Of a stretch of DNA of 64,000 bases, positions 1-64,000 are shown piece by piece. Positions within the stretch are counted from its first letter, which is position 1. The number at the start of each line of letters is the position of its first letter. Below the pieces are notes generated by a model, which did no database searches, was not told the origin of the DNA, and was given only the letters and a program-made list of their open reading frames with translations. The position numbers and the translations under genes are program-made. The stretch is from assembly GCA_029834535.1 (NCBI GenBank), contig JAQMWT010000670.1, forward strand, positions 186,001-250,000, in the 5' to 3' direction. This stretch comes from Chrysophaeum taylorii (taxonomy: Eukaryota; Sar; Pelagophyceae; Pelagomonadales; Pelagomonadaceae).

Positions 1-35
1 GGGGGAAAAAAAAAAGGCGTCTTTGTCTTTGTCAG

Positions 36-2690
36 CTAGGAGGTGGTCGCCGCCGCTGGGGGGGCAGGACCACCACCACCACCACCACCAGCACCAGCAC
101 CAGCACCACCCCCTCGTAGCAAGCGGAAGCCGGCGGGAGTGAGGGGGGCGAAGCGGGACGGGAGGGTGGTCGAGAGCGCGGGGCCGTCGGGCATGGCGTT
201 GACGACGTCCTGGAGGAGACGCTTGGTCTGGGCAACCAGGGTGGTGCGGCGCTGGGAGATAATCAAGGTGGAGGCCACCGCCGGATGGCGGGAGACGAGG
301 GACAAGAGAACAGCCTGGGTGTCGGTGCCGAACTCGGCGACGAGGTGTTCGAGGGCATACCTCGGAAAGTCGGGGGGGTTGGCGGCGACGACGTCCGCGA
401 TAACCCGCAGGATCTCGAGCCTGTCGGCGACCGCCGCCGGGTCGCGGAGGCCCGATGCGCCGTGGGGAAAGAAGTAGTGGAGGATCTTGTTCTGGTCGCG
501 AAGCAGGTTCTGAGCCGCCGCGTCGGCGTCGGAAAAAACGGCCGACGAGCGGAGGAGGCCGTCGACGTAAGAGACGACGAGACGCTCGAAGGCCGCGCGC
601 GAGACCTTTGTAACCAGGACCTCTGGCAGCCATTCTCTGAAATCAGCGAGATACTCGTCGATCGTCTCGAGGGCGACGTCGACCGCGTCGGGTTGGTCGG
701 GGTCGCGGTTTTGCCAGGCCGCGGAGCCCGGGGCTTCGTGCGACAAGGTCTCCCGGAGGTCGAGGAAGGGGACGGCCGCCGCTGCCTCGCAGGCTCGCAC
801 GGCCAGGTCGCCGTAGTCGGCGACGACGTCCTTCAGGACGCTCTGGACCGACTGGAGACTAACCCCTCGGTCGAGCTCCGACAAAAACACGTCCTCGCAC
901 CTTTCTTGGACGCGGAGCGAGTCGTTCGCGATGGCGCAGAGCTGCTCGACCTTGAGGATGATGGCTCCACTGCTGCTGCCGCCGCCGCCAGAGATCTCCG
1001 CGGTCTTCTCAACATCATCATCATCGTCCGCACCACGAAAGCTCATAGACTCCTCGTCGAAGGAAAACGCGAGGCCGCGCAGCACGACGTCCGAGATGGC
1101 GTCGACGCACGCGTCAACCTTATCCAGACTCCGGGCCGCGTCGGCGCGGAGCTCCTCGAGACACCGGAGGCTCACCGTGGCAACGTGCTGGTTCGCGTTC
1201 GAATTGGCCTTGGCGGCGCGCGCCGCGTGTTCTTTCGCGACCGCGATCTGCGTCGAGACGACGAGAAACATATCTTCGGGCCGCGTCGTCAGCCACTGTC
1301 CGTCGGCGGCTTGTCTCAAGGTCGCCTCGCGCGTCCGGATCGACGCGAACCAGCCCTCGACCTGCGCGGTGATGCGGTCCAGGTACGCGCGCATCATCTT
1401 CTCGCCGGCCGCCCGAAAGCTCTCGGATTTGCCGCGCGGGCGGAGCGCGACGCGACCGTGTTCGACGACGGCGGCGGCGTCGTCGTCTTCCCCCCCCCCC
1501 GGAGGATCGAGCTGGTCGATGACGGCGTTGTAGTAGTCGAGCCACTCGGCAACCTCGATGAGGTCCGCGACCTCGAGGTCCGTCGTTTTTCCCCAGAGCG
1601 GCGAGAGCTGGCGGTGGACGTGAGTTTCGTAAGCCGCGCGGACCAACCTCACGAGGTTCCACGAGTCGGGAACGCACGGAGCTGCCCGTTTCCGGGTCGC
1701 GTCGAGGTCCGCGACCAGCTTCGTCGCAGCTCCCAGAAGCGCCGAGGTCTGGGAGTAGTCCTCGTCCGCGAACCGCAGATGATGCTCGGCGAAGAGCTCG
1801 GCCGCGCGACGGCGAGCCGCGTCGTATAGCTTCGCGAGAGCGTCGTCGCGGCTCGCCGCGCCCGCCGGCGAGGCGCGCAGCTTTTCGACCGCCGCCGCGG
1901 GCTCCTCGCCAAACCGCAAAGCGTCGCGCGTCGCGTCCGCCACCAACCGCGTCTGCAGAAGCTCGTGCATCTCCACGACTTCGGCGCACGCGACGAGGTG
2001 CGTCGCTTCGCGACTCGCGAGCGATTCGGTCGAGTTCAACGTCGCGTGCAACACCGAAAAAACTTCCGCCACCAGCCGCGAGACGTCGGCAAAGTGCGAC
2101 CCCAATATCTTCGCGAGAGCGCCGAGCTCGGCGTTCTTCTTCGATTCCCCGATTCTCGCGCGATGCGAAGCGACGCAAACTTCGCGGTTCAGAGCTAACC
2201 GCCATATCTCCAGCTCCATCGACCGCTTGTATACCTCCTTCAAGTACCGGTGCGGCGCGGCCGCCAACAATTGCCGCAGACTCCTGCACCGCGTCGGGAT
2301 CGACGAGTAAAAGTCGATCTGCACGAGCAAGCTCCTCAGATTCCGAATAGCCGCGCGCGCTTCCTCCAACTCGGACCGCGGAAACTCTATCACGAGCCTC
2401 TTCGCCTCGCTCGATGCCACCCGGAGCGCCTCGAACTCCTTGTCGATGCGACCCGCCACCTCGGCGGCGTCCCCGATCTTCTCGATCGCGATCCGAACCC
2501 CGACCTTGCGCGTCTCCAGACAGACGCGAATTCGCCTCTCGGCAAGCCGTTTTCGGCCTTCGTACTCGTCCCGCAGCTCCTCCATCGCCTCGAGCGTCAG
2601 CACGCCCTTCTCCACCCGTCGCAATATGCTGGCGCGCGCGCGCTCGCGACCACGCTGCTGCAGCAGCGCCATTCGCTTCCGGGCCTCCAT
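36..2690 (-). CDS. SEC6: Exocyst complex subunit Sec6 (EXOC3-like), single exon
   Basis: An uninterrupted 884-residue reading frame. It is helical and rich in Leu, Ala, Arg and Glu throughout, as in exocyst CATCHR subunits, and its length is close to that of Sec6 proteins (about 750 residues). Sec6-like landmarks seen are a basic coiled-coil N terminus (residues 1-130), a WLDYYN segment near residue 383 and a RPEDMFLVVSTQ segment near residue 472. Sec6 is a core subunit of the octameric complex that tethers secretory vesicles to the plasma membrane. The start is the first ATG, after an A-rich leader. Two oddities look like lineage expansions: an Asp-rich then Gly/Ser-rich insert near residue 555, and a C-terminal Gly/Ala/Pro tail encoded by CCA/GCA repeats (about 71-111). 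Assignment is by motif recognition only. Confidence 0.78.
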   Translation of the reverse strand: MEARKRMALLQQRGRERARASILRRVEKGVLTLEAMEELRDEYEGRKRLAERRIRVCLETRKVGVRIAIEKIGDAAEVAGRIDKEFEALRVASSEAKRLVIEFPRSELEEARAAIRNLRSLLVQIDFYSSIPTRCRSLRQLLAAAPHRYLKEVYKRSMELEIWRLALNREVCVASHRARIGESKKNAELGALAKILGSHFADVSRLVAEVFSVLHATLNSTESLASREATHLVACAEVVEMHELLQTRLVADATRDALRFGEEPAAAVEKLRASPAGAASRDDALAKLYDAARRRAAELFAEHHLRFADEDYSQTSALLGAATKLVADLDATRKRAAPCVPDSWNLVRLVRAAYETHVHRQLSPLWGKTTDLEVADLIEVAEWLDYYNAVIDQLDPPGGGEDDDAAAVVEHGRVALRPRGKSESFRAAGEKMMRAYLDRITAQVEGWFASIRTREATLRQAADGQWLTTRPEDMFLVVSTQIAVAKEHAARAAKANSNANQHVATVSLRCLEELRADAARSLDKVDACVDAISDVVLRGLAFSFDEESMSFRGADDDDDVEKTAEISGGGGSSSGAIILKVEQLCAIANDSLRVQERCEDVFLSELDRGVSLQSVQSVLKDVVADYGDLAVRACEAAAAVPFLDLRETLSHEAPGSAAWQNRDPDQPDAVDVALETIDEYLADFREWLPEVLVTKVSRAAFERLVVSYVDGLLRSSAVFSDADAAAQNLLRDQNKILHYFFPHGASGLRDPAAVADRLEILRVIADVVAANPPDFPRYALEHLVAEFGTDTQAVLLSLVSRHPAVASTLIISQRRTTLVAQTKRLLQDVVNAMPDGPALSTTLPSRFAPLTPAGFRLLRGGGAGAGAGGGGGGGPAPPAAATTS

Positions 2691-3120
2691 TTTTTTTTTT
2701 TTTATTCGCCGCCTTCTTCGACGATACGTTAATTAATTAATAAATAAGTAAATAAGGTATTAAATAAATAAATAAATAAACCCTGGTTGGTCCCGACGAC
2801 GAGTTTCGTGAGCGAGACCGTATGCTGCCCAAGCAGGCGACATCATGGCATGGCGACCCCAGCGCTGGTGCTCATGCGTGTCCTCCGCGGCGGCCCTAAG
2901 CTACGACGCCAATCGGCATAGGGAAAAGTCCCGAGCTCCCTGCGGTTATCGTCGATTTACCTGCTTGTGAATGAAGAAGCCTAGTAGGGCGCTCGACTCT
3001 GGAGATAATGAGCTTTCGTCTCGGTTTGCACTTGTATGTGTGCGTGTAATCCTATGATGAAAACCAAGACTTCCCGAGTGCTCACACTCGCACTCCCCCA
3101 GCAGTCGACTCGACTCGACC
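2691..3120. other. Intergenic spacer upstream of SEC6
   Basis: No coding feature is supported. The segment next to the SEC6 start is A/T-rich and presumably holds its promoter, although no clear core element can be named. The rest is unremarkable. Confidence 0.5.
2729..2779. repeat. (AAAT)n-type microsatellite
   Basis: An imperfect run of TTAA/AAAT tetranucleotides about 50 bp long, lying 40 bp upstream of the SEC6 start codon. Confidence 0.85.
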
Positions 3121-6100
3121 TTTTTTGAGACTTGCGGCTCGACAACCGTATGCGCGCTTGGTGCGGCGTCTGGAAACTATCTCCATCGCCCCCTTAAGTC
3201 CGAGGTCACCATCGTCGGCAAGGCAACATCAGCGCCGCCTTCCGCGGCCGCCACACACCCGACCCTGCATCCCACGTCCCCCGGATCTTGTTTCGGGCAC
3301 CTACGACTGTCGCCGCCGCCCTGTTTCCTCCTACGCGGGCCACGCCTCGTTATGCGCGTGATATCTGCTGTGGTACTATATCGCCCATCGATCATCTCTA
3401 CGTGGCCAGCGACGGATCCGTATCCAAAGGTCAGGGCGGAGCTGCCGTGGCCATTTTCGATCCTGTCGCCCCTGGAACTCTATCCGCGTATCTTGCTGAG
3501 GTCGTTGCCAGAATCTATGCCGCACGAACTACACGTGTGGGAGGTACCCGTACGGTGTCCTTGACAATAAATTCGCCGTGCTTGAACATTCTGGCCTCTC
3601 GCAGCGCGTGCCAGTCACATCCAGCGATATGTCGGATGAGATTGCGCACTTCGCTCCACGCTTGACGGCACGTTTTTTTGGTTCGTTTGACCTCGACGAG
3701 GGGGTGCGAGGCCACCCGGAACGTCGTCGCTAATCTTCTTCCTAGTTCACCTTTGCCGACTCCCTCCAACATCTTGCTGATATCAATATGCGTTGTGGCG
3801 CGTGTGTGTGGATGACCCTTCTCGTTTCTTTTGCAAAGGCCGACGTTGGTTTGTCGCCTTCCAGCGGCGCCGTCCCGTCTGTTTGGCGGGGTTTGCTCCG
3901 CTTTGCTGACGCAGCTTGGCATTGTGTGCGCCTTCGTGCATTGCAGGTTAAGTTCCTCATAGCGCACTTAGCCACCCGACAGCGCTCTGCTGCCTGGGGA
4001 TTTGTTGTCCCTTATCACGCGTCGCTGTTGTCGCCACCCTCGTTCTTCCGAGTCGCTTCACCATCTTCTGACTAGATCCCACTGTGACGACGGCGAGACA
4101 GAGTTATGTGGCTACTCTCTGCTGCTCCATCCTCTCGTACTCGCCAGCTTGACTTTAAAGGACAGGTTGACTTCCCGTCTCTCTGCTTCCCGCGCGTCCA
4201 TTACTTTTGATCAACAACCGCCGCGTTCGTCCGTCTTTCCCGTTGCATATGGCATCGACGCTGCTTATGACTTGGTGCGCGGTCGTTTGCCGGCGGAGCT
4301 TGTTGAAATCTTCGTTGCTTGTGACGTTGATGCTGATGACGTGTGGTTATCTCGTGTTCTCGCGACATTTGGCTGCCTCGCCCGGACCAAATTTCACTCC
4401 TTGTCTTGCTCCTTTCTTCCTACCTTTGCGTTCTTGCTTCATGCTTTTCCTTTGTATTCATGCGGCGTCCTTGTTTCGATGTTTGTGACCCGCTTGTTTT
4501 CATGGTGGAGCGTACCTCCTCACACAGCGTGATTGTATGCCTCCGCCTTGGCGCGCGTATCCAACTCGACGCCTTTGGCACTAACTATCATGCTCGATCT
4601 TTTCGCCCGCGCGGCTTATTCGACTGTTCCTCTAACTTACTTCTCATCTCTCGCTGCCGCTTACAGTCTTCGCCCCTCCGATGGCATTGCACTCTTGATG
4701 AGGCCGCCATCCCAAACAAGTTTATTATCGCACGGCTCACCATATTATTTACGATCGTGCGTATACTGAAGCCACGCTCCAATTCAAGCCTCTTCGTCTC
4801 GTGACAGACTTCGGTCGCCTTCAGGACAACCCCCGCAACCGCACACGCGACCTTTACCGCCGTCCACGCTGTCGACACCGACGACGAAGAACCACCGCCT
4901 GACGACCCTCCTCCTCGAGACGAGGAGGTATCGTTTACGTCTTCGCGGCTGACCTTCGCTCAGAACGCTGAAGACCAACAACTTCTCCAGGAGCTCCAAT
5001 CGTCAGAAGTCCGCCCGACGCCGAGGTTTTTCAAGCCTAGGAAACGTCTGTCTCCAAAGTCGTCGTCCTATTTATTGTCAGCGACAACCCTCGGGTGGCG
5101 GTGGGTCCTACCGCTCGCGCGCGAAGGCCTTAGGCATGCCGCCTTTCTTTTTGGAGGCCGCTGCAACGCCTTCCCTCATTCGCATCTTCGAGACTACGTC
5201 GTGGGCAATGAAAGCCAGCGCTTCACTTCGGCCCTTTTTTGATGAGAAACGTCTCTCAACTTTGGGCCGAAACTTCGCTCCTCCTGGCAACACTTTACCG
5301 CGATCCCCACTTCTGCCACCGAACGACACCCCAATGGATGGCACCTCGCGGTCCCTGCCGACGCGGCCGGGATGACCCTCCACCCACACCTTCTCCGCCA
5401 TCCACCGCCTTAAGCACGCCGCCACGGCCCAAAGTCGGCGCGACCGAGCGCACTCTCCTTTCAACACCTCTCGCCCTCCGCCTTCTTCTGCAGCACAAAC
5501 TTGATCTCGCGCATTCTCACCACTCCCAAGCGTTGGTACTCGAGGAGTGGAGAAGCGCCGTTTTTTGCAACTACTTTTGGGCAACCAACTCTCGCTGCTT
5601 ACAGGTGGAAGGAAGATTTCCCGCCGCCCGACGCGATCGATATTACGGTTACGGCCACAACTTCAATGGCGCTCAACAGTCCGGTCCTCTATACAATAGC
5701 CGACCTCTTCGCGGAGGCGCGCATCCCGAGACGAGATGGCCCCTGCCCTGCCGCTCGATAGTCGGTGTCGCAGCCGTAATCACTTGCGCGGTTGGTCGGG
5801 AAAATGCGCGCGGGCTTCCTTCCTTCCTTCCTTCAACAATAAAAAAATGACTCGCAATGAACGCCGATCTCCACAAGACGGGATGCTTGCTTGGTCCCGG
5901 CGGCCTTCTGCCAACCCAACGGACGCCATGCTGTCGACCGCCCTCGCTTTTTTGCGCGCGCCTCAATACGCTCGTCGCGTACGCGACCTGGACACGCGCG
6001 AGCCGGCCTGCCTGGCAACAATGGCGCCCTTGGACCTGTAAAACTGTGGTTTGAAGGCTACGGTGGTTGTCGAGGCTTCGTGGGGTTGACGAATGTGGCA

Positions 6101-6550
6101 CTTCGCTTCGCGACCTCGTACGACCCACCACTCGTTGCTCGGTGCTTAGCTGATCGTGATTGGCGACAGATGGGTGTTTGCAACGTCATCGACGCATACT
6201 TTGGCGAAGCGCCTCTAATCCGTACTACGCTCAGCATCACCATCCATATTGGCCGTGTCCGCGCACTCCTCGCCACGCGTCCCTTTCGCTGTGTACGCGA
6301 TGGGTGCTGCGCGTCGCACGCGCGCTGAGAGCCGGGGCTCTTCTCCATTGGTCTATGGTCGGCGCTCCAGCGATGGGCTCTGAGCCCTCGGCTTCCTCGC
6401 CCTTCCAGCCCATCTCCAATTCCGGCACCCTCTCCTTCCTTGCCCATCTTCGCGTTTATGTTCCACATCTTGCATTCTCGTTTGGCTTCTCAGCACACCA
6501 CAACATAAGTCCTCTTTTGACCAGTGTAAGTCCCCCATCACCCCCCGTCG
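3121..6550 (+). pseudogene. Decayed coding-like region, possible retroelement relic
   Basis: Several protein-like stretches can be read on the + strand but none forms a long frame. At 3394-3480 there is a segment with the look of an RNase H start (ASDGSVSKGQGGAAVAIF). At 3870-3960 there is a Trp-rich stretch (SVWRGLLRFADAAWHCVRL) and at 4235-4400 a stretch beginning YGIDAAYDLVRGRLP. They sit in different frames separated by stops, which fits an old, mutated transposon or gene. No reverse transcriptase, integrase or terminal repeats could be recognised, so the family is unknown. The RNase H reading is a weak inference. Confidence 0.3.
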
Positions 6551-7396
6551 TCACGTTACATTTTTTTTTTTCAACTTACAAGAAATCCGAACGCAGAAGA
6601 GGGAGGCGCAACCAGAAGTGCGGCGAAGCAGAAGATATACGAAGAAAGCAGCGGGAGAAAAGGAGGCCAACCCAGAAAAGAAGCAACGAGCGCTTCGAAG
6701 CAGTACGATCGTCCCCAAAAACAAGATGCGAGGTGGCCGGCCAAATGTGACTGTCTTGATAACACGGACAAGTGAACCACAAGTCATCAGCATTAAGACA
6801 ATAAAAATCCAAAAGCGTCAGTGCCATCGGCAAGGGGAGGAGCAGCAAAACGTCGCCCCGGTACAACCAACATCTCGAGCACATAACGGACAAAATATTA
6901 CTCACAAGATTGTGAGGCGAGTCATCCGAACTATACCAGGGTGGTGACAACCTCCTTGCTCACGGTTCAGCACCGCGGTGTTAGTAGAGCGCGACGCCCC
7001 CTAGAAACTATCTCTGAGCGCCTAACCAGATTTGGCCTTTATGACCTCTTGATGCGATGCGGGGAGCCACTCTGTGCTGTCGCTGATGTCAATGGCATGG
7101 TGTCGACCACGACAACCTCGTTGAGGTCGACGTCGCCAGATTCGCGCACCATGGGCACACTCAAAACTACATTTGGGATGTAAAGTGTTAAGTTGTCTAG
7201 ACTTGACGCCAGGTTGCCTAAAGAGCTTTTTTTTTTCAGAGCAGGGGAGAGCTTATCGGACAAAGAGGAAGGAGTGAGAGGCAGCAGTCGCTTGAAACGG
7301 GGGGTCGAAAAGACTTGGTGAATAAAAGAAGAAAGAAAAAGGACCTATATACCACGCGAAGGAAGGAAGGAGCATCGTAGGACGGGGAGAGAGCTT
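6551..7396. other. Non-coding stretch downstream of the receptor gene
   Basis: Contains short homopolymers (T-run near 6561, T-run near 7228) and small open frames on both strands, none recognisable. The best small candidate is a 74-codon minus-strand frame at 7039-7263 that begins with ATG, but nothing supports its expression. The last part (7265-7396) is purine-rich and is the 3' flank of the receptor-like gene. Confidence 0.4.
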
Positions 7397-9700
7397 TCAA
7401 CCTTCGGGGTGAATCAACCCAAAGCCAACGGATTCACCCCGGAGCAAAGCTGCGTTTCGTTCATTTTCTGTCTCGTCGGTGTATTCTTCAACTAAAAGAT
7501 CGTCGAAGTCATCTTCAACCTGCAAATTTTCAAATTTTTCTTCGTCCACAACTGGATCCCCCGAGCGTACCTCATCCACCACCTCAAGGCCAATCTCGGT
7601 GTACTGCGAACAGACTGTCGCGTCATTCTGTGCCGCGTCGTCGCCATCACTCCCCGTCGCGCGTACGAGCTTCGTCATGTCGATCGAGGCGGGCGAGTTG
7701 ATCTGCTCGAGTTGATCGTCGTCGTCCTCCTCCTTCTTCTTCTTCTTGAAAAAGTTGTGAACCGCATCGTAGCCAAATACATCCAACGTTATGTACCACA
7801 CAGCGAAGAGAAAACTCGACGAGTACAAGAGAATGAGCGTGGCACCAAATACTGTACTATCGAAGATGCCTTGCTTGTGGCCCATCTCGTTCGAGGCGTA
7901 GCTGCGCGACGCTGGACGCAACAACGTATAGCAAGTCGACGCACACAATCAAGGCCGCGAAATACCTGGAAATGAAGTCACGCGTCTGACGAGATGAGAT
8001 TCCGACAATCACCAACGATAGCAGGGACGGGAAATGACTATGCATTGCGCGCTTCTACAATTTCAGACGCGGGGCGAGGGACAAGATGACCGCTTGCGTT
8101 TGAGCGACCTCGGAGACCATGTCGTCCGAGTCGATGATATATGGCGCTTCCACGAGATATATTCTATAGAGTATCGCGGCCGACAACAACCCGACGTAGA
8201 TCTGGGACGGCGATCCCGGGTGAAGCATGCCCAACACTCCGGTGAGAAAGATGCGGCGGCCGAGCTCGATCAGCGGAAAGAACATGCACCGAGGTTCATA
8301 CCTGCGTGCGTCAAAAAATCGGTCGGCAGCATATCAAGCGGTAGCACTCACTCTTCATACAGAAACTCGAGCCACTTTATTGATTCGTTTTTCTCGCGGA
8401 TGTCAATCTTCTTCCTTTGGTCGACGCTATCGAAGAATCTTCTCCGGTCAGATTCGAAACCTAGCGACGAGGCGTAGCGCTCATCCGCGGAATGCGCTTC
8501 GTCTATCTTCGGATTGATTTCGTGTCGATAGCGCCAGAGTAACACGGCAAAGCCCAAAGGTACCCCTAGGATAATATGCGCATAGACTGATGATAAACGG
8601 CTTTTTCTCTTACCCACTGGCCACACGAAGATCATCAGCAGAACTAGCTTGAGGTTGCTAGTGTACCGTTCTCCAGCACAACGTAGGTCTGGATCTATGA
8701 GAAGCGCGTCGAGCGCGGTTTTTCCCGCGCCGCGGTCAAACTTGCGACCTGATGGCGAAGGTTCGCGATATAGTAGAAGCCTCAACACGAGAACACTCGA
8801 CCGTACAGCCAAAATATCGGAACCTGAGATTAAGAAGCTTTCATCCACACGCGTTTTGCTTTTAAAGTGCAGAAAACACCACACAACCACACTGCCAAAC
8901 TTTTTCCGAAAGCACGAACTCTGATCGGCACGTGTAGGACGAGCAACCAGGAAGGCATATGTAAAGCAGCAGCAAGAGAGCGTAAAATGACCGTTCGTTG
9001 ATGCGACCACGCTCCGCCTCATTCGGGCGCGACACGACAATATACAGCGCCACGAAAGCCGCCCCGATCCCCGCCAGAAAAATGGGTGCAATCGTCGCAA
9101 ACAAGAATTTGCTGTAATACGTCGTATGAACCCAGCAATCAGTCGACGCCTGCGCGGAAACCAGACCTCAGCAGTCGAGCGCGTCCTTTCGTCGTCAGCG
9201 GACGCCGGTCCTCGCAATGCTCGAGAGATCCAAATTTAGGAAATTGAGCGCACGAAGCCAACCCATAGTGACAGGAGGGAACCTCAAAGTTGGCAGCACC
9301 CACGTTATCGATGACGCTATTTGATAGGCGGCAATGACGATCTTCAGTTTCACGAGTACCGATTTCCAAAACTTTTCGCGCCGCTCCTCAGCTTCAGGAT
9401 CATCCTCCTCCTCCTCACTCTGAACACTCGATATCCGACGGCGTCCCATTTCGCAGACTTGCTCGGCCATATCTTTACCGCTGAGCCTCCCGGTGCAGTC
9501 CGCGCCAACAGTATCCTTGAGTGTTTTGGTTACAGTTTCGATGCCAAACCGCACAGACAGTGCACCGATGAACAACACGATAGACGCCACGACGATGACG
9601 CAAATTGCAATGATTTTTCCGGGTGACACGCGAGTTGAGCATGCGACGCAGCGATTCCTAGCCAAATCCAAATAATGGTCTTCTTCGCACGCACCTAATT
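7397..9700 (-). CDS. Receptor-like gene: C-terminal multi-membrane domain and acidic tail (several exons)
   Basis: A first membrane helix lies at 9540-9620 (IIAICVIVVASIVLFIGAL). It is followed by an intracellular charged loop (SVQSEEEEDDPEAEERREKF) and KIVIAAYQIASSITWVLP (9300-9350). Further helices lie at 9010-9100, 8570-8640 (LVLLMIFVWPVG), 8055-8285 (IFLTGVLGMLHPGSPSQIYVG) and 7800-7880. The stop is at 7397, after a roughly 110-residue tail with KKKKK, DDDD and many Glu/Asp. The order of motifs matches the conserved end of large stramenopile cell-surface proteins. Confidence 0.7.
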
Positions 9701-12700
9701 TCAAAGTATCGATAAGAGTATCAAGAGTAGGACCCACCGCACAATGCGCCGTGGTGACCGCTGGCGCATTGCTCGTCGACATTAGGCCCCCCACGACACG
9801 CGCTGTCTAAGTTGCACTTGTAAACTTCCTCGCTCTCGCGCGCCGCTCGCCAGTAGCCCTTGGAGACGTACACGTTCTCGAGGTTGACAGGCTCGTCGCA
9901 CTCCATCCCGTCGCCGTCGCACTCGTCGCAGCAGTCGCGACACTGAGTTTCGCCCTTGCTTTTGTTCCAGATAGCCTCCCCAGTTGATTCCCAATATACG
10001 GTGTCAAAATAATATCCAGAGACGCCTGCAACAGCATGCGCTGCGTCATCGAAAGGTGACAACAGACAACAGCAGCAGCTCCGAGTTGGTTCCGAAACGT
10101 ACAGGCCAAACAGCGATAATTCCCTTTCGTCGTCGTAGTCAGTGGCGCCAGGCAGCGTTCGCAACTCGATTGCCCAACCTTGTTGTTGAAAAACGACATC
10201 TCGCACTTAGTGCCTGCGGAAACGTGGTGAGATGCGTGGCGAGTTTGTCTATTTGAATGGGGTGACGCCGATTTGTGCAATTAGTTGCTGCAGAGGCACT
10301 GAACGTGCCAATGGGACAAGGCAGCTCCGTGCTTGACCCCGTCTTGTTCACAAAAGATCCGGGCGAAGCGGGCCTACACCGCCGAGCGTCACGCGATTAT
10401 GAACGTTTTGCAAACTCGTTGCGCTTATGAGACGTGGACTCTGTAGCGGGCGTGCACGTCACCGAAGCCTTGTTTGGTTGATAAAAGCCGGTGGGGCCTG
10501 TCGCGCCTCGTGTCGCAGCTACAAAAGAGGCAGCAAGCGCTCACATAGCGTGCACTCGGTGGCACCGCCCACTGAGTATTTTCCTGGAGGACACGCGACC
10601 TCCCTGCTCGCATTCGTGACGATGTATCCGGGCAAACTCGTAGTGCACGAAATAGCCCCACTGACAGAAGAGTATGTTCCTACAGTGCGAGCGCTTGGGG
10701 TGAAAGAGACTGCAACGTTGCGCAAAGAATTCGCTCTCCTTCTACTCACCGCTGGGACATACATCGCAGTCCCTAGCGCCGGTCCTGCTACCAAATTTGC
10801 CGGGCGGACCTGTGTGCACACAGAGTTATTAAAGCCGCACCGAGGAAAAATGTGTACATTTGAGGCAGTCATTTTTATTATCGTGGAGAGATGCAGTTCG
10901 ACCATCGTCCTCAAGATAGCGGCCGACTGGACCTGCGCATTGTACCTAGTGAGTCCCACGACGCGACGATAGAAAGAATCCGTTCTCTGTTGGTGCTTAC
11001 ATTCATCACAAGATCCCGCACCAAGCAACGAAAATCGATCCAGGGTGAATTCAGAATACTTGCCACTCGGACCTGTGATAGGGCAAAGTCGACTCGGCTT
11101 CACCGTAGCACAACAACTCTGCGAGAGATGAGGACAAACAGAACAGCTCCCCGAGCACTTCGGGCAGTCACTACTTGATGACGAGCTAGAGCACTCATCG
11201 CCGCAGCTCGGATCTACATGCATCGAACCTCAACACTTGCGAAAAGACAACCTGACCGTTCTGATCAATCGTGCGCCCGTTGGCGTCCTGGTAGGACTCC
11301 GTATTGCCATGCTCAAGCCCGTCCGACGAGAATGTGCCTGACGATGGCCTGTCAACCACGGTGATTGTAGATGACCCAACCTGCCCCACAAGGATAGGTC
11401 CAGTAGCGCAGTGTCGTCGTCCCACAGACAGCTCCATGATCACTGCTGTCCCGGATAATATCCCCTAGAAAGTCCCCCATTGTTTCAGAGCCGTCGTCGT
11501 TTGCCAAGTAAAACAGCCTGTTTTGCCAACTCACACACACGTGCGCAAACTCTTCTTCGACTCTGCTTGAACGCGCATAACACACGTGTCGTCAATCTGG
11601 AATACTTCCGAAGCGCCAATCGTGTTCCGCGCAACATAGATGGTTCCTGTTTCCTGTGAAAATTTGTATGTGCGCGTGTATGATCGACTCTTCGCGAACC
11701 TGACATTTCAAAAAATCGCCCGAGAACCTCGCCGTGTTGTCAAAAAGAGTTGTCTTGTAGAGGGTCATCGTGCAGAGTTCTTGAAGGAGGACGCCCCCGC
11801 CATTAGTCTACAGCAAATCACCATATCGCAAGTGTTGCGAAAGGAAACCATCAAAACGAGGCACAACGCAAACTAGACAGGGACGGATGACGAAGACAGG
11901 ATACGACGAGTCCAGACGACACAAGATCTGTGGAGGGCTGACAAGACTCAAATCTTTGTGTCGTACCGCGAAGTTTGAGGCGAGGGTGCTTTCTAAAATG
12001 GTTAGCGTCGTGGAGTCCATCGCCATCACAACTCCGCCGTCCTGAAAGCAGTGCGTGAATTCACAATCGCTCAGCACGCAAAAAATGCTCGTGTTGCGTT
12101 TGGCACCGCCAACATGCATCGCCCTGCGTGTGTGGATCGTCAATGCCATCGTGACATCGCAGAGTAATTTGTTATCAAGAAAAAGCAGTAGAACAAAAAA
12201 GAACTATCATTCGGCGCTGCGGTAGTACCGCAGCATTAAATGTGAGCGTACTATCTACGATAACGAGAGTGCTCGCGCTCGAAGCAAACACGACGCCACC
12301 ATGCTGCGTGCAATTCCGAATCTCAGAGTTGGAAATATTCAGCTACATTATCATCAGGACGCTGTAAACGTGCCGAAAAGGCTGAATTATTCCACAGCAA
12401 AGAGCTTGTCATGGTGATCTGGCTCGCGTCTACGTAGAAGGCTCCTCCGGAGGTGCCAGCGTAGCACGAGCTGACTTCGCAGTTTGTAAGGTCGACACGC
12501 GAGCCGAACGTGGCAAGAACGCATCCTCCCCCAACAAAGGCAACACCATTTGTGAGGATGATGTTCGACAAAGACAACGTCGCGTTATGGATTCTAAAAA
12601 ACCTCGTTCGTTTTCCACCATCGAAGAGCGCCTTATCGTCGTCCGGGGCCGGACCTGCGCCAACAACACACATCGTCAATCCGAAATTCAATGAATCGAA

Positions 12701-15700
12701 ACAAAACGTGGACTTTCTCGTTGACACTGCCAGGTGGTGCCCGAAATCTCGATGTCCTTGTCTTGGATCACGATTTCATATTCGAATTCCAATTTTCCCT
12801 CGACTTTGACAACTGCATTGCTTTCAACAACTGGCTGAGCCGCCGCGACAGCTGTGGTCAAGCCCATAAACTCGGAGATAGCCGACGTTGGCACGAGGCT
12901 TGGTACGGGTGTGCGCGAAGGTGCGGGAGTTACGGTTGGCGCTAAACTCGGTGGTGTTTCTCCCGCAGACATCAAAGCGCAGCCACTGAAGACCGCCCCA
13001 CCAGGAAGCACGTAGAAGTCTTGACCTAAATCTGGCGCGCCGCCGCTCATGTCATCGCCGAGCGTCCAGGAGACCTCAAACGGCCAAGAACCCGCACTGA
13101 CTTCTAACGTCAGGCACGCGGGCACGTCCTCGACGCATATCGTGTCAGTTTGAGTGCCGTAGACGGAGTCCATTGTGCCTTTCGCGATGACGTCGCCACC
13201 CTCTCTTTTGGAGATTCTGTACTCCGCACCGTCCCAGCCATCATTGGCCGAGTCACTCATCGCGAAGTCGAAACAGGGATTTTTTGCGGTTGGCAGTTTG
13301 CTGGAGGATGGCGCCGCGGTGGTTGGGACGGACGACGGTCTTGGAGTGATGCTTGGTGGGGCCGTGCACGAACTGCTGACAATGCCTTGTTTGTGTAGCA
13401 CGTAAAATTCTTTTCCCTCTTCCGGCGCGCCGCCGCTCAGAACGCCGCCGCCGAGCGTCCACGAGATCTCCGACGGGTAATACCCCGCCGAGACTTGTAT
13501 CGAATAACACGCGGCTGCAACGCAAATCGTGTCGGTCTGGCCACTCCCAACTGCCGAGCCTGTCGCGATGATGGACCCGTTGTTGCTAAAGATGGTGTAC
13601 GCCGCGCTGTTCCACCCGTCCCCGTACGAATCGCTCAGAACGAGGTCGAAGCATATCTTTTCCGAGGTCGGTACCGGCGTGCTCGTCGGGGCTGCGGATG
13701 GTGAGTTTCTTGCGAACCTGCGTCACGGGGTATGTTAGGTTATTATCGATCGAAACCGAGTAGTACGAACGCCGGGGCACGAACGTCACGTTGTCGACGG
13801 CCACGTCGCTCGTGTAATAAAGGCCCGTATACGCGACGAAACGAACCGCCCGGGCCGTCGATGGTATCTCGAGGAAACCACTTGGGTGCCATTGATCTCC
13901 CTGGTTGCCATCCTTGCTCCAGCCTTGAGGACGCCAGGAAATCGCGCCTTCGGATGATAGATATTCAAGCGTCAAGTTCCCCATGTTGTCGCCGTACATG
14001 TGGTAGTAAAACTGAAGATAAGCAACGTCGAACTCCTCGTCTACCGCGAACAAAGGACTCGCGAGCACGAATGGTCCTTTGTGTGGATAGTATGGAGACG
14101 AGGACTCAACATACATGTAATACCCCCAAGACCTCGAAGGTCCCGTGCCTTCCGAGGGCGTCGTGCCCGCGGCGCGAGTCCACTGGTAGGTTCCCTCGGT
14201 CGTCCACCCGCAGACGTCCGCCGATTCGTCAAAGTCGCAGGAGACGGCGCGGAACGAACGGAGACTCGTCGGTGCAGGCGAGGGTACTGGACTCACGGTC
14301 GGCATTGAGGTGGGCGTGAAACGCGCAAACGTCACGTTGTCGATCGCGACATCGCTCGCGAACGTCGACCCGGTGTAAACGACAAACCGGACCGTCCGCG
14401 CCGTCGATGGGATCTCGAGATAGCCACTGGGGTACCACCTATCACCCTGGTCTCCGCTCCTGTTCCAGCCTTGAGGGAGCCATCTGTCGTCGTCGGGTGT
14501 TGAGTATTCGAGCGTCAGGTTGCCCATGCCGGCGCCATACATGTGGTAGTAAAATAGGAAATAGGCTACGTCGAGAGTCTCGTCGATCGTAAACTGCGGG
14601 CTCGTGAGCACGAATGGGCCTTTATGTGGATGATACCAGCCTGTATCAACGAGCATGAAGTGCCCCCAAGAATACGACGGTCCAGTGCCCGCCGTGGACG
14701 TTCCGCCCGCGTGGCGAGTCCACCGGAATGTCCCGTCACTCGTCCAGCCGCACTCCTCCGAATCCTCGAACGTGCACGAGACGGCTAGAAATGAAAGCAT
14801 CGTTGCGGGGAGGCTCGGCGAGAGGCTCGGGGTAAAGCTGATCGACGGCGCGTGCGTCGTACTCGGCGCGGCGGTCGACGGCAAGGATGTTGGACGCGGC
14901 GAGGCGGTCGGAAACGAGGACGTCGGCGCGAGGGTCGTAGCGCCGTCGTTACTCGTCACCCGCACGACATCACTTGTGACCCAGGCGTCGCCGTCCCATT
15001 CGTACCAGATGGTCGTGATTAGCAACGGATTTTGTGCGTTGCTGTACGTTTCTAAGCCCACGGTATTCGAGCCGCATCCGAACGATCCGACGAACCAGAT
15101 CTGGCTCGCCGCGTAGTAGTACAGGTGCTCGGTATGGGTACTGCTGCAATCCACGCACACGAAAGATGGTCGGCCATCGCAGTCGCCAGTTCGCACGTAG
15201 CTCCCCATTCGCAGCGTCTGCCGAGTCGCGCCGCTCATCTCGACATAATACTCGACCGTCGCGTTGGTGGCGACGTACTCCGTGCTATTCAGTTCGAGCC
15301 AAGTCCCGACAGCATCGAACGGGCTCCGAGCGTCGTCGTTGCCACGCAGATACGCAAGAGGAAGAGAACTCGTCGACTCGCAGGTGGTGTCCGAGGATAC
15401 AACAACCCACGAGGCGTTTGAGTCGTCGTACTGCACGAAGAGCGGGCAGTCGAGGCACGCGAAGCGCGGACGACACGCGCACGACGAGCCATCGCGTTCG
15501 TACGTGCCCGCGGGGAGAAAAAGTCCACGACTCAGGCGAAAGCGCGCGGGAGTGACAACGCTGAGGCACGAGGGAGCCGGCGTCGGTGGCGGGCTGCTCG
15601 TCGGCGCTGGCGTCGGCGCGTGCGCCGCGAAGGTCACGTTGTCTATCGCGACGTCGCTCTGGTAAGTCGAGCCCGTGAACGCGACGAAACGAACCGCCCG

Positions 15701-17056
15701 CGCTATCGGGATCTCGAGGAAGCTGCTCGGATACCACACGTCCCCCTGATCCCCAGACCGAGACCAGCCTTGCGGCACCCACGAGCTGCCGTCGACCGTG
15801 TACTCGACGGTGAGATTCCCCATCCCGGCGCCGTACATGTGGTAGTAGAAGTTGAGATAGTACGGGTCGGTTGATAGCTCGAAGACTGGGCTCCGCAGAA
15901 TGAAAGGGCCCTTGTGTGGACTGTAGGGAGAAGTGGCCTCGACGTAGACATAGTACCCCCACGAGGTCGAAGGGCCGGTGCCGGAGGAGAACGTCGGGCC
16001 GACGTGGCGAGTCCACTGGTACGAAGAAGAAGTATCGTCGCCGTGCCAGCCGCAGAGGGTATCGTCCTCAAAGTTGCACCCACCGGACTCGTAGGAAAGC
16101 GGCAGTGTCGGCACGTGGGACGGGAGTCCAGTTGGAGTTAAGGAGGGAGCCGGGCTGACGGTCGGGGACACGGTGGGTGCTCCTTCTGCGAGCGTCACGT
16201 TGTCTACGGCGACGTCGCTCGTAAAATACGAGCCCGTGAACGCGACGAAACGAACCGCCCGCGCTATCGGGATCTCGAGGAACCCGCTCGGATGCCACAC
16301 GTCTCCCTGATCCCCAGACCGAGACCAGCCTTGCCGCACCCACGAGCTGCCGTCGACCGTGTACTCGACGGTGAGATTCCCCATCCCGGCGCCGTACATG
16401 TGGTAGTAAAAGTGAAGAGCGGCCTTCCCCGAGACGAACTCGGGGCTCGTGAGTGCGAAGGGTCCTTTGAAAGGGTAATCCAACGAAGCTTCGACGTAGA
16501 CGTAGTAGCCCCACGACTTGGAAGGCCCCGTCCTTGAAGACGGCGTAGCTCCTGCCAATCGAAGCCAATCGGCGCCAGTCCAACCGCACAAGTTTGCGTC
16601 CTCAAAGTCACAAGAAACACCACGGACCGATCGGATGCGCGTGGGCGCCCCCGAGGGCACCGGAGTCGCGGTTGGCGCGCCCGTGCACGCGCCGCCCACG
16701 ACGCCATCTCTCTGCGCGTAAAAATCTCGGCTGTCGGGAGCGCCGCCGCTCAGCCCGCTCATAGACCACCAAATTTCGCTTGGGTATGAGCCCGAGCTCA
16801 CCGTGATCGAGTAGCACGCCTCCGCGACGCAGATACTCTCGGTCACCGAGTAAAGACCCGTGGCGGCCATCGTCCCCGTGGCCACCACGGTACCCTCAAA
16901 GTTCGCGATCTCATAAACGGCGCCGTCCCAGCCGTCTCCGTAGGTATCGCCCAGCACGAGATCAAAGCACACCGACGCGTCGAGCCTCCTCCTCGACTCA
17001 CCGCCCGCGCGCGCCGCCAACACGACCGGCAACAAGATGACGACCACCTCCTTCAT
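7397..17056 (-). CDS. Giant multi-exon modular membrane protein: DGWDGA, MAM x4, beta-helix, Cys-rich, multi-TM
   Basis: One gene is proposed to run 17056 to 7397 because consecutive minus-strand exons give a coherent domain order. It starts with a signal peptide (about residues 1-20), followed by a DGWDGA-type domain, four MAM-like domains, two more DGWDGA domains and Pro/Thr linkers. Then come right-handed beta-helix repeats, a GCC2/GCC3-type Cys-rich region, several membrane segments and an acidic cytosolic tail. Stramenopiles commonly have such long cell-surface proteins with this Cys-rich plus C-terminal membrane module. The role is probably adhesion or sensing at the cell surface; no ligand can be inferred. 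Introns are short (one is 79 bp). Not all splice sites could be placed, so the intact product (roughly 2,500-2,900 residues) is an estimate. It could alternatively be two adjacent genes split near 12.7 kb. Confidence 0.72.
9721..11223 (-). CDS. Receptor-like gene: GCC2/GCC3-type Cys-rich region (several exons)
   Basis: Repeated Cys-rich units of the form C-P-x-G-x-[YF]-S-x-x-G-x-x-x-C occur at 10519-11223 (CPPGKYSVGGATECTLC), 10290-10351 (CPIGTFSASAATNC) and 10150-10200. The region closes with KGYWRAARESEEVYKC, ACRGG and ASGHHGALCG (9780-9890), a pattern that usually sits just before the membrane domain in this protein class. Several introns interrupt it. Confidence 0.65.
11340..12652 (-). 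CDS. Receptor-like gene: right-handed beta-helix region (several exons)
   Basis: Short exons encode pectin-lyase-fold repeats of the type found in polymorphic-outer-membrane-like proteins. Examples are RIHNATLSLSNIILTNGVA with GGGCV and GGAFYV turns (12350-12650), IRNCTQHGGVVFASSASTL (12240-12320) and LSDCEFTHCFQDGGVVMAM (12000-12110). The last part (11350-11560) carries a globular segment with GDFLGDIIRDSS. Frame changes between these pieces are interpreted as introns of 50-100 bp, and exact borders were not resolved. Confidence 0.6.
12718..13691 (-). CDS. Exon 2 of the receptor-like gene: two DGWDGA-type domains and linker
   Basis: Encodes CFDLVLSDSYGDGWNSAAY, then a Ser/Pro linker, then CFDFAMSDSANDGWDGAEY. 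Each is followed by an SGGAP...FYVL core and a closing Cys, as in the N-terminal domain. A PSLAP-type linker leads into the first beta-helix strand (VIQDKDIEISGTTWQC). The exon probably ends at a GT near 12717. The following acceptor near 12653 restores frame into the GGKRTRFF beta-helix segment. Confidence 0.75.
13692..13770 (-). other. 79-bp spliceosomal intron
   Basis: On the minus strand the sequence runs GTTCGTACTA...ATCCGCAG. Removing it joins the MAM 4 end (...VTFVPR) to a Pro/Thr linker and the second DGWN domain in frame, with phase 1 preserved. Reading through instead gives an unrelated Arg-rich tail and a stop. A CTAAC-like branch point lies inside. Confidence 0.8.
13771..17056 (-). 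CDS. Exon 1 of the receptor-like gene: signal peptide, DGWDGA domain, four MAM-like domains
   Basis: Open for about 1,095 codons from ATG at 17056. After the hydrophobic leader comes CFDLVLGDTYGDGWDGAVY (residue 30 on). Four MAM-like domains begin near residues 150, 326, 759 and 939, each opening with C-[DNT]-F-[ED]-E/D...CGW and ending SDVA(V/I)DNVTF. Each also shows HKGPF- or FKGPF-type and FYYHMYG motifs. Between MAM 2 and MAM 3 (about residues 495-730) lie two copies of an unnamed Cys-rich module (CLDCPLF..., CVDCSSTH...). Linkers are Pro/Thr/Ser-rich and probably O-glycosylated. MAM domains are extracellular adhesion modules. The four copies are similar enough to suggest recent internal duplication. 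Confidence 0.85.
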
Positions 17057-17180
17057 GCGAACTTCACTTCAAAGTTTGTCACCACGTACTCCGGAAAAAA
17101 TTCGCCAGACGTTTATCACAAACCCTTAATCCCTAAACCCTTCGTCCGAGAGATCTCGGTGCGCCTTAAAACTCTTTCTT

Positions 17181-17323
17181 GGAAGGAATCAGGGCTGCAC
17201 CTTGACGTCAAGTTCGTCAGTTAAGAAGGGCTAACGCTGGGGCTGTTGATGGGGGCTATCCGTTTAATAAGTGCGTTGTGAATGACGTGACGTAGGGCAA
17301 ATCCTTGGGGTTGTAATGAATGC
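17181..17323 (+). repeat. hAT left terminal inverted repeat with target duplication and subterminal stub
   Basis: GGAAGGAAT (17181-17189) precedes the TIR CAGGGCTGCACC (17190-17201), then TTGACGTCAAG. The TTGACGTCAA palindrome recurs upstream of the transposase at about 51846 and, as GTGACGTCAAAGTCAAG, near the right end at 62275-62290. This suggests subterminal transposase-binding repeats. The stub is cut at 17323 by copia 1. Confidence 0.55.
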
Positions 17324-17419
17324 TGTGACAACTGGAATGGGGCATTACTCTAGCGACAAGGGAATGACGTAGGGATATTGGATACGTGGTGCAGGGGTAA
17401 GTGTCATAGCTTCCTCACA
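17324..17419 (-). repeat. Copia 1 3' LTR, 96 bp
   Basis: In element orientation it starts TGTGAGGAAGCTATGACAC and ends CCAGTTGTCACA. It is closely similar to five other copies in the window (22451, 23508, 35778, 36830 and 51199). Confidence 0.85.
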
Positions 17420-17539
17420 CAGGTGCTTGAAAAGAAAGAAAAGGAAAAAGGGGTAAGTGAGGCGCTCACAGACGAGAAGGTGGAAAAAGTCGTTGGGAGA
17501 GGCATTGTGGCAGAAAGAGACAGGAGATGTCGGGCGAAG

Positions 17540-18120
17540 TCACGAGGTGAGGTAACGAGCACGAAGCCGGAGGAAGGGAGTAGCTTCCGTACTGCGGGTG
17601 AAGATATCGCTAAGGTTGTCAAGGCGGGGAATGCGTTGGAGATCAATGATGTGATTGCGATGATATTCAGCGGTGCTGTAAAAGCGAATGTCAATATGGC
17701 GGGTGCGCCGCGTGAGACACATTGGAGACGGACTTGGGTGACGGTGGTGCTGTTATCGACATACATTGGTACCGTGTGACGAGGGAGATCAAAGTCATCA
17801 AAAAGTTTGAGAAGCCAAGAGAGCTCAGCAGTAGCGGCGTAAAGAGCGAGCAATTCAGCTTCAAAAGAGGAGCGGGCGAGGAGGTACTGCGAGCGTGAGC
17901 AGTAGGCTAACATAGAGCCAGCAAGGAGAAAACAAAAGCCAGTGGTGGAGTGGCGGGCATCAGGGTCGTCGGCCCAGCTGGAGTCGGAATAACCACAGAG
18001 ACGAAGGGTAGAATCGCGACCAAGAACAAGGGCAAGATGTCGAGAACCATTGAGATAACGAAGGGTATGGGATAAAGCGTGCCAGTGGGGTGTACCAGGA
18101 TTGTGTGAAAAGTAGGACGA
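17540..18120 (-). pseudogene. Copia 1 RT end and RNase H
   Basis: From 18115 the frame reads HTLRYLNGSRHLALVL then GYSDSSWADD, SSFEAELLALY and YVDNSTTVTQV, which are the catalytic D-E-D landmarks of copia RNase H. A frame change near 17720 separates this from the conserved end IPRLDNLSDIFTRSTEA (stop near 17540). The same domain is unbroken at 23727-23989. The element integrates through an RNA-templated cycle in which this domain degrades the template strand. Confidence 0.75.
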
Positions 18121-18124
18121 CGGT

Positions 18125-18517
18125 AGAATTAAGCTAAACTAACTAACTAACTAACTAACTTCAGACCTCTCCCGAGCATGGGAGCCAGGCCGGACCGACA
18201 GGAGCCAGTCCGGAATCACGGGCCTGTAGACGAGGGGCGCCGAAAGGTGGGTCGGCGGAGAGTGATCATCAAGCTTGTCGCCATGCGACGAGGAGACCGC
18301 GATGTGACTGACAACCAACTCGTCGATAACCTTCCGTCTGCGCCCCCCGGCCATACCCCGTCCCACTGCGAACGTTCCGGTTGCCAACCGGCCCGCCCGG
18401 GAGGCGAATAGGTGCCAACCTACGCCGGGAGGGCGGATGCCCTCGCAAGGCTCAGGATTCATGAGGCAACGTCCTCCATCGCAACCACGCGGTCGGCGAT
18501 CAGGGTAAGAATTAAGC
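18125..18517 (-). mobile_element. SINE-like retroposon copy 1 with 10-bp target duplication
   Basis: The element body is 18135-18507, reversed, with the tail (AACT)n = (AGTT)n at its low-coordinate end. It is flanked by AGAATTAAGC at 18125-18134 and 18508-18517. The uninterrupted target is visible in copia 2 at about 47440, which proves an insertion. Together with the 21420 copy it shows the longest form, about 370 bp, starting TTACCCTGATCGCC. Confidence 0.85.
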
Positions 18518-19090
18518 ACGAACTTGTAACTGCAAGTGTCACCAGATCCGCGGACGAAGTCACAGTCATTGACGAGAAAGCGTTCCAAATAAAGCCACCA
18601 ATTACGACAAGCTTGTTTGCAACCATGCCAAGAGCGACGGAGCGTGTAAATGATTTTGAAACCATCGGTGGGTTGGCGAGGAGCATAGCCTTCGGGTGGC
18701 CAGACATAGATGTCTTCGTCAATGGGAGCTTGGATAAAAGCGGAGCTGACATCCAACTTATGCTAATCCCAGTCGTGAACAGCAACGCCAGACAGGGGCT
18801 GGTATGAAAGCAGAGATGACATCTACAGGACGGTACGTGTCGTGGTAAGCAATGCCGTGAATCTGGGTGTAACCGCGGACAACGAGATGAGCATTGTACG
18901 ATTTGAAGCGGCCAGATTCATACTTCGTGCGGTGGACCCACTTCAAAGGGCAGATGGAGCCAGAAGAAGTAGAAGGAACGCGAACAACATCCGAGCAACC
19001 GAGCTGACCGAGGGAATGATATTCTTTGGCAATGGCTTGTAACCGACGTGCAGGATTTGGATGGGCTAGAGCTTCGCGCAAATGAGGGGA
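18518..19090 (-). pseudogene. Copia 1 reverse transcriptase fragment
   Basis: Encodes the RT N-terminal block (LQAIAKEYHSLGQLGCSDVV, LKWVHRTKYESGRFKS, VVRGYTQIHGIAYHDTY) and, after a frame change near 18790, MDVSSAFIQAPIDEDIYVW and SWHGCKQACRNWWLYL. The YVDD-type active-site region is missing because of the deletion that joins this segment to RNase H. Closely related to copia 2 RT at 47-48.1 kb. Confidence 0.75.
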
Positions 19091-20416
19091 AGTGAGAGCG
19101 CCGTCATCAATGTGTGGGCGAGACAGAGGGGAAGGAAGACATAATGAACTAACAAACGAAAGCTAGAATAATTAACGTACAGGGAAGGACAAGATGACAC
19201 AGAATCGACAGTGCGTGGTAAAACGCCAGTATTGTGGGTTTGAGTTGGTTCTCCATTTGTTTCTGAATAATGTGCGCTTTTGTCGACTTTGCGCGGTCGG
19301 CTCCGTTTGGCTCGACTTTGTTTTGCATGCTTTTTGTTTTGTCGGCTCAGGTTGGCTCGACTTTGTTGTGCACTTTGCTGTGGGGGTTGTTGGTTCTTCG
19401 GAGGTCATGGGCCCGGAGAATGGTCGGTTCACGTGATGGGGTGATCAGTCCCAGTGAAACCGGCGCATTCTCATCAAACACGGGGGACAAGGGGGGGGGC
19501 AACAGCGGAAGAACAGGTGACAATCGGGCAACAGCAGGAACAGGTGACAGTGGGGCAACAGTAGACGAGAGCTTGGAAGCGTGATTCGAGAACGTCAGAA
19601 CAACGTTGAAGTTCCTTCGGTGGGTGACAGTGCAGGCAATGTGATAAGCGAAACTGTCAGCAAAATCGATGTCTGAAGAACAATAGCGACAAAAATGCCT
19701 GGGATGACTTGCGTTAGGCGATTGGTGCCACTGAGAATCGCAGCGGGGCAAAGAGAGCGGGAACACAGGCTGGTATATATGATGGCAGTGTACCAGACGT
19801 CTGATGAGAACGTTGCCTTTGGGCAGATATGTTGTATGGTGACCAGGTTATGACGATGGTCGGAGGCGACAGAAGCAAAAAAAAGGCGTAAACAGGGTTG
19901 ATGCGAACGTTGGGTGTTTGGTTGTTGTGGCGCGAGCAAGTTGCCATGGGCACGACCGCGTCCTGTACGCGAAAATGGAAGACTTCGGACGCGCCAGCGG
20001 TGTAAGGAACGAACACGGGTAGACCAGGCTGCTGTATGCCAGCCTGCTGTGGCAGATAAAGAAGTGGCCCGTTTTCGCATTCGCAAGAACGAAGTTGCCA
20101 TATGGGCCAACGTACGTGCAGATAGCGTCGCAGTGACACGTAAGAACATTGCAGATAGCGTCGCGGGTGCTAAGCACGGAATGCACTGCGATAGCAAAAC
20201 CGGATTTTAAAGGTCAGAAAGGCGGCAAAAAGGCGATAGTGCGCGAAGGAGAACCACAAATCACACAGCAAAGAAGCGTCTGTCCAGGATCCCGAAGATG
20301 AGCGATCCAACCACATAGGAAGCACGAAAGCTGCGCACGCGAAAAATTGACAGGCACAGCTTAGTTGTGGCGGGTAAAATGCGCGATGGAACGTGATTCG
20401 CTGGTTTTACCAAAAC
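19091..20416 (-). pseudogene. Copia 1 decayed integrase-RT linker region
   Basis: 19100-19500 aligns by eye with the copia 2 linker at 48080-48440 (shared tracts such as ACATAATGAACTAACAAACG and GGGTGATCAGTCCC). Beyond 19580 the sequence no longer resembles copia 2 integrase. No catalytic residues of an integrase are readable. The region may be replaced rather than merely mutated. Confidence 0.5.
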
Positions 20417-20790
20417 CGACAAGCACAACGAGGAGTGGATTAACGAATAGGTGAAAATGCACAACGGGGAGTGGATCAACGAATAGCAGAAAATGTAGAA
20501 CGGGGAGTGGATCAACGAATAGCTGAAAATGCACAACGGGGAGTGGAGCAACGAATAGGCGAAATACAGAACGAGGAGGGGAGCAACGACGAGGTGAAAA
20601 GACAGAACGAGGAGAGGAGCAACGACGAGGGGAAAATACAGAACGAGGAGAGGAGCAACGACGATGTGAAAATAGAGAACAAGGAGGGGAGCAACGACGA
20701 GGTGGAAATACAGAACGAGGGGTTGAGCAACGAATAGCGGAAAATACAGAACGAAGGGCGCCTGTGCAATGGGAGCTAAAAAAAATCCAC
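20417..20790. repeat. 36-bp minisatellite, about ten units
   Basis: Units of the form GAAAATRCAGAACGAGGAG plus GAGCAACGACGAGGT repeat with about 36-bp periodicity. Because 36 is divisible by 3, both strands stay open: + strand 12-residue repeats around QNEERSNDE, minus strand hydrophobic repeats around VLYFHLVVAPLL. Units at the two ends (GGATCAACGAATAG type) differ from the centre, showing homogenisation in the middle. Confidence 0.85.
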
Positions 20791-22373
20791 AACGAGGGGC
20801 TTCCGTGGGATGGGGTTGTTGTCGTGCTTGCATGAGACATTCGGCGGTACACACGCTGACTTGGAATTATCTTGATTGGCAGAAAGGTGCAAATATGATG
20901 AGACAGAGTATCGGGAGGGGGATGTGAGGCGGTGGGTGTGGCCGTTTAAGGCGGTGAAGGGGGTGGAATAGCTGGTGGTATAAAGAAAAGCGGCGGAGTG
21001 GAACTAGAATCAGTCAAGGTGGGAGTAGGCATAGGAGCAGAAAAGGTAGTGTTAGTGGTGGTGGTTTTGGGTTGGTGTTGTTGGGTGTTTTTGGGGTCAT
21101 TGGAAGTGTTGCGCTGTTGAGAAGAACGGCGATGGTGGGTAGCGCGTTGTCGTGGAATAGCTAGGAACTTGAAACTTGCGGCAGTCCCTCTTAAAGTGAT
21201 CCTTGCAGCCGCCAAAATGACATTGGGTAGTGCGTCGGAATCGAGTAGAGCCAGGTTGTTGGGAAAGGGGGGCGTCTAGGGTAGGTCAGTCGGAAGAGTC
21301 TGAAGTCGGAGTTGTGGCTGACGACGCGGCGGATAGCGCGACGGTAGTGGTTGTGCATGCCATCTAAATTGATTGTTGGTGAACTTCTCAAGGGTGCAAC
21401 CACAGTTGTCGGTACGAAATCCTTACCCTGATCGCCGACCACATGGTTGCGATGGAGGACGGTGCCTCATGAATCCTGAGCCTTGCGAGGGCATCCGCCC
21501 TCCCGGCGTAGGTTGGCACCTATTCGCCTCCCGGGCGGGCCGGTTGGCAGCCGGAACGTTCGCAGTGGGACGGGGTATGGCCGGGGGGCGCAGACGGAAG
21601 GTTATCGACGAGTTGGTTGTCAGTCACATCGCGGTCTCCTCGTCGCATGGCGACAAGCTTGATGATCACTCTCCGCCGACCCACCTTTCGGCGCCCCTCG
21701 TCTACAGGCCCGTGATTCCGGACTGGCTCCTGTCGGTCCGGCCTGGCTCCCATGCTCGGGAGAGGTCTGAAGTTAGTTAGTCACACACACTTCTCAAGGG
21801 TGCAACCACAGTCGTCGGTACGAAACGCGAGGCGACGAAACAAAGCCAGTAAGTCTTGAAGCACGATGCACGTAGTCAAATGCGAGGACACACTCGAGGG
21901 TACGTCGGATCAGGTACAATCCCGAGCAACTTGAACTCCGGTGATGAACGTGTTGAGGAAGTTCGCAAGATCATCAATATGGTTGCACACCAGTGAATGT
22001 AGTGAAGCAATAGCGGATGGAGCTACGCGGTTCCCGTGGTCCATGTAGACATCTGGAATGCGCTTGTAAAGTCGCGTGAAGTTCATGTCGCGGTTTTCAT
22101 GGATATCAACGTTGTTGCTTGACGCGAAATTCTCCTTCAGAGCAGCGAGATGCTGAGAAATTCTTCTTCAGAGCAGCGAGAAGCTGAGATGCTAGTCCAA
22201 GGATCGTTGGTCGAGATAATGTGATCGACGGTAGAGATGATCATGTTCGCAAGACGACGTGTCCATTGGCGGGGGGGAAAATGTCGCTCACCGCTGAAGG
22301 CGCCAAGTGTTCGCGAAAGCTTGCTAGCTTGAATTTCGATCGAGGACATGTTAGACGACAACGAACCGAACAC
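20791..22373 (-). pseudogene. Copia 1 gag remnant
   Basis: The gag start is at 22373 or a few codons inside (MSSIEIQASKLSRTLGAFSG), followed by QWTRRLANMIISTVDHII. It is close to the + strand fragment at 51420-51626, and an almost identical copy lies at 35463-35700. A degenerate zinc knuckle (CHFGGCKDHFKRDC) lies at about 21180-21240. The SINE at 21420-21788 splits it. Pro/Thr-rich C-terminal part at 20946-21170. Confidence 0.6.
21383..21825 (+). mobile_element. SINE-like retroposon copy 2 with 37-bp target duplication
   Basis: The body is 21420-21788, starting TCCTTACCCTGATCGCC and ending in GTTAGTTAGTCACACAC. The flanks 21383-21419 and 21789-21825 match over 37 bp with one difference. A frame for the sequence starting MAAGTFAVGRGMAGG and ending HARERSEVS is open in several copies, but the antisense strand is also open, so coding is not proven. 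Confidence 0.85.
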
Positions 22374-22441
22374 GGAGCAACGAACTGAAGCCGAGGAGGA
22401 ATCGCCACGAAGTCAAGCAGAGGCTTCACCGTAGCGAACAC

Positions 22442-22550
22442 CTGCTGCCATGTGACAAATGGAATGGGGCGTTACTCTAGCGATAAGGGAATGAATGACG
22501 TAGGGATACTGGATACGTGGTGCAGGGGTAAGTGTCATAGCTTCCTCACA
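22442..22550 (-). repeat. Copia 1 5' LTR (100 bp) and primer binding site
   Basis: The LTR 22451-22550 ends CATTTGTCACA in element orientation and is followed at once by TGGCAGCAG (22450 to 22442). The + strand fragment has TGGTAGCAG in the same place, which would pair with the 3' end of initiator tRNA-Met. A 4-bp ATGA repetition near 22493 explains the extra length over the 96-bp copies. Confidence 0.8.
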
Positions 22551-22555
22551 AACGC

Positions 22556-23490
22556 GATGAGGGTTTTGCGAAGGTGTTGGAAGAAGGTTTGTGTTTGAGA
22601 GGGGCATTGATGGGGGATTATGGTGGTTAGGAGATGGGCTAGATGTTGGTTTTTTCGAGGAAGATTCCGGCGTGTTCGAGAAGTGTGCGGATGGTGGGCT
22701 CTTTTTCGGCTTTGAGGGCCCAGTACGTCTTGTCAGGATTGTAGCCGTACACCAACGTGTGCGATATGCCTGGGGGGGGTGCGGGGGGGGTTCCATTTCA
22801 TACTCCGATAAAAGTAGACGGACGGTGGAACGTTCCATTTCAAGAGTGTTGCGGCCGCGCGGTAGCTGTCAATAGTGTTGCGGCCGCGCGGTAGCACGAC
22901 GTTGTCGGAGGGACGGACGGACTGTCGCCTGGGGGGGGGGTGGCATCACTTCTTCGGCGCTTTCCATCGGTTGTACTTTGTGAGGCGTCACGACGAGTTC
23001 TTCGCGGCATTTTTGCAATTTATGGACCGTTGAACGGTTTCAAGCTTCATTGAACATTTAATTTTTCAACCTTTGCTCAAACGCGGAACGTTCCATTTCA
23101 TACTCTGACAATAGTAAACGGACGGTGGAACGATCACATTTTAAGAGTGTTGCGGCCGCGGGGTTGCTTTCAATTGAACATTTAATTTTTCAACCTTTGC
23201 TCAAACGTGGAACGTTCCATTTCATACTCCGACAATAGTAGACGTACGGTGGAACGTTCCATTTCAAGAGTGTTGCGGTCGCCATCATTTCTCCGCGGCA
23301 AGCACGCAAGATATGCTAAGGTCGGCAAGATACTTTAAGCTTCAACCCAACATGAGTATTGAATTTTTCTATACCGGTCGGTCGGACGGACGGACGGACG
23401 GACGGATTATTCGATTCGTAGCTGTTGTGTGACAATAGGAGTGTATAATATATACCCCACAAACCCACCCACATCCTTCATGCCCCTCCC
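22556..23490. repeat. Spacer with palindrome-bearing tandem repeats, copy A
   Basis: After a short open minus-strand segment (GISHTLVYGYNPDKTYWALK near 22700) come three units of about 100-125 bp around 22790, 23085 and 23210. Each holds CGGAACGTTCCATTTCATACTC, an 18-20-bp GACAATAGTAGACGGACGG core and a second GGAACGTTCCA, then GAGTGTTGCGGCCGC. GGAACGTTCC is a perfect palindrome. A (CGGA)n tract follows at about 23380-23405. Copy B is at 35879-36810. Function unknown; no gene is recognised. Confidence 0.6.
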
Positions 23491-23507
23491 AGCAGTCGAC
23501 ATTTAAA

Positions 23508-23989
23508 GACAATATGAGTGGGGCGTTACTCTAGCGATAAGGGAATGACGTAGGGATACTGGATACGTGGTGCAGGGGTAAGTGTCATAGCTTCCTCACA
23601 CAGGTGCTGGAAAAGAAAGAAAAGGGGGAAAAAAAGGGGTAAGTGAGACGCTCACAGAGGAGAAGCTTGAAGGAAGACGTCAGGAGAGGCATTGTGGCAG
23701 AAAGAGACAGGACATATCGGGCGATATCACGAAGTGAGGTAACGAGCACGAAGCCGGAGGAAGGAAGGAGCTTCCGTACTGCGGGTGAAGATATCGCTAA
23801 GGTTGTCAAGGCGGGGAATGTGTTGGAGATCAATGATGTGGTTGCGATGATATTCGGCGGTGCTGTAAAAGCGAATATCAATATGGTGGGTGCGCCGCGT
23901 GAGACATTGGAGACGGACTTGGGTGACGGTGGTTCTGTTATCGACATACATTGGTACCGTGTGACGAGGGAGATCAAAGTCATCAAAAA
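23508..23989 (-). mobile_element. Copia 2-type 3' end, copy A (LTR plus RNase H end)
   Basis: LTR 23508-23600, then the conserved RNase H end (TVPMYVDNRTTVTQV, RLDNLSDIFTRSTEA; stop near 23727), cut at 23989 by the gypsy LTR after ATCAAAAA. The same junction occurs at 37362, so this is a copy of one nested structure and not an independent insertion. Confidence 0.75.
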
Positions 23990-26900
23990 TATGGCGGCAC
24001 AGAAAAAGCACTCCCGACCCCCGGGTGACAAAGGGGGTACTCGCCGACTCGTCCTAGACCTCACTGAACGAGGAAAACACGGACTCGGGGTCGGATATGC
24101 TCGCCACACACCTTGCTCACGCCCACCAAGCCTCTCAACAAGATGGAGAGATGGTATATGATAGCAAGAATGCTACAAGAATACTGCAAGAATGCTTCTC
24201 ACAAGAGAGATGTATGATGTCACTAGGAAGGTAGGGAAAGGCGTCCCGTTGAACGGGTATCAAGCCTCGAGAAAGGGAGGGTAAGCCTTAGCGGTCAGGA
24301 GTTGCCGCCACAGGATCCCCCTGGTGAGAACACGAGCTGCCCTCCGCGAGTCCGGCGAGAAGCACGAGCCTTGGCTGAATGAGCGTCTCGGGAACGAATC
24401 TTCTTGTAGACACGTTCAACGACAGGCTCAGGAACGCGTCCACCACGCAAGGTGAACTTAGGAATCAACGCATCGATCTCATGCGGGGCGAAGTCGGTGA
24501 CACAAGGAGCGGTACTGTTGTTGACCTTGGTCTTGTCGGTGAAACTGCGACCGTCCACGTCCTTATATTCCGGCTTAAGCTTGCGAGTAGAGAGATGTGA
24601 GGTAGGCTTGTAATAAGAAACCTTGTCGTGGGGACCAAGATCAGCATAGAAATGCGGAGCGACCCGATCATTCACAAAATCATAGGGTTCATAAACTTCA
24701 GCGACATAAATCTTCTTTCGCCAATCGGACCGTTTATTATCCGGAATCCGAAAGATAACGAACTTACCGTGCTTATAATCATCCCGAAAGGTCTCCTTGG
24801 GCTTGGGCTCAGCTCGATCGACCACTGGAGAAACCATCACAGGGGTGATCTGGCTCACATGAACACAACGGCGTTCAGGAGGAGAATCAATAGACTCAAT
24901 CCTGTAAGTGACCGGGGACAAGCGTTCCAAAATAACGAATGGACCGCGCCATTCCGGTCGAAGCTCGTTCTGAAGAAAAGGGATGTAGAGCAGAACATGT
25001 GAACCTTCTTCATACTCCACATCGACATGGTCCGCATTGTAGGCGAGACGTTGTTTACGAAGAGCCTTCTCACGAGCGTCGTTCACCGTAGCGGTTTAGA
25101 ACTTCAGCCTCTCGCGAGTCTCTGCCACAACATCGGAGCGAGTTTTCGGCAGGCGGCGGACATCAAGATCCATAATCGTGTAATCGGCTGGCAATAAAGG
25201 CTGCAGGTTAAGACGAAGCATGAAAGGTGAGATCTGAGTCCCCGGAATAAATTTACTATTGCAACAGAAAGCAATGTACTCCGCGAATTCGGGCCATTCC
25301 GTGATCTTGCGGTTTTGAAGGCACGCACGGAGGAAAGCCTTGATAAAGCGGTTGACGCTTTCCGCAGAATTAGCCTGAGCAGGATGCGGAATCGTGGTAC
25401 TGTACCGAACATTGAAAAGATGACAAAACTCTTCCATCAACTTGTTGACGAACTCTTTCCCATTGTCGGTGCGAATCCTCTGAGGTAGATAACCTTTGAG
25501 TAATATATTCGCGACAAAAGACTCGAGGATTGACTCAGCAGTCTTATGGTGTAGTACGTCAAGAATCAAGAAATGAGAAAATGGATCAAAAAAGACGATG
25601 AGATATGTCTCGGGACCAGCACTGGGTAAATGTCCAAACAAATCCATACAGAGGACGACACAATCACCATCATACACCGGTTGCTGAAGCAGACCTGCTC
25701 TCTTTGGTTCAGGCGTACGAGCTTTCTTGCACACTATGCAACCAGCAATGTAAGCACCCACCTCATTAGACATATGGGGCCACCAAAAACGCTCAAGTAT
25801 CGACTGCACTGTACTTTGACGACCCATGTGACCACCATTGAGAGGTGTGTCATGGTACAATCGGATGATGCGCGTCCGTAAAGTTCGGGGTGCGACTATC
25901 ATCGGGTGCAAGTCGGGTGCGGCACGGTAGAGATCTCCTTTCACCACTTGATAGCGATAATTGGCTCCGTACCGACGAAGAGAATGGCCCTGAGCCCTGC
26001 GATAACGAATGTCCTCGCAAGCAGCATCGGTGATGTGCTCTTTGGCTATCTCTTCCAAAGTCAAATTATCCGGAATCTTGTCGATGTACTCTTGGTAATC
26101 ATCGGCACCACGGAAAATACTAGGCTGGGTCTGCAGTCGTTGCTTCTGACATTGTTTCGTAAGCATGAGACGTGACCAATTGCATCGAATCATCGAGGTC
26201 TTCTTCCTCTTCCTCCACAGGCAACTCAGTCGCAACAAACGACAGAATGACATGACACCCAGGTAAAGGTGCTCCTTCATCATCAACAGAACGAGGGAGT
26301 TCTTGGCACACTAGATACGCGTGGTTCAAGGGTTCACCTAACTCGTCCGTCTCGATGACATGATCTATAGGATTGCGAGAGAGACAGTCAGGGATGCTCA
26401 TTCCCGGCGACTTCCCTGGCTTGTAACCCAATTCAGGATCAAAATTGGCGAGCCGCATCGCCCATCGAGCCAACTGCCCAGACGAGTGCTTCGCCTTTCG
26501 TAAAAAAGTCAAGTTGCGATGATCTGTTTCAAGGATCGTCTTGTGACCTTCAATATAAGAGCGGAAATGCTCAAGAGAAAGAATAACTGCCAGTAGCTCT
26601 AGCCGGCGAGGCTCATAGTTCCGCATCTCTTTCGGCACAGCTCGGCTCCAATACTCAATTACTCGTCCCTCTCGTGTCACCTTGCCGGTTTTCGTCCTTG
26701 ATTTCCACGAGCTGAAAAAGATACGCACCCAGACCATCCTTGGAAGCATCCGAGCGGATCTGAAAGGGAAGATCGTAGTCAGGATGATAAACTCCACGAG
26801 AATCTACCAAAGCTTCGATGATCGTGTCCCATGCCTTTTGGCACTCAGGCGTCCACTCAAACTTAACGCCTTCAAGACACAATCGCCTAAGCGGCTCCAC

Positions 26901-27117
26901 AATCTTCGAATAATTCTTCACATATCGGCGGCAATAGTTGCTCATACCAATGAAAGATCGAATCTGGGTCTTCGGGGACGTATTGGGCAACGTACCGGGA
27001 ATCGGCATCTGCTGCAACGCTTCTAACGTCTTGGGATTCGGCTTCAAGCCTTCCGGAGTCGAAATATGTCCCGAAAACTCGATTTCATCCTTGAGGAGGT
27101 GGAACTTCGAAGTTCGT
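23990..27117 (-). mobile_element. Truncated Ty3/gypsy element, copy A
   Basis: 3' LTR 23990-24312 (TATGGCGGCA...TGCCGCCACA on +), then pol from its C terminus back to the end of RT. Homology to the full copy at 37363-46709 stops at about 27117, where the AT-rich copia begins. The methyltransferase and gag portions are absent here. Confidence 0.85.
24295..27047 (-). pseudogene. Gypsy copy A pol: RT end, RNase H, integrase, C-terminal domain
   Basis: RT thumb and connection (SFIGMSNYCRRYVKNYSKIV), RNase H (FQIRSDASKDGLGAYLFQ, ETDHRNLTFL), and integrase with an HHCC zinc region (LYHDTPLNGGHMGRQ...CIVCKKA). The integrase core follows with CMDLFGHLPSAG, RTDNGKEF and ANSAESVNRF (D, D, E), then a GPY/F-like WRGPFVILERLSPVTYRI and a roughly 150-residue extra C-terminal domain. 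Private defects are one added T near 26690, one added A near 26160, and a stop in place of Tyr at about 25096. The integrase core is unbroken here but damaged in copy B. Confidence 0.85.
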
Positions 27118-27136
27118 TCAGAGAGCTACACTATTA

Positions 27137-27960
27137 TGTGTGCGACACTGGAACATTTTCACACCTATCTCTACACGAGGGTTTTCTCTCCGTAATACGG
27201 CTTTCCCTCTTTCTTCCTCTTCCCTCACCCCTTCCGCCTTTTTTCTTTCACGACTATGAAGAACCCAGTCTGAAGCTCTTTTCCAACATGGAGTAGGCCT
27301 CCAGGTGCGTACCGTCGGGTACGGGGTTTTCTGTTTAATTAACAGAGACTTCGTTCCCCGTTGTCAGTGTAAACGCTTCTATGCGACCTAATTTCCTTAA
27401 GGAGTTAGGGCCTAAATCCCTACCTTGTGTAGTAGCATGTGACAAGCGGAATGGTCTGTACACGCCTAAGACTGCACGCAGTCTCTACCATGTACCCGGA
27501 GAGGGTCAAATCTCTCCAGGTTATGGGCCCAGATGCGTAGGTGTGTCAGCCCAACTGTGTTGTACGTCTAAATCGAATGATCAATTTGCGCCTGATCACG
27601 AGTACAGTGCGATAATGTGTTTGGCGGTGGTCTACTGTACATATTTGTTGTGTGACGGTATGTGCCCACCAGTTAAATAGGTTTGTGACCGAGTTGGGTC
27701 GGTCACTGGTCACATGCACTCGCATCATTAATAAAATTAAAATTTTTCCTATGCAAGCCGCGGAAACTTGTACGGGTCTTTACTTCCATTCCCCAACAAA
27801 AGACTGACTGCTCGAGAACTAATCCATTCTTCAGTCTCAAGTCACCCTGTTTTAAATAGCATGTTGATTTGTTTGGTCTTGTCAATAAGCCCACGTTTAA
27901 AAACCGCGTACTGTACATAGAACCCGCACTTGAGAAGCCCTTCATTCTTGTGTGTCGAAT
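27137..27960 (+). repeat. Probable 5' LTR and leader of the AT-rich copia
   Basis: Begins TGTGTGCGACACTGG and contains GAGGGTTTTCTCTCCG and CGGCTTTCCCTC, which recur in the same order before the related gag at 62954-63050. 27313-27950 is present in inverted orientation at 57405-58048 with high similarity. The exact 3' border is uncertain; no clear tRNA primer site was recognised. Confidence 0.55.
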
Positions 27961-28003
27961 CTGTCTATCTATCCTCTAACCTATCCCTTAATAGGTCACA
28001 ATC

Positions 28004-30736
28004 ATGTCAAAACAAAAAACAATATCTACCACTGATATCTACAAACAAGAACAAATCCTCGATGATAAGATTAACGCAGGATTGCGTTTCCAAGATAATT
28101 CAACTAAGGTGAGCTTGCAAATTGAAACGCTTCGCAGGCATATGACAAGTCCATATGTGGACGCGTTATTCTGCTTTGATTCATATGAAGCTTACACCCG
28201 GAATGCTCCGGAATATAATCAAATCCCTGAACAAGAAGTTGATATCATCTTCGCTCAATAGAAAGCTGAACAAGTTAACGATTTAAACTTACCTGATGAA
28301 GATGCCCTGCCCGAACATTTAAAGACTTGGCACGTCAACTCTTCTCATCAACTAACGGTTGATGCCCGTAATAGCCTTGAACGACTTTACTACCTAGAGT
28401 CGTACAACCTTGTCCGTCCTGAATTAAATGAGGATGTTAAAAATGTCCTTACTTTATTAGATACCCGATTTCCTAAATCAATTGTGTATGATTCATCTTT
28501 AACTAGCATATCCTTTACAGGTCTCTCTAATGCCGACTGGATCAAACACTGCGAAACTTATGCTGTTTTTTTGTACATATTCTTTAACCTCGAGTCACAG
28601 GAAAAGCCCGCTCTCGCTATGTGGCCTCAACTAAAGAAAATTTATGCAATCCCTGCACATCCCAATAAATTACGTGCTGTAATGCTTTTAGCCTATCATT
28701 ACTATGAGACAGTGTCTTGTACAGATGTAACTGAGCTTAAATCTCAGTTTAATCGAATGTCTCTAAATGTTAATTGGTATGCCCATGTATTTGTCGAACA
28801 ACTCCTTTCCTTTCAATCTCAGACAAAGCAATTAAATAATGATGAAGCATCAATCCAATTTAATAACTCCATAATCACTCTTAAAGCTCACGAGGAGATC
28901 TACCGTCTATATGCTAATCCATCGGATCACGAGCGCTATGCTCAGTCTTTATTGGAATGGTGTAAACTCTACGAGACACGCTCTAGTAACAACTCGAGTC
29001 ACGATCCCGAATTGTTAAAGCTAGTTGATCCCAACGACGTTCGTCCACTATTGGAATTCTTGTTAAAGATATATAATGAAACAAAGTTTTCCTCTAACCG
29101 ACGCTTGGATAAACCCGCTTACTGGATCCCTTACATCCCTGGTACTACCGCTACCAAGCCACCTAAGGTATTATTGATGGACTCTATTCATCAATCCCAC
29201 GATTCTCTAAACAACGCTTACTCGTTGTTAGCTACTGTAGCTGGACAGTCTGGCTTCAATGCTCGTAAGCTTCGTAATGCTAAAGATAAAGCATCGACAA
29301 TCTCACCCCGTGACACGTCGTACTATCGTCCACCTTCAAATTATAACGTCAAAGGTACCAGCTTCGATCGTCCTGTCTACTCATCTTCTTCCAACCGTAA
29401 TGCACGCTCTAATATGTCTCTTATGGACCGGGCTACTTATCAAGTTGATCGTCTTCACCACCTGTTTGGTAAATTGCAGGAAGCGAATCCCAATCCTTCC
29501 ACCGACTCTAAAATGGTACAGGGGGGAATGAAAAGCTTATTGAGTACCCTCTGGACAACCGCTTCTCAAGCTTCGACACAGTCCTTAGATCCTGATGAAG
29601 CCACCCAAGTTCATCTCTATTTATCTCGAGTTGATATTATGTCCAATACCATATCGAACCTCTTGGAAGCCGATAAGGAATCTCTTGTTTCAGAAGAAAA
29701 GTATCAAACTGAAACATCTGCTCCTGAAGCGTCCCCCAGTGATGCGGAGCAGAGGGGGGCTGCTGATACAGAGAAAATGTTCCACACTTTCCTGTCAATT
29801 AAAGATGATGAAATCGATAACATCCCTCAGCCGCTACTGCAGCACATAAATGCTAAAGCTCAGAATGCTATTGTTCGTCGTCAAGCTCGGGAAACTTCTT
29901 TGCACTCTGAGCTCCCCAGTAATTTAACCAACGAAGATGGTACAGATCCCCCTGTGTTGCTACCAAAACTAAATACTGGTTTTACACTTGTCGTTGTGCC
30001 TTCCGAACAAACGCAAAGTTTCATGACACAGTACGTGTTTGGTCAAAGCTCAACACATGCCTGTTATGCAACAATGCTTAAATTGTACAACGAGTACAAT
30101 TTGCCGCTAATGACTACGCCAGGATATGCTGACACATGTGCTTCTCAACATGTAATTAACTTTAAACGTTATGCTGATCCTATCCACATCGTAAAGCTAC
30201 CCGAGTCTTTATCACCTGCTATCCAGACTGCTACGGATACGCAGAGAATCACACATGCTATGATTATAAGGACCGTCATTCCCGCTTTGCCAAAGCATCC
30301 AAATGTGGGATATGTAAAGCTAGACGTTGCGCTTTTCCTACCCAAGCAAAACGACCACAACGATCCCGATCTGCACATCATCAGTATGACTCAATGGGGA
30401 GAAGATAAACTTGGTATACACCTTTGTGGAGTCGAATTTAAAGGACAATCATCTATCCAGAGTAAAATTGATGATAATGTCAAGATTACTTTGTTTAGAC
30501 TCAGTAACCTGTTGCCAACTCTACCAATTTACTCGCTACAACAAGCAAAAGCGCGTAAAATGGAACTTCGCTCACTACAGTTCAGACTATGTGCTTTTAA
30601 TGAACAACGCGAAATGCTCAAACTATACTCCACCCTCATGGAACGAGTAATTTATGTCCCATGGCTTAAAACCATTTTGGAGTCAATGCATTCGCAGCTG
30701 CCTTATATACGCAAGCATTTCCCACCTCCAGTATGA
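28004..30736 (+). CDS. Gag-protease of the AT-rich copia, with one in-frame TAG
   Basis: One frame runs from ATG 28004 (MSKQKTISTTDIYKQEQ) to TGA 30734-30736, interrupted only by TAG at 28259-28261 (CAA TAG AAA). Without that stop it is about 910 residues. The N-terminal 750 residues are helical and lack a zinc knuckle. A copia-type aspartic protease follows, with YADTCASQHVIN near 30126-30160 (DTGAS changed to DTCAS) and a later hydrophobic strand region. A GC-richer homologue of the N terminus occurs at 63766-64000, showing that this is a conserved coding region. The TAG could be a mutation or a readthrough site. Confidence 0.75.
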
Positions 30737-31882
30737 CGCAAGGTTACAACACGTTTGCTCCATACAGTAACTTCATCTACTAGCCCACGAATACCTACAG
30801 TAACTTTACTTTGCTCTGGGATGTCCACTCCTGCATTCTTGGCTTGCGCTTCTAATGACTTGCAAATCAACATCAACGTTAAAGTTCTTGTTGAGAGCGA
30901 CGACAATATCACGCACATGCTACGAAGACGTTTTGGTAACTCCATCGAAGTTTTCCCATCCCTACCTAAGTTTTTAACATATCTCCATCGAGCATCGGAC
31001 GTTGAACGTGCACGATATTACACTGACATAGTGGAATTGACATCACCATGCACAAATCGCAACATAATCAATGGGAGATCCATTTCCACCTTCGAACGCG
31101 ATATGGATGATTCCTTGTTTCCAAGTGCTCTAAGTGTACTTGAGCTTTTAAAGCCGCTTGTTCTTTTCATGGAAATGACACCACCACACTCCGCATCGTA
31201 CGAAGACCATATACGAGTTGCTAATCTCATCTTCTCAACGATGCACTACACGGTGGACATATGTGACCGATTTCCATGCTATCTATGTGGAGATTATCAA
31301 GCCAGAGAAAGATGGATCCTCGTTGCACGCAAATATAACACCGGCCCTCTCGATCTGCTTTCATGGCCTAATAAACGAGTCACCTCCTTTCTGGATATCG
31401 CAGACCATGCTAACTCCATCAGTCGCAAGTTAATAGTCGACGAACCTTGGACACAAGTCTTTCCTGACATACCATTTGTGTCCACACCTAAAACCTATAA
31501 CATTTTTAGTCGTACCGGATCCGTGCGCTTAAATGTGACTGAGCTCGAAACCTTAACTATGCTGTTCCTTCGTCTGCACTCTAATAAAACAGTCGAACAT
31601 CCCAGTCAAGATGAAATGGAAGGCATTTCTAATTTTCGCCTGGGATTCTTGACTAATTCAAGAAAACCACTAGCTTGCATGAGATCCCCTATTGAACTCA
31701 AAGCTTTTGTGCTCCTCTATAATATCATGGGACGATTATTCCCTAAATCCATCACATTACCTGTGTCCTTTCGTATTACAACTATCGAATCTAAACAACC
31801 ATCTCACAGGTTATTCCTAAATAATCCTCTACTTCACCTATCATTTACATCACTGGTGGAAGACGCACCGGCGGAGACATAA
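30737..31882 (+). CDS. C5-cytosine DNA methyltransferase-like domain in the AT-rich copia
   Basis: Continues in frame after the gag-protease TGA. Landmarks in order: motif I-like VTLLCSGMSTPAFLAC (about 30800), motif II-like VKVLVESDDNITHML (30885), motif IV TDIVELTSPCTNRNIING with the Pro-Cys pair (31025-31070), and motif VI-like VLFMEMTPPH (31160). Motif VIII-like CGDYQARERWILVARK follows (31285-31335), then motif IX-like SVRLNVTELETLTML (31520). Spacings (I to IV about 75 residues, IV to VI about 40, VI to VIII about 45) match C5 methyltransferases. Motif I is unusual (FSGxG changed to CSGMS), so SAM binding is uncertain. By family such enzymes methylate cytosine in DNA. No ATG opens the frame, so it is probably made as part of a polyprotein. 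Confidence 0.72.
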   Translation, partial: RKVTTRLLHTVTSSTSPRIPTVTLLCSGMSTPAFLACASNDLQININVKVLVESDDNITHMLRRRFGNSIEVFPSLPKFLTYLHRASDVERARYYTDIVELTSPCTNRNIINGRSISTFERDMDDSLFPSALSVLELLKPLVLFMEMTPPHSASYEDHIRVANLIFSTMHYTVDICDRFPCYLCGDYQARERWILVARKYNTGPLDLLSWPNKRVTSFLDIADHANSISRKLIVDEPWTQVFPDIPFVSTPKTYNIFSRTGSVRLNVTELETLTMLFLRLHSNKTVEHPSQDEMEGISNFRLGFLTNSRKPLACMRSPIELKAFVLLYNIMGRLFPKSITLPVSFRITTIESKQPSHRLFLNNPLLHLSFTSLVEDAPAET

Positions 31883-32304
31883 CAGTTTCTAACTCTTCCT
31901 CTAAATACCAGGCACACATAAATGCTTTTGGCGAAACCTACACCCTTTTAACACACGATGCCGGAATCGACAAGACTGCTTCTCTCGAACCAGTCACCGG
32001 CTTTCTTTGGCTTTGCCAAGCATACCATAATAATAATGAAAATCATGACACACGTCGCCTAGTACAAGCACTGGTTTCCTATACCTCTCCTGTATTTCAT
32101 GATTCTTTTGTCTTCTACCCTCAGGAAAATCATATCGAATTTATCGACAAAATTTTTGCTTTAAGTGACATGCATTTGCCCCAAAGCAGATATTTGGGCT
32201 TTATAACATCAAGCGACAGGAAGATGGGGGCCAAAGTTCACTCTATATATACTCCCACTCCTACCATTCGTGGATTTGCTAATATGCTCGTGTACGATCC
32301 ATGA
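31850..32304 (+). CDS. AT-rich copia pol linker, shifted frame
   Basis: After the methyltransferase frame ends at 31882 an overlapping frame continues (TGGDITVSNSSSKYQAHINA ... IRGFANMLVYDP) to a TGA at about 32302. The integrase frame then follows in the same register. It resembles no domain that could be named and probably belongs to the region between methyltransferase and integrase. The frame change at 31850-31880 is either a mutation or frameshifting. Confidence 0.45.
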
Positions 32305-35012
32305 CTCGATCGCATCCGACACTACTCAACTCGCGAATTGGCACGCGCCAATAACTTCATAGCGTACCAAATCAATTTTCTTTTGTCTTTGTCCCCTGAC
32401 CTATGCTGTGATATCATCGCAAATGCTATTCCAGCTGGAACATATCATACAATTTATAAACACTTGTGTCAGCTTGTTTGTGACTTGCGTATATTAACGC
32501 TATCACCATCGTTTGACCCTGATCACGCTTCTCTAACCAAAAACTATAGGTCAACCTTCTTCACAAATATATTCCCAACAGATACATCCTTAACATTACA
32601 CCAGAGTTCCATTACAATGTTCTACATCTCCAATAAAAAACTCTTATGTTGTGATACTATCACTTCTAACCACGAACTTCCTTCTTGTCATATTGATTTA
32701 GTAGCTCGTGCCTTCCTCTCTAATACCTCATCCGCAGATATATCATCTCCTACTAAAGAAAAACAAATACCCCTTATAACGCCAAGACAGCTCCATGAGA
32801 AGCATGCGCCCTTCGATAAGAAAGTCCATGCTAGGGGCACACTCGCATTTCGAGATGCGCAACAACGAGCTACTAACTTTCACAACATTCACCATTCCAG
32901 TGATTCTCAAGCCATAAAAGCTGTTCAGGTTATTGCCAGTCCTGGACACCACCCATCTGACGTACCCTACCGTAAGTTCAGTGTGGATTGTACAATTCAT
33001 AAAAAACGCTTTCCTCACCAACACCACCTTATCAAGCAACCATCATTCAAAAAAATTTTTCAACCTGGTGAAGCTTGGGCATGTGACGGTGGTTACGTCT
33101 CTGTGCTCTCGGAATGGGGATCCTTTCGACATATTATTGTCTTCAAGTGTCTCATTTCTAAATTTCTGTTAGTGTACTTTTGTCGTAGCACTAACTCCAG
33201 CGAATTTTGTAACGCCCTTGAGTTTGTCCGCAGTTTTTGCTCTACTTATGTTCATGTACAACTAAAACAAATTTATTGTGATTCCTTTAAACCCTATTTA
33301 TCCCAGCATGTTACAACCCCCTTCCGTGTGGAACACGGTATTAATATGTCCGCGTTCCCCCCTTACTTACATGTCTTTTATCATGAAGTCGAAGCCGCTG
33401 TTGGTCACATAGCCACTGCCGCGTCTACACGACTCAGGCATATGCTTAATGTATCCTATAAAGGTCACCCCCTAACAGATCCGGCACCACACTACCCGTG
33501 GGCTGTTATACATGCTATCCAATCATATAATCTCCTCCCTAACGTTTCCCTCGAACGTATTTATAATAAAGTCCTAAGCCCCCAACAAGTTTTGTTAGAC
33601 CAATGTAATGTTCCCCAACAAGACTACCTCAAACCTTTTGGTTCTGTTTGTTATTTGCATTTGGAACCTAACGAATTTCATAAATATGAACCCCGATGCC
33701 GTCCCTACATCTACCTATGCGGTGCTAACGTTATAAATCCTTTAATAACACCCCATGTTAATCATTTAGCCGATGTTGTCCTTAATCCTGAAAACGGTCA
33801 AGTCCGTGTTTCCTCTAAACTGACTTTTCCCCATCTTATTTCTAAATCTCCTCCTGATTATGAACAACATCCACCTCCCGCACCTTCACCCGACATTCCC
33901 TTCTCTGTTCACAGCACCCCCAATGATGCGACGCAGAGGGGGAATGCTATGCCTACCGACACTGACGATGAGAGGGGGACTCCTTCTTCTCATCTCCATG
34001 CTCCCTCTCCCGCTCCCGCATGTGCTCCAGCTGCTCCTGCGCCCGCTACTTCCACCACCACACCTACATCTGAAGTGTCTCCCGACACTCTGCCACCTTT
34101 ACCATCTTATCGGTCTCTCTATTCCCAGGATGTCCTCCGTCTCACCCGTGGTCCTCATCACCCTCAGCCTCGTCGCAAAACCAATCTCAAGGATGTTCTT
34201 ATTCGTATTGCTTCGCCTACTGTTGCCGCTTATAAACAAGCCGGTGGTACGCTTGCCGACTTCAAGTATGACCTATCCAAGCAGTACATAACCTTCTGCG
34301 ACCCCACCCTCCACTCCCTTCATATCGCTCATGGCATCCACTGGACGGCTATACCTCCAGAGGGGGAATTTACACCATCCCTTCATCACCATGTTCACCA
34401 AGCGATTTCACAGTCCTCTTCAGTTATGTGTCATAGGAGCCATAGCCACCCATCGCCTGATGCTCCTCATGTCCACTTCTACGACGACGTCAACCTTGCC
34501 GATTTTCACCTTCCTCAAGCTCTCGTTCATTTAATTTCTGAACATGCTCACGCCTTTCAAGTTCCTCCCGCTCAATATGCTTATGCTTTGGTCACGCCCC
34601 ATTCTATTTTGGATCATAATGACGCTTCTTATGGTGCTTCCGAGCCTCATCTCTCCGCCATCGAAGACTATATCACCGTGCAATCGCATTACATTGAAGC
34701 CCACCTTGGTGATGCTCCTCTACTCGTCGTTCACCTCTTCGAAGATCCCGATCACGCTCATCTGCCAGATAATGTCGCTTCTTACGCAATTACTCATCTG
34801 ACGACGACTCATGATCCCAGCACGGTTGGTTCGGACGAATACAAGATTCAAGCCAAAGATATCAAAATTGATGAATATGAATTGAACTGCCTCAAAGGTC
34901 TCTCAGACGCTGATCGCAAAGCGTATGTTGCTGCCATCTCCAAAGAGATTTTTGACATTGTTAAGTTTGGCTGCTTTAAACTAGCGCTGCCAATGGTCAA
35001 CTCGACCAACCT
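32305..35012 (+). CDS. AT-rich copia integrase and start of RT, truncated
   Basis: Open from 32305. The integrase core shows EAWACDGGYVSVLSEWGSF (first D, about 33070), KQIYCDSFKPYL (second D, 33275) and HEVEAAVGHIA (E, 33390), a D-D-E arrangement about 36 residues apart for the last pair. It continues with PFGSVCYLHLEPNEF (copia C-terminal type) and a Pro/Thr/Ser-rich linker at 33880-34100. It ends within the first RT block (AISKEIFDIVKFGCFKLALP), after which the frame runs into an unrelated SINE fragment. The integrase would insert element DNA into the genome. Confidence 0.8.
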
Positions 35013-35015
35013 TTC

Positions 35016-35873
35016 GGCGCTCCTCGTCTACAGGCCCGTGATTCCGGACTGGCTCCTGTCGGTCCGGCCTGGCTCCCATGCTCGGGAGAGGTCTGAAGTT
35101 AGTTAGTCACACACACTTCTCAAGGGTGCAACCACAGTCGTCGGTACGAAACGCGAGGCGACGAAACAAAGCCAGTAAGTCTTGAAGCACGATGCACGTA
35201 GTCAAATGCGAGGACACACTCGAGGGTACGTCGGATCAGGTACAATCCCGAGCAACTTGAACTCCGGTGATGAACGTGTTGAGGAAGTTCGCAAGATCAT
35301 CAATATGGTTGCACACCAGTGAATGTAGTGAAGCAATAGCGGATGGAGCTACGCGGTTCCCGTGGCCCATGTAGACATCTGGAATGCGCTTGTAAAGTCG
35401 CGTGAAGTTCATGTCGCGGTTTTCATGGATATCAACGTTGTTGCTTGACGCGAAATTCTCCTTCAGAGCAGCGAGATGCTGAGAAATTCTTCTTCAGAGC
35501 AGCGAGATGCTGAGATGCTAGTCCAAGGATCGTTGGTCGAGATAATGTGATCGACGGTAGAGATGATCATGTTCGCAAGACGACGTGTCCATTGGCGGGG
35601 GAAAAAAATGTCACTCACCGCTGAAGGCGCCAAGTGTTCGCGAAAGCTTGCTAGCTTGAATTTCGATCGAGGACATGTTAGACGACAACGAACCGAACAC
35701 GGAGCAACGAACTGAAGCCGAGGAGGAATCGCCACGAAGTCAAGCAGAGGCTTCACCGTAGCGAACACCTGCTGCCATGTGACAAATGGAATGGGGCGTT
35801 ACTCTAGCGATAAGGGAATGACGTAGGGATACTGGATACGTGGTGCAGGGGTAAGTGTCATAGCTTCCTCACA
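35016..35873 (-). mobile_element. Copia 1-type 5' end, copy B (SINE tail, gag start, LTR)
   Basis: 35016-35106 is the last about 90 bp of the SINE. A gag start on the minus strand lies at 35463-35700 and the LTR at 35778-35873. The primer-binding site is CTGCTGCCA just before the LTR. It is followed by the same AACGC flank as copy A. Confidence 0.8.
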
Positions 35874-35878
35874 AACGC

Positions 35879-36810
35879 GATGAGGGTTTTGCGAAGGTGT
35901 TGGAAGAAGGTTTGTGTTTGAGAGGGGCATTGATGGGGGATTATGGTGGTTAGGAGATGGGCTAGATGTTGGTTTTTTCGAGGAAGATTCCGGCGTGTTC
36001 GAGAAGTGTGCGGATGGTGGGCTCTTTTTCGGCTTTGAGGGCCCAGTACGTCTTGTCAGGATTGTAGCCGTACACCAACGTGTGCGATATGCCTGGGGGG
36101 AGGGGGGGGGTCCATTTCATACTCCGACAATAGTAGACGGACGGTGGAACGTTCCATTTCAAGAGTGTTGCGGCCGCGCGGTAGCTGTCAATAGTGTTGC
36201 GGCCGCGCGGTAGCACGACGTTGTCGGAGGGACGGACGGACTGTCGCCTGGGGGGGGGGTGGCATCACTTCTTCGGCGCTTTCCATCGGTTGTACTTTGT
36301 GAGGCGTCACGACGAGTTCTTCGCGGCATTTTTGCAATTTATGGACCGTTGAACGGTTTCAAGCTTCATTGAACATTTAATTTTTCAACCTTTGCTCAAA
36401 CGCGGAACGTTCCATTTCATACTCTGACAAGAGTAAACGGACGGTGGAACGTTCCATTTCAAGAGTGTTGCGGCCGCGCGGTAGCTTTCAATTGAACATT
36501 TAATTTTTCAACCTTTGCTCAAACGTGGAACGTTCCATTTCATACTCCGACAATAGTAGACGGACGGTGGAACGTTCCATTTCAAGAGTGTTGCGGCCGC
36601 CATCATTTCTCCGCGGCAAGCACGCAAGATATGCTAAGGTCGGCAAGATACTTTAAGCTTCAACCCAACATGAGTATTGAATTTTTCTATACCGGTCGGT
36701 CGGACGGACGGACGGACGGACGGACGGATTATTCGATTCGTAGCTGTTGTGTGACAATAGGAGTGTATAATATATACCCCACAAACCCACCCACATCCTT
36801 CATGCCCCTC
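35879..36810. repeat. Spacer with palindrome-bearing tandem repeats, copy B
   Basis: Counterpart of 22556-23490: units with GGAACGTTCC palindromes and GTTGCGGCCGC near 36110, 36410 and 36530, and a longer (CGGA)n at 36700-36727. Copy B units agree better with one another than copy A units. No gene recognised. Confidence 0.6.
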
Positions 36811-36829
36811 CTAGCAGTCGACATTTAAA

Positions 36830-36922
36830 GACAATATGAGTGGGGCGTTACTCTAGCGATAAGGGAATGACGTAGGGATACTGGATACGTGGTGCAGGGG
36901 TAAGTGTCATAGCTTCCTCACA
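36830..36922 (-). repeat. Copia 2 3' LTR, 93 bp, outer end replaced
   Basis: In element orientation it runs TGTGAGGAAGC... to ...CATATTGTC and then meets TTTAAATGTCGACTGCTAG (36829 to 36811) instead of the expected CACA end. The same junction is in copy A (23507/23508). Confidence 0.75.
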
Positions 36923-37099
36923 CAGGTGCTGGAAAAGAAAGAAAAGGAAGAAGGGGTATGTGAGGTCCTCACACAGGTGCTGGAAAAGAAAGAAAAGGGG
37001 GAAAAAAAGGGGTAAGTGAGACGCTCACAGAGGAGAAGCTTGAAGGAAGACGTCAGGAGAGGCATTGTGGCAGAAAGAGACAGGACATATCGGGCGATG

Positions 37100-37362
37100 T
37101 CACGAAGTGAGGTAACGAGCACGAAGCCGGAGGAAGGAAGGAGCTTCCGTACTGCGGGTGAAGATATCGCTAAGGTTGTCAAGGCGGGGAATGTGTTGGA
37201 GATCAATGATGTGGTTGCGATGATATTCGGCGGTGCTGTAAAAGCGAATATCAATATGGTGGGTGCGCCGCGTGAGACATTGGAGACGGACTTGGGTGAC
37301 GGTGGTTCTGTTATCGACATACATTGGTACCGTGTGACGAGGGAGATCAAAGTCATCAAAAA
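37100..37362 (-). pseudogene. Copia 2 RNase H C-terminal part
   Basis: Encodes DDFDLPRHTVPMYVDNRTT through RLDNLSDIFTRSTEA to the stop near 37100. It joins with LLALYAATAELSRLLKLF at 46715-46760 once the gypsy element and one copy of AAAAA are removed. Confidence 0.8.
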
Positions 37363-37684
37363 TATGGCGGCACAGAAAAACCTTCCCGACCCTCGGGTGA
37401 CAAAGGGGGTACTCGCCGACTCGTCCTAGACCTCACTGAACGAGGAAAACACGGACTCGGGGTCGGATATGCTCGCCACACACCTTGCTCACGCCCACCA
37501 AGCCTCTCAACAAGATGGAGAGATGGTATATGATAGCAAGAATGCTACAAGAATACTGCAAGAATGCTTCTCACAAGAGAGAGGTATGATGTCACTAGGA
37601 AGGTAGGGAAAGGCGTCCCGTTGAACGGGTATCAAGCCTCGAGAAAGGGAGGGTAAGCCTTAGCGGTCAGGAGTTGCCGCCACA
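37363..37684 (-). repeat. Gypsy 3' LTR, 322 bp
   Basis: On + it starts TATGGCGGCACAG and ends GAGTTGCCGCCACA. The 10-bp ends are inverted repeats with one mismatch. The pol stop codon lies inside it (37667-37669), so pol overlaps the LTR by about 18 bp. Confidence 0.88.
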
Positions 37685-38600
37685 GGACTCCCCTGGTGAG
37701 AACACGAGCTGCCCTCCGCGAGTCCGGCGAGAAGCACGAGCCTTGGCTGAATGAGCGTCTCGGGAACGAATCTTCTTGTAGACACGTTCAACGACAGGCT
37801 CAGGAACGCGTCCACCACGCAAGGTGAACTTAGGAATCAACGCATCGATCTCATGCGGGGCGAAGTCGGTGACACAAGGAGCGGTACTGTTGTTGACCTT
37901 GGTCTTGTCGGTGAAACTGCGACCGTCCACGTCCTTATATTCCGGCTTAAGCTTGCGAGTAGAGAGATGTGAGGTAGGCTTGTAATAAGAAACCTTGTCG
38001 TGGGGACCAAGATCAGCATAGAAATGCGGAGCGACCCGATCATTCACAAAATCATAGGGTTCATAAACTTCAGCGACGTAAATCTTCTTTCGCCAATCGG
38101 ACCGTTTGTTATCCGGAATCCGAAAGATAACGAACTTACCATGCTTGTAATCATCCCGAAAGGTCTCCTTGGGCTTGGGCACAGCTCGATCGACCACTGG
38201 AGAAACCATCACAGGGGTAATCTGGCTAACATGAACACAACGGCGTTCGGGAGGAGAATCAAGAGACTCAATCCTGTAAGTGACCGTGGACAAGCGTTCC
38301 AAAATAACGAATGGACCGCGCCATTCCGGTCGAAGCTTGTTATGAAGAAAAGGGATGTAGAGCAGCACATGTGAACCTTCTTCATACTCCACATCAACAT
38401 GGTCCGCATTATAGGCGAGACGTTGTTTACGAAGAGCCTTCTCGCGAGCTTCGTTCACCGTAGCGGTATAGAACTTCAGCCTCTCGCGAGTCTCTGCCAC
38501 AACATCGGAGCGAGTTTTCGGCAAGCGGCGGACATCAAAATCCATGATCGTGTAATCGGTTGGCAATAAAGGCTGCCGGTTAAGACGAAGCATGAAAGGT
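37667..38600 (-). pseudogene. Gypsy pol C terminus: GPY/F region and extra domain
   Basis: WRGPFVILERLSTVTYRI is the GPY/F-like module that follows many gypsy integrases. It is followed by VHVSQITPVMV and then about 150 residues with YKHGKFVIFRIPDNKRSDW, KKIYVAEVYEPYDFVND, VAPHFYADLGPHDKV and a basic tail (KKIRSRDAHSAKARASRRTR). Its beta-rich look and position recall the chromodomain-type targeting modules of other gypsy integrases, but no chromodomain signature is seen. The name is left open. Confidence 0.75.
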
Positions 38601-38705
38601 GAGATCTGAGTCCCCGGAATAAATTTGCGATTGTAACAGAAAGCAATGTACTCCGCGAATTCGGGCCATTCCGTGATCTTGCGGTTTTGAAGGCACGCAC
38701 GGAGG

Positions 38706-38981
38706 AAAGCCTTGATAAAGCGGTTGACCCTTTCCGCAGGATTAGCTGAGCATGATGCGGAATCGTGGTACTATACCGAACATTGAAAAGATGACAAAAC
38801 TCTTCCATCAACTTGTTGACGAACTCTTTCCCATTGTCGGTACAAAGCCTTGATAAAGCGGTTGACCCTTTCCGCAGGATTAGCTGAGCATGATGCGGAA
38901 TCGTGGTACTATACCGAACATTGAAAAGATGACAAAACTCTTCCATCAACTTGTTGACGAACTCTTTCCCATTGTCGGTAC
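38706..38981. repeat. 138-bp tandem duplication inside gypsy integrase
   Basis: 38706-38843 and 38844-38981 are near-identical. 138 is a multiple of three, but a one-base loss beside each copy (AGCTGAGC for AGCCTGAGC) already breaks the integrase frame. Absent from copy A. Confidence 0.85.
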
Positions 38982-40370
38982 GAATCCTCTGAGGTAGATA
39001 ACTTTTGAGTAATATATTCGCGACAAAAGACTCGAGGATTGACTCGGCAGCTCGAGGATTGACTCGGAAGTCTTATGGTGTAGTACGTCAAGAATCAAGA
39101 AATGAGAAAATGGATCAAAAAAGACGATGAGATATGTCTCGGGACCAGCACTGGGCAAAGGTCCAAACAAATCCATACAAAGGACGACACAATCACCATC
39201 ATACACCGGTTGCTGAAGCAGACCTGCTCTCTTTGGTTCAGGCGTACGAGCTTTCTTGCACACTATGCAACCAGCAATGTAAGCACCCACCTCATTAGAC
39301 ATATGGGGCCACCAAAAACGTTCAAGTATCGACTGCACTGTACTTTGACGACCCATATGACCACCATTGAGAGGTGTGTCATGGTACAATCGGATGATGC
39401 GCGTCCGTAAAGTTCGGGGTGCGACTATCATCGGGTGCAAGTCGGGTGCGGCACGGTAGAGAACTCCTTTCACCACTTGATAGCGATAATTGGCTCCGTA
39501 CCGACGAAGAGAATGGCCCTGAGCCATGCGATAACGAATGTCCTCGCAAGTAGCATCAGTGATCTGCTCTTTGGCTATCTCTTCCAAAGTCAAATTATCC
39601 GGAATCTTGTCGATGTACTCTTGGTAATCATCGGCATCACGGAAAATACTAGGCTGGGTCTGCAGTCGTTGCTTCTGACGTTGTTTCGTAGCATGAGACG
39701 TGACCAATTGCATCGGATCATCGAGGTCTTCTTCCTCTTCCTCCACAGGCAACTCAGTCGTAACAAACGACAGAATGACATGGCACCCAGGTAAAGGTAC
39801 TCCTTCATCATCAACAGAACGAGGGAGTTCTTGGCACACTAGATACGCGTGGTTCAAGGGTTCACCAAACTCGTCCGTCTCGATGACATGATCTATAGGA
39901 TTGCGAGAGAGACAGTCAGGGATGCTCATTCCCGGCGACTTCCCTGGCTTGTGTCCCAATTCAGCATCAAAATTGGCGGGCCGCATCGCCCATCGAGCCA
40001 ACTGCCCAGACGAGTGCTTCGCCTTTCGTAAAAACGTCAAGTTGCGATGATCTGTTTCAAGGATCGTCTTGTGACCTTCGATATAAGAGCGGAAATGCAC
40101 AAGAGAAAGAATAACAGCCAGTAGCTCTAGCCGGCGAGGCTCATAGTTCCGCATCTCTTTCGGCACAGCTCGGCTCCAATACTCAATTACTCGTTCCTCT
40201 CGTGTCACCTTGCCGGTTTCGTCCTTGATTTCCACGAGCTGAAAAAGATACGCACCTAGACCATCCTTGGAAGCATCCGAGCGGATCTGAAAGGGAAGAT
40301 CGTAGTCAGGATGATAAACTCCCCGAGATCCACCAAAGCTTCGATGATCGTGCCCCATGCCGTTTGGCAC
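38946..40370 (-). pseudogene. Gypsy RNase H and integrase N-terminal half
   Basis: FQIRSDASKDGLGAYLFQ, RRLELLAVILSL and ETDHRNLTFLRKAKHSSG mark RNase H. LYHDTPLNGGHMGRQ and CIVCKKARTPEPKR mark the integrase HHCC finger, and CMDLFGPLPSAG holds the first catalytic Asp. A duplicated CTCGAGGATTGACTCGG near 39035-39070 shifts the frame before the second Asp. A lost base near 40325 separates it from the RT frame. Confidence 0.85.
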
Positions 40371-41745
40371 TCAGGCGTCCACTCAAACTTAACGCCTTCA
40401 AGACACAATCGCCCAAGCGGCTCCACAATCTTCGAATAATTCTTCACATATCGGCGGCAATAGTTGCTCATGCCAATGAAAGATCGAATCTGGGTCTTCG
40501 GGGACGTATTGGGCAACGTACCGGGAATCGGCATCTGCTGCAACGCTTCTAACGTCTTGGGATTCGGCTTCAAGCCCTCCGGAGTCGAAATATGTCCCAA
40601 CAACTCGATTTCATCCTTGAGGAGGTGGAACTTCGAAGTTCGTCTACTATATCCTCGCTGTGCTAAATGGCACAATACTTCAATAAAAACTTGCAAATGT
40701 CGATGGAGTTCATCCGATCCCATCATAATATCGTCGACAAACGCGACCAAGTCCTTATACATCCATGTGGACAAATCGCTAGCCATCTGCTTACAAAAGA
40801 GAGCTCCTGCTGTTTTTACTCCTAGAGACAAGCGCAAGAAACTATGGGCTCCAAGTGGACTAACCATCGTAACGGCGTCCTGAGCAGCGGCGTCCAAACG
40901 TAGGTTATGATAACCCCATCGAATATCAATGCACGTCCGCCAACGGCGCATGGCAAGAAAAGCCAAAGCATCATCTTGACGAATATTCGGCCAACTGTCA
41001 CTGACCAGCTGATCATTGAGCTGACGCAAGTCAACTGCAGCACGAAAAGCATTCGACGTCCCGGCCCCTGCTCCCTTCTTAGGCAGCATCAGTACAGGGA
41101 ATCCCCACGGAGAGTTCGCCGGTCGGATGACTCCATCGCGACACCACTCAGTGATCTGCTTTCTGAGACACTCGAGCTTTGCTGGCGTCAACCTATAAGG
41201 CGTCATCTTGATCGGTCGTGGGTTTGCGTCTTTAAATCGTAGAGAAACCGGTGGCGAGTCCACGGGTCTCATAATCGGATCAAAGAAAGCCCACGCGTAT
41301 TGCACGCAATGGCTCAACATCATCTTCGCATCATCATCCAGATGCGGGTTGTCGGGAATTCCCAGATCTCGAACAACCTTTTTAACTTCTTCCTTCGTCG
41401 GAATTACGACTTTCATCGCATCATTGTCCTTGACGTGCTCGGGAGTCTGCGGTAACGGTACACCGTCCGCATCGCGCGGCGCATCCTTCCATGGCACATC
41501 GAACTTTTCTTCGTATTTGAACCTCACCTCAGGGTGGCTCTTATTGATCTTTTCACCTTTGACGCGCACATTCGGCTCGCTCCTTACTTTCGGCTCCTGT
41601 TCAGGTTCAGGATCCGGCGGAACGTCCACTTTTGATTGTCGGGGGGCCCCAGCAGAAAAAGCATGAGCCGTCCCCGGCGCATCTGTTGGAAGCGGAAGCA
41701 TAGGAACTCCTGGTGGTTCCCATTTAGTGGGATCTGGTGATCATC
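40330..41745 (-). pseudogene. Gypsy reverse transcriptase
   Basis: Contains an N-terminal Pro/Glu/Lys-rich linker (PDPEPEQEPKVRSEPNVRVK) and then RT blocks: PYRLTPAKLECLRKQI, VIRPANSPWGFPVLMLPKKG, FRAAVDLRQLND, CIDIRWGYHNLRL, PLGAHSFLRLSLGVKTAGA. The active site is LVAFVDDIMMGS (FVDD). LLGHISTPEGLKPNPKT follows. All catalytic residues are present. The frame is joined to the methyltransferase frame only by a -1 shift near 41745 and to RNase H by a shift near 40325. Confidence 0.9.
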
Positions 41746-41889
41746 CTTTGACACCCACTTAACGACACGAGTACGCGTATTTAACAGCGGAATCTCTACG
41801 TGACGAAAGGTGGTGTCGGAGATTCGCAAATACTGCTCAAAGGATCGATCTGTCGGGCTCAACGCGGTCGGCAGGACTTCACCACTTTG

Positions 41890-42770
41890 GCGGAAACCTC
41901 TGGTCACGGAGTTGTGCAGATCGACTGCTAAAATCGCAAGAGTATCTGGAGGGACGACAGACGCTAAATGTTTGAACGAATCTGTCTTAGACAAGCTAGC
42001 CCAATCATGATCCACCGGCATCGTGAGCAACTCGGCCGTCATCTTGAGAGTCAAAGGCTGAGTGTCCGAGCGATGCGGTCCCAAACGAAGAGGAACTCGC
42101 GTAACGGTGTAAGCCGTATCTGTTGCTTCTCGGGACGAGCCAAGATTATTCAGCTGGAGAAGGTGGCGTTCATGAGCATAACCTAAAGCTGCAGCAATTT
42201 TTTGTTGCATGTTCACACATGTCTTCGGAGCCTCTTGCAAGTGCAGTGGGTGACTGGAAACCAACAATCGCACGCGAGAGCTCATCAGAGTAGGTGTGAT
42301 ATCATGAAAATTGACGACGTACACGTAAGGGTGTAAGCGCGCTATATACGAAATAATGGACGCCTCCTGTTCAATCAGCCACATCATGAAGCCAGCCATT
42401 TTGCACAGCTTCATCGTCCAGTTAGTGGCCGTAACACCCTTGCCAACATCTCTGGATGTCAAGTTGCAGAGTGCTGAATGAACGCAGGGCGGAGACGCTA
42501 TACACATCGACGATGACCATTCCGCTTCAGGCAAATAAGCCTTGATCAACCGGAGGGTCGAGTCATATCGTCCAGAGCGTGTGCTGGACCACAGGTATCT
42601 TCGGAAAATTCTTCTGATGAACCTTGTTGGCAGCTGTTGAAGAGTCAAGAGCAAGGACGACTCGAAACGACGTCCCGCACAACTCGTTCGCTCGTTGCAG
42701 TCCTAAAGTACTTCCTCCGGCGCCGCTGAAGAGCATCACAACCTTGCGATACGTGATCGGCACCCAGTGG
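41890..42770 (-). pseudogene. C5-cytosine DNA methyltransferase domain of the gypsy element, one frameshift
   Basis: In element order: motif I KVVMLFSGAGGSTLGLQRA (about 42735), motif II RVVLALDSSTAANKVHQKNF (42650), then a +1 frame change near 42590, and motif IV SMCIASPPCVHSALCN with the catalytic Pro-Cys (42470-42510). Motif VI-like MMWLIEQEAS lies at about 42360, motif VIII PTLMSSRVRLLVSS at 42270, motif IX-like QPLTLKMTAELLTMP at 42045 and motif X-like KHLASVVPPDTLAILA at 41950. The full set and spacing identify a DNA cytosine-5 methyltransferase. It replaces no other domain; RT follows directly. ENV of motif VI is altered (IEQ), while motif VIII keeps the usual S-R-V-R-L pattern. It could modify element or host chromatin, but this copy is broken. 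Confidence 0.88.
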
Positions 42771-43960
42771 ACCTTTTCAAACCTTCGGCGAATCTCGCAT
42801 TCTGTAACTTCTCGGCATTTCTTTTCCTCCTCGTCAGTTCGTCGGTCGAAATCGTCGTTACCGAGCGATTCTTGACGAGAATTCTTCTTCTTATCGGCAG
42901 AAGGAGACGCCTTCTGCACTGAGCTCAAAAGCATCAGTTCGGGAGCCGCATCGCCTTGAGTCAGATGGCTGGCGACCGAAACAGTGAATGATAGGTTAGC
43001 CTTGTTAGATTCGGCTTCACCATCCTTCGTTAAATCGTCGACCGTCTCAGCATTCAGCTCGTCATCAAAACGAACAATATCGCCCAAAGCAAGGACTTCA
43101 CCTTGAGTGATCACGGTCGGCACATCCTGGGTAGAGGATATCGCCACTCGAGCTGCGAACTTATCATGATCCTCAGGAGAAGAACACATTCCATCGACTA
43201 CCCCGAGTTGCTCGTACCCAGAAGACGTAGCAACGAAAACTTGCCCAGTTTCCACGGGCTCTGAAAGAGCGACTGGCACGCAGTAGGTGCGCCCAGGCTC
43301 GACCTTCATCGTGCGCGCAGCATAGGCTATCACTTCATAGGCATCGCTGTTCGAACTTTGAGAAGGCGTAACTGGAGGAACTCCCCAAGTCGTCGAAGCT
43401 CCCGCTCGTTTCGGCGGTGGACGCTGGAGGTCTTCAATCTTGCACAAGCGAGCGTAGACTCGGTTCTCAACTGTGCTCAGGCTTTGTTGCATCGCATGGT
43501 GCTGTTGCCCATAAACCTGAACTACCACGGGATTGCTCTCGTCATAAGTTGTTCTGAACGTCAAAATCGGAGAATCTACTCGTCGATCCTGCACCTTTAA
43601 CTTCTTGCGCCCGTAAGCGACTTGTGTGCGTAGAAACGCAATGCGATTCCGCGGGTAGTCCACTATGGCTCCAAACACCCGAATATCGCGCGCTCCCAGC
43701 AAAATAGATGATTAGTATCGGCCACAATAGCAACAACTGGAACGGCTACGTCGTCCGCAAGCGCAATCCGCAATGCAACCCATTTGTGGATAGTCGTTTT
43801 GTTCAATCCTGACCCATACAAAGTGCGCTCGACTGGAAGATCGCCCCGGTCATGGATGATGCTATCCTTTTCCAGTTTTCAACCATCCCACGACAAATAT
43901 AAGAGACATCAGCCATTCCATCCACGCACAAAGTCGTTGCAAACGTCGGCCCGTCTCGTC
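42771..43960 (-). pseudogene. Gypsy protease and protease-methyltransferase linker
   Basis: A retropepsin-like region lies at about 43640-43940: LCVDGMADVSYICRG stands where D-[ST]-G-[AS] is expected, and LLGARDIRVFGAIVDYPRN is the typical closing strand. Frame changes near 43720 and 43860 break it. The linker (42771-43600) has a beta-rich part (RTYCVPVALSEPVETGQVFV, ITQGEVLALGDIVRF) followed by a charged helix (RTDEEEKKCREVTECEIRRR) just before motif I of the methyltransferase. Confidence 0.65.
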
Positions 43961-44154
43961 GTCTATAAATATGACCAACTATAACGTAAGGGTACCAGGG
44001 TCCAGGCAGCCGATGGTGATGAGGTATTGCTCGATCTTTTCCCCATCGCTCGGCGACAGTGCAGTGTGATGACATCGTATCTCCGGTTTCGCATCGCCCG
44101 GCATCTGCATCGTCACCGCTGCTATATCTGGCGTTCTACATCTCGCCGCTGAAT

Positions 44155-45910
44155 CTATATTGGCGCTCGCCGCTTCGGCTGCTTCCTCATTCCCAGTTTC
44201 GCTGACAACAAATTCTGACACTTCTCAATCGGAGGCACATATATCTCCTCCTTTATCTCTTCTGGCAATCGTCGTTTCTCGTCCATCAAATCGGACATTC
44301 CCGTCAACTTCTCCTCCATCGGCGCCGCTGTGGTCTGCTCTGCTGCGACCAAAACTGTATCGGCTAGAACATCGGCTAAAACGGCTAAAACGGTCTAGGA
44401 AAAGAAGACGTCTTCCCCGACGTCAACTCAAAAGGTCTAACGTCATCATCGTGAACTGCCCTGCAAGACATGCACATTGACGAATGGGGGGACACTGGAA
44501 CCTGCGGCATGGGTTCGTCGGTCTCCGAATCTGAGTCTTCCCAGTAGTGCGGAGAATCCCAAGTAGCATCTGACATTGCTTCCACGTACGATGTAGAAGG
44601 CCACCGAACGATCCGAGCGTTGGTGGTATGTTGCTCCTGTTGCAATCGCGGGCCGGTTGGCAGCCGGAACGTTCGCAGTGGGACGGGGTATGGCCGGGGG
44701 GCGAAGACGGAAGGTTATCGACGAGTTGGTTCTCAGTCACATCGCGGTCTCCTCGTCGCATGGCGACAAGCTTGATTGTCACTCTCCGCCGACCGACCTT
44801 TCGGCGCTCCTCGTCTACAGGCCCGTGATTCCGGACTGGCTCCTGTCGGTCCGGCCTGGCTCCCATGCTCGGGAGAGGTCTGAAGTTAGTTAGTTAGTTA
44901 GTTGCAATCGATGGCTGCTCGTTACAACGACATCGGCAACATCATCGGAGACTCGGGCAGGGCGCGCCGTCGGGTAAAAGACAACCGCCGACATTGGCGG
45001 CGCGTCGCATAAAGATTGGAACGCGAAAGTTGCGCTCGAATGTCCCGAACTATCCTGATATCTGCCTCCGTCATACTCGTCATCGTAATGTCGATGACGT
45101 CGGCGCCGGCGCGAATTGCGACTAGAGCTCCGGTGACGGCAAGGACTCGGGCTGCTTTGAGCAGTATGGGCTTTTCGATCAGGGCTCTGGCTTCGATGTC
45201 GGCGTGACGATCGTCTAGAAGGTGATCGTCCGTCTCGCTGTCGTGTAGAAAACGACGTAGTATCCTTGATGCCTCTGACTTCGCTCACCATGGTTGCCAT
45301 TGTGGTTCCAAGATCGGTGAGGGCCGTTTGAATTTCATTAGGAGGCTCCGATCCGTGCGTGGCGTTCGCATGAGATGCATCATCACGCTTCGCCCAATCG
45401 GACCGCGATATGGGCTGCTTCTTCTGCTTACGAATTCGCTTCCACATCGCATAGTAGTAACGATCCGGATCGCGGTTGCAAACTACGCGACTTTCGTGTT
45501 CATCTTCATCATGGGTGGTCCAGAAGAACCCACAGTGCTTGCACGTCTTCTTGCCCCACAGAAAAAAAGATCTCGTAAGATCAGCGGATCCGTATTCCCA
45601 GACGGTTTATCCGCATCTTGCTGGCAAAACGCTCAGCTAATCGCTCATTTTCGCGACGTCTCCGCTCGAGGTCTTCACGAAGTCGACTTCGGGCTGCAGA
45701 TCCGCGCTCAATAGTAACACGCTTGCCACGGTCCGGAGTCGTTGGACTCAACGGCGAAAAAATGGCAGTATCCGGAGGCACATCAGGGGGCACGTCAGCA
45801 ACGTCGACTGCCTCGGCCTCTCTTAATTCACCTTCCTCGTGGCCTATCTCAGGGGCGGCGGGAAGAACTGGAGGAGATTCTTCCTCACGCACGTCTGCGT
45901 TTATCTCCAT
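44155..45910 (-). pseudogene. Gypsy gag, split by a SINE
   Basis: Starts at 45910 (MEINADVREEESPPVLPAAP). An acidic region is followed by a charged helix (RLREDLERRRRENERLAERF), then a small zinc-finger-like motif CKHCGFFWTTHDEDEHESRV with a following Cys (45480-45550). An Arg/Ser-rich segment (SPSRRSSRRHRSQSPDRK, 45100-45200) resembles nucleic-acid-binding tails. A SINE at 44649-44901 cuts it, and acidic and Pro-rich pieces continue to about 44155. Frame changes occur near 45585 and 45450. No capsid domain could be named. Confidence 0.6.
44639..44910 (+). mobile_element. SINE-like retroposon copy 3, 5'-truncated, 9-10-bp target duplication
   Basis: The body is 44649-44901, starting CGGGCCGGTTGGCAGCC and ending (TTAG)n, between copies of GTTGCAATCG (44639-44648 and 44901-44910). 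About 115 bp of the longest form is missing from the 5' end, as expected for target-primed reverse transcription. Confidence 0.9.
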
Positions 45911-46323
45911 ACTATATCAAAATATCGATCAAGAATCTCGAAACACGTCCGGATCCGATCACTCGAAGTAATTCACGTTGATTCCAACAACGCTATCTGT
46001 CGCTGTAAAAACAGCACTCGCGGAATTCCAATCCGCTGGCAATTCAAAAATGCCCGTGGGTAGCGATCCCACTCGCTAAACAGCTTCCACCGTTCAGCTA
46101 TACCAAAATCAATTCCCGGGAGAATGCGCTGCGATTTCCAACTCGCACGCGTGTTCGTCGTCACTCGGATCGTACGAACACAAACAACGTTCACGTATAT
46201 TCTCAACGCAAACCGGTCCAATGGAACTCCGTGTGCTTGATCAGGGCGCATGTACAAATCCGGACCACGTAATACAACACGTACGGCAGCACTCGCTCGT
46301 CGGCGACCGATGTAGTCGCACGA

Positions 46324-46709
46324 TCTCGTGTACTCCACCACGTATGGCGGCACAGAAAAACCTTCCCGACCCCCGGGTGACAAAGGGGGTACTCACCGAC
46401 TCGTCCTCGACCTCACTGAACGAGGAAAACACGGACTCGGGGTCGGGTATGCTCGCCACACACCTTGCTCACGCTCACCAAGCCTCTCAACAAGATGGAG
46501 AGATGGTATATGATAGCAAGGATACTACAAGAATACAGCAAGAATGCCTCTCACAAGAGAGAGGTATGATGTCTTTAAATGTCGACTGCTAAGAGGGGGG
46601 TTGTGGAGGTATGATGTCACTAAGAAGATAGGGAAAGGTGTCCGTTGAACGGGTATCAAGCCTCGAGAGAGGGGGGGGTAAGCCTTAGAGGTCAGGAGTT
46701 GCCGCCACA
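46324..46709 (-). repeat. Gypsy 5' LTR (46343-46709) and primer binding site
   Basis: 367 bp: the 322-bp LTR plus a 32-bp insertion with its 13-bp duplication. In element sense the LTR is followed after CG by TGGTGGAGTACACGAG (46340 to 46324), a TGG-starting stretch suited to pair with a tRNA 3' end; the tRNA is not identified. Confidence 0.8.
46561..46618. mobile_element. 32-bp micro-insertion with 13-bp direct repeats
   Basis: GAGGTATGATGTC occurs at 46561-46573 and 46606-46618 around a 32-bp insert that starts TTTAAATGTCGACTGCTAA and ends GGGGGGTTGTG. The empty site is present in the 3' LTR at about 37580. The same starting sequence occurs at 51292. Confidence 0.75.
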
Positions 46710-46714
46710 AAAAA

Positions 46715-49560
46715 GTTTGAGAAGCCGAGAGAGCTCAGCAGTAGCGGCGTAAAGAGCGAGCAATTCAGCTTCAAAAGAGGAGCGGGCGAGGAGGTACTGC
46801 GAGCGTGAGCAGTAGGCTATCATAGAGCCAGCAACAAAAGCCAGTAGTGGAGTGGCGGTCATCAGGGTCGTCGGCTCAGCTGGAGTCAGAATAACCACAA
46901 AGACGAAGGGTAGAATCGCGACCAAGAAGAAGAGGGCAAGATGTTGAGAACCATTGAGATAACGGAGGGTATGAGATAAAGCGTGCCAGTGGGGTTTACC
47001 AGGATTGTGTGTAAAACGCGCACACTGATTGACGGACCAAGTGATATCAGGGCGAGTCATGACGGAAATAAATAAAACACAGCCAACAATACGACGAAAA
47101 GGGATGCGAGCCATGAAGACGTGATTGGGAGAGCCAGGTGCAGGACAATCAGCCGCAGAAAGATGAAGACCTTTGGGAGCGGGAGTCAGTTCTGGTTTAC
47201 TGTTGATGAAACGATGTTCGGTAAGGATTTCACGGATAGCATGGGATTGGTCGATAGCGAGCGTGCGACGTGCGCGATCACACGTAATGCGGAGACCAAC
47301 GTAAGTGGTCAGATCAAGCTCGTTGACGTCAGTGAAGGTTCGGAAACGGAGGAAGAAGGCTTGGTAATGGCCAAGGCAATGACGAGGGTGCGCCACGAGA
47401 AGATCATCAACGACAAGAACGAGACGTAGGACAACGGTAGAATTAAGCACGAGCTTGTAACTGCAAATGTCACCAGATCCGCGGACGAAGCCACAGTCAT
47501 TGACGAGAAAGCGTTCCAAATAAAGCCACCAATTACGACAAGCTTGTTTGCAACCATACCAAGAGCGACGGAGCTTGTAAACGATTTTGGAACCATCGGT
47601 GGGTTGGCGAGGAGCATAGCCTTCGGGTGGCCAGACATAGATGTCTTCGTCAATGGGAGCTTGGATAAAAGCGGAGCTGACATCTAACTTATGCAAATCC
47701 CAGTCGTGAACAGCAACAAAAGTGAGAAAGAAACGGATGGTGACGATGTTGGCAACTGGCGAATATGTCTCGTGATAATCAATGCCGTGAACCTGGGTGT
47801 AACCGCGGACAACGAGGCGATCCTTGCGCGATTTGAAGCGGCCAGATTCATACTTCCTGCGGAGGACCCACTTGAGAGTACATATGCTGCCAGAAAAGGT
47901 AGAGGGAACGCGAACAACATCCCAGCAACCAAGCTGACAGAGGGAATGATATTCTTTGGCGATGGCTTGCAACCAGCCAGGACGCTCAGGATATGTCGGA
48001 GCTAAAGCTTCGCGTAAATGTGTGGAAGTGATAGCGCCATCGTCAATGTAAGAATATTGAGAGGTTTCTTCGGAAGCAGAGTAATGAACATGGACAGCGT
48101 GGGGATCAACAATGGTATGAGCTAGACAAAGGGGAAGGAAGACATAATGAACTAACAAACGAAAGGTAGAATAAGAGACATACAGAGAGTGACAGGAGGA
48201 AACAGAATCGACATTGCGTTGTGGACAAACGCTAGAATGAAAGTTCGATGGGTTGTGAGTTGTTTTTGTTGGTAGTGTGCTTTGGTCGACTTTGCGCGGT
48301 CGGCCCCGTTTGGCTCGACGTAATGGTGCACTTTTCGTATTGTCCGTTGACGATTGTGGTATTGTTTCTGGGGTGATCAGTCCCGATAAGGCCGGCTCCT
48401 GAGCATCAAAAACAGGAGACAAGGGAGCAACAGCAAAAGACAAACGAGGGGCATAATAAAATAAGTCAGGGAAACGAGAATCTACAAAATTAGGAAGGGG
48501 TTGGGAGGACAGGGACTTACGCATAGCAAAGTTCTCGTCGAAAACGACGTCAATAGAAGTATGGATGACGGGACCAGTGGAGCGTTGAAGCAATATGCGA
48601 TAACCAGGTCCGGCAGAGGGATACCCAATGAAGATACCTGTTATAGCTTTGGTAGGCCATTTGTCGCCAGTAAGAATAGCAGTAGGACAGCCCCAAACAC
48701 GAAGAAAATCGACACGGGGGAGAGTCTCATGGAGCATTTCATATGGCGTCATGTAACCAGGGTTAGAGGCGTTTGGCATGCGCTCGGAGAGGAAGTCAGC
48801 CGTTTCCATGGCCCAACGCCAAAAATCAGGTGGACGGTGCGCATGCACCAAAAGAGTGCGAGTAATATCAGCCGTTGCGCGATGAGAGCGTTCCACAACA
48901 CCAGAAAAAGCGTGCGCCTGTGAAGTTTTGGACTGAGCAGCAGGAGCCCGTTTGAGGGCGATATTGTTGCCCAGACAGAAGGTTTCGAATTGGCCCATAA
49001 GAGATCGGTCACGATCGGTGTAGATGAGGGCGATGCGATATCCAACTGGGCGAACGACAGTAGACAGAAAAAGTTCGAGTTGACGAGCGTTCGTAAGTGC
49101 ATCGTGGCGGGGGGCAAAGTAACGTGTGCGGCGGCGCGTGTGATCATCAACAAACGTAAGGATGGCGCGGTCTTGGTAGATGAAAGAAGGAATACCGGTA
49201 AACATGAGATCTGCGTGGATAATAACATAAGGAGCAACGGCACGTGGACGGGACAAAGGCTCGGTGGCAGGAAGAGAGGTGGAAGTGGAGGCATGTGCTT
49301 TACGTTGGCCAACATGCGCAGCATGCATTTTACCTAGAGCACAAGCAGGACAAAAGAAAGAGACGCGGAGCTGGGGAAAAGCGGTGCGCCAACAGCGAGA
49401 GAAGACAAACGCCGAATATAAGGGGGGCTGTAGTGACCAAGATGAGCATGCCAAATGGCATAATTGAGTTGAGTGCGTTGAGACACAACGGGAAAGCACA
49501 AGGGTCATGTACGCGAGGGCAAGAAGAAAATGCCACAAAAGGTAAAACGAAGTCCGCATA
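46715..49560 (-). pseudogene. Copia 2 pol: integrase, RT, RNase H start
   Basis: Integrase core with VIIHADLMFTGIPSF, ALIYTDRDRSLMGQFE and HAFSGVVERSHRATAD (D, D, E). A long linker holds the Lys/Arg-rich RRAKRGRPRKVDQ. RT has LKWVLRRKYESGRFKS, KLDVSSAFIQAPIDEDIYVW, LRLVLVVDDLLVA (VDD active site) and SVMTRPDITWSVNQCARF. RNase H begins SSFEAELLALYAATAE. An HHCC finger (WHAHLGHYSPPYI, then CPACALGK) is split by a frameshift near 49400. A short frameshifted stretch near 46870-46930 disturbs RNase H. The gypsy element ends the frame at 46709. Confidence 0.85.
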
Positions 49561-51198
49561 GGGCGCAGCGGTCGTATTGCCGATCCAACAGACGATCAAA
49601 AGAAGACCACAGCGACGAAGCAGGGGAATAACGTGATGCGTCTGACGGTGACGTAAAATTCGTTGCGGATGAGTAGGGCCAACATCCTGAATCGTATGAC
49701 AATCGTAACCAACTTCCTCAAGGGCATGATCCGAGAGAATCCGTTTGTCACCAAGGCCAGGAGAGATAAGGGTATGCGGGAACACGACGTGGATGCCATG
49801 AGGGGCAGAAAGAGTGGGTGCAGGAGAAGGAAGACCACGATTGTCAAGAGGGCCACTTAAAGGGAACGTCAAGTGAGCAGTGCCAGAGCCAGAAACAGAG
49901 CCAGTGCCGATAGCCGAAGTGACTGAGTGCTGTTGAGTGTTGTCAAGGTCAGTGAAACCAGCAGGGGAATTGAAGAGATTGACGTTGGCGCCTGTATCGT
50001 AGACAACGAGGCGAAGATTGTTGCAGTGCAGGTAATCGCGCTCACGGGCGGTGAGCAGAGCGCTAAGGGCATTGGTGGATGAAAGGACGTGGTGAATGGA
50101 GGGGGAGATGGAAAAAAGATGGAAATTGAAAGACGGATAGGTGGGTGGAGAAAGAGATGAGTCAGGAGGGGATAGGGCGGTGGAAGGCGGGACAGAGGGT
50201 GTGGTGGAGGGTGGCAACGCAAGAAGCGGCGGAGAGGGTTGAGAGGAAGGCAAAAGTGGGATGGGCGCGGAAAGATAGTATTGGTAGAAGGGTGGACTGG
50301 GGCGAGGTATGTATTGGGGATTGGATCGATATGGGGATATTGTTGACCAGGGCGAGGGCGGGCTGCAGCTTGGGAGTGGAGATAGCGAAGGCGTTTACGA
50401 CAATCCTTCATGTGATGGCCAGGAATACCACAAAAGTGACAAAGGTCAGTAGGGCGTGGGCGCTTGCAATGGAAAGAGCCACGGGAAAATGGAGGCGAAG
50501 GCCTGGAACGGAAAGATGGGCGAGGGCTGGAACGCTGTTGGGAGCGCAAAGCATTGAGACGATGAAGGCATTTATCAGAAGGATGGTTGGTACGACCGCA
50601 AATGTTGCAACGTTCACGACGGCGGGGACCCTCACGGAGCGTAGCATGGACAAGCGCAGACTTGGTCTGAAGATAGTCGAAGACTTTACTGTTGAGGCGA
50701 TCAACGAAACCATCATATGTGCGCAGTTTAGGGTCGAGTGCAATGAGATCCTTAGACAAGATCTAGTCGGGGATTTTTGTCTGAAGCAATTGCAATGGAA
50801 GAGCGTCAGGGAAATCTTGATGATGCCGAGCAACTTGAACTAACTAACTAACTAACTTCAGCCCTCTCCCGAGCATGGGAGCCAGGCCGGACCGACAGGA
50901 GCCAGCCCGGAATCACGGGCCTGTAGACGAGGAGCGCCGAAAGGTCGGTCGGCGGAGAGTGACCATCAAGCTTGTCGCCATGCGACGAGGAGACCGCGAT
51001 GTGACTGACAACCAACTCGTCGATAACCTTCCGTATTCGCCCCCCGGCCATACCCCGTCCCACTGCGAACGTTCCGGCTGCCAACCGGCCCGCCCGGGAG
51101 GCGAATAGGTGCCAACCTACGCCGGGAGGAACTTGAACACCGGTGATGAACTTGTTAAGAAAAGACTAAGTTCATCGATATTGTTGTATACCAAGGAA
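49561..51198 (-). pseudogene. Copia 2 gag and protease
   Basis: Two zinc knuckles of the C-x2-C-x4-H-x4-C type are readable: CNICGRTNHPSDKC (about 50610) and CHFCGIPGHHMKDC (50430). They are followed by a Pro-rich tail in one frame and the aspartic protease LVVYDTGANVNLF (about 50000) in the overlapping frame. Upstream gag (DGFVDRLNSKVFDYLQTK) is interrupted by the SINE at 50841. 51139-51198 is a further gag piece before the break. Confidence 0.8.
50832..51138 (-). mobile_element. SINE-like retroposon copy 4, 5'-truncated, 9-bp target duplication
   Basis: The body is 50841-51129, reversed, with (AACT)n at the low-coordinate end, between AACTTGAAC (50832-50840 and 51130-51138). The empty site is seen in copia 1 gag at about 21930. 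About 80 bp of the long form is missing at its 5' end. Confidence 0.9.
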
Positions 51199-51840
51199 TG
51201 TAAGGAAGCTATGACACTTACCCCTGTACTACGTATCCAGTATCCCTACGTCATTCCCTTATCGCTAGAGTAACGCCCCACTCCTGTTGTCTTTAAATGT
51301 CGACTGCTAAGACAACACACACCCACTCCTGTTGTCACATGGTAGCAGTGTTCGTTCGTTTCGATCGAACCTGAGCTTGACTTTACGGCGACTCCTCATC
51401 GGCTTTCGTTCATTGCTACGTGTTCGGTTCGTTCTCGTCTATCATGTCCTCGATCGAAATAAAAGATAGCAGGCTTTCGCAAAAACTTGATGCCTTCAGC
51501 GGTAAGCGACATCTTTTCCACCAATGGACACGTCGTCTTGAAAACATGATCATTTCTACTTGCGATCGCATTATTTTAACCAACGACACTTGGACCAGCA
51601 TTTCCACCTCTGGCTGCTCTGAATAAGAATTTGGTGTCAAGCAGCAACGTTGTTACTCTGCACTGTTCATGGCGCTCCCGATGCACGATACTGATCGTGC
51701 GGATATCCGAGAAAACCGCGATATGAACTTCACACGGCTTTACAAGCGCATTACCGATGTTTACATGGGCCATGGGGATCGTGTCGCTCAGTCTGCAATT
51801 GCTTCCTCACATGTTGATTCCATCAACAGGACATTTTGAC
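51199..51840 (+). mobile_element. Copia fragment on + strand: 5' LTR, primer site and gag start
   Basis: LTR 51199-51339 (96 bp plus a 45-bp micro-insertion unit), primer site TGGTAGCAG (51340-51348, initiator tRNA-Met type), and a gag start at 51420/51447 (MSSIEIKDSRLSQKLDAFSG) to about 51830. It is the same family as copia 1 and 2 but opposite in strand, and is cut near 51840 where hAT sequence begins. Confidence 0.75.
51277..51336. mobile_element. 30-bp micro-insertion with 15-bp direct repeats
   Basis: CCCACTCCTGTTGTC at 51277-51291 and 51322-51336 flanks a 30-bp insert starting TTTAAATGTCGACTGCTAA and ending GACAACACACA. Other LTR copies lack both the insert and the second repeat. Confidence 0.75.
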
Positions 51841-51906
51841 GTCAAACGACCGTTAATGTTGACCTTGACGTTTTCGTGACTTGACGTGGCCAATTTAAGC
51901 GAGGTG

Positions 51907-54225
51907 GTCACGTGATTATACGTGACGTCGTCGGCGTCGGCGATAACGGAATCGGCTCCAGTTCATGTACACCAGCTCGTGTTGGACGAGGATGTCAGCG
52001 GGGCGGAGGAGGAGGAATACGACGCGAGGCCGTACATTTCACCGGTGCAGTATCGGGATAACACGCCCGGGGAGGAGAGCGGCGTTTTCTGGGGTTTGGA
52101 GGCACGTGACAGGGGATCACCCAGAGCGTGCGAAAAAAGACTCGGACTGCTGTAAAAGGACGCACTGCTGCATCTTTCGCGATCCAACGAGCGGCACGAC
52201 GTGTTACGAACTGCTGCGCTGCCAAAATCACAAGAAGAAGGGGATTTGGAATACGACGGCGGCTCTGGCGCACTTCGAGAAGTCGCACCCGGACTCCGAG
52301 ATTAGTCGGAACCAGGCGGAGAAACGGAAATTGAGGGAGGTAGGATAGTCAGAAGCGTTGGAAGCTGCCGCAGACGAATCCGCGATGAGGAGGAAGACCG
52401 GGGGTACTCTGGACAGCTACATTTCGGTGACGACAGGTTCCTCTGACAGGAAAGCTGTCGCGCTCGGTTCACAGCTCGGTATGTTGTCTCTGGCGCGCAA
52501 AAAGTGTCGATGGTTATGGTGAACGACCGATACTTTCGGGAAATGAATCAGGCCTACTTTCAACTAGGCAGCAGCAGAGGCGGTTCGTGTCCACGCCTCC
52601 ATCGTAATGGGCTCGGGTTCTGGGTTAAAGCGGAGTTCGCGAACTTCGTGCGGGTGATGAAACATAGTCGGAGCCGCCAAGGGAAACCCCTTCGTGCAGT
52701 CGATACATGACGGCGGCACACTCAAGGACCACAAGAAGCGTGTCGCTGTCGGTATCCAGTTTATTCCGAAGGAGTGGGATCGCAACCTCGTCATATGTTT
52801 GGGGTTCCGAACGGTGACCGACGGGACGAAGCAGACAACGGCGCGCGCGCTCTCGAGGAGATTCACATCAATATCACGGGCGGTTTCGTGCAGAACCGCC
52901 GTCGCGAACGTCGTCTCCGACCAGGCTGCGTTGGGCGTCGCCGAAGAAGTAAACTTGGTCGGCGACGTCTGCGACATGCACAAGGTGAGTAAGATCTCGC
53001 GATCCTGCATCGAAGATCTGACGCGGTCAAAAAACAAGAAGATCATCAACCGTTTCCCCGAGGGCCAGGCTATAATGCAGTTGGCTCACGACATCGCGAA
53101 GCACTTCTCCTGCGAGACCGATCGCAGGGACGCTCTCTTCAAACTGTGCAAGCTCACCCACTGCCCTCGCATCAAGCCCAAGCTCGACCTGAACGGCACC
53201 AGCGTCTCTGCGCACCACGCTCTCCTGCGCTCTGTGCTCCAAATGACGAAAGCCCTCCACATCTACGCGGTCCAACGCAAGAAAATCGATTGGGCAGCTA
53301 CCGAAGAGGACTTCGAGACGATGGCGGAGTTCGAGGCCATCACGAATATCACCGACGCCGCCGAAAAGCTCGTCCAACATGAGCGCCTCTTCATGGGCGC
53401 GGTCTCGTGCGAGCTCAAGCGCCAGATGATCACCAAGCTGGAAGCGGATAGTTTCTCGCTCATCGATTACGAGGGCGACACCACGGGCAGCGTGCTCCCT
53501 CGTCGCATCAAGGCCATCGATGATTTCACGGAAACCGGCAAGGAGTGCCAAAGGCGCGCCATCCTCGAAGCTCAGCGACGCTACTGCGGGAACAAGGGCG
53601 AGTCGATCATTCCTTTCTTGGAGTACAATCAGAGATCCGATCGCGAGCTCATTGCTGCTCTGCTCGACTTTCGCACCATCAGCATCATCTCTGAGGAGGA
53701 TAAGCCCAAAGCCATTCCCCTCCTGAAGAAGCTGTATGTCGAGTACGGCAACAATATATCCATGCTGCCCAGCGGCTCGAGCAGAAGGCTGCAGCTGCGG
53801 CGACGTCTACGCAAAAGGATGCTGGTGCTGCTGGTGCTGCGGACGGACGAGACTCTTGTTGCTGCCGATGGCGGCATGGACGCTTGCGCGGATGCGGCCG
53901 TGGATAATGGCGGCATGTTAAATTTTGGGTTGTGGGGCGTTACATTGCAGGTGGCGGATCCGGAGCCGACGCCGACACCAGCGGAGGAAGGAAGAGCCGG
54001 CTGTGGATTTTGGCGAGGAGTTTGACGAGGCGTTCCCCCGGTGGATCAGGTTCGCGAGCCAGATCAAATGGAAGCATGAGTTTCCGGCGGAGCTCAAAGT
54101 CTGTACCCAGCCTCCTGACGTTGTTGATGACCTCCTTCCACTACACGTCGGCAAGCTCTACCAACGTGTGGAGCAGAACCCCGACCTGGGCTTATTTCCC
54201 AAACTCGCCCGTGCCTCGCGCGGTT
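51907..54225 (+). pseudogene. hAT transposase, N-terminal and central part, frameshifted
   Basis: 51965-52340 encodes a BED-type zinc finger (CYELLRCQNHKKKGIW...LAHFEKSH). 52375-52450 has GGTLDSYISVTTGSSDRK, and 52504-52710 has NDRYFREMNQAYFQL and AEFANFVRVMK. From 52694 an intact 440-residue frame gives HDGGTLKDHKKRVAVGIQF, GDVCDMHKVSKISRS, KNKKIINRFPEGQAIM and ITDAAEKLVQHERLF, typical of algal/oomycete hAT transposases. 54000-54225 encodes FDEAFPRWIRFASQIKWKHE in another frame. At least three frameshifts make it non-functional. The C terminus is found at 61820. The protein would cut and paste the element through its TIRs. Confidence 0.75.
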
Positions 54226-54235
54226 CGCGTGGTAT

Positions 54236-55075
54236 GCATGCACCACGTATGTTCACGTTCAAATGCTAGAACACCTGCTACGCTACTTGAGGAAGCCGGA
54301 AAACCGCTCACTTCGCCTCTGGTTCCATCCTAAAGGTAATGCTATTGAAGCTCACCTTCGCACTGTCTCCGCTAATCGAATTGATCTTTCCACTGTGGTC
54401 GACTACCAACCGCAGGATGTATCCACTGGGCGGTTTGATCCCTTAGTTGCCATGGTCGACGCTGACAATGCCCCTTCCTTAGCACAGGAAGATAGGAAAT
54501 CTACCACCGGGTTTGTCTTCTATCTTTTCAACTGCCTTATTGGTTGGAAAAGTAAGTTACAACCGATTGTCTCCTGCTCAACTCACGAAGCTGAGTTGAT
54601 TGCCCTCAGTATTTGTGCTGATGAAGCTGTTTGGCTACGCAAGCTGCTGTTGGAACTCTCCTTTGTCGTCAACCCCACCTTCTACGTCAACAATGTTAAT
54701 GGTGAGAACACCGCTGATCCCGTTGATTTCGATGACAATGACAACCCAATGGCCGAAGATATGCGCTTCATCAGAAGCCTACCTCTCTTGTCTGACAATG
54801 CCGCTGCTGTTCACACCTCTAATAACCCAGATGGATCCTCTCGATCCAAGGCACTGTCGACCAGATGGTTTAAGATCCGTGAGTACATCTCGCTACAGAA
54901 AATTCGAGTCCATCATGTTCCCGGCAAGCTAAACGTGGCTGATGGTTTTACAAAGCCACTTGCTGCTGAGTTCTCCACTTTTCGTTCCCTACTCGGTATG
55001 CATCATGCTTCTGACGACAAGCCTTTACAGGATAGAATATGCCTAACCCTAGTGACCGTAACATCGTTAAACTAG
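54236..55075 (+). CDS. AT-rich copia RNase H domain
   Basis: Open frame from the junction to TAA at 55073. AMVDADNAPSLAQEDRKSTT, SCSTHEAELIALSICADEAV, LLSDNAAAVHTSN and VHHVPGKLNVADGFTKPL carry the expected D-E-D residues and the copia-type closing motif. No frame damage in this segment, unlike the other copia copies. The ATG at 54263 is internal to the ancestral polyprotein. Confidence 0.85.
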   Translation, partial: ACTTYVHVQMLEHLLRYLRKPENRSLRLWFHPKGNAIEAHLRTVSANRIDLSTVVDYQPQDVSTGRFDPLVAMVDADNAPSLAQEDRKSTTGFVFYLFNCLIGWKSKLQPIVSCSTHEAELIALSICADEAVWLRKLLLELSFVVNPTFYVNNVNGENTADPVDFDDNDNPMAEDMRFIRSLPLLSDNAAAVHTSNNPDGSSRSKALSTRWFKIREYISLQKIRVHHVPGKLNVADGFTKPLAAEFSTFRSLLGMHHASDDKPLQDRICLTLVTVTSLN

Positions 55076-55124
55076 CCCTGGCCCTACCTTCTTTTGCCAC
55101 AATTTTTTTTTCGTACGCGTGTGA

Positions 55125-55994
55125 GTGTCGCTCATGTCTTTTTCTTGGCACTCCCGTGGCCGCGGCATCTCCCCAGTCGTTCGAAGGACAGTCCCACGCT
55201 CGCTCTCCACGGCCGAACCTTCTCCCAGGTTGTCGCAAAAGCGACAACCCATGACCGCTGTTACTGCTACCTCACAGGCTGCTGCTGTTGCACCGACACC
55301 AGTCGAACATACCTTACCTCAATCGCTAACACTCCAGGACGGCCTCAGCATTGATTATGCTCTGTACGAACGGGGAATCTCTCTCCTTGAGAACTTCCGT
55401 GTCCCTGTCACCCCATTTCACTCTTCTTTTATGCGAGTGGAACTCATCACTGCCCTCAACGCCATCTATGAGTCTACTGACTTTTCATTGTTTGTGGAAC
55501 TGACCACATTCATATCCATGCGCTTACCCATTACTATACCTTGGGAAGCTGCTCCTGCTATTGCTTCTATTGGCTGCTACAGAGGCCCCAAACGCGAACG
55601 TTTCATTTTGTCATCTTTTTGTACGCAATGTCTCAATGATCTTGGACAACCGACTTTCCTTGTCTCGACCACATACAGTTCCAAGGCACAAACACCTCGT
55701 GAACTCCCCACTGAAGTGCTGAGTCACCTCAACACGGACGACCATAAGAAGAATGGTCACATCCCCGTCTCTGCTATTACCATGGGAATATGCTTTGCTT
55801 GTCACAATACTGATCAGGTGCCTATACAACCTACCGTATGTGCCCGCAATGATACTTCCTTCCAATTCCCCTGTGATGCGCGCTCAGCTGGTCATATACG
55901 CGCTACCCTCATACGCATCTATCATTTGCCAAGGGAGTTATATACTCTTTTGACAAGCATACTAACACAAAACCGCCGTCACTCCTGGATGTAA
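55125..55994 (+). CDS. Unidentified ORF downstream of RNase H (ORF A, 289 codons)
   Basis: Not recognised. A basic/Ser-rich start is followed by a globular part with GLSIDYALYERGISLLENF and PWEAAPAIASIGCYRG. Two Cys pairs (SSFCTQCLND near 55615 and MGICFACHN near 55790) could bind zinc. TAA at 55992-55994 overlaps the next ATG. It lies where some copia elements carry an extra envelope-like gene, but no signal peptide or membrane segment is seen. ATG at 55251 is an alternative start. Confidence 0.55.
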   Translation: MSLMSFSWHSRGRGISPVVRRTVPRSLSTAEPSPRLSQKRQPMTAVTATSQAAAVAPTPVEHTLPQSLTLQDGLSIDYALYERGISLLENFRVPVTPFHSSFMRVELITALNAIYESTDFSLFVELTTFISMRLPITIPWEAAPAIASIGCYRGPKRERFILSSFCTQCLNDLGQPTFLVSTTYSSKAQTPRELPTEVLSHLNTDDHKKNGHIPVSAITMGICFACHNTDQVPIQPTVCARNDTSFQFPCDARSAGHIRATLIRIYHLPRELYTLLTSILTQNRRHSWM

Positions 55995-56518
55995 TGTTTG
56001 GCCCCACTTATACTCAGGCAGAACACCAAGACTTTCTGCGCTTTTTAAACGCGAAACACCCCCTACTTGCACAGCATGTGTTGACCGAAACGTCGTTAAA
56101 CTACTCACTCTCCACATCAGACCCTACTCTGGAGATGTCTTCGCCATCGACACACCCTGCTCCTTCTGCCTCGCCTGATGATGTCGATGCCTTGCGTCAA
56201 CAAGTCGAGCAACTCCAGGAAGCTCTTCGCCTACATATCCGCAAGGTCAACACCCTCGGCACCGAGAATCTATCTCTGCGCACAGATCTGCAGGCTGCCA
56301 TTGCTTCAATCACTTCCCTAGAGAACCGGCTCTTTCCTCCCACAGCCAATGCACACGTGTTACTCATAACACTGTACAAGACCACAGAGCTGCTGTCTCG
56401 CTTAACTCTTACAGCTCATGACCAATATGCCGCCAACCACTCCTCCCCGGACGATCACCTCCATCATCTGCGTGACAAGCTGCTCTCGTGTATTTCTAAG
56501 CATTCCGCTCGCATGTGA
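55994..56518 (+). CDS. Unidentified coiled-coil ORF (ORF B, 174 codons)
   Basis: Starts at the ATG of a TAATG overlap with ORF A. The middle is a clear coiled coil with leucine heptads (DVDALRQQVEQLQEALRL, ENLSLRTDLQAAIASI, about residues 60-115). The C terminus is helical. Position and overlap suggest stop-restart co-translation with ORF A. Function unknown. Confidence 0.55.
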   Translation: MFGPTYTQAEHQDFLRFLNAKHPLLAQHVLTETSLNYSLSTSDPTLEMSSPSTHPAPSASPDDVDALRQQVEQLQEALRLHIRKVNTLGTENLSLRTDLQAAIASITSLENRLFPPTANAHVLLITLYKTTELLSRLTLTAHDQYAANHSSPDDHLHHLRDKLLSCISKHSARM

Positions 56519-56846
56519 ATCGGGAGAATCCTGTATCTTCTCGGATCCGTTCGCTGAGTCCAACTTCTTGGAAAACCAACTGGACACCGCACAACTTGAC
56601 TCGCTGGTGCCATCCATACTGAATGCTTTACTTGCACTCACGTTCCGTATGGTACCACACCATTCTGCTATTGTTCTTCACCACCTGACAGCAGAAGCTG
56701 ACGAGGACGATACCGATACTCTCGAACCAGTAACGATGTCCGCCACCTCAGATAGCCTTAACACACTGTCTGTCGTACCTGTGTTTCGTAATGCTCTGTT
56801 CAAAAGCGCCAAGTCGACTCTCAGCTCCACCAAGTCCAAGCCCTAA
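56418..56846 (+). CDS. Unidentified ORF overlapping ORF B (ORF C, 142 codons)
   Basis: Overlaps the end of ORF B by 100 bp in another frame. After a Pro/Thr start it reads ESGESCIFSDPFAESNFLEN, LVPSILNALLALTFRMV and an acidic stretch (AEADEDDTDTLEP), ending Lys/Ser-rich. It may simply be the true C-terminal half of ORF B separated by a frameshift. Confidence 0.4.
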   Translation: MTNMPPTTPPRTITSIICVTSCSRVFLSIPLACESGESCIFSDPFAESNFLENQLDTAQLDSLVPSILNALLALTFRMVPHHSAIVLHHLTAEADEDDTDTLEPVTMSATSDSLNTLSVVPVFRNALFKSAKSTLSSTKSKP

Positions 56847-57404
56847 GCCCTAAGACAATCTGCTATACTCTTGATGCTTCGTATGTGACCTCTGCGGCCA
56901 CCAAGACTGTATTCTCCCTTCTTCTTTCTTTCCTTTATCATCATCTTTCTCAAGAGATGTTCTATAGTCGTACCTTGCGCTTACATCTCGAGGGGGTGCA
57001 GAGAAATCTGCTGCTCTTACCCTTATCCGTCCGTTGTGAACGTGATCTCTTCCTTACCCTTCTTCTTCCTATCTACAAAGTCAATTAGTCCTCTGATTTG
57101 TGCTCGAGCTCATCATCATGGTCTAGCGCGTCCCGAGGTATGTAGCACTACACACTTAACCTTTCTCGTGTAGTTCTAGATGCCGCCTGTCGTGTTCTGA
57201 GGATATAGGGAACATAACCTTCATTCCCCGAATTAAATACTTCCAGACGTTCATGATGAGACGGGATGGTTCCCCAGGTGACTTACCACTGCATGCTAAA
57301 TGCTCTGCACCTGCTTAAAAATATCCGTGGTGGATATTGGCTTTGGTTTTGACATGCTTATGACCTATTGAAAGTAGGTTACAGAAGTGATAAAACAATT
57401 TGAC
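56847..57404. other. Non-coding stretch between ORF C and the inverted LTR
   Basis: Pyrimidine-rich to about 57090, then mixed. Short frames only. CTAAGCCCTAAG at 56844 is followed by no recognisable purine tract. No gene is supported. Confidence 0.4.
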
Positions 57405-58048
57405 ATGTTCGAATGAAGGGTTTATAACATGCGAAAGCATATGTACAGTTCGCTATTTTAAGCGTGAACGTACTTACAAGACCAAACAAAGCAACATGCC
57501 ATTTAAACAAGATGATTTGAGACTGAAGAATGGATTAATTCTCGAGCAGTCAGTCTTTTGTTGGGGAATGGAAGGAAAAAACCCGTACAGGTTTCCGCGG
57601 CTCGTATAGGAAAAATTTTAATTTTATTGGTTATGCGAGTGCACATGACCAGTGACCGACCCAACTAGGTCGCAAACCAACCTAACTGGTAGGCACACAC
57701 CGTCACACAACAGATATGTACAGTAGACCACCGCCAAACACATTGTCGCATTGTACTCGTGATCAGGCGTAAATTGATCACTCCATATATACGTACAACA
57801 CAGTTGGGCTGACACACCTACTCAACTGGGCCCATAACCTGGAGAGATTTGACCCTCTCCGGGTACATGGTAGAGACTGCGTGCAGTCTTAGGCGTGTAC
57901 AGACCATTCCGCTTGTCACATGCTACTACACAAGGTAGGGATTTAGGCCCTAACTCCTTAAGGACATTAGGTCCCATAGAAGCGTTCACACTGACAATGA
58001 TGAAGCCTCCATTAATTAAACAGAAAACCCCATACCTAGAGGGTATGG
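57405..58048 (-). repeat. Inverted LTR copy of the AT-rich copia
   Basis: Reverse complement of 27313-27950 with high similarity (for example GAGCAGTCAGTCTTTTGTTG, CTCTCCGGGTACATGGTAGA). Homology ends near 58048. It lies in the opposite orientation to that expected for a 3' LTR of the + strand ORFs at 54.2-56.8 kb. Confidence 0.85.
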
Positions 58049-59060
58049 GTAGAATCAACATAGTCTGCATTATCTCTACCCCTGTTGAGAGACGTTCTCC
58101 CTTGTTTCCCCAAGCTTGAGAGACTGGACCGGAAGGTGTTCAAGGTTGGTATTAGCGCCGCAGAGACCACCAAACATGTGCTCAAGACCCTTCGTGACCC
58201 CTTGAGGCACAGAGACCGTCGATACGACTGGTGGCAGTTTTGCTTTCCGCCTTGGTTTCAGCCAATCATCCAATAGAGAACAAGGTATGCCCAGCGCGCC
58301 GAGGCGATGGGCCCAGCGAGCATCGATATGCGGGGACTCACTGCGGGAACTCGCGAGGTTATCGACCCTACATTAGCGCGATGCACATGTTGGTCGGCTT
58401 TATGCACGCTTCAGCACAACCAACCTGACTCGGCATCGATCAAGCGCTCCGAGCCTCGCGGAGAGCGTCTGCGTCTGCGGACAACTGTCGGAAATATCGT
58501 TCTCACCGCAGTCGCCCACCTTATCGACCGTCTTATGCCGCAACGTGAACACCGATGAGCAACGAAAGTGGTCATTGCGCACCCCTGAATATTATAGTAA
58601 CATCGACCAGCCTTCCCCTAATATTCGACTCGCAGCAACGAGGCAGCAGCGAGGCAGGTCACGCCGTAGGTATATGTCGATAGATCGACGAGGTGGAGGC
58701 CCTCGGGGACTGCCAATAGTGCGCGTAAATACGGGCTAGCGGGTAGAGTCCGCGTCGGGCACGGCGTGTGCGTAGCAATCCGCTTTGCCCCGGACAAGTT
58801 ACAGGAGACACTTTACGCAGTAAATTTGTACAATGTTCAAGGCAAAATGTTCCATCAAAGACAGTATAAGCTCACCAATACCTACGTAATACCGCTATGT
58901 CGTAAAATAAGGTCTCTGGAGTATTATGGGGGGCTCAAGCAACGGGATTGGACACGGTGCTCACCAACGCTGCCTGCACGACACATAGTACTAGCACGCG
59001 CGCGCGCGTGCAGACTGCACTAAACAAGACCCCCAATTCCCACTTCCCTGGAGTAGTCGG
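58049..59060. other. Unidentified sequence with short frames
   Basis: A 63-codon + frame at 58085-58276 (ISAAETTKHVLKTLRDPLRH, RYDWWQFCFPPW) looks protein-like but is not recognised. The remainder up to 59060 has no long frame and may be decayed transposon DNA. A short (CG)n-like run lies at 58999-59010. Confidence 0.35.
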
Positions 59061-59757
59061 TGCTTAGCATATTATTTGTCGGGAGTCTCGAGTCGAGCGA
59101 GCTGTGGTTGGCGCTCGCATGGAAGCCTCTCGGGCAGAGCAGAGCAGGCCGTTTCAACGCGCCACGATGATCAACTTACACGACGATATCACGACATCGT
59201 CCTGGTTCAACGCGAGTTAAGCCTTCTTGACCTTGGGCTTGAGGCCAGGATTGGCTCGCTTGATGTCGGATTCAACACGCGTAGCGGGAATCCGATTGCG
59301 ACAAGGCCCGATAACGACAGCCAGCCTCCATGGGCGGCCATTGCACGACGAGGACTTGTGCATGGTGTTGTGCTTTTGGAGTCGAGAGGACGGATCGTAT
59401 GAGGATCCACTGTACACCTAGTGGTGGTGGTTTTCGAGGACGAAGACGTAGTAAGAACCGTTGTCTACGGACTCATCGTTCATCATGCCCAAGTCGGCTC
59501 GACGAGAGCGGCGCGGCATCCTTCGTCGCTATGGCGGCGTACCTTCATCGCATCGCAGTCGGTCGCCTCGGCTACAGGTTTGCGCTTGGAGAGCTTGATG
59601 CAAAGGCGCAAACACGCCAGCAGTGCGATAGAGTCGTCGCTTCGCTGGGGCGCTCGTCTTCGTTATCGACGAATGTGCAGTCATCACCCTTATAACATCG
59701 TCGACATCGCTATCACGGTCGCTCCATTTTATATCTGAGATGCTGACGGTCCTCCGC
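59061..59757 (+). pseudogene. Decayed coding-like DNA upstream of the Helitron relics
   Basis: + strand stretches such as VVYGLIVHHAQVGSTRAA and RLRYRRMCSHHP lie just ahead of the helicase relic and could be its N-terminal half. A DE-box-like FVIDECAVITLI can be read near 59665. Too damaged for a firm call. Confidence 0.3.
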
Positions 59758-60828
59758 ATCTTCCTAACTACTAATCGACAGATGTTTGTCTGTCTGTTTG
59801 TTTGTTTGTCTGTCTGTCTGTTTGTCCCTCGATTTAGGGTAAGGATCAGGTAGGCGCGAGAGTAAGGATCATGTAGGCCCACGAGGCAGCCATTGATCCT
59901 CGAAGCCGTCTACGGCGACCTCGCAGACTATTTCCACGACCCGCGGCGGCTCTTTTAGCCAGCGCGCCATTCTCACGCCCCGTTGAAACGATGTTGTCGA
60001 TGCTGACAACGCGCGCATGACTGCGGCCTTTTATTCCCGGAGACGAGGCGTCGGAGTTCTTTTCGGCTGACTAGGCTGGGTCGGAAGACGACGCCTCGCT
60101 CTTTACAGTAGAGTTTTCAACTCCCTGACAACCAACGGCATGCTGACTTTGATCGCGAGCTTAAAGTCTTCGCAACCTCGACCCGTCGCACGGCCACTGC
60201 AACGGTACCAGATACATGATCGATAGTGTCGTTGTCACCGAGGCTCCTCCAACCTGTATCCCTCAAGGCCCGCCGACGCCAAACGATCAACAGGGCAGAC
60301 GCCCCGCGAGGTCGGCGTCCTCTTGCCCAAGCCCGTCTTCTGCCACGTCCAGCTCTACGTGGCTCTCTGTCGATCGGCAACCCCGAGGATATCGTCTTCT
60401 GAGTCGACGACTCCACCCTACCCCACACGTGCTGCGCAATACCGATAAGCCCCCTCACGGCGTCTACACGCGCACTGTAGGTGAACTTACTGGGACCAGG
60501 TGAACTTACTGGGGTTGGAGATTGGGACTAGGTGAGCTGAGTGACCAGGTGAACTTACTGAGACCAAGTGAACTTACAGGGGTTTTTAGAGTGAACGCAA
60601 AGGCGAGCGGCGTGTACGGATCAAAGCAGCTTAGATTGGCGGAGGTGAGAGCGACGAGCTCGAAGGAGAGTGGGGTGAGTGGATGTGAGCACGAGTGGGC
60701 TTACACCGAACTTACTGGGGTTAGAGATTGGGACTAGGTGAACTTACTGGGGCCAGGTGAACTTACTGGGGTTAGAGATTGGGACTAGGTGAACTTACTG
60801 GCGAACTTACTGGCCTGCACTTGTCCTA
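59758..60828 (+). pseudogene. Helitron/PIF1-type helicase relic, tandem unit 1
   Basis: Fragments in different frames follow the order of a Helitron helicase C terminus: LEAVYGDLADYFHD, RAILTPR-like HSHAP plus NDVVDADNARMTAAF (about 59965-60030), FFSAD-like, and REVGVLLPKPVF with CHVQLYVALC (about 60310-60375), the last being helicase motif VI. Many stops. Ends in GGTGAACTTACTGG repeats (60480-60828). Near-duplicate of 60829-61809. Confidence 0.6.
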
Positions 60829-60830
60829 AC
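60480..60830. repeat. GGTGAACTTACTGG minisatellite, block 1
   Basis: The 14-16-bp motif CAGGTGAACTTACTGGG recurs, separated by GGTTAGAGATTGGGACTA spacers. Its reverse complement contains GTAAGT, the consensus 5' splice donor. Confidence 0.85.
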
Positions 60831-61809
60831 TACTAATCGACAGATGTTTGTCTGTCTGTTTGTCTGTTTGTCCCTCGATCTAGGGTAAGGATCAGGTAGG
60901 CGCGAGAGTAAGGATCAGGTAGGCGCGAGAGCCAGATAGTGATCCTCCAAGCCGTCTACGGCGACCTCGCAGACTATTTCCACGACCCGCGGCGGCTCTT
61001 TCAGCGCGCCATTCTCACGCCCCGTCGAAACGATGTTGTCGATGCTGACAACGCGCGCATGACCGCGGCCTTTTTTTCCCGGAGACGAGGCGTCGGAGTT
61101 CTTTTCGGCTGACTAGGCTGGGTCGGAAGACGACGCCTCGCTCTTTACAGTAGAGTTTTCAACTCCCCGACAACCAACGGCATGCTGACAAGAGCAGGGC
61201 CAGACGCCCCGCGAGGTCGGCGTCCTCTTGCCCAAGCCCGTCTTCTGCCACGTCCAGCTCTACGTGGCTCTCTGTCGATCGGCATCCCCGAGGATATACT
61301 CATCTGGGTCGACGACTCCACCCTACCCCACACGTGCTGCGCAATACCGATAAGCCCCCTCCCGGCGTCTACACGCGCACTATAGGTGAACTTACTGGGA
61401 CCAAGCGAACTTACTGGGGTTTGAGATTGGGACTAGGTGAACTGAGTGACCAGGTGAAACTGGGACCAGGTGAACATACTGGGGTTTTTAGAGTAAAGGG
61501 TTTTTAGAGTAAACTCAAAGGTTGGCGGCGCGTGCGGATCAAACTGACCAGGTGAACTTATATGAAACTTACTGGGACCAGGTGAACTTACTGGGGTTAG
61601 AGATTGGGACTAGGTGAACTGAGTGACCAGGTGAAACTGGGACCAGGTGAACATACTGGGGTTTTTAGAGTAAAGGGTTTTTAGAGTAAACTCAAAGGTT
61701 GGCGGCGCGTGCGGATCAAACTGACCAGGTGAACTTATATGAAACTTACTGGGACCAGGTGAACTTACTGGGGTTAGAGATTGGGACTAGGTGAACTTAC
61801 TGGCCTGCA
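60829..61809 (+). pseudogene. Helitron/PIF1-type helicase relic, tandem unit 2
   Basis: Repeats unit 1 from CCTAACTACTAATCGACAG onward. Here RAILTPRRNDVVDADNARM is readable in one frame (about 61010-61065), followed by a FFSAD stretch near 61100. A 140-150-bp segment present in unit 1 (about 60150-60295) is missing. VGVLLPKPVFCHVQLYVALC is kept. GGTGAACTTACTGG repeats follow. Confidence 0.6.
61385..61809. repeat. GGTGAACTTACTGG minisatellite, block 2
   Basis: Same motif as block 1, with an internal higher-order tandem repeat of about 170 bp (61450-61620 and 61620-61790, with GGGTTTTTAGAGTAAA and GGCGGCGCGTGCGGATC). Confidence 0.85.
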
Positions 61810-61819
61810 CTTGTTATAA

Positions 61820-61931
61820 TTAATCGGGAGTTTATGGAATGGGACCGCGAGAAGTACGCCAACACCAAGCTCATCTCCAAGCATCATGAGATTTCGGATG
61901 AGAATAACGACGCTATCGACCTGGCCTCATA
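61820..61931 (+). pseudogene. hAT transposase C terminus, separated fragment
   Basis: INREFMEWDREKYANTKLI...NNDAIDLAS then TAA. The NREFM motif is the usual end of hAT dimerisation domains (LRMNREFM). It matches what is missing from the 51907-54225 gene and is followed by the hAT right end, supporting interruption of one gene by the copia 3' part and Helitron relics. Confidence 0.6.
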
Positions 61932-62346
61932 AAGCCTTTTCCACTCCTGCCCACCATATCCCGCATTTATTTATTACCCAATAATGCCATTCTTTTAAAG
62001 TGTGTTTTCTTGTGCTCCAGCAGGCAGAGGGAGGTACGAGAGACGAGTTGAGGCAAGGAAGACGCTAATAGCGCGTGTGGGTCGTTTTTGAGGCGAGGAA
62101 GACGCTAACTGCGCGTTTTTTTTGGGACGTTTCCAGCCTCAGCCGGCCTCTGTCGGCCGCTTGCGGCCGCTTTTCTCGTTTTCGTGGTGTTGACTTTGAC
62201 TTGACCACCATGAAGGGAGTAGTCATATTAAAAGTTGATTTTGACGTTTACCAGAGATCTGACCACTGTCATCGTGACGTCAAAGTCAAGATTTTTGATG
62301 TGACAAAATTTTCGAGTCACGGTGCAGCCCTAAAGAAGGAAGGAAT
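61932..62346 (+). repeat. hAT 3' region, right terminal inverted repeat and target copy
   Basis: After the transposase stop, TTGAC/GTCAA motifs are dense (62190-62300). The TIR is GGTGCAGCCCTA (62321-62332), followed by AAAGA and GGAAGGAAT (62338-62346). Confidence 0.5.
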
Positions 62347-62953
62347 AACGAGCCTGAAGACAGACAGCCTCGAAGCCTTGATGATGATGATGATGATAAT
62401 GATGGGTACTGTCACGTCGGCGCACCTCTCTTGTTGAGCTTCGACACGACGCATGGCTCGACGAAGAAGAGTATCGATTCTACGGAGAGACTTGCCCTCC
62501 TCCTCTCAAGCATGCCGAATTTTTGTTGACTGTCAATTATTCGCCAGAAGGTGTGCTTCTTACGAGAGAGTCTGAAAAATAGATCGCTCGCGTCGACGGC
62601 AGCGTCATCCTCGATTGGATGTGACTAGAGGCGTGCGTGCCCACGAGGGGCGTAGGCTTATCCCAGCGCCGCAACGGGAGCAGATTCACCGGGGGGGGGT
62701 CGCAGACAAGAGAGGATGTCACGGTATTGAAAAAAGCGGGAGTGCCATTCGCCTTTGTTTTTATGTGGGATTTTCTCTGCGAAGTGCCTAGTTGAGAGGG
62801 ACCCCGACCCGACCCGCGGGGACGACAACACGGCCAGAGAGTTCACCCATATCGTATATGAATCTCTGGTACGCCAGTACACCACTTCAGGTACAGACCT
62901 TTTAAAGGTCGACGGCTAAGACGGGGGGTGCTTGAAGGTTTTTGGTGCGTTGT
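62347..62953. other. Flank between hAT right end and the last copia element
   Basis: Contains an ATG/GAT trinucleotide run (62376-62396) and a short + strand frame (DEEEYRFYGETCPPPLKHAE, 62455-62580) that is not recognised. At 62903-62935 there is TTTTAAAGGTCGACGGCTAAG followed by a G-rich run, a diverged relative of the micro-insertion sequence. Confidence 0.4.
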
Positions 62954-63259
62954 GTGGGGACAGCAATGAAGGCCTTCTTCCCTTGAGGGTTTTCTCTCCG
63001 AATCCAATTCACGGCTTTCCCTCATAATCCCTGCGCTTCTTTCTTTCTCTTGCCGCTCTCATTTACAGTAAAACAACCCGACGAGAAGTTCGCCCAGTCC
63101 GACCCTCGGAGCAAACAACTCTTGCGTGCCGTAAGGTCCAGAGTCCATTGTTTATCTGGGAATAGCTCTGTTCCTCGCCGCCAGCGTGATAGCATCTCAG
63201 GGACGTATGCCCCCTGGGAGGTGAGGAGCTCTATTCCTACTCGAGCAGTAACAAACACG

Positions 63260-63460
63260 CGGGGTATGGCCGGGGGGCGCAGACGGAAGGTTATCGACGA
63301 GTTGGTTGTCAGTCACATCCCGGTCTCCTCGTCGCATGGCGACAAGCTTGATGGTCACTCTCCGCCGACAGACCTTTCGGCGCTCCTCGTCTACAGGCCC
63401 GTGATTCCGGACTGGCTCCTGTCGGTCCGGCCTGGCTCCCATGCTCGGGTTAGTCAGTCA
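63260..63460 (+). mobile_element. SINE-like retroposon copy 5, truncated
   Basis: Starts CGGGGTATGGCCGGGGGGCG and ends CATGCTCGGG followed by TTAGTCAGTCA. The usual 12 bp before the tail are absent. No clear target duplication was found. Confidence 0.75.
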
Positions 63461-63765
63461 ATAAAATTATTTTCCCGTGCTCGCACAGAAACATGCAAGC
63501 GAAGGTTTTTTCCTTTTCTCCCCCTTCTATGGATCGTCTAGACGACGGATCATTATGCGTCCTTGTTAGTCTCAAGTGTTTATTTGGCATTGTAAGTTGC
63601 TTGGTCCCGCACGTAGATTTCACGCACTAGGAACGCAAGCTCACCGCGTTCTGTACGTGCGCATAGTCGCACATGCGAGACCCCTCGTTCTCACATGTGT
63701 TGACACTGTTTATCAATCCCTTCCCCTTGCCGTCACAGGTTAACGCACAAGTCTCACGAAACTAT

Positions 63766-64000
63766 CATGCCAAGCGCACAAGTTCAAGGCACGAGGAGCC
63801 CATCTCCACCACGGACATCCTCAAGCTCGAAAAAAAGCCCCCCTCGTCGAGAAATTGAACGATGGTCTACGTTTTCAAGAGAATGCTACCAAAGTAAGTC
63901 TCGAGTTACTTCGTCGGTATTTGTCCTTTGCGCATGCTGACGCGCTCTTTACGGGAAAAAGGTTTAAATCGCGCTGCCCCAGACGACAATACGCTCTTCG
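63766..64000 (+). pseudogene. gag start of the second AT-rich-family copia, frameshifted
   Basis: PISTTDILKLEKK then, after a frame change in the A/C run at 63830-63850, KLNDGLRFQENATKVSLELL, YLSFAHADALFTGK. The pieces match the N terminus at 28004 (TISTTDIYKQEQ, GLRFQDNSTKVSLQIETL, YVDALF). This supports both as coding genes of one family. Confidence 0.7.

Follow-up and report, generated by a model that had tools for sequence, protein, structure and literature searches.

The window, a stretch of 64,000 nucleotides from Chrysophaeum taylorii, a pelagophyte belonging to the Stramenopiles, contains a Ty3/gypsy LTR element of 9347 bp on the minus strand at positions 37363 to 46709, in agreement with the original prediction of a gypsy element of about 9.3 kb with LTRs. 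The 5' LTR (46343-46709, minus strand, 367 bp) starts with TGTGGCGGCA, ends with TGCCGCCATA and contains a 45-nt extra stretch compared with the 3' LTR (37363-37684, minus strand, 322 bp); the two LTRs differ by 12 transitions and 3 transversions over 321 aligned sites (K2P 0.049). The target duplication that had also been claimed may correspond to the AAAAA present on both flanks (46710-46714 and 37358-37362), but a homopolymer, here a 5-bp A-run, is weak evidence of one.

Read along the minus strand, the element consists of a gag-like region, an aspartic protease (PR)-like region, a linker, a C5-methyltransferase (MTase)-like domain, reverse transcriptase (RT), RNase H, and integrase (IN). 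The RT frame (40256-41740, minus strand), with FVDD at about 40741, scored 43.2 bits for RVT_1, and the frame for RNase H and the IN zinc domain (38946-40370, minus strand) scored 89.1 bits for RT_RNaseH and 63.8 bits for H2C2. The C-terminal part of IN (37667-38770, minus strand) scored 32.6 bits for Integrase_p58_C and 23.7 bits, under the cut-off, for SH3_Tf2-1; an exact 138-bp tandem duplication is found in the IN region of this copy (38706-38981). The RT-RNase H-IN order, the gypsy-type domains, and the direct LTRs identify the element as Ty3/gypsy. The gag-like fragment (44890-45606, minus strand), which was read by eye and includes a Cys/His-rich stretch, is similar to the second frame (1508-2167) of another copy, L070, and gave no match in a Pfam search at E up to 1. 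The region at 43640-43990 (minus strand), with VDGMADVSYI followed by ARDIRVFGAIVDY, is taken here as aspartic-protease-like by motif; it had no protease match in Pfam, and its triplet is D-G-M (43905-43925), not D-[ST]-G. When 25 gypsy loci, some of which are the same copy, were searched with the open pattern VD..ADV, D-G-M was found in 24 and D-R-M in one. Because the surroundings of this triplet are PR-like by eye only, the family was assigned from RT, RNase H, and IN.

The MTase-like domain occupies approximately 41800-42785 on the minus strand, with boundaries taken from unbroken copies, and a linker (42786-43640, minus strand) separates it from the PR-like region. The window copy is decayed, with the domain running partly in frame 42563-43711 and partly in frame 41584-42702. 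The original prediction had extended the domain over 41890-43700, which has to be corrected, since the remainder of that interval is linker and PR. Its placement of a C5-MTase-like domain between PR and RT holds: the domain lies at the same place in family copies, and the RT with FVDD follows it.

Copia-like frames lie on either side of the gypsy element, at 32305-35106 on the plus strand and 46692-50394 on the minus strand, the latter with an RVT_2 match of 116.4 bits in 46692-49595. A 105-bp stretch of the gypsy element (44790-44894) recurs with 99% identity at 35003-35107, at the end of the former frame, and is perhaps a fragment of another gypsy copy.

Copies of the family in the genome

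The C. taylorii genome that we searched comprises 70.8 Mb in 697 contigs; the published assembly is reported as 71 Mbp in 702 contigs, from Nanopore and PacBio data (PMC10366177). With the MTase domain of L069, an unbroken copy, as the query, at least 122 matches were obtained, of which 102, with 85-100% identity, make up subfamily B and 20, with 78-81%, make up subfamily A, which includes the window copy. A genome search for intact copies, as had been proposed with the original prediction, was thereby productive: 95 of the 122 matches listed are stop-free inside, and 36 of these lie in frames of at least 1000 aa. Merging matches within 1.5 kb in the union of three lists gave at least 202 loci on 168 contigs, a count that may include doubles, as contigs C10 and C297 look near-duplicate. 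In this contig pair, and also in C25 and C521, matches occur at near-identical positions with equal identities, as if they were haplotypes or assembly duplicates.

In L069, the MTase, RT, RNase H, and IN are in one frame (2993 aa within the locus and 3067 aa in all), and in L070 the PR-like region, MTase, and RT share one 1286-aa frame, indicating that MTase and RT would be read together, as in a Gag-Pol polyprotein. The natural reading of these frames is that the MTase is part of the polyprotein, as had been anticipated.

An MTase match was located just upstream on the same strand in at least 55 of the 87 RT matches listed; this is a lower bound, because only the best candidates were scored and two loci that carry the domain (L052 and L055) fall among the 32 without such a match. 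Copies lacking the domain had been named beforehand as the observation that would speak against the prediction, and some do exist: motifs I, IV, and VIII are all missing in five of the 20 RT loci L049-L068 (L050, L054, L057, L064, and L068). However, the three of them that were read look truncated or internally deleted. In L050 and L057, other sequence replaces the region upstream of part of the MTase, and in L064 an internal deletion takes out both PR and MTase. Ancestral absence of the domain was rejected for these three loci, where the loss looks secondary. The C5-MTase-like domain is a trait of this gypsy family.

No homologue of the gypsy MTase was found elsewhere at E up to 0.01 among 4287 candidates (proteins of about 707-2250 aa), and pattern searches of viral contigs and prokaryote genomes gave no near relatives. 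Elements of this kind are often omitted from gene sets, and such searches are therefore weak evidence of absence.

Relationship, conservation, and footprint of the methyltransferase-like domain

A check against PF00145, which had been suggested for the window, gave a divided result. The window frame 42563-43711, with motif I near its end, scored 19.6 bits, below the cut-off of 22 bits, and the frame 41584-42702, with motifs IV, VIII, and IX/X-like, had no Pfam match; all five domains cut from unbroken copies, by contrast, passed (26.9, 26.0, 28.7, 26.4, and 26.1 bits). For whole frames, the scores were 23.5 bits in L070 (above the cut-off) and 18.9 bits in L069 (below it). The PF00145 alignment of the cut domains is limited to residues 14-70, corresponding to motifs I to III. 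A profile built from 43 DNMT2-like proteins gave 33.5-37.3 bits for three gypsy domains and no more than 3.7 bits for 500 shuffled domains, and its alignment spans motif I to the SPPC cysteine of motif IV. When the L069 frame was divided into 17 overlapping segments of 328 aa, the two segments with motifs I-IV scored 37.3 bits with this profile, and the next-best among the matches listed scored -0.4, inside the shuffle range. The C-terminal half of the domain past SPPC was aligned by no profile tried. NCBIfam dcm gave 18.3-18.5 bits in three of three gypsy domains against a cut-off of 100.65, a value that the DNMT2-like (53.9) and DNMT5-like (71.6) proteins of the host also do not reach. In hhalign, the gypsy MTase aligned to the host DNMT2-like protein with a probability of 11.5% and an E value of 0.0026, and no alignment was obtained to the DNMT5-like locus L002 or to the MTase of the copia element described below. 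Three PDB sequence searches gave no Dnmt3 signal for the gypsy domain. AlphaFold reached a mean pLDDT of only 34.2 with family copies alone, and with DNMT2 sequences added to the alignment the model was confident only at about residues 11-100. On these grounds, the N-terminal half places the METHYLTRANSFERASE domain firmly within the C5-MTase superfamily, and the catalytic details are tentative; the homology to C5-MTases detected by profile comparison is firm only for motifs I-IV.

The motifs of the window copy lie in order on the minus strand: motif I, FSGAGGSTLGL, at 42698-42730; motif IV, SPPC, whose cysteine is putatively catalytic, at 42484-42495, profile-aligned in unbroken copies; a motif VIII-like RVR at 42268-42276; and a motif X-like DLHNS, read as a motif only, at 41908-41922. 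The claim that the MTase motifs occur in order is borne out for I and IV and, at the motif level only, for VIII and a IX/X-like stretch, with RxR and HNS in the right order, but the motifs are spread over two frames, and ENV (motif VI) is missing. None of the 15 aligned gypsy domains has ENV, and hhalign against the host DNMT2-like protein left ENV unmatched in the gypsy domain. An uncertain candidate for the missing motif is EQE at 42364-42372 (minus strand), which is the same in L010 and L069. Motif I (FxGxGG) and motif IV (PxC) were each found in 40 of 49 gypsy copies, the other nine being not covered or changed; IEQE was found in 35 of 39, RxR in 42 of 43, and LHNS in 43 of the copies in which the respective pattern matched, counts that presuppose the motif and, for RxR and LHNS, concern the half aligned by no profile.

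The domain has conserved blocks that the two subfamilies share. The SAM motif (FSGAGG), SPPC, and RxR are identical in both, and L010 and L069 share 97% identity at residues 14-48 (motif I) and 92% at residues 89-180 (motif IV to VIII/RxR), compared with 61-63% in the C-terminal parts of the MTase. Between L069 and L070, dN/dS (NG86) was 0.058 for the MTase (309 codons; dS 2.4, near saturation), 0.159 for PR and linker (397 codons), 0.386 for the MTase-RT linker (76 codons), and 0.036 for RT and the following region (502 codons). Comparison of L069 with five subfamily-A domains, including L056, which is the same copy as L070, gave 0.052-0.068 for the MTase, and ten pairs within subfamily A gave 0.06-0.47 at dS values of up to 0.17. 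The values between subfamilies are rough, because dS is near saturation; at about 0.06, they indicate that the domain is selectively maintained, and strong purifying selection on the gypsy MTase is shown at the level of codon comparison. Chance resemblance, a nested insertion, or an error in the assembly would be in keeping with a window copy that is broken and below the Pfam cut-off and with a genome-wide PF00145 search in which none of the 57 matches listed lies at one of the gypsy-MTase places listed. We consider such an origin negligibly probable, since the domain takes the same place in two subfamilies and at many loci, with open frames and under purifying selection; the shuffles (no more than 3.7 bits), the selection, and the copy number led us to reject it.

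We also examined whether the copies bear traces of CpG methylation. CpG is not depleted, the observed/expected ratio being 1.16 (window element), 1.28 (L069), and 1.22 (L070). Pairwise C/T differences showed no CpG-specific excess: the CpG/CpH ratio was 1.03 over 122 pairs, 1.18 over 169 pairs, and 1.15 in a single pair. A crude count of 87 CpG-context against 184 other transitions had hinted at a CpG excess and was dropped, because it was badly normalised and the pairwise count disagrees. Among the gypsy copies, in both sets (L010-L028 and L050-L068), C/T differences were highest in the CpT context, not in CpG; this CpT peak is not seen in the one copia pair. As judged from these base counts, there is no footprint of lasting CpG methylation in the gypsy copies. 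Methylation in other contexts, marks that are only transient, an RNA target, or a lack of catalysis would be compatible with this.

The last of these would apply if the domain had lost catalysis, or had been put to another use, and its MTase fold were retained to bind nucleic acid or SAM or to help Pol assemble. The missing ENV, the recognition of motifs I-IV only by profiles, and the lack of a CpG footprint all fit such a fold, but FSGAGG, SPPC, and RxR are unchanged across subfamilies, and the most conserved blocks, which surround motif I and span motif IV to RxR, would be needless for a mere scaffold; we therefore regard this explanation as somewhat improbable. An RNA target would apply if the domain were a DNMT2-like RNA m5C enzyme that acts on the element RNA or the tRNA primer and not on DNA. 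The nearest solved relatives of the gypsy domain in PDB sequence searches are DNMT2 proteins, the tRNA C38 methyltransferases, at a best E of 0.037-0.16, which is not significant; no CpG mutation footprint was observed; and RNA methylation was considered for SymbioLINE-Dnmt by de Mendoza et al. (PMC5890265). However, the likeness to DNMT2 is weak and confined to motifs I-IV, and the profile used for the comparison had been built from DNMT2-like proteins, so that it gives no fair ranking against other C5-MTases. An RNA-specific enzyme is accordingly an unlikely explanation.

A second methyltransferase element, proposed function, and known systems

A second MTase family, of the Ty1/copia type, is also present in this genome and was absent from the original prediction. 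The genome-wide PF00145 search gave 57 matches listed, of which the first two are L001, the best locus of the genome, whose product shows full identity over 360 aa with the C. taylorii protein CTAYLR_008533, and L002 (65.4 bits), which we named DNMT5-like from its domain layout. Six others that were read, L003-L008, are all members of a single further element family, located together with L071 and L072 on contigs C4, C120, C64, C326, C683, and C564. The MTase frame of L004 as the query gave at least 79 matches, with 68 candidates scored. Of the 57 PF00145 matches listed, 29 overlap the 68 compared matches of this frame. PF00145 scores were 38.6 bits for L004, 46.3 bits for L003, and 36.7 bits for L006; TLPCQ occurs in six of six loci and ENV in five, L007 having ENA. 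In L006, a PR-like LIDGGA precedes the MTase in one frame; the protease triplet of this locus is D-G-G. On one strand of C120, the L004 MTase is followed downstream by the integrase-like L071, with 25% identity to the copia IN of the window and an rve score of 13.4 bits, under the cut-off, and by the RT frame L072, with 140.7 bits for RVT_2 (cut-off 31.6). Matches of the copia MTase and IN with equal frame length and phase were found on C96 (1952 aa), C314 (1868 aa), C523 (1327 aa), and C328 (1119 aa). This arrangement of PR motif, MTase, IN, and RVT_2 identifies a Ty1/copia element with the order PR-MTase-IN-RT.

For the copia MTase (175 codons), dN/dS was 0.101-0.151 in 13 of 15 pairs, all with dS above 0.4; the other two pairs, which are the closest, had values of 0.228 and 0.297. 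Among proteins of solved structure, M.HhaI is nearest to it in sequence, at a non-significant E of 0.045, and no homologue was found at E up to 0.01 among the 7997 candidates with the most shared words. The gypsy and copia domains gave no mutual alignment and no detectable similarity. They appear to be independent captures, with a very old common origin possible.

The order of the domains, the high copy number, the open MTase-RT frames, and the strong purifying selection are shown. The second MTase family, with its domain placed between PR and IN, hints at an advantage common to both elements and suggests that such domains help them to copy themselves. The reading that we prefer, with a probability of about 0.5, is that a gypsy family took up a C5-MTase domain into Pol, after the protease and linker and before RT, and uses it to methylate its own nucleic acid around reverse transcription. 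The MTase would be made within Gag-Pol, either released or left joined to RT, and would be carried in the particle, where S-adenosylmethionine-dependent methylation of the element's own nucleic acid could take place during or just after reverse transcription. The target would most likely be the new cDNA and less likely the element RNA or tRNA primer, and the new copy could then reach the nucleus already marked. Alternatively, the enzyme might act in trans on host chromatin, in counter-silencing or in marking integration sites; the DNMT5-like gene of the host raises the possibility of a methylation system that the element could disturb, but the place of the domain in Pol beside PR and RT favors a role in the particle, and we hold action in trans to be very unlikely. 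Extending self-methylation in the particle to both elements, we tentatively propose, as a possible but doubtful scheme, that two unrelated LTR superfamilies in one alga independently captured different C5-MTases downstream of the protease and that methylation in the particle is a recurrent, selectable step of replication, with the gypsy active site, without ENV, perhaps working on RNA, an RNA-DNA hybrid, or the tRNA primer. Such targets would fit the missing CpG footprint.

That retrotransposons carry a relative of a host silencing enzyme is a puzzle. Here, two apparently independent captures next to the protease, each under purifying selection, occur within a small genome for which Nanopore supplied part of the sequence data, so that self-methylation by LTR elements, and any benefit that it brings them, can be tested directly. 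In our searches of the open-licence literature we found no description of LTR elements with an MTase from a pelagophyte, and no word starting with "transpos" occurs in the main text of the C. taylorii genome paper (PMC10366177).

The architecture is known in kind from KnitGypsy-Dnmt3 of the charophyte Klebsormidium nitens, reported by de Mendoza et al. in 2018 (PMC5890265). That element likewise combines a Gypsy-type Pol with a cytosine MTase, has no introns, and exists in many copies under purifying selection, with a reported Ka/Ks below 0.2 (PMC5890265). It differs in that its domain is a Dnmt3 with key residues kept and its repeats are described as arranged like those of DIRS, whereas the Chrysophaeum element has plain LTRs and a stramenopile host, and its domain lacks ENV and gave no Dnmt3 signal in the three PDB sequence searches. 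SymbioDIRS-Dnmt3 and SymbioLINE-Dnmt of Symbiodinium are also retrotransposon-borne C5-MTases, and the SymbioDIRS domain shares its ORF with RT; unlike the present element, they are DIRS (tyrosine recombinase) and LINE elements of dinoflagellate hosts, and SymbioLINE is reported to be CG-depleted (PMC5890265), whereas the Chrysophaeum gypsy copies are not. According to the same report, DNMT domains from retrotransposons established CG methylation de novo when expressed in yeast, although the SymbioLINE domain tested did not (PMC5890265). The text of the 2018 report covers Gypsy, DIRS, and LINE elements, and it names Copia as without the domain in Symbiodinium (PMC5890265). The copia element of C. 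taylorii resembles the gypsy element as an LTR element with a C5-MTase after a PR-like stretch and under purifying selection, and it differs in being Ty1/copia, in having PCQ and, at five of six loci, ENV, and in being nearest to M.HhaI. As far as our searches go, what is new relative to these systems is the host, the divergent type of MTase, and the two apparently independent captures beside the protease; a documented example from a stramenopile would join those described in 2018 from dinoflagellates and a charophyte.
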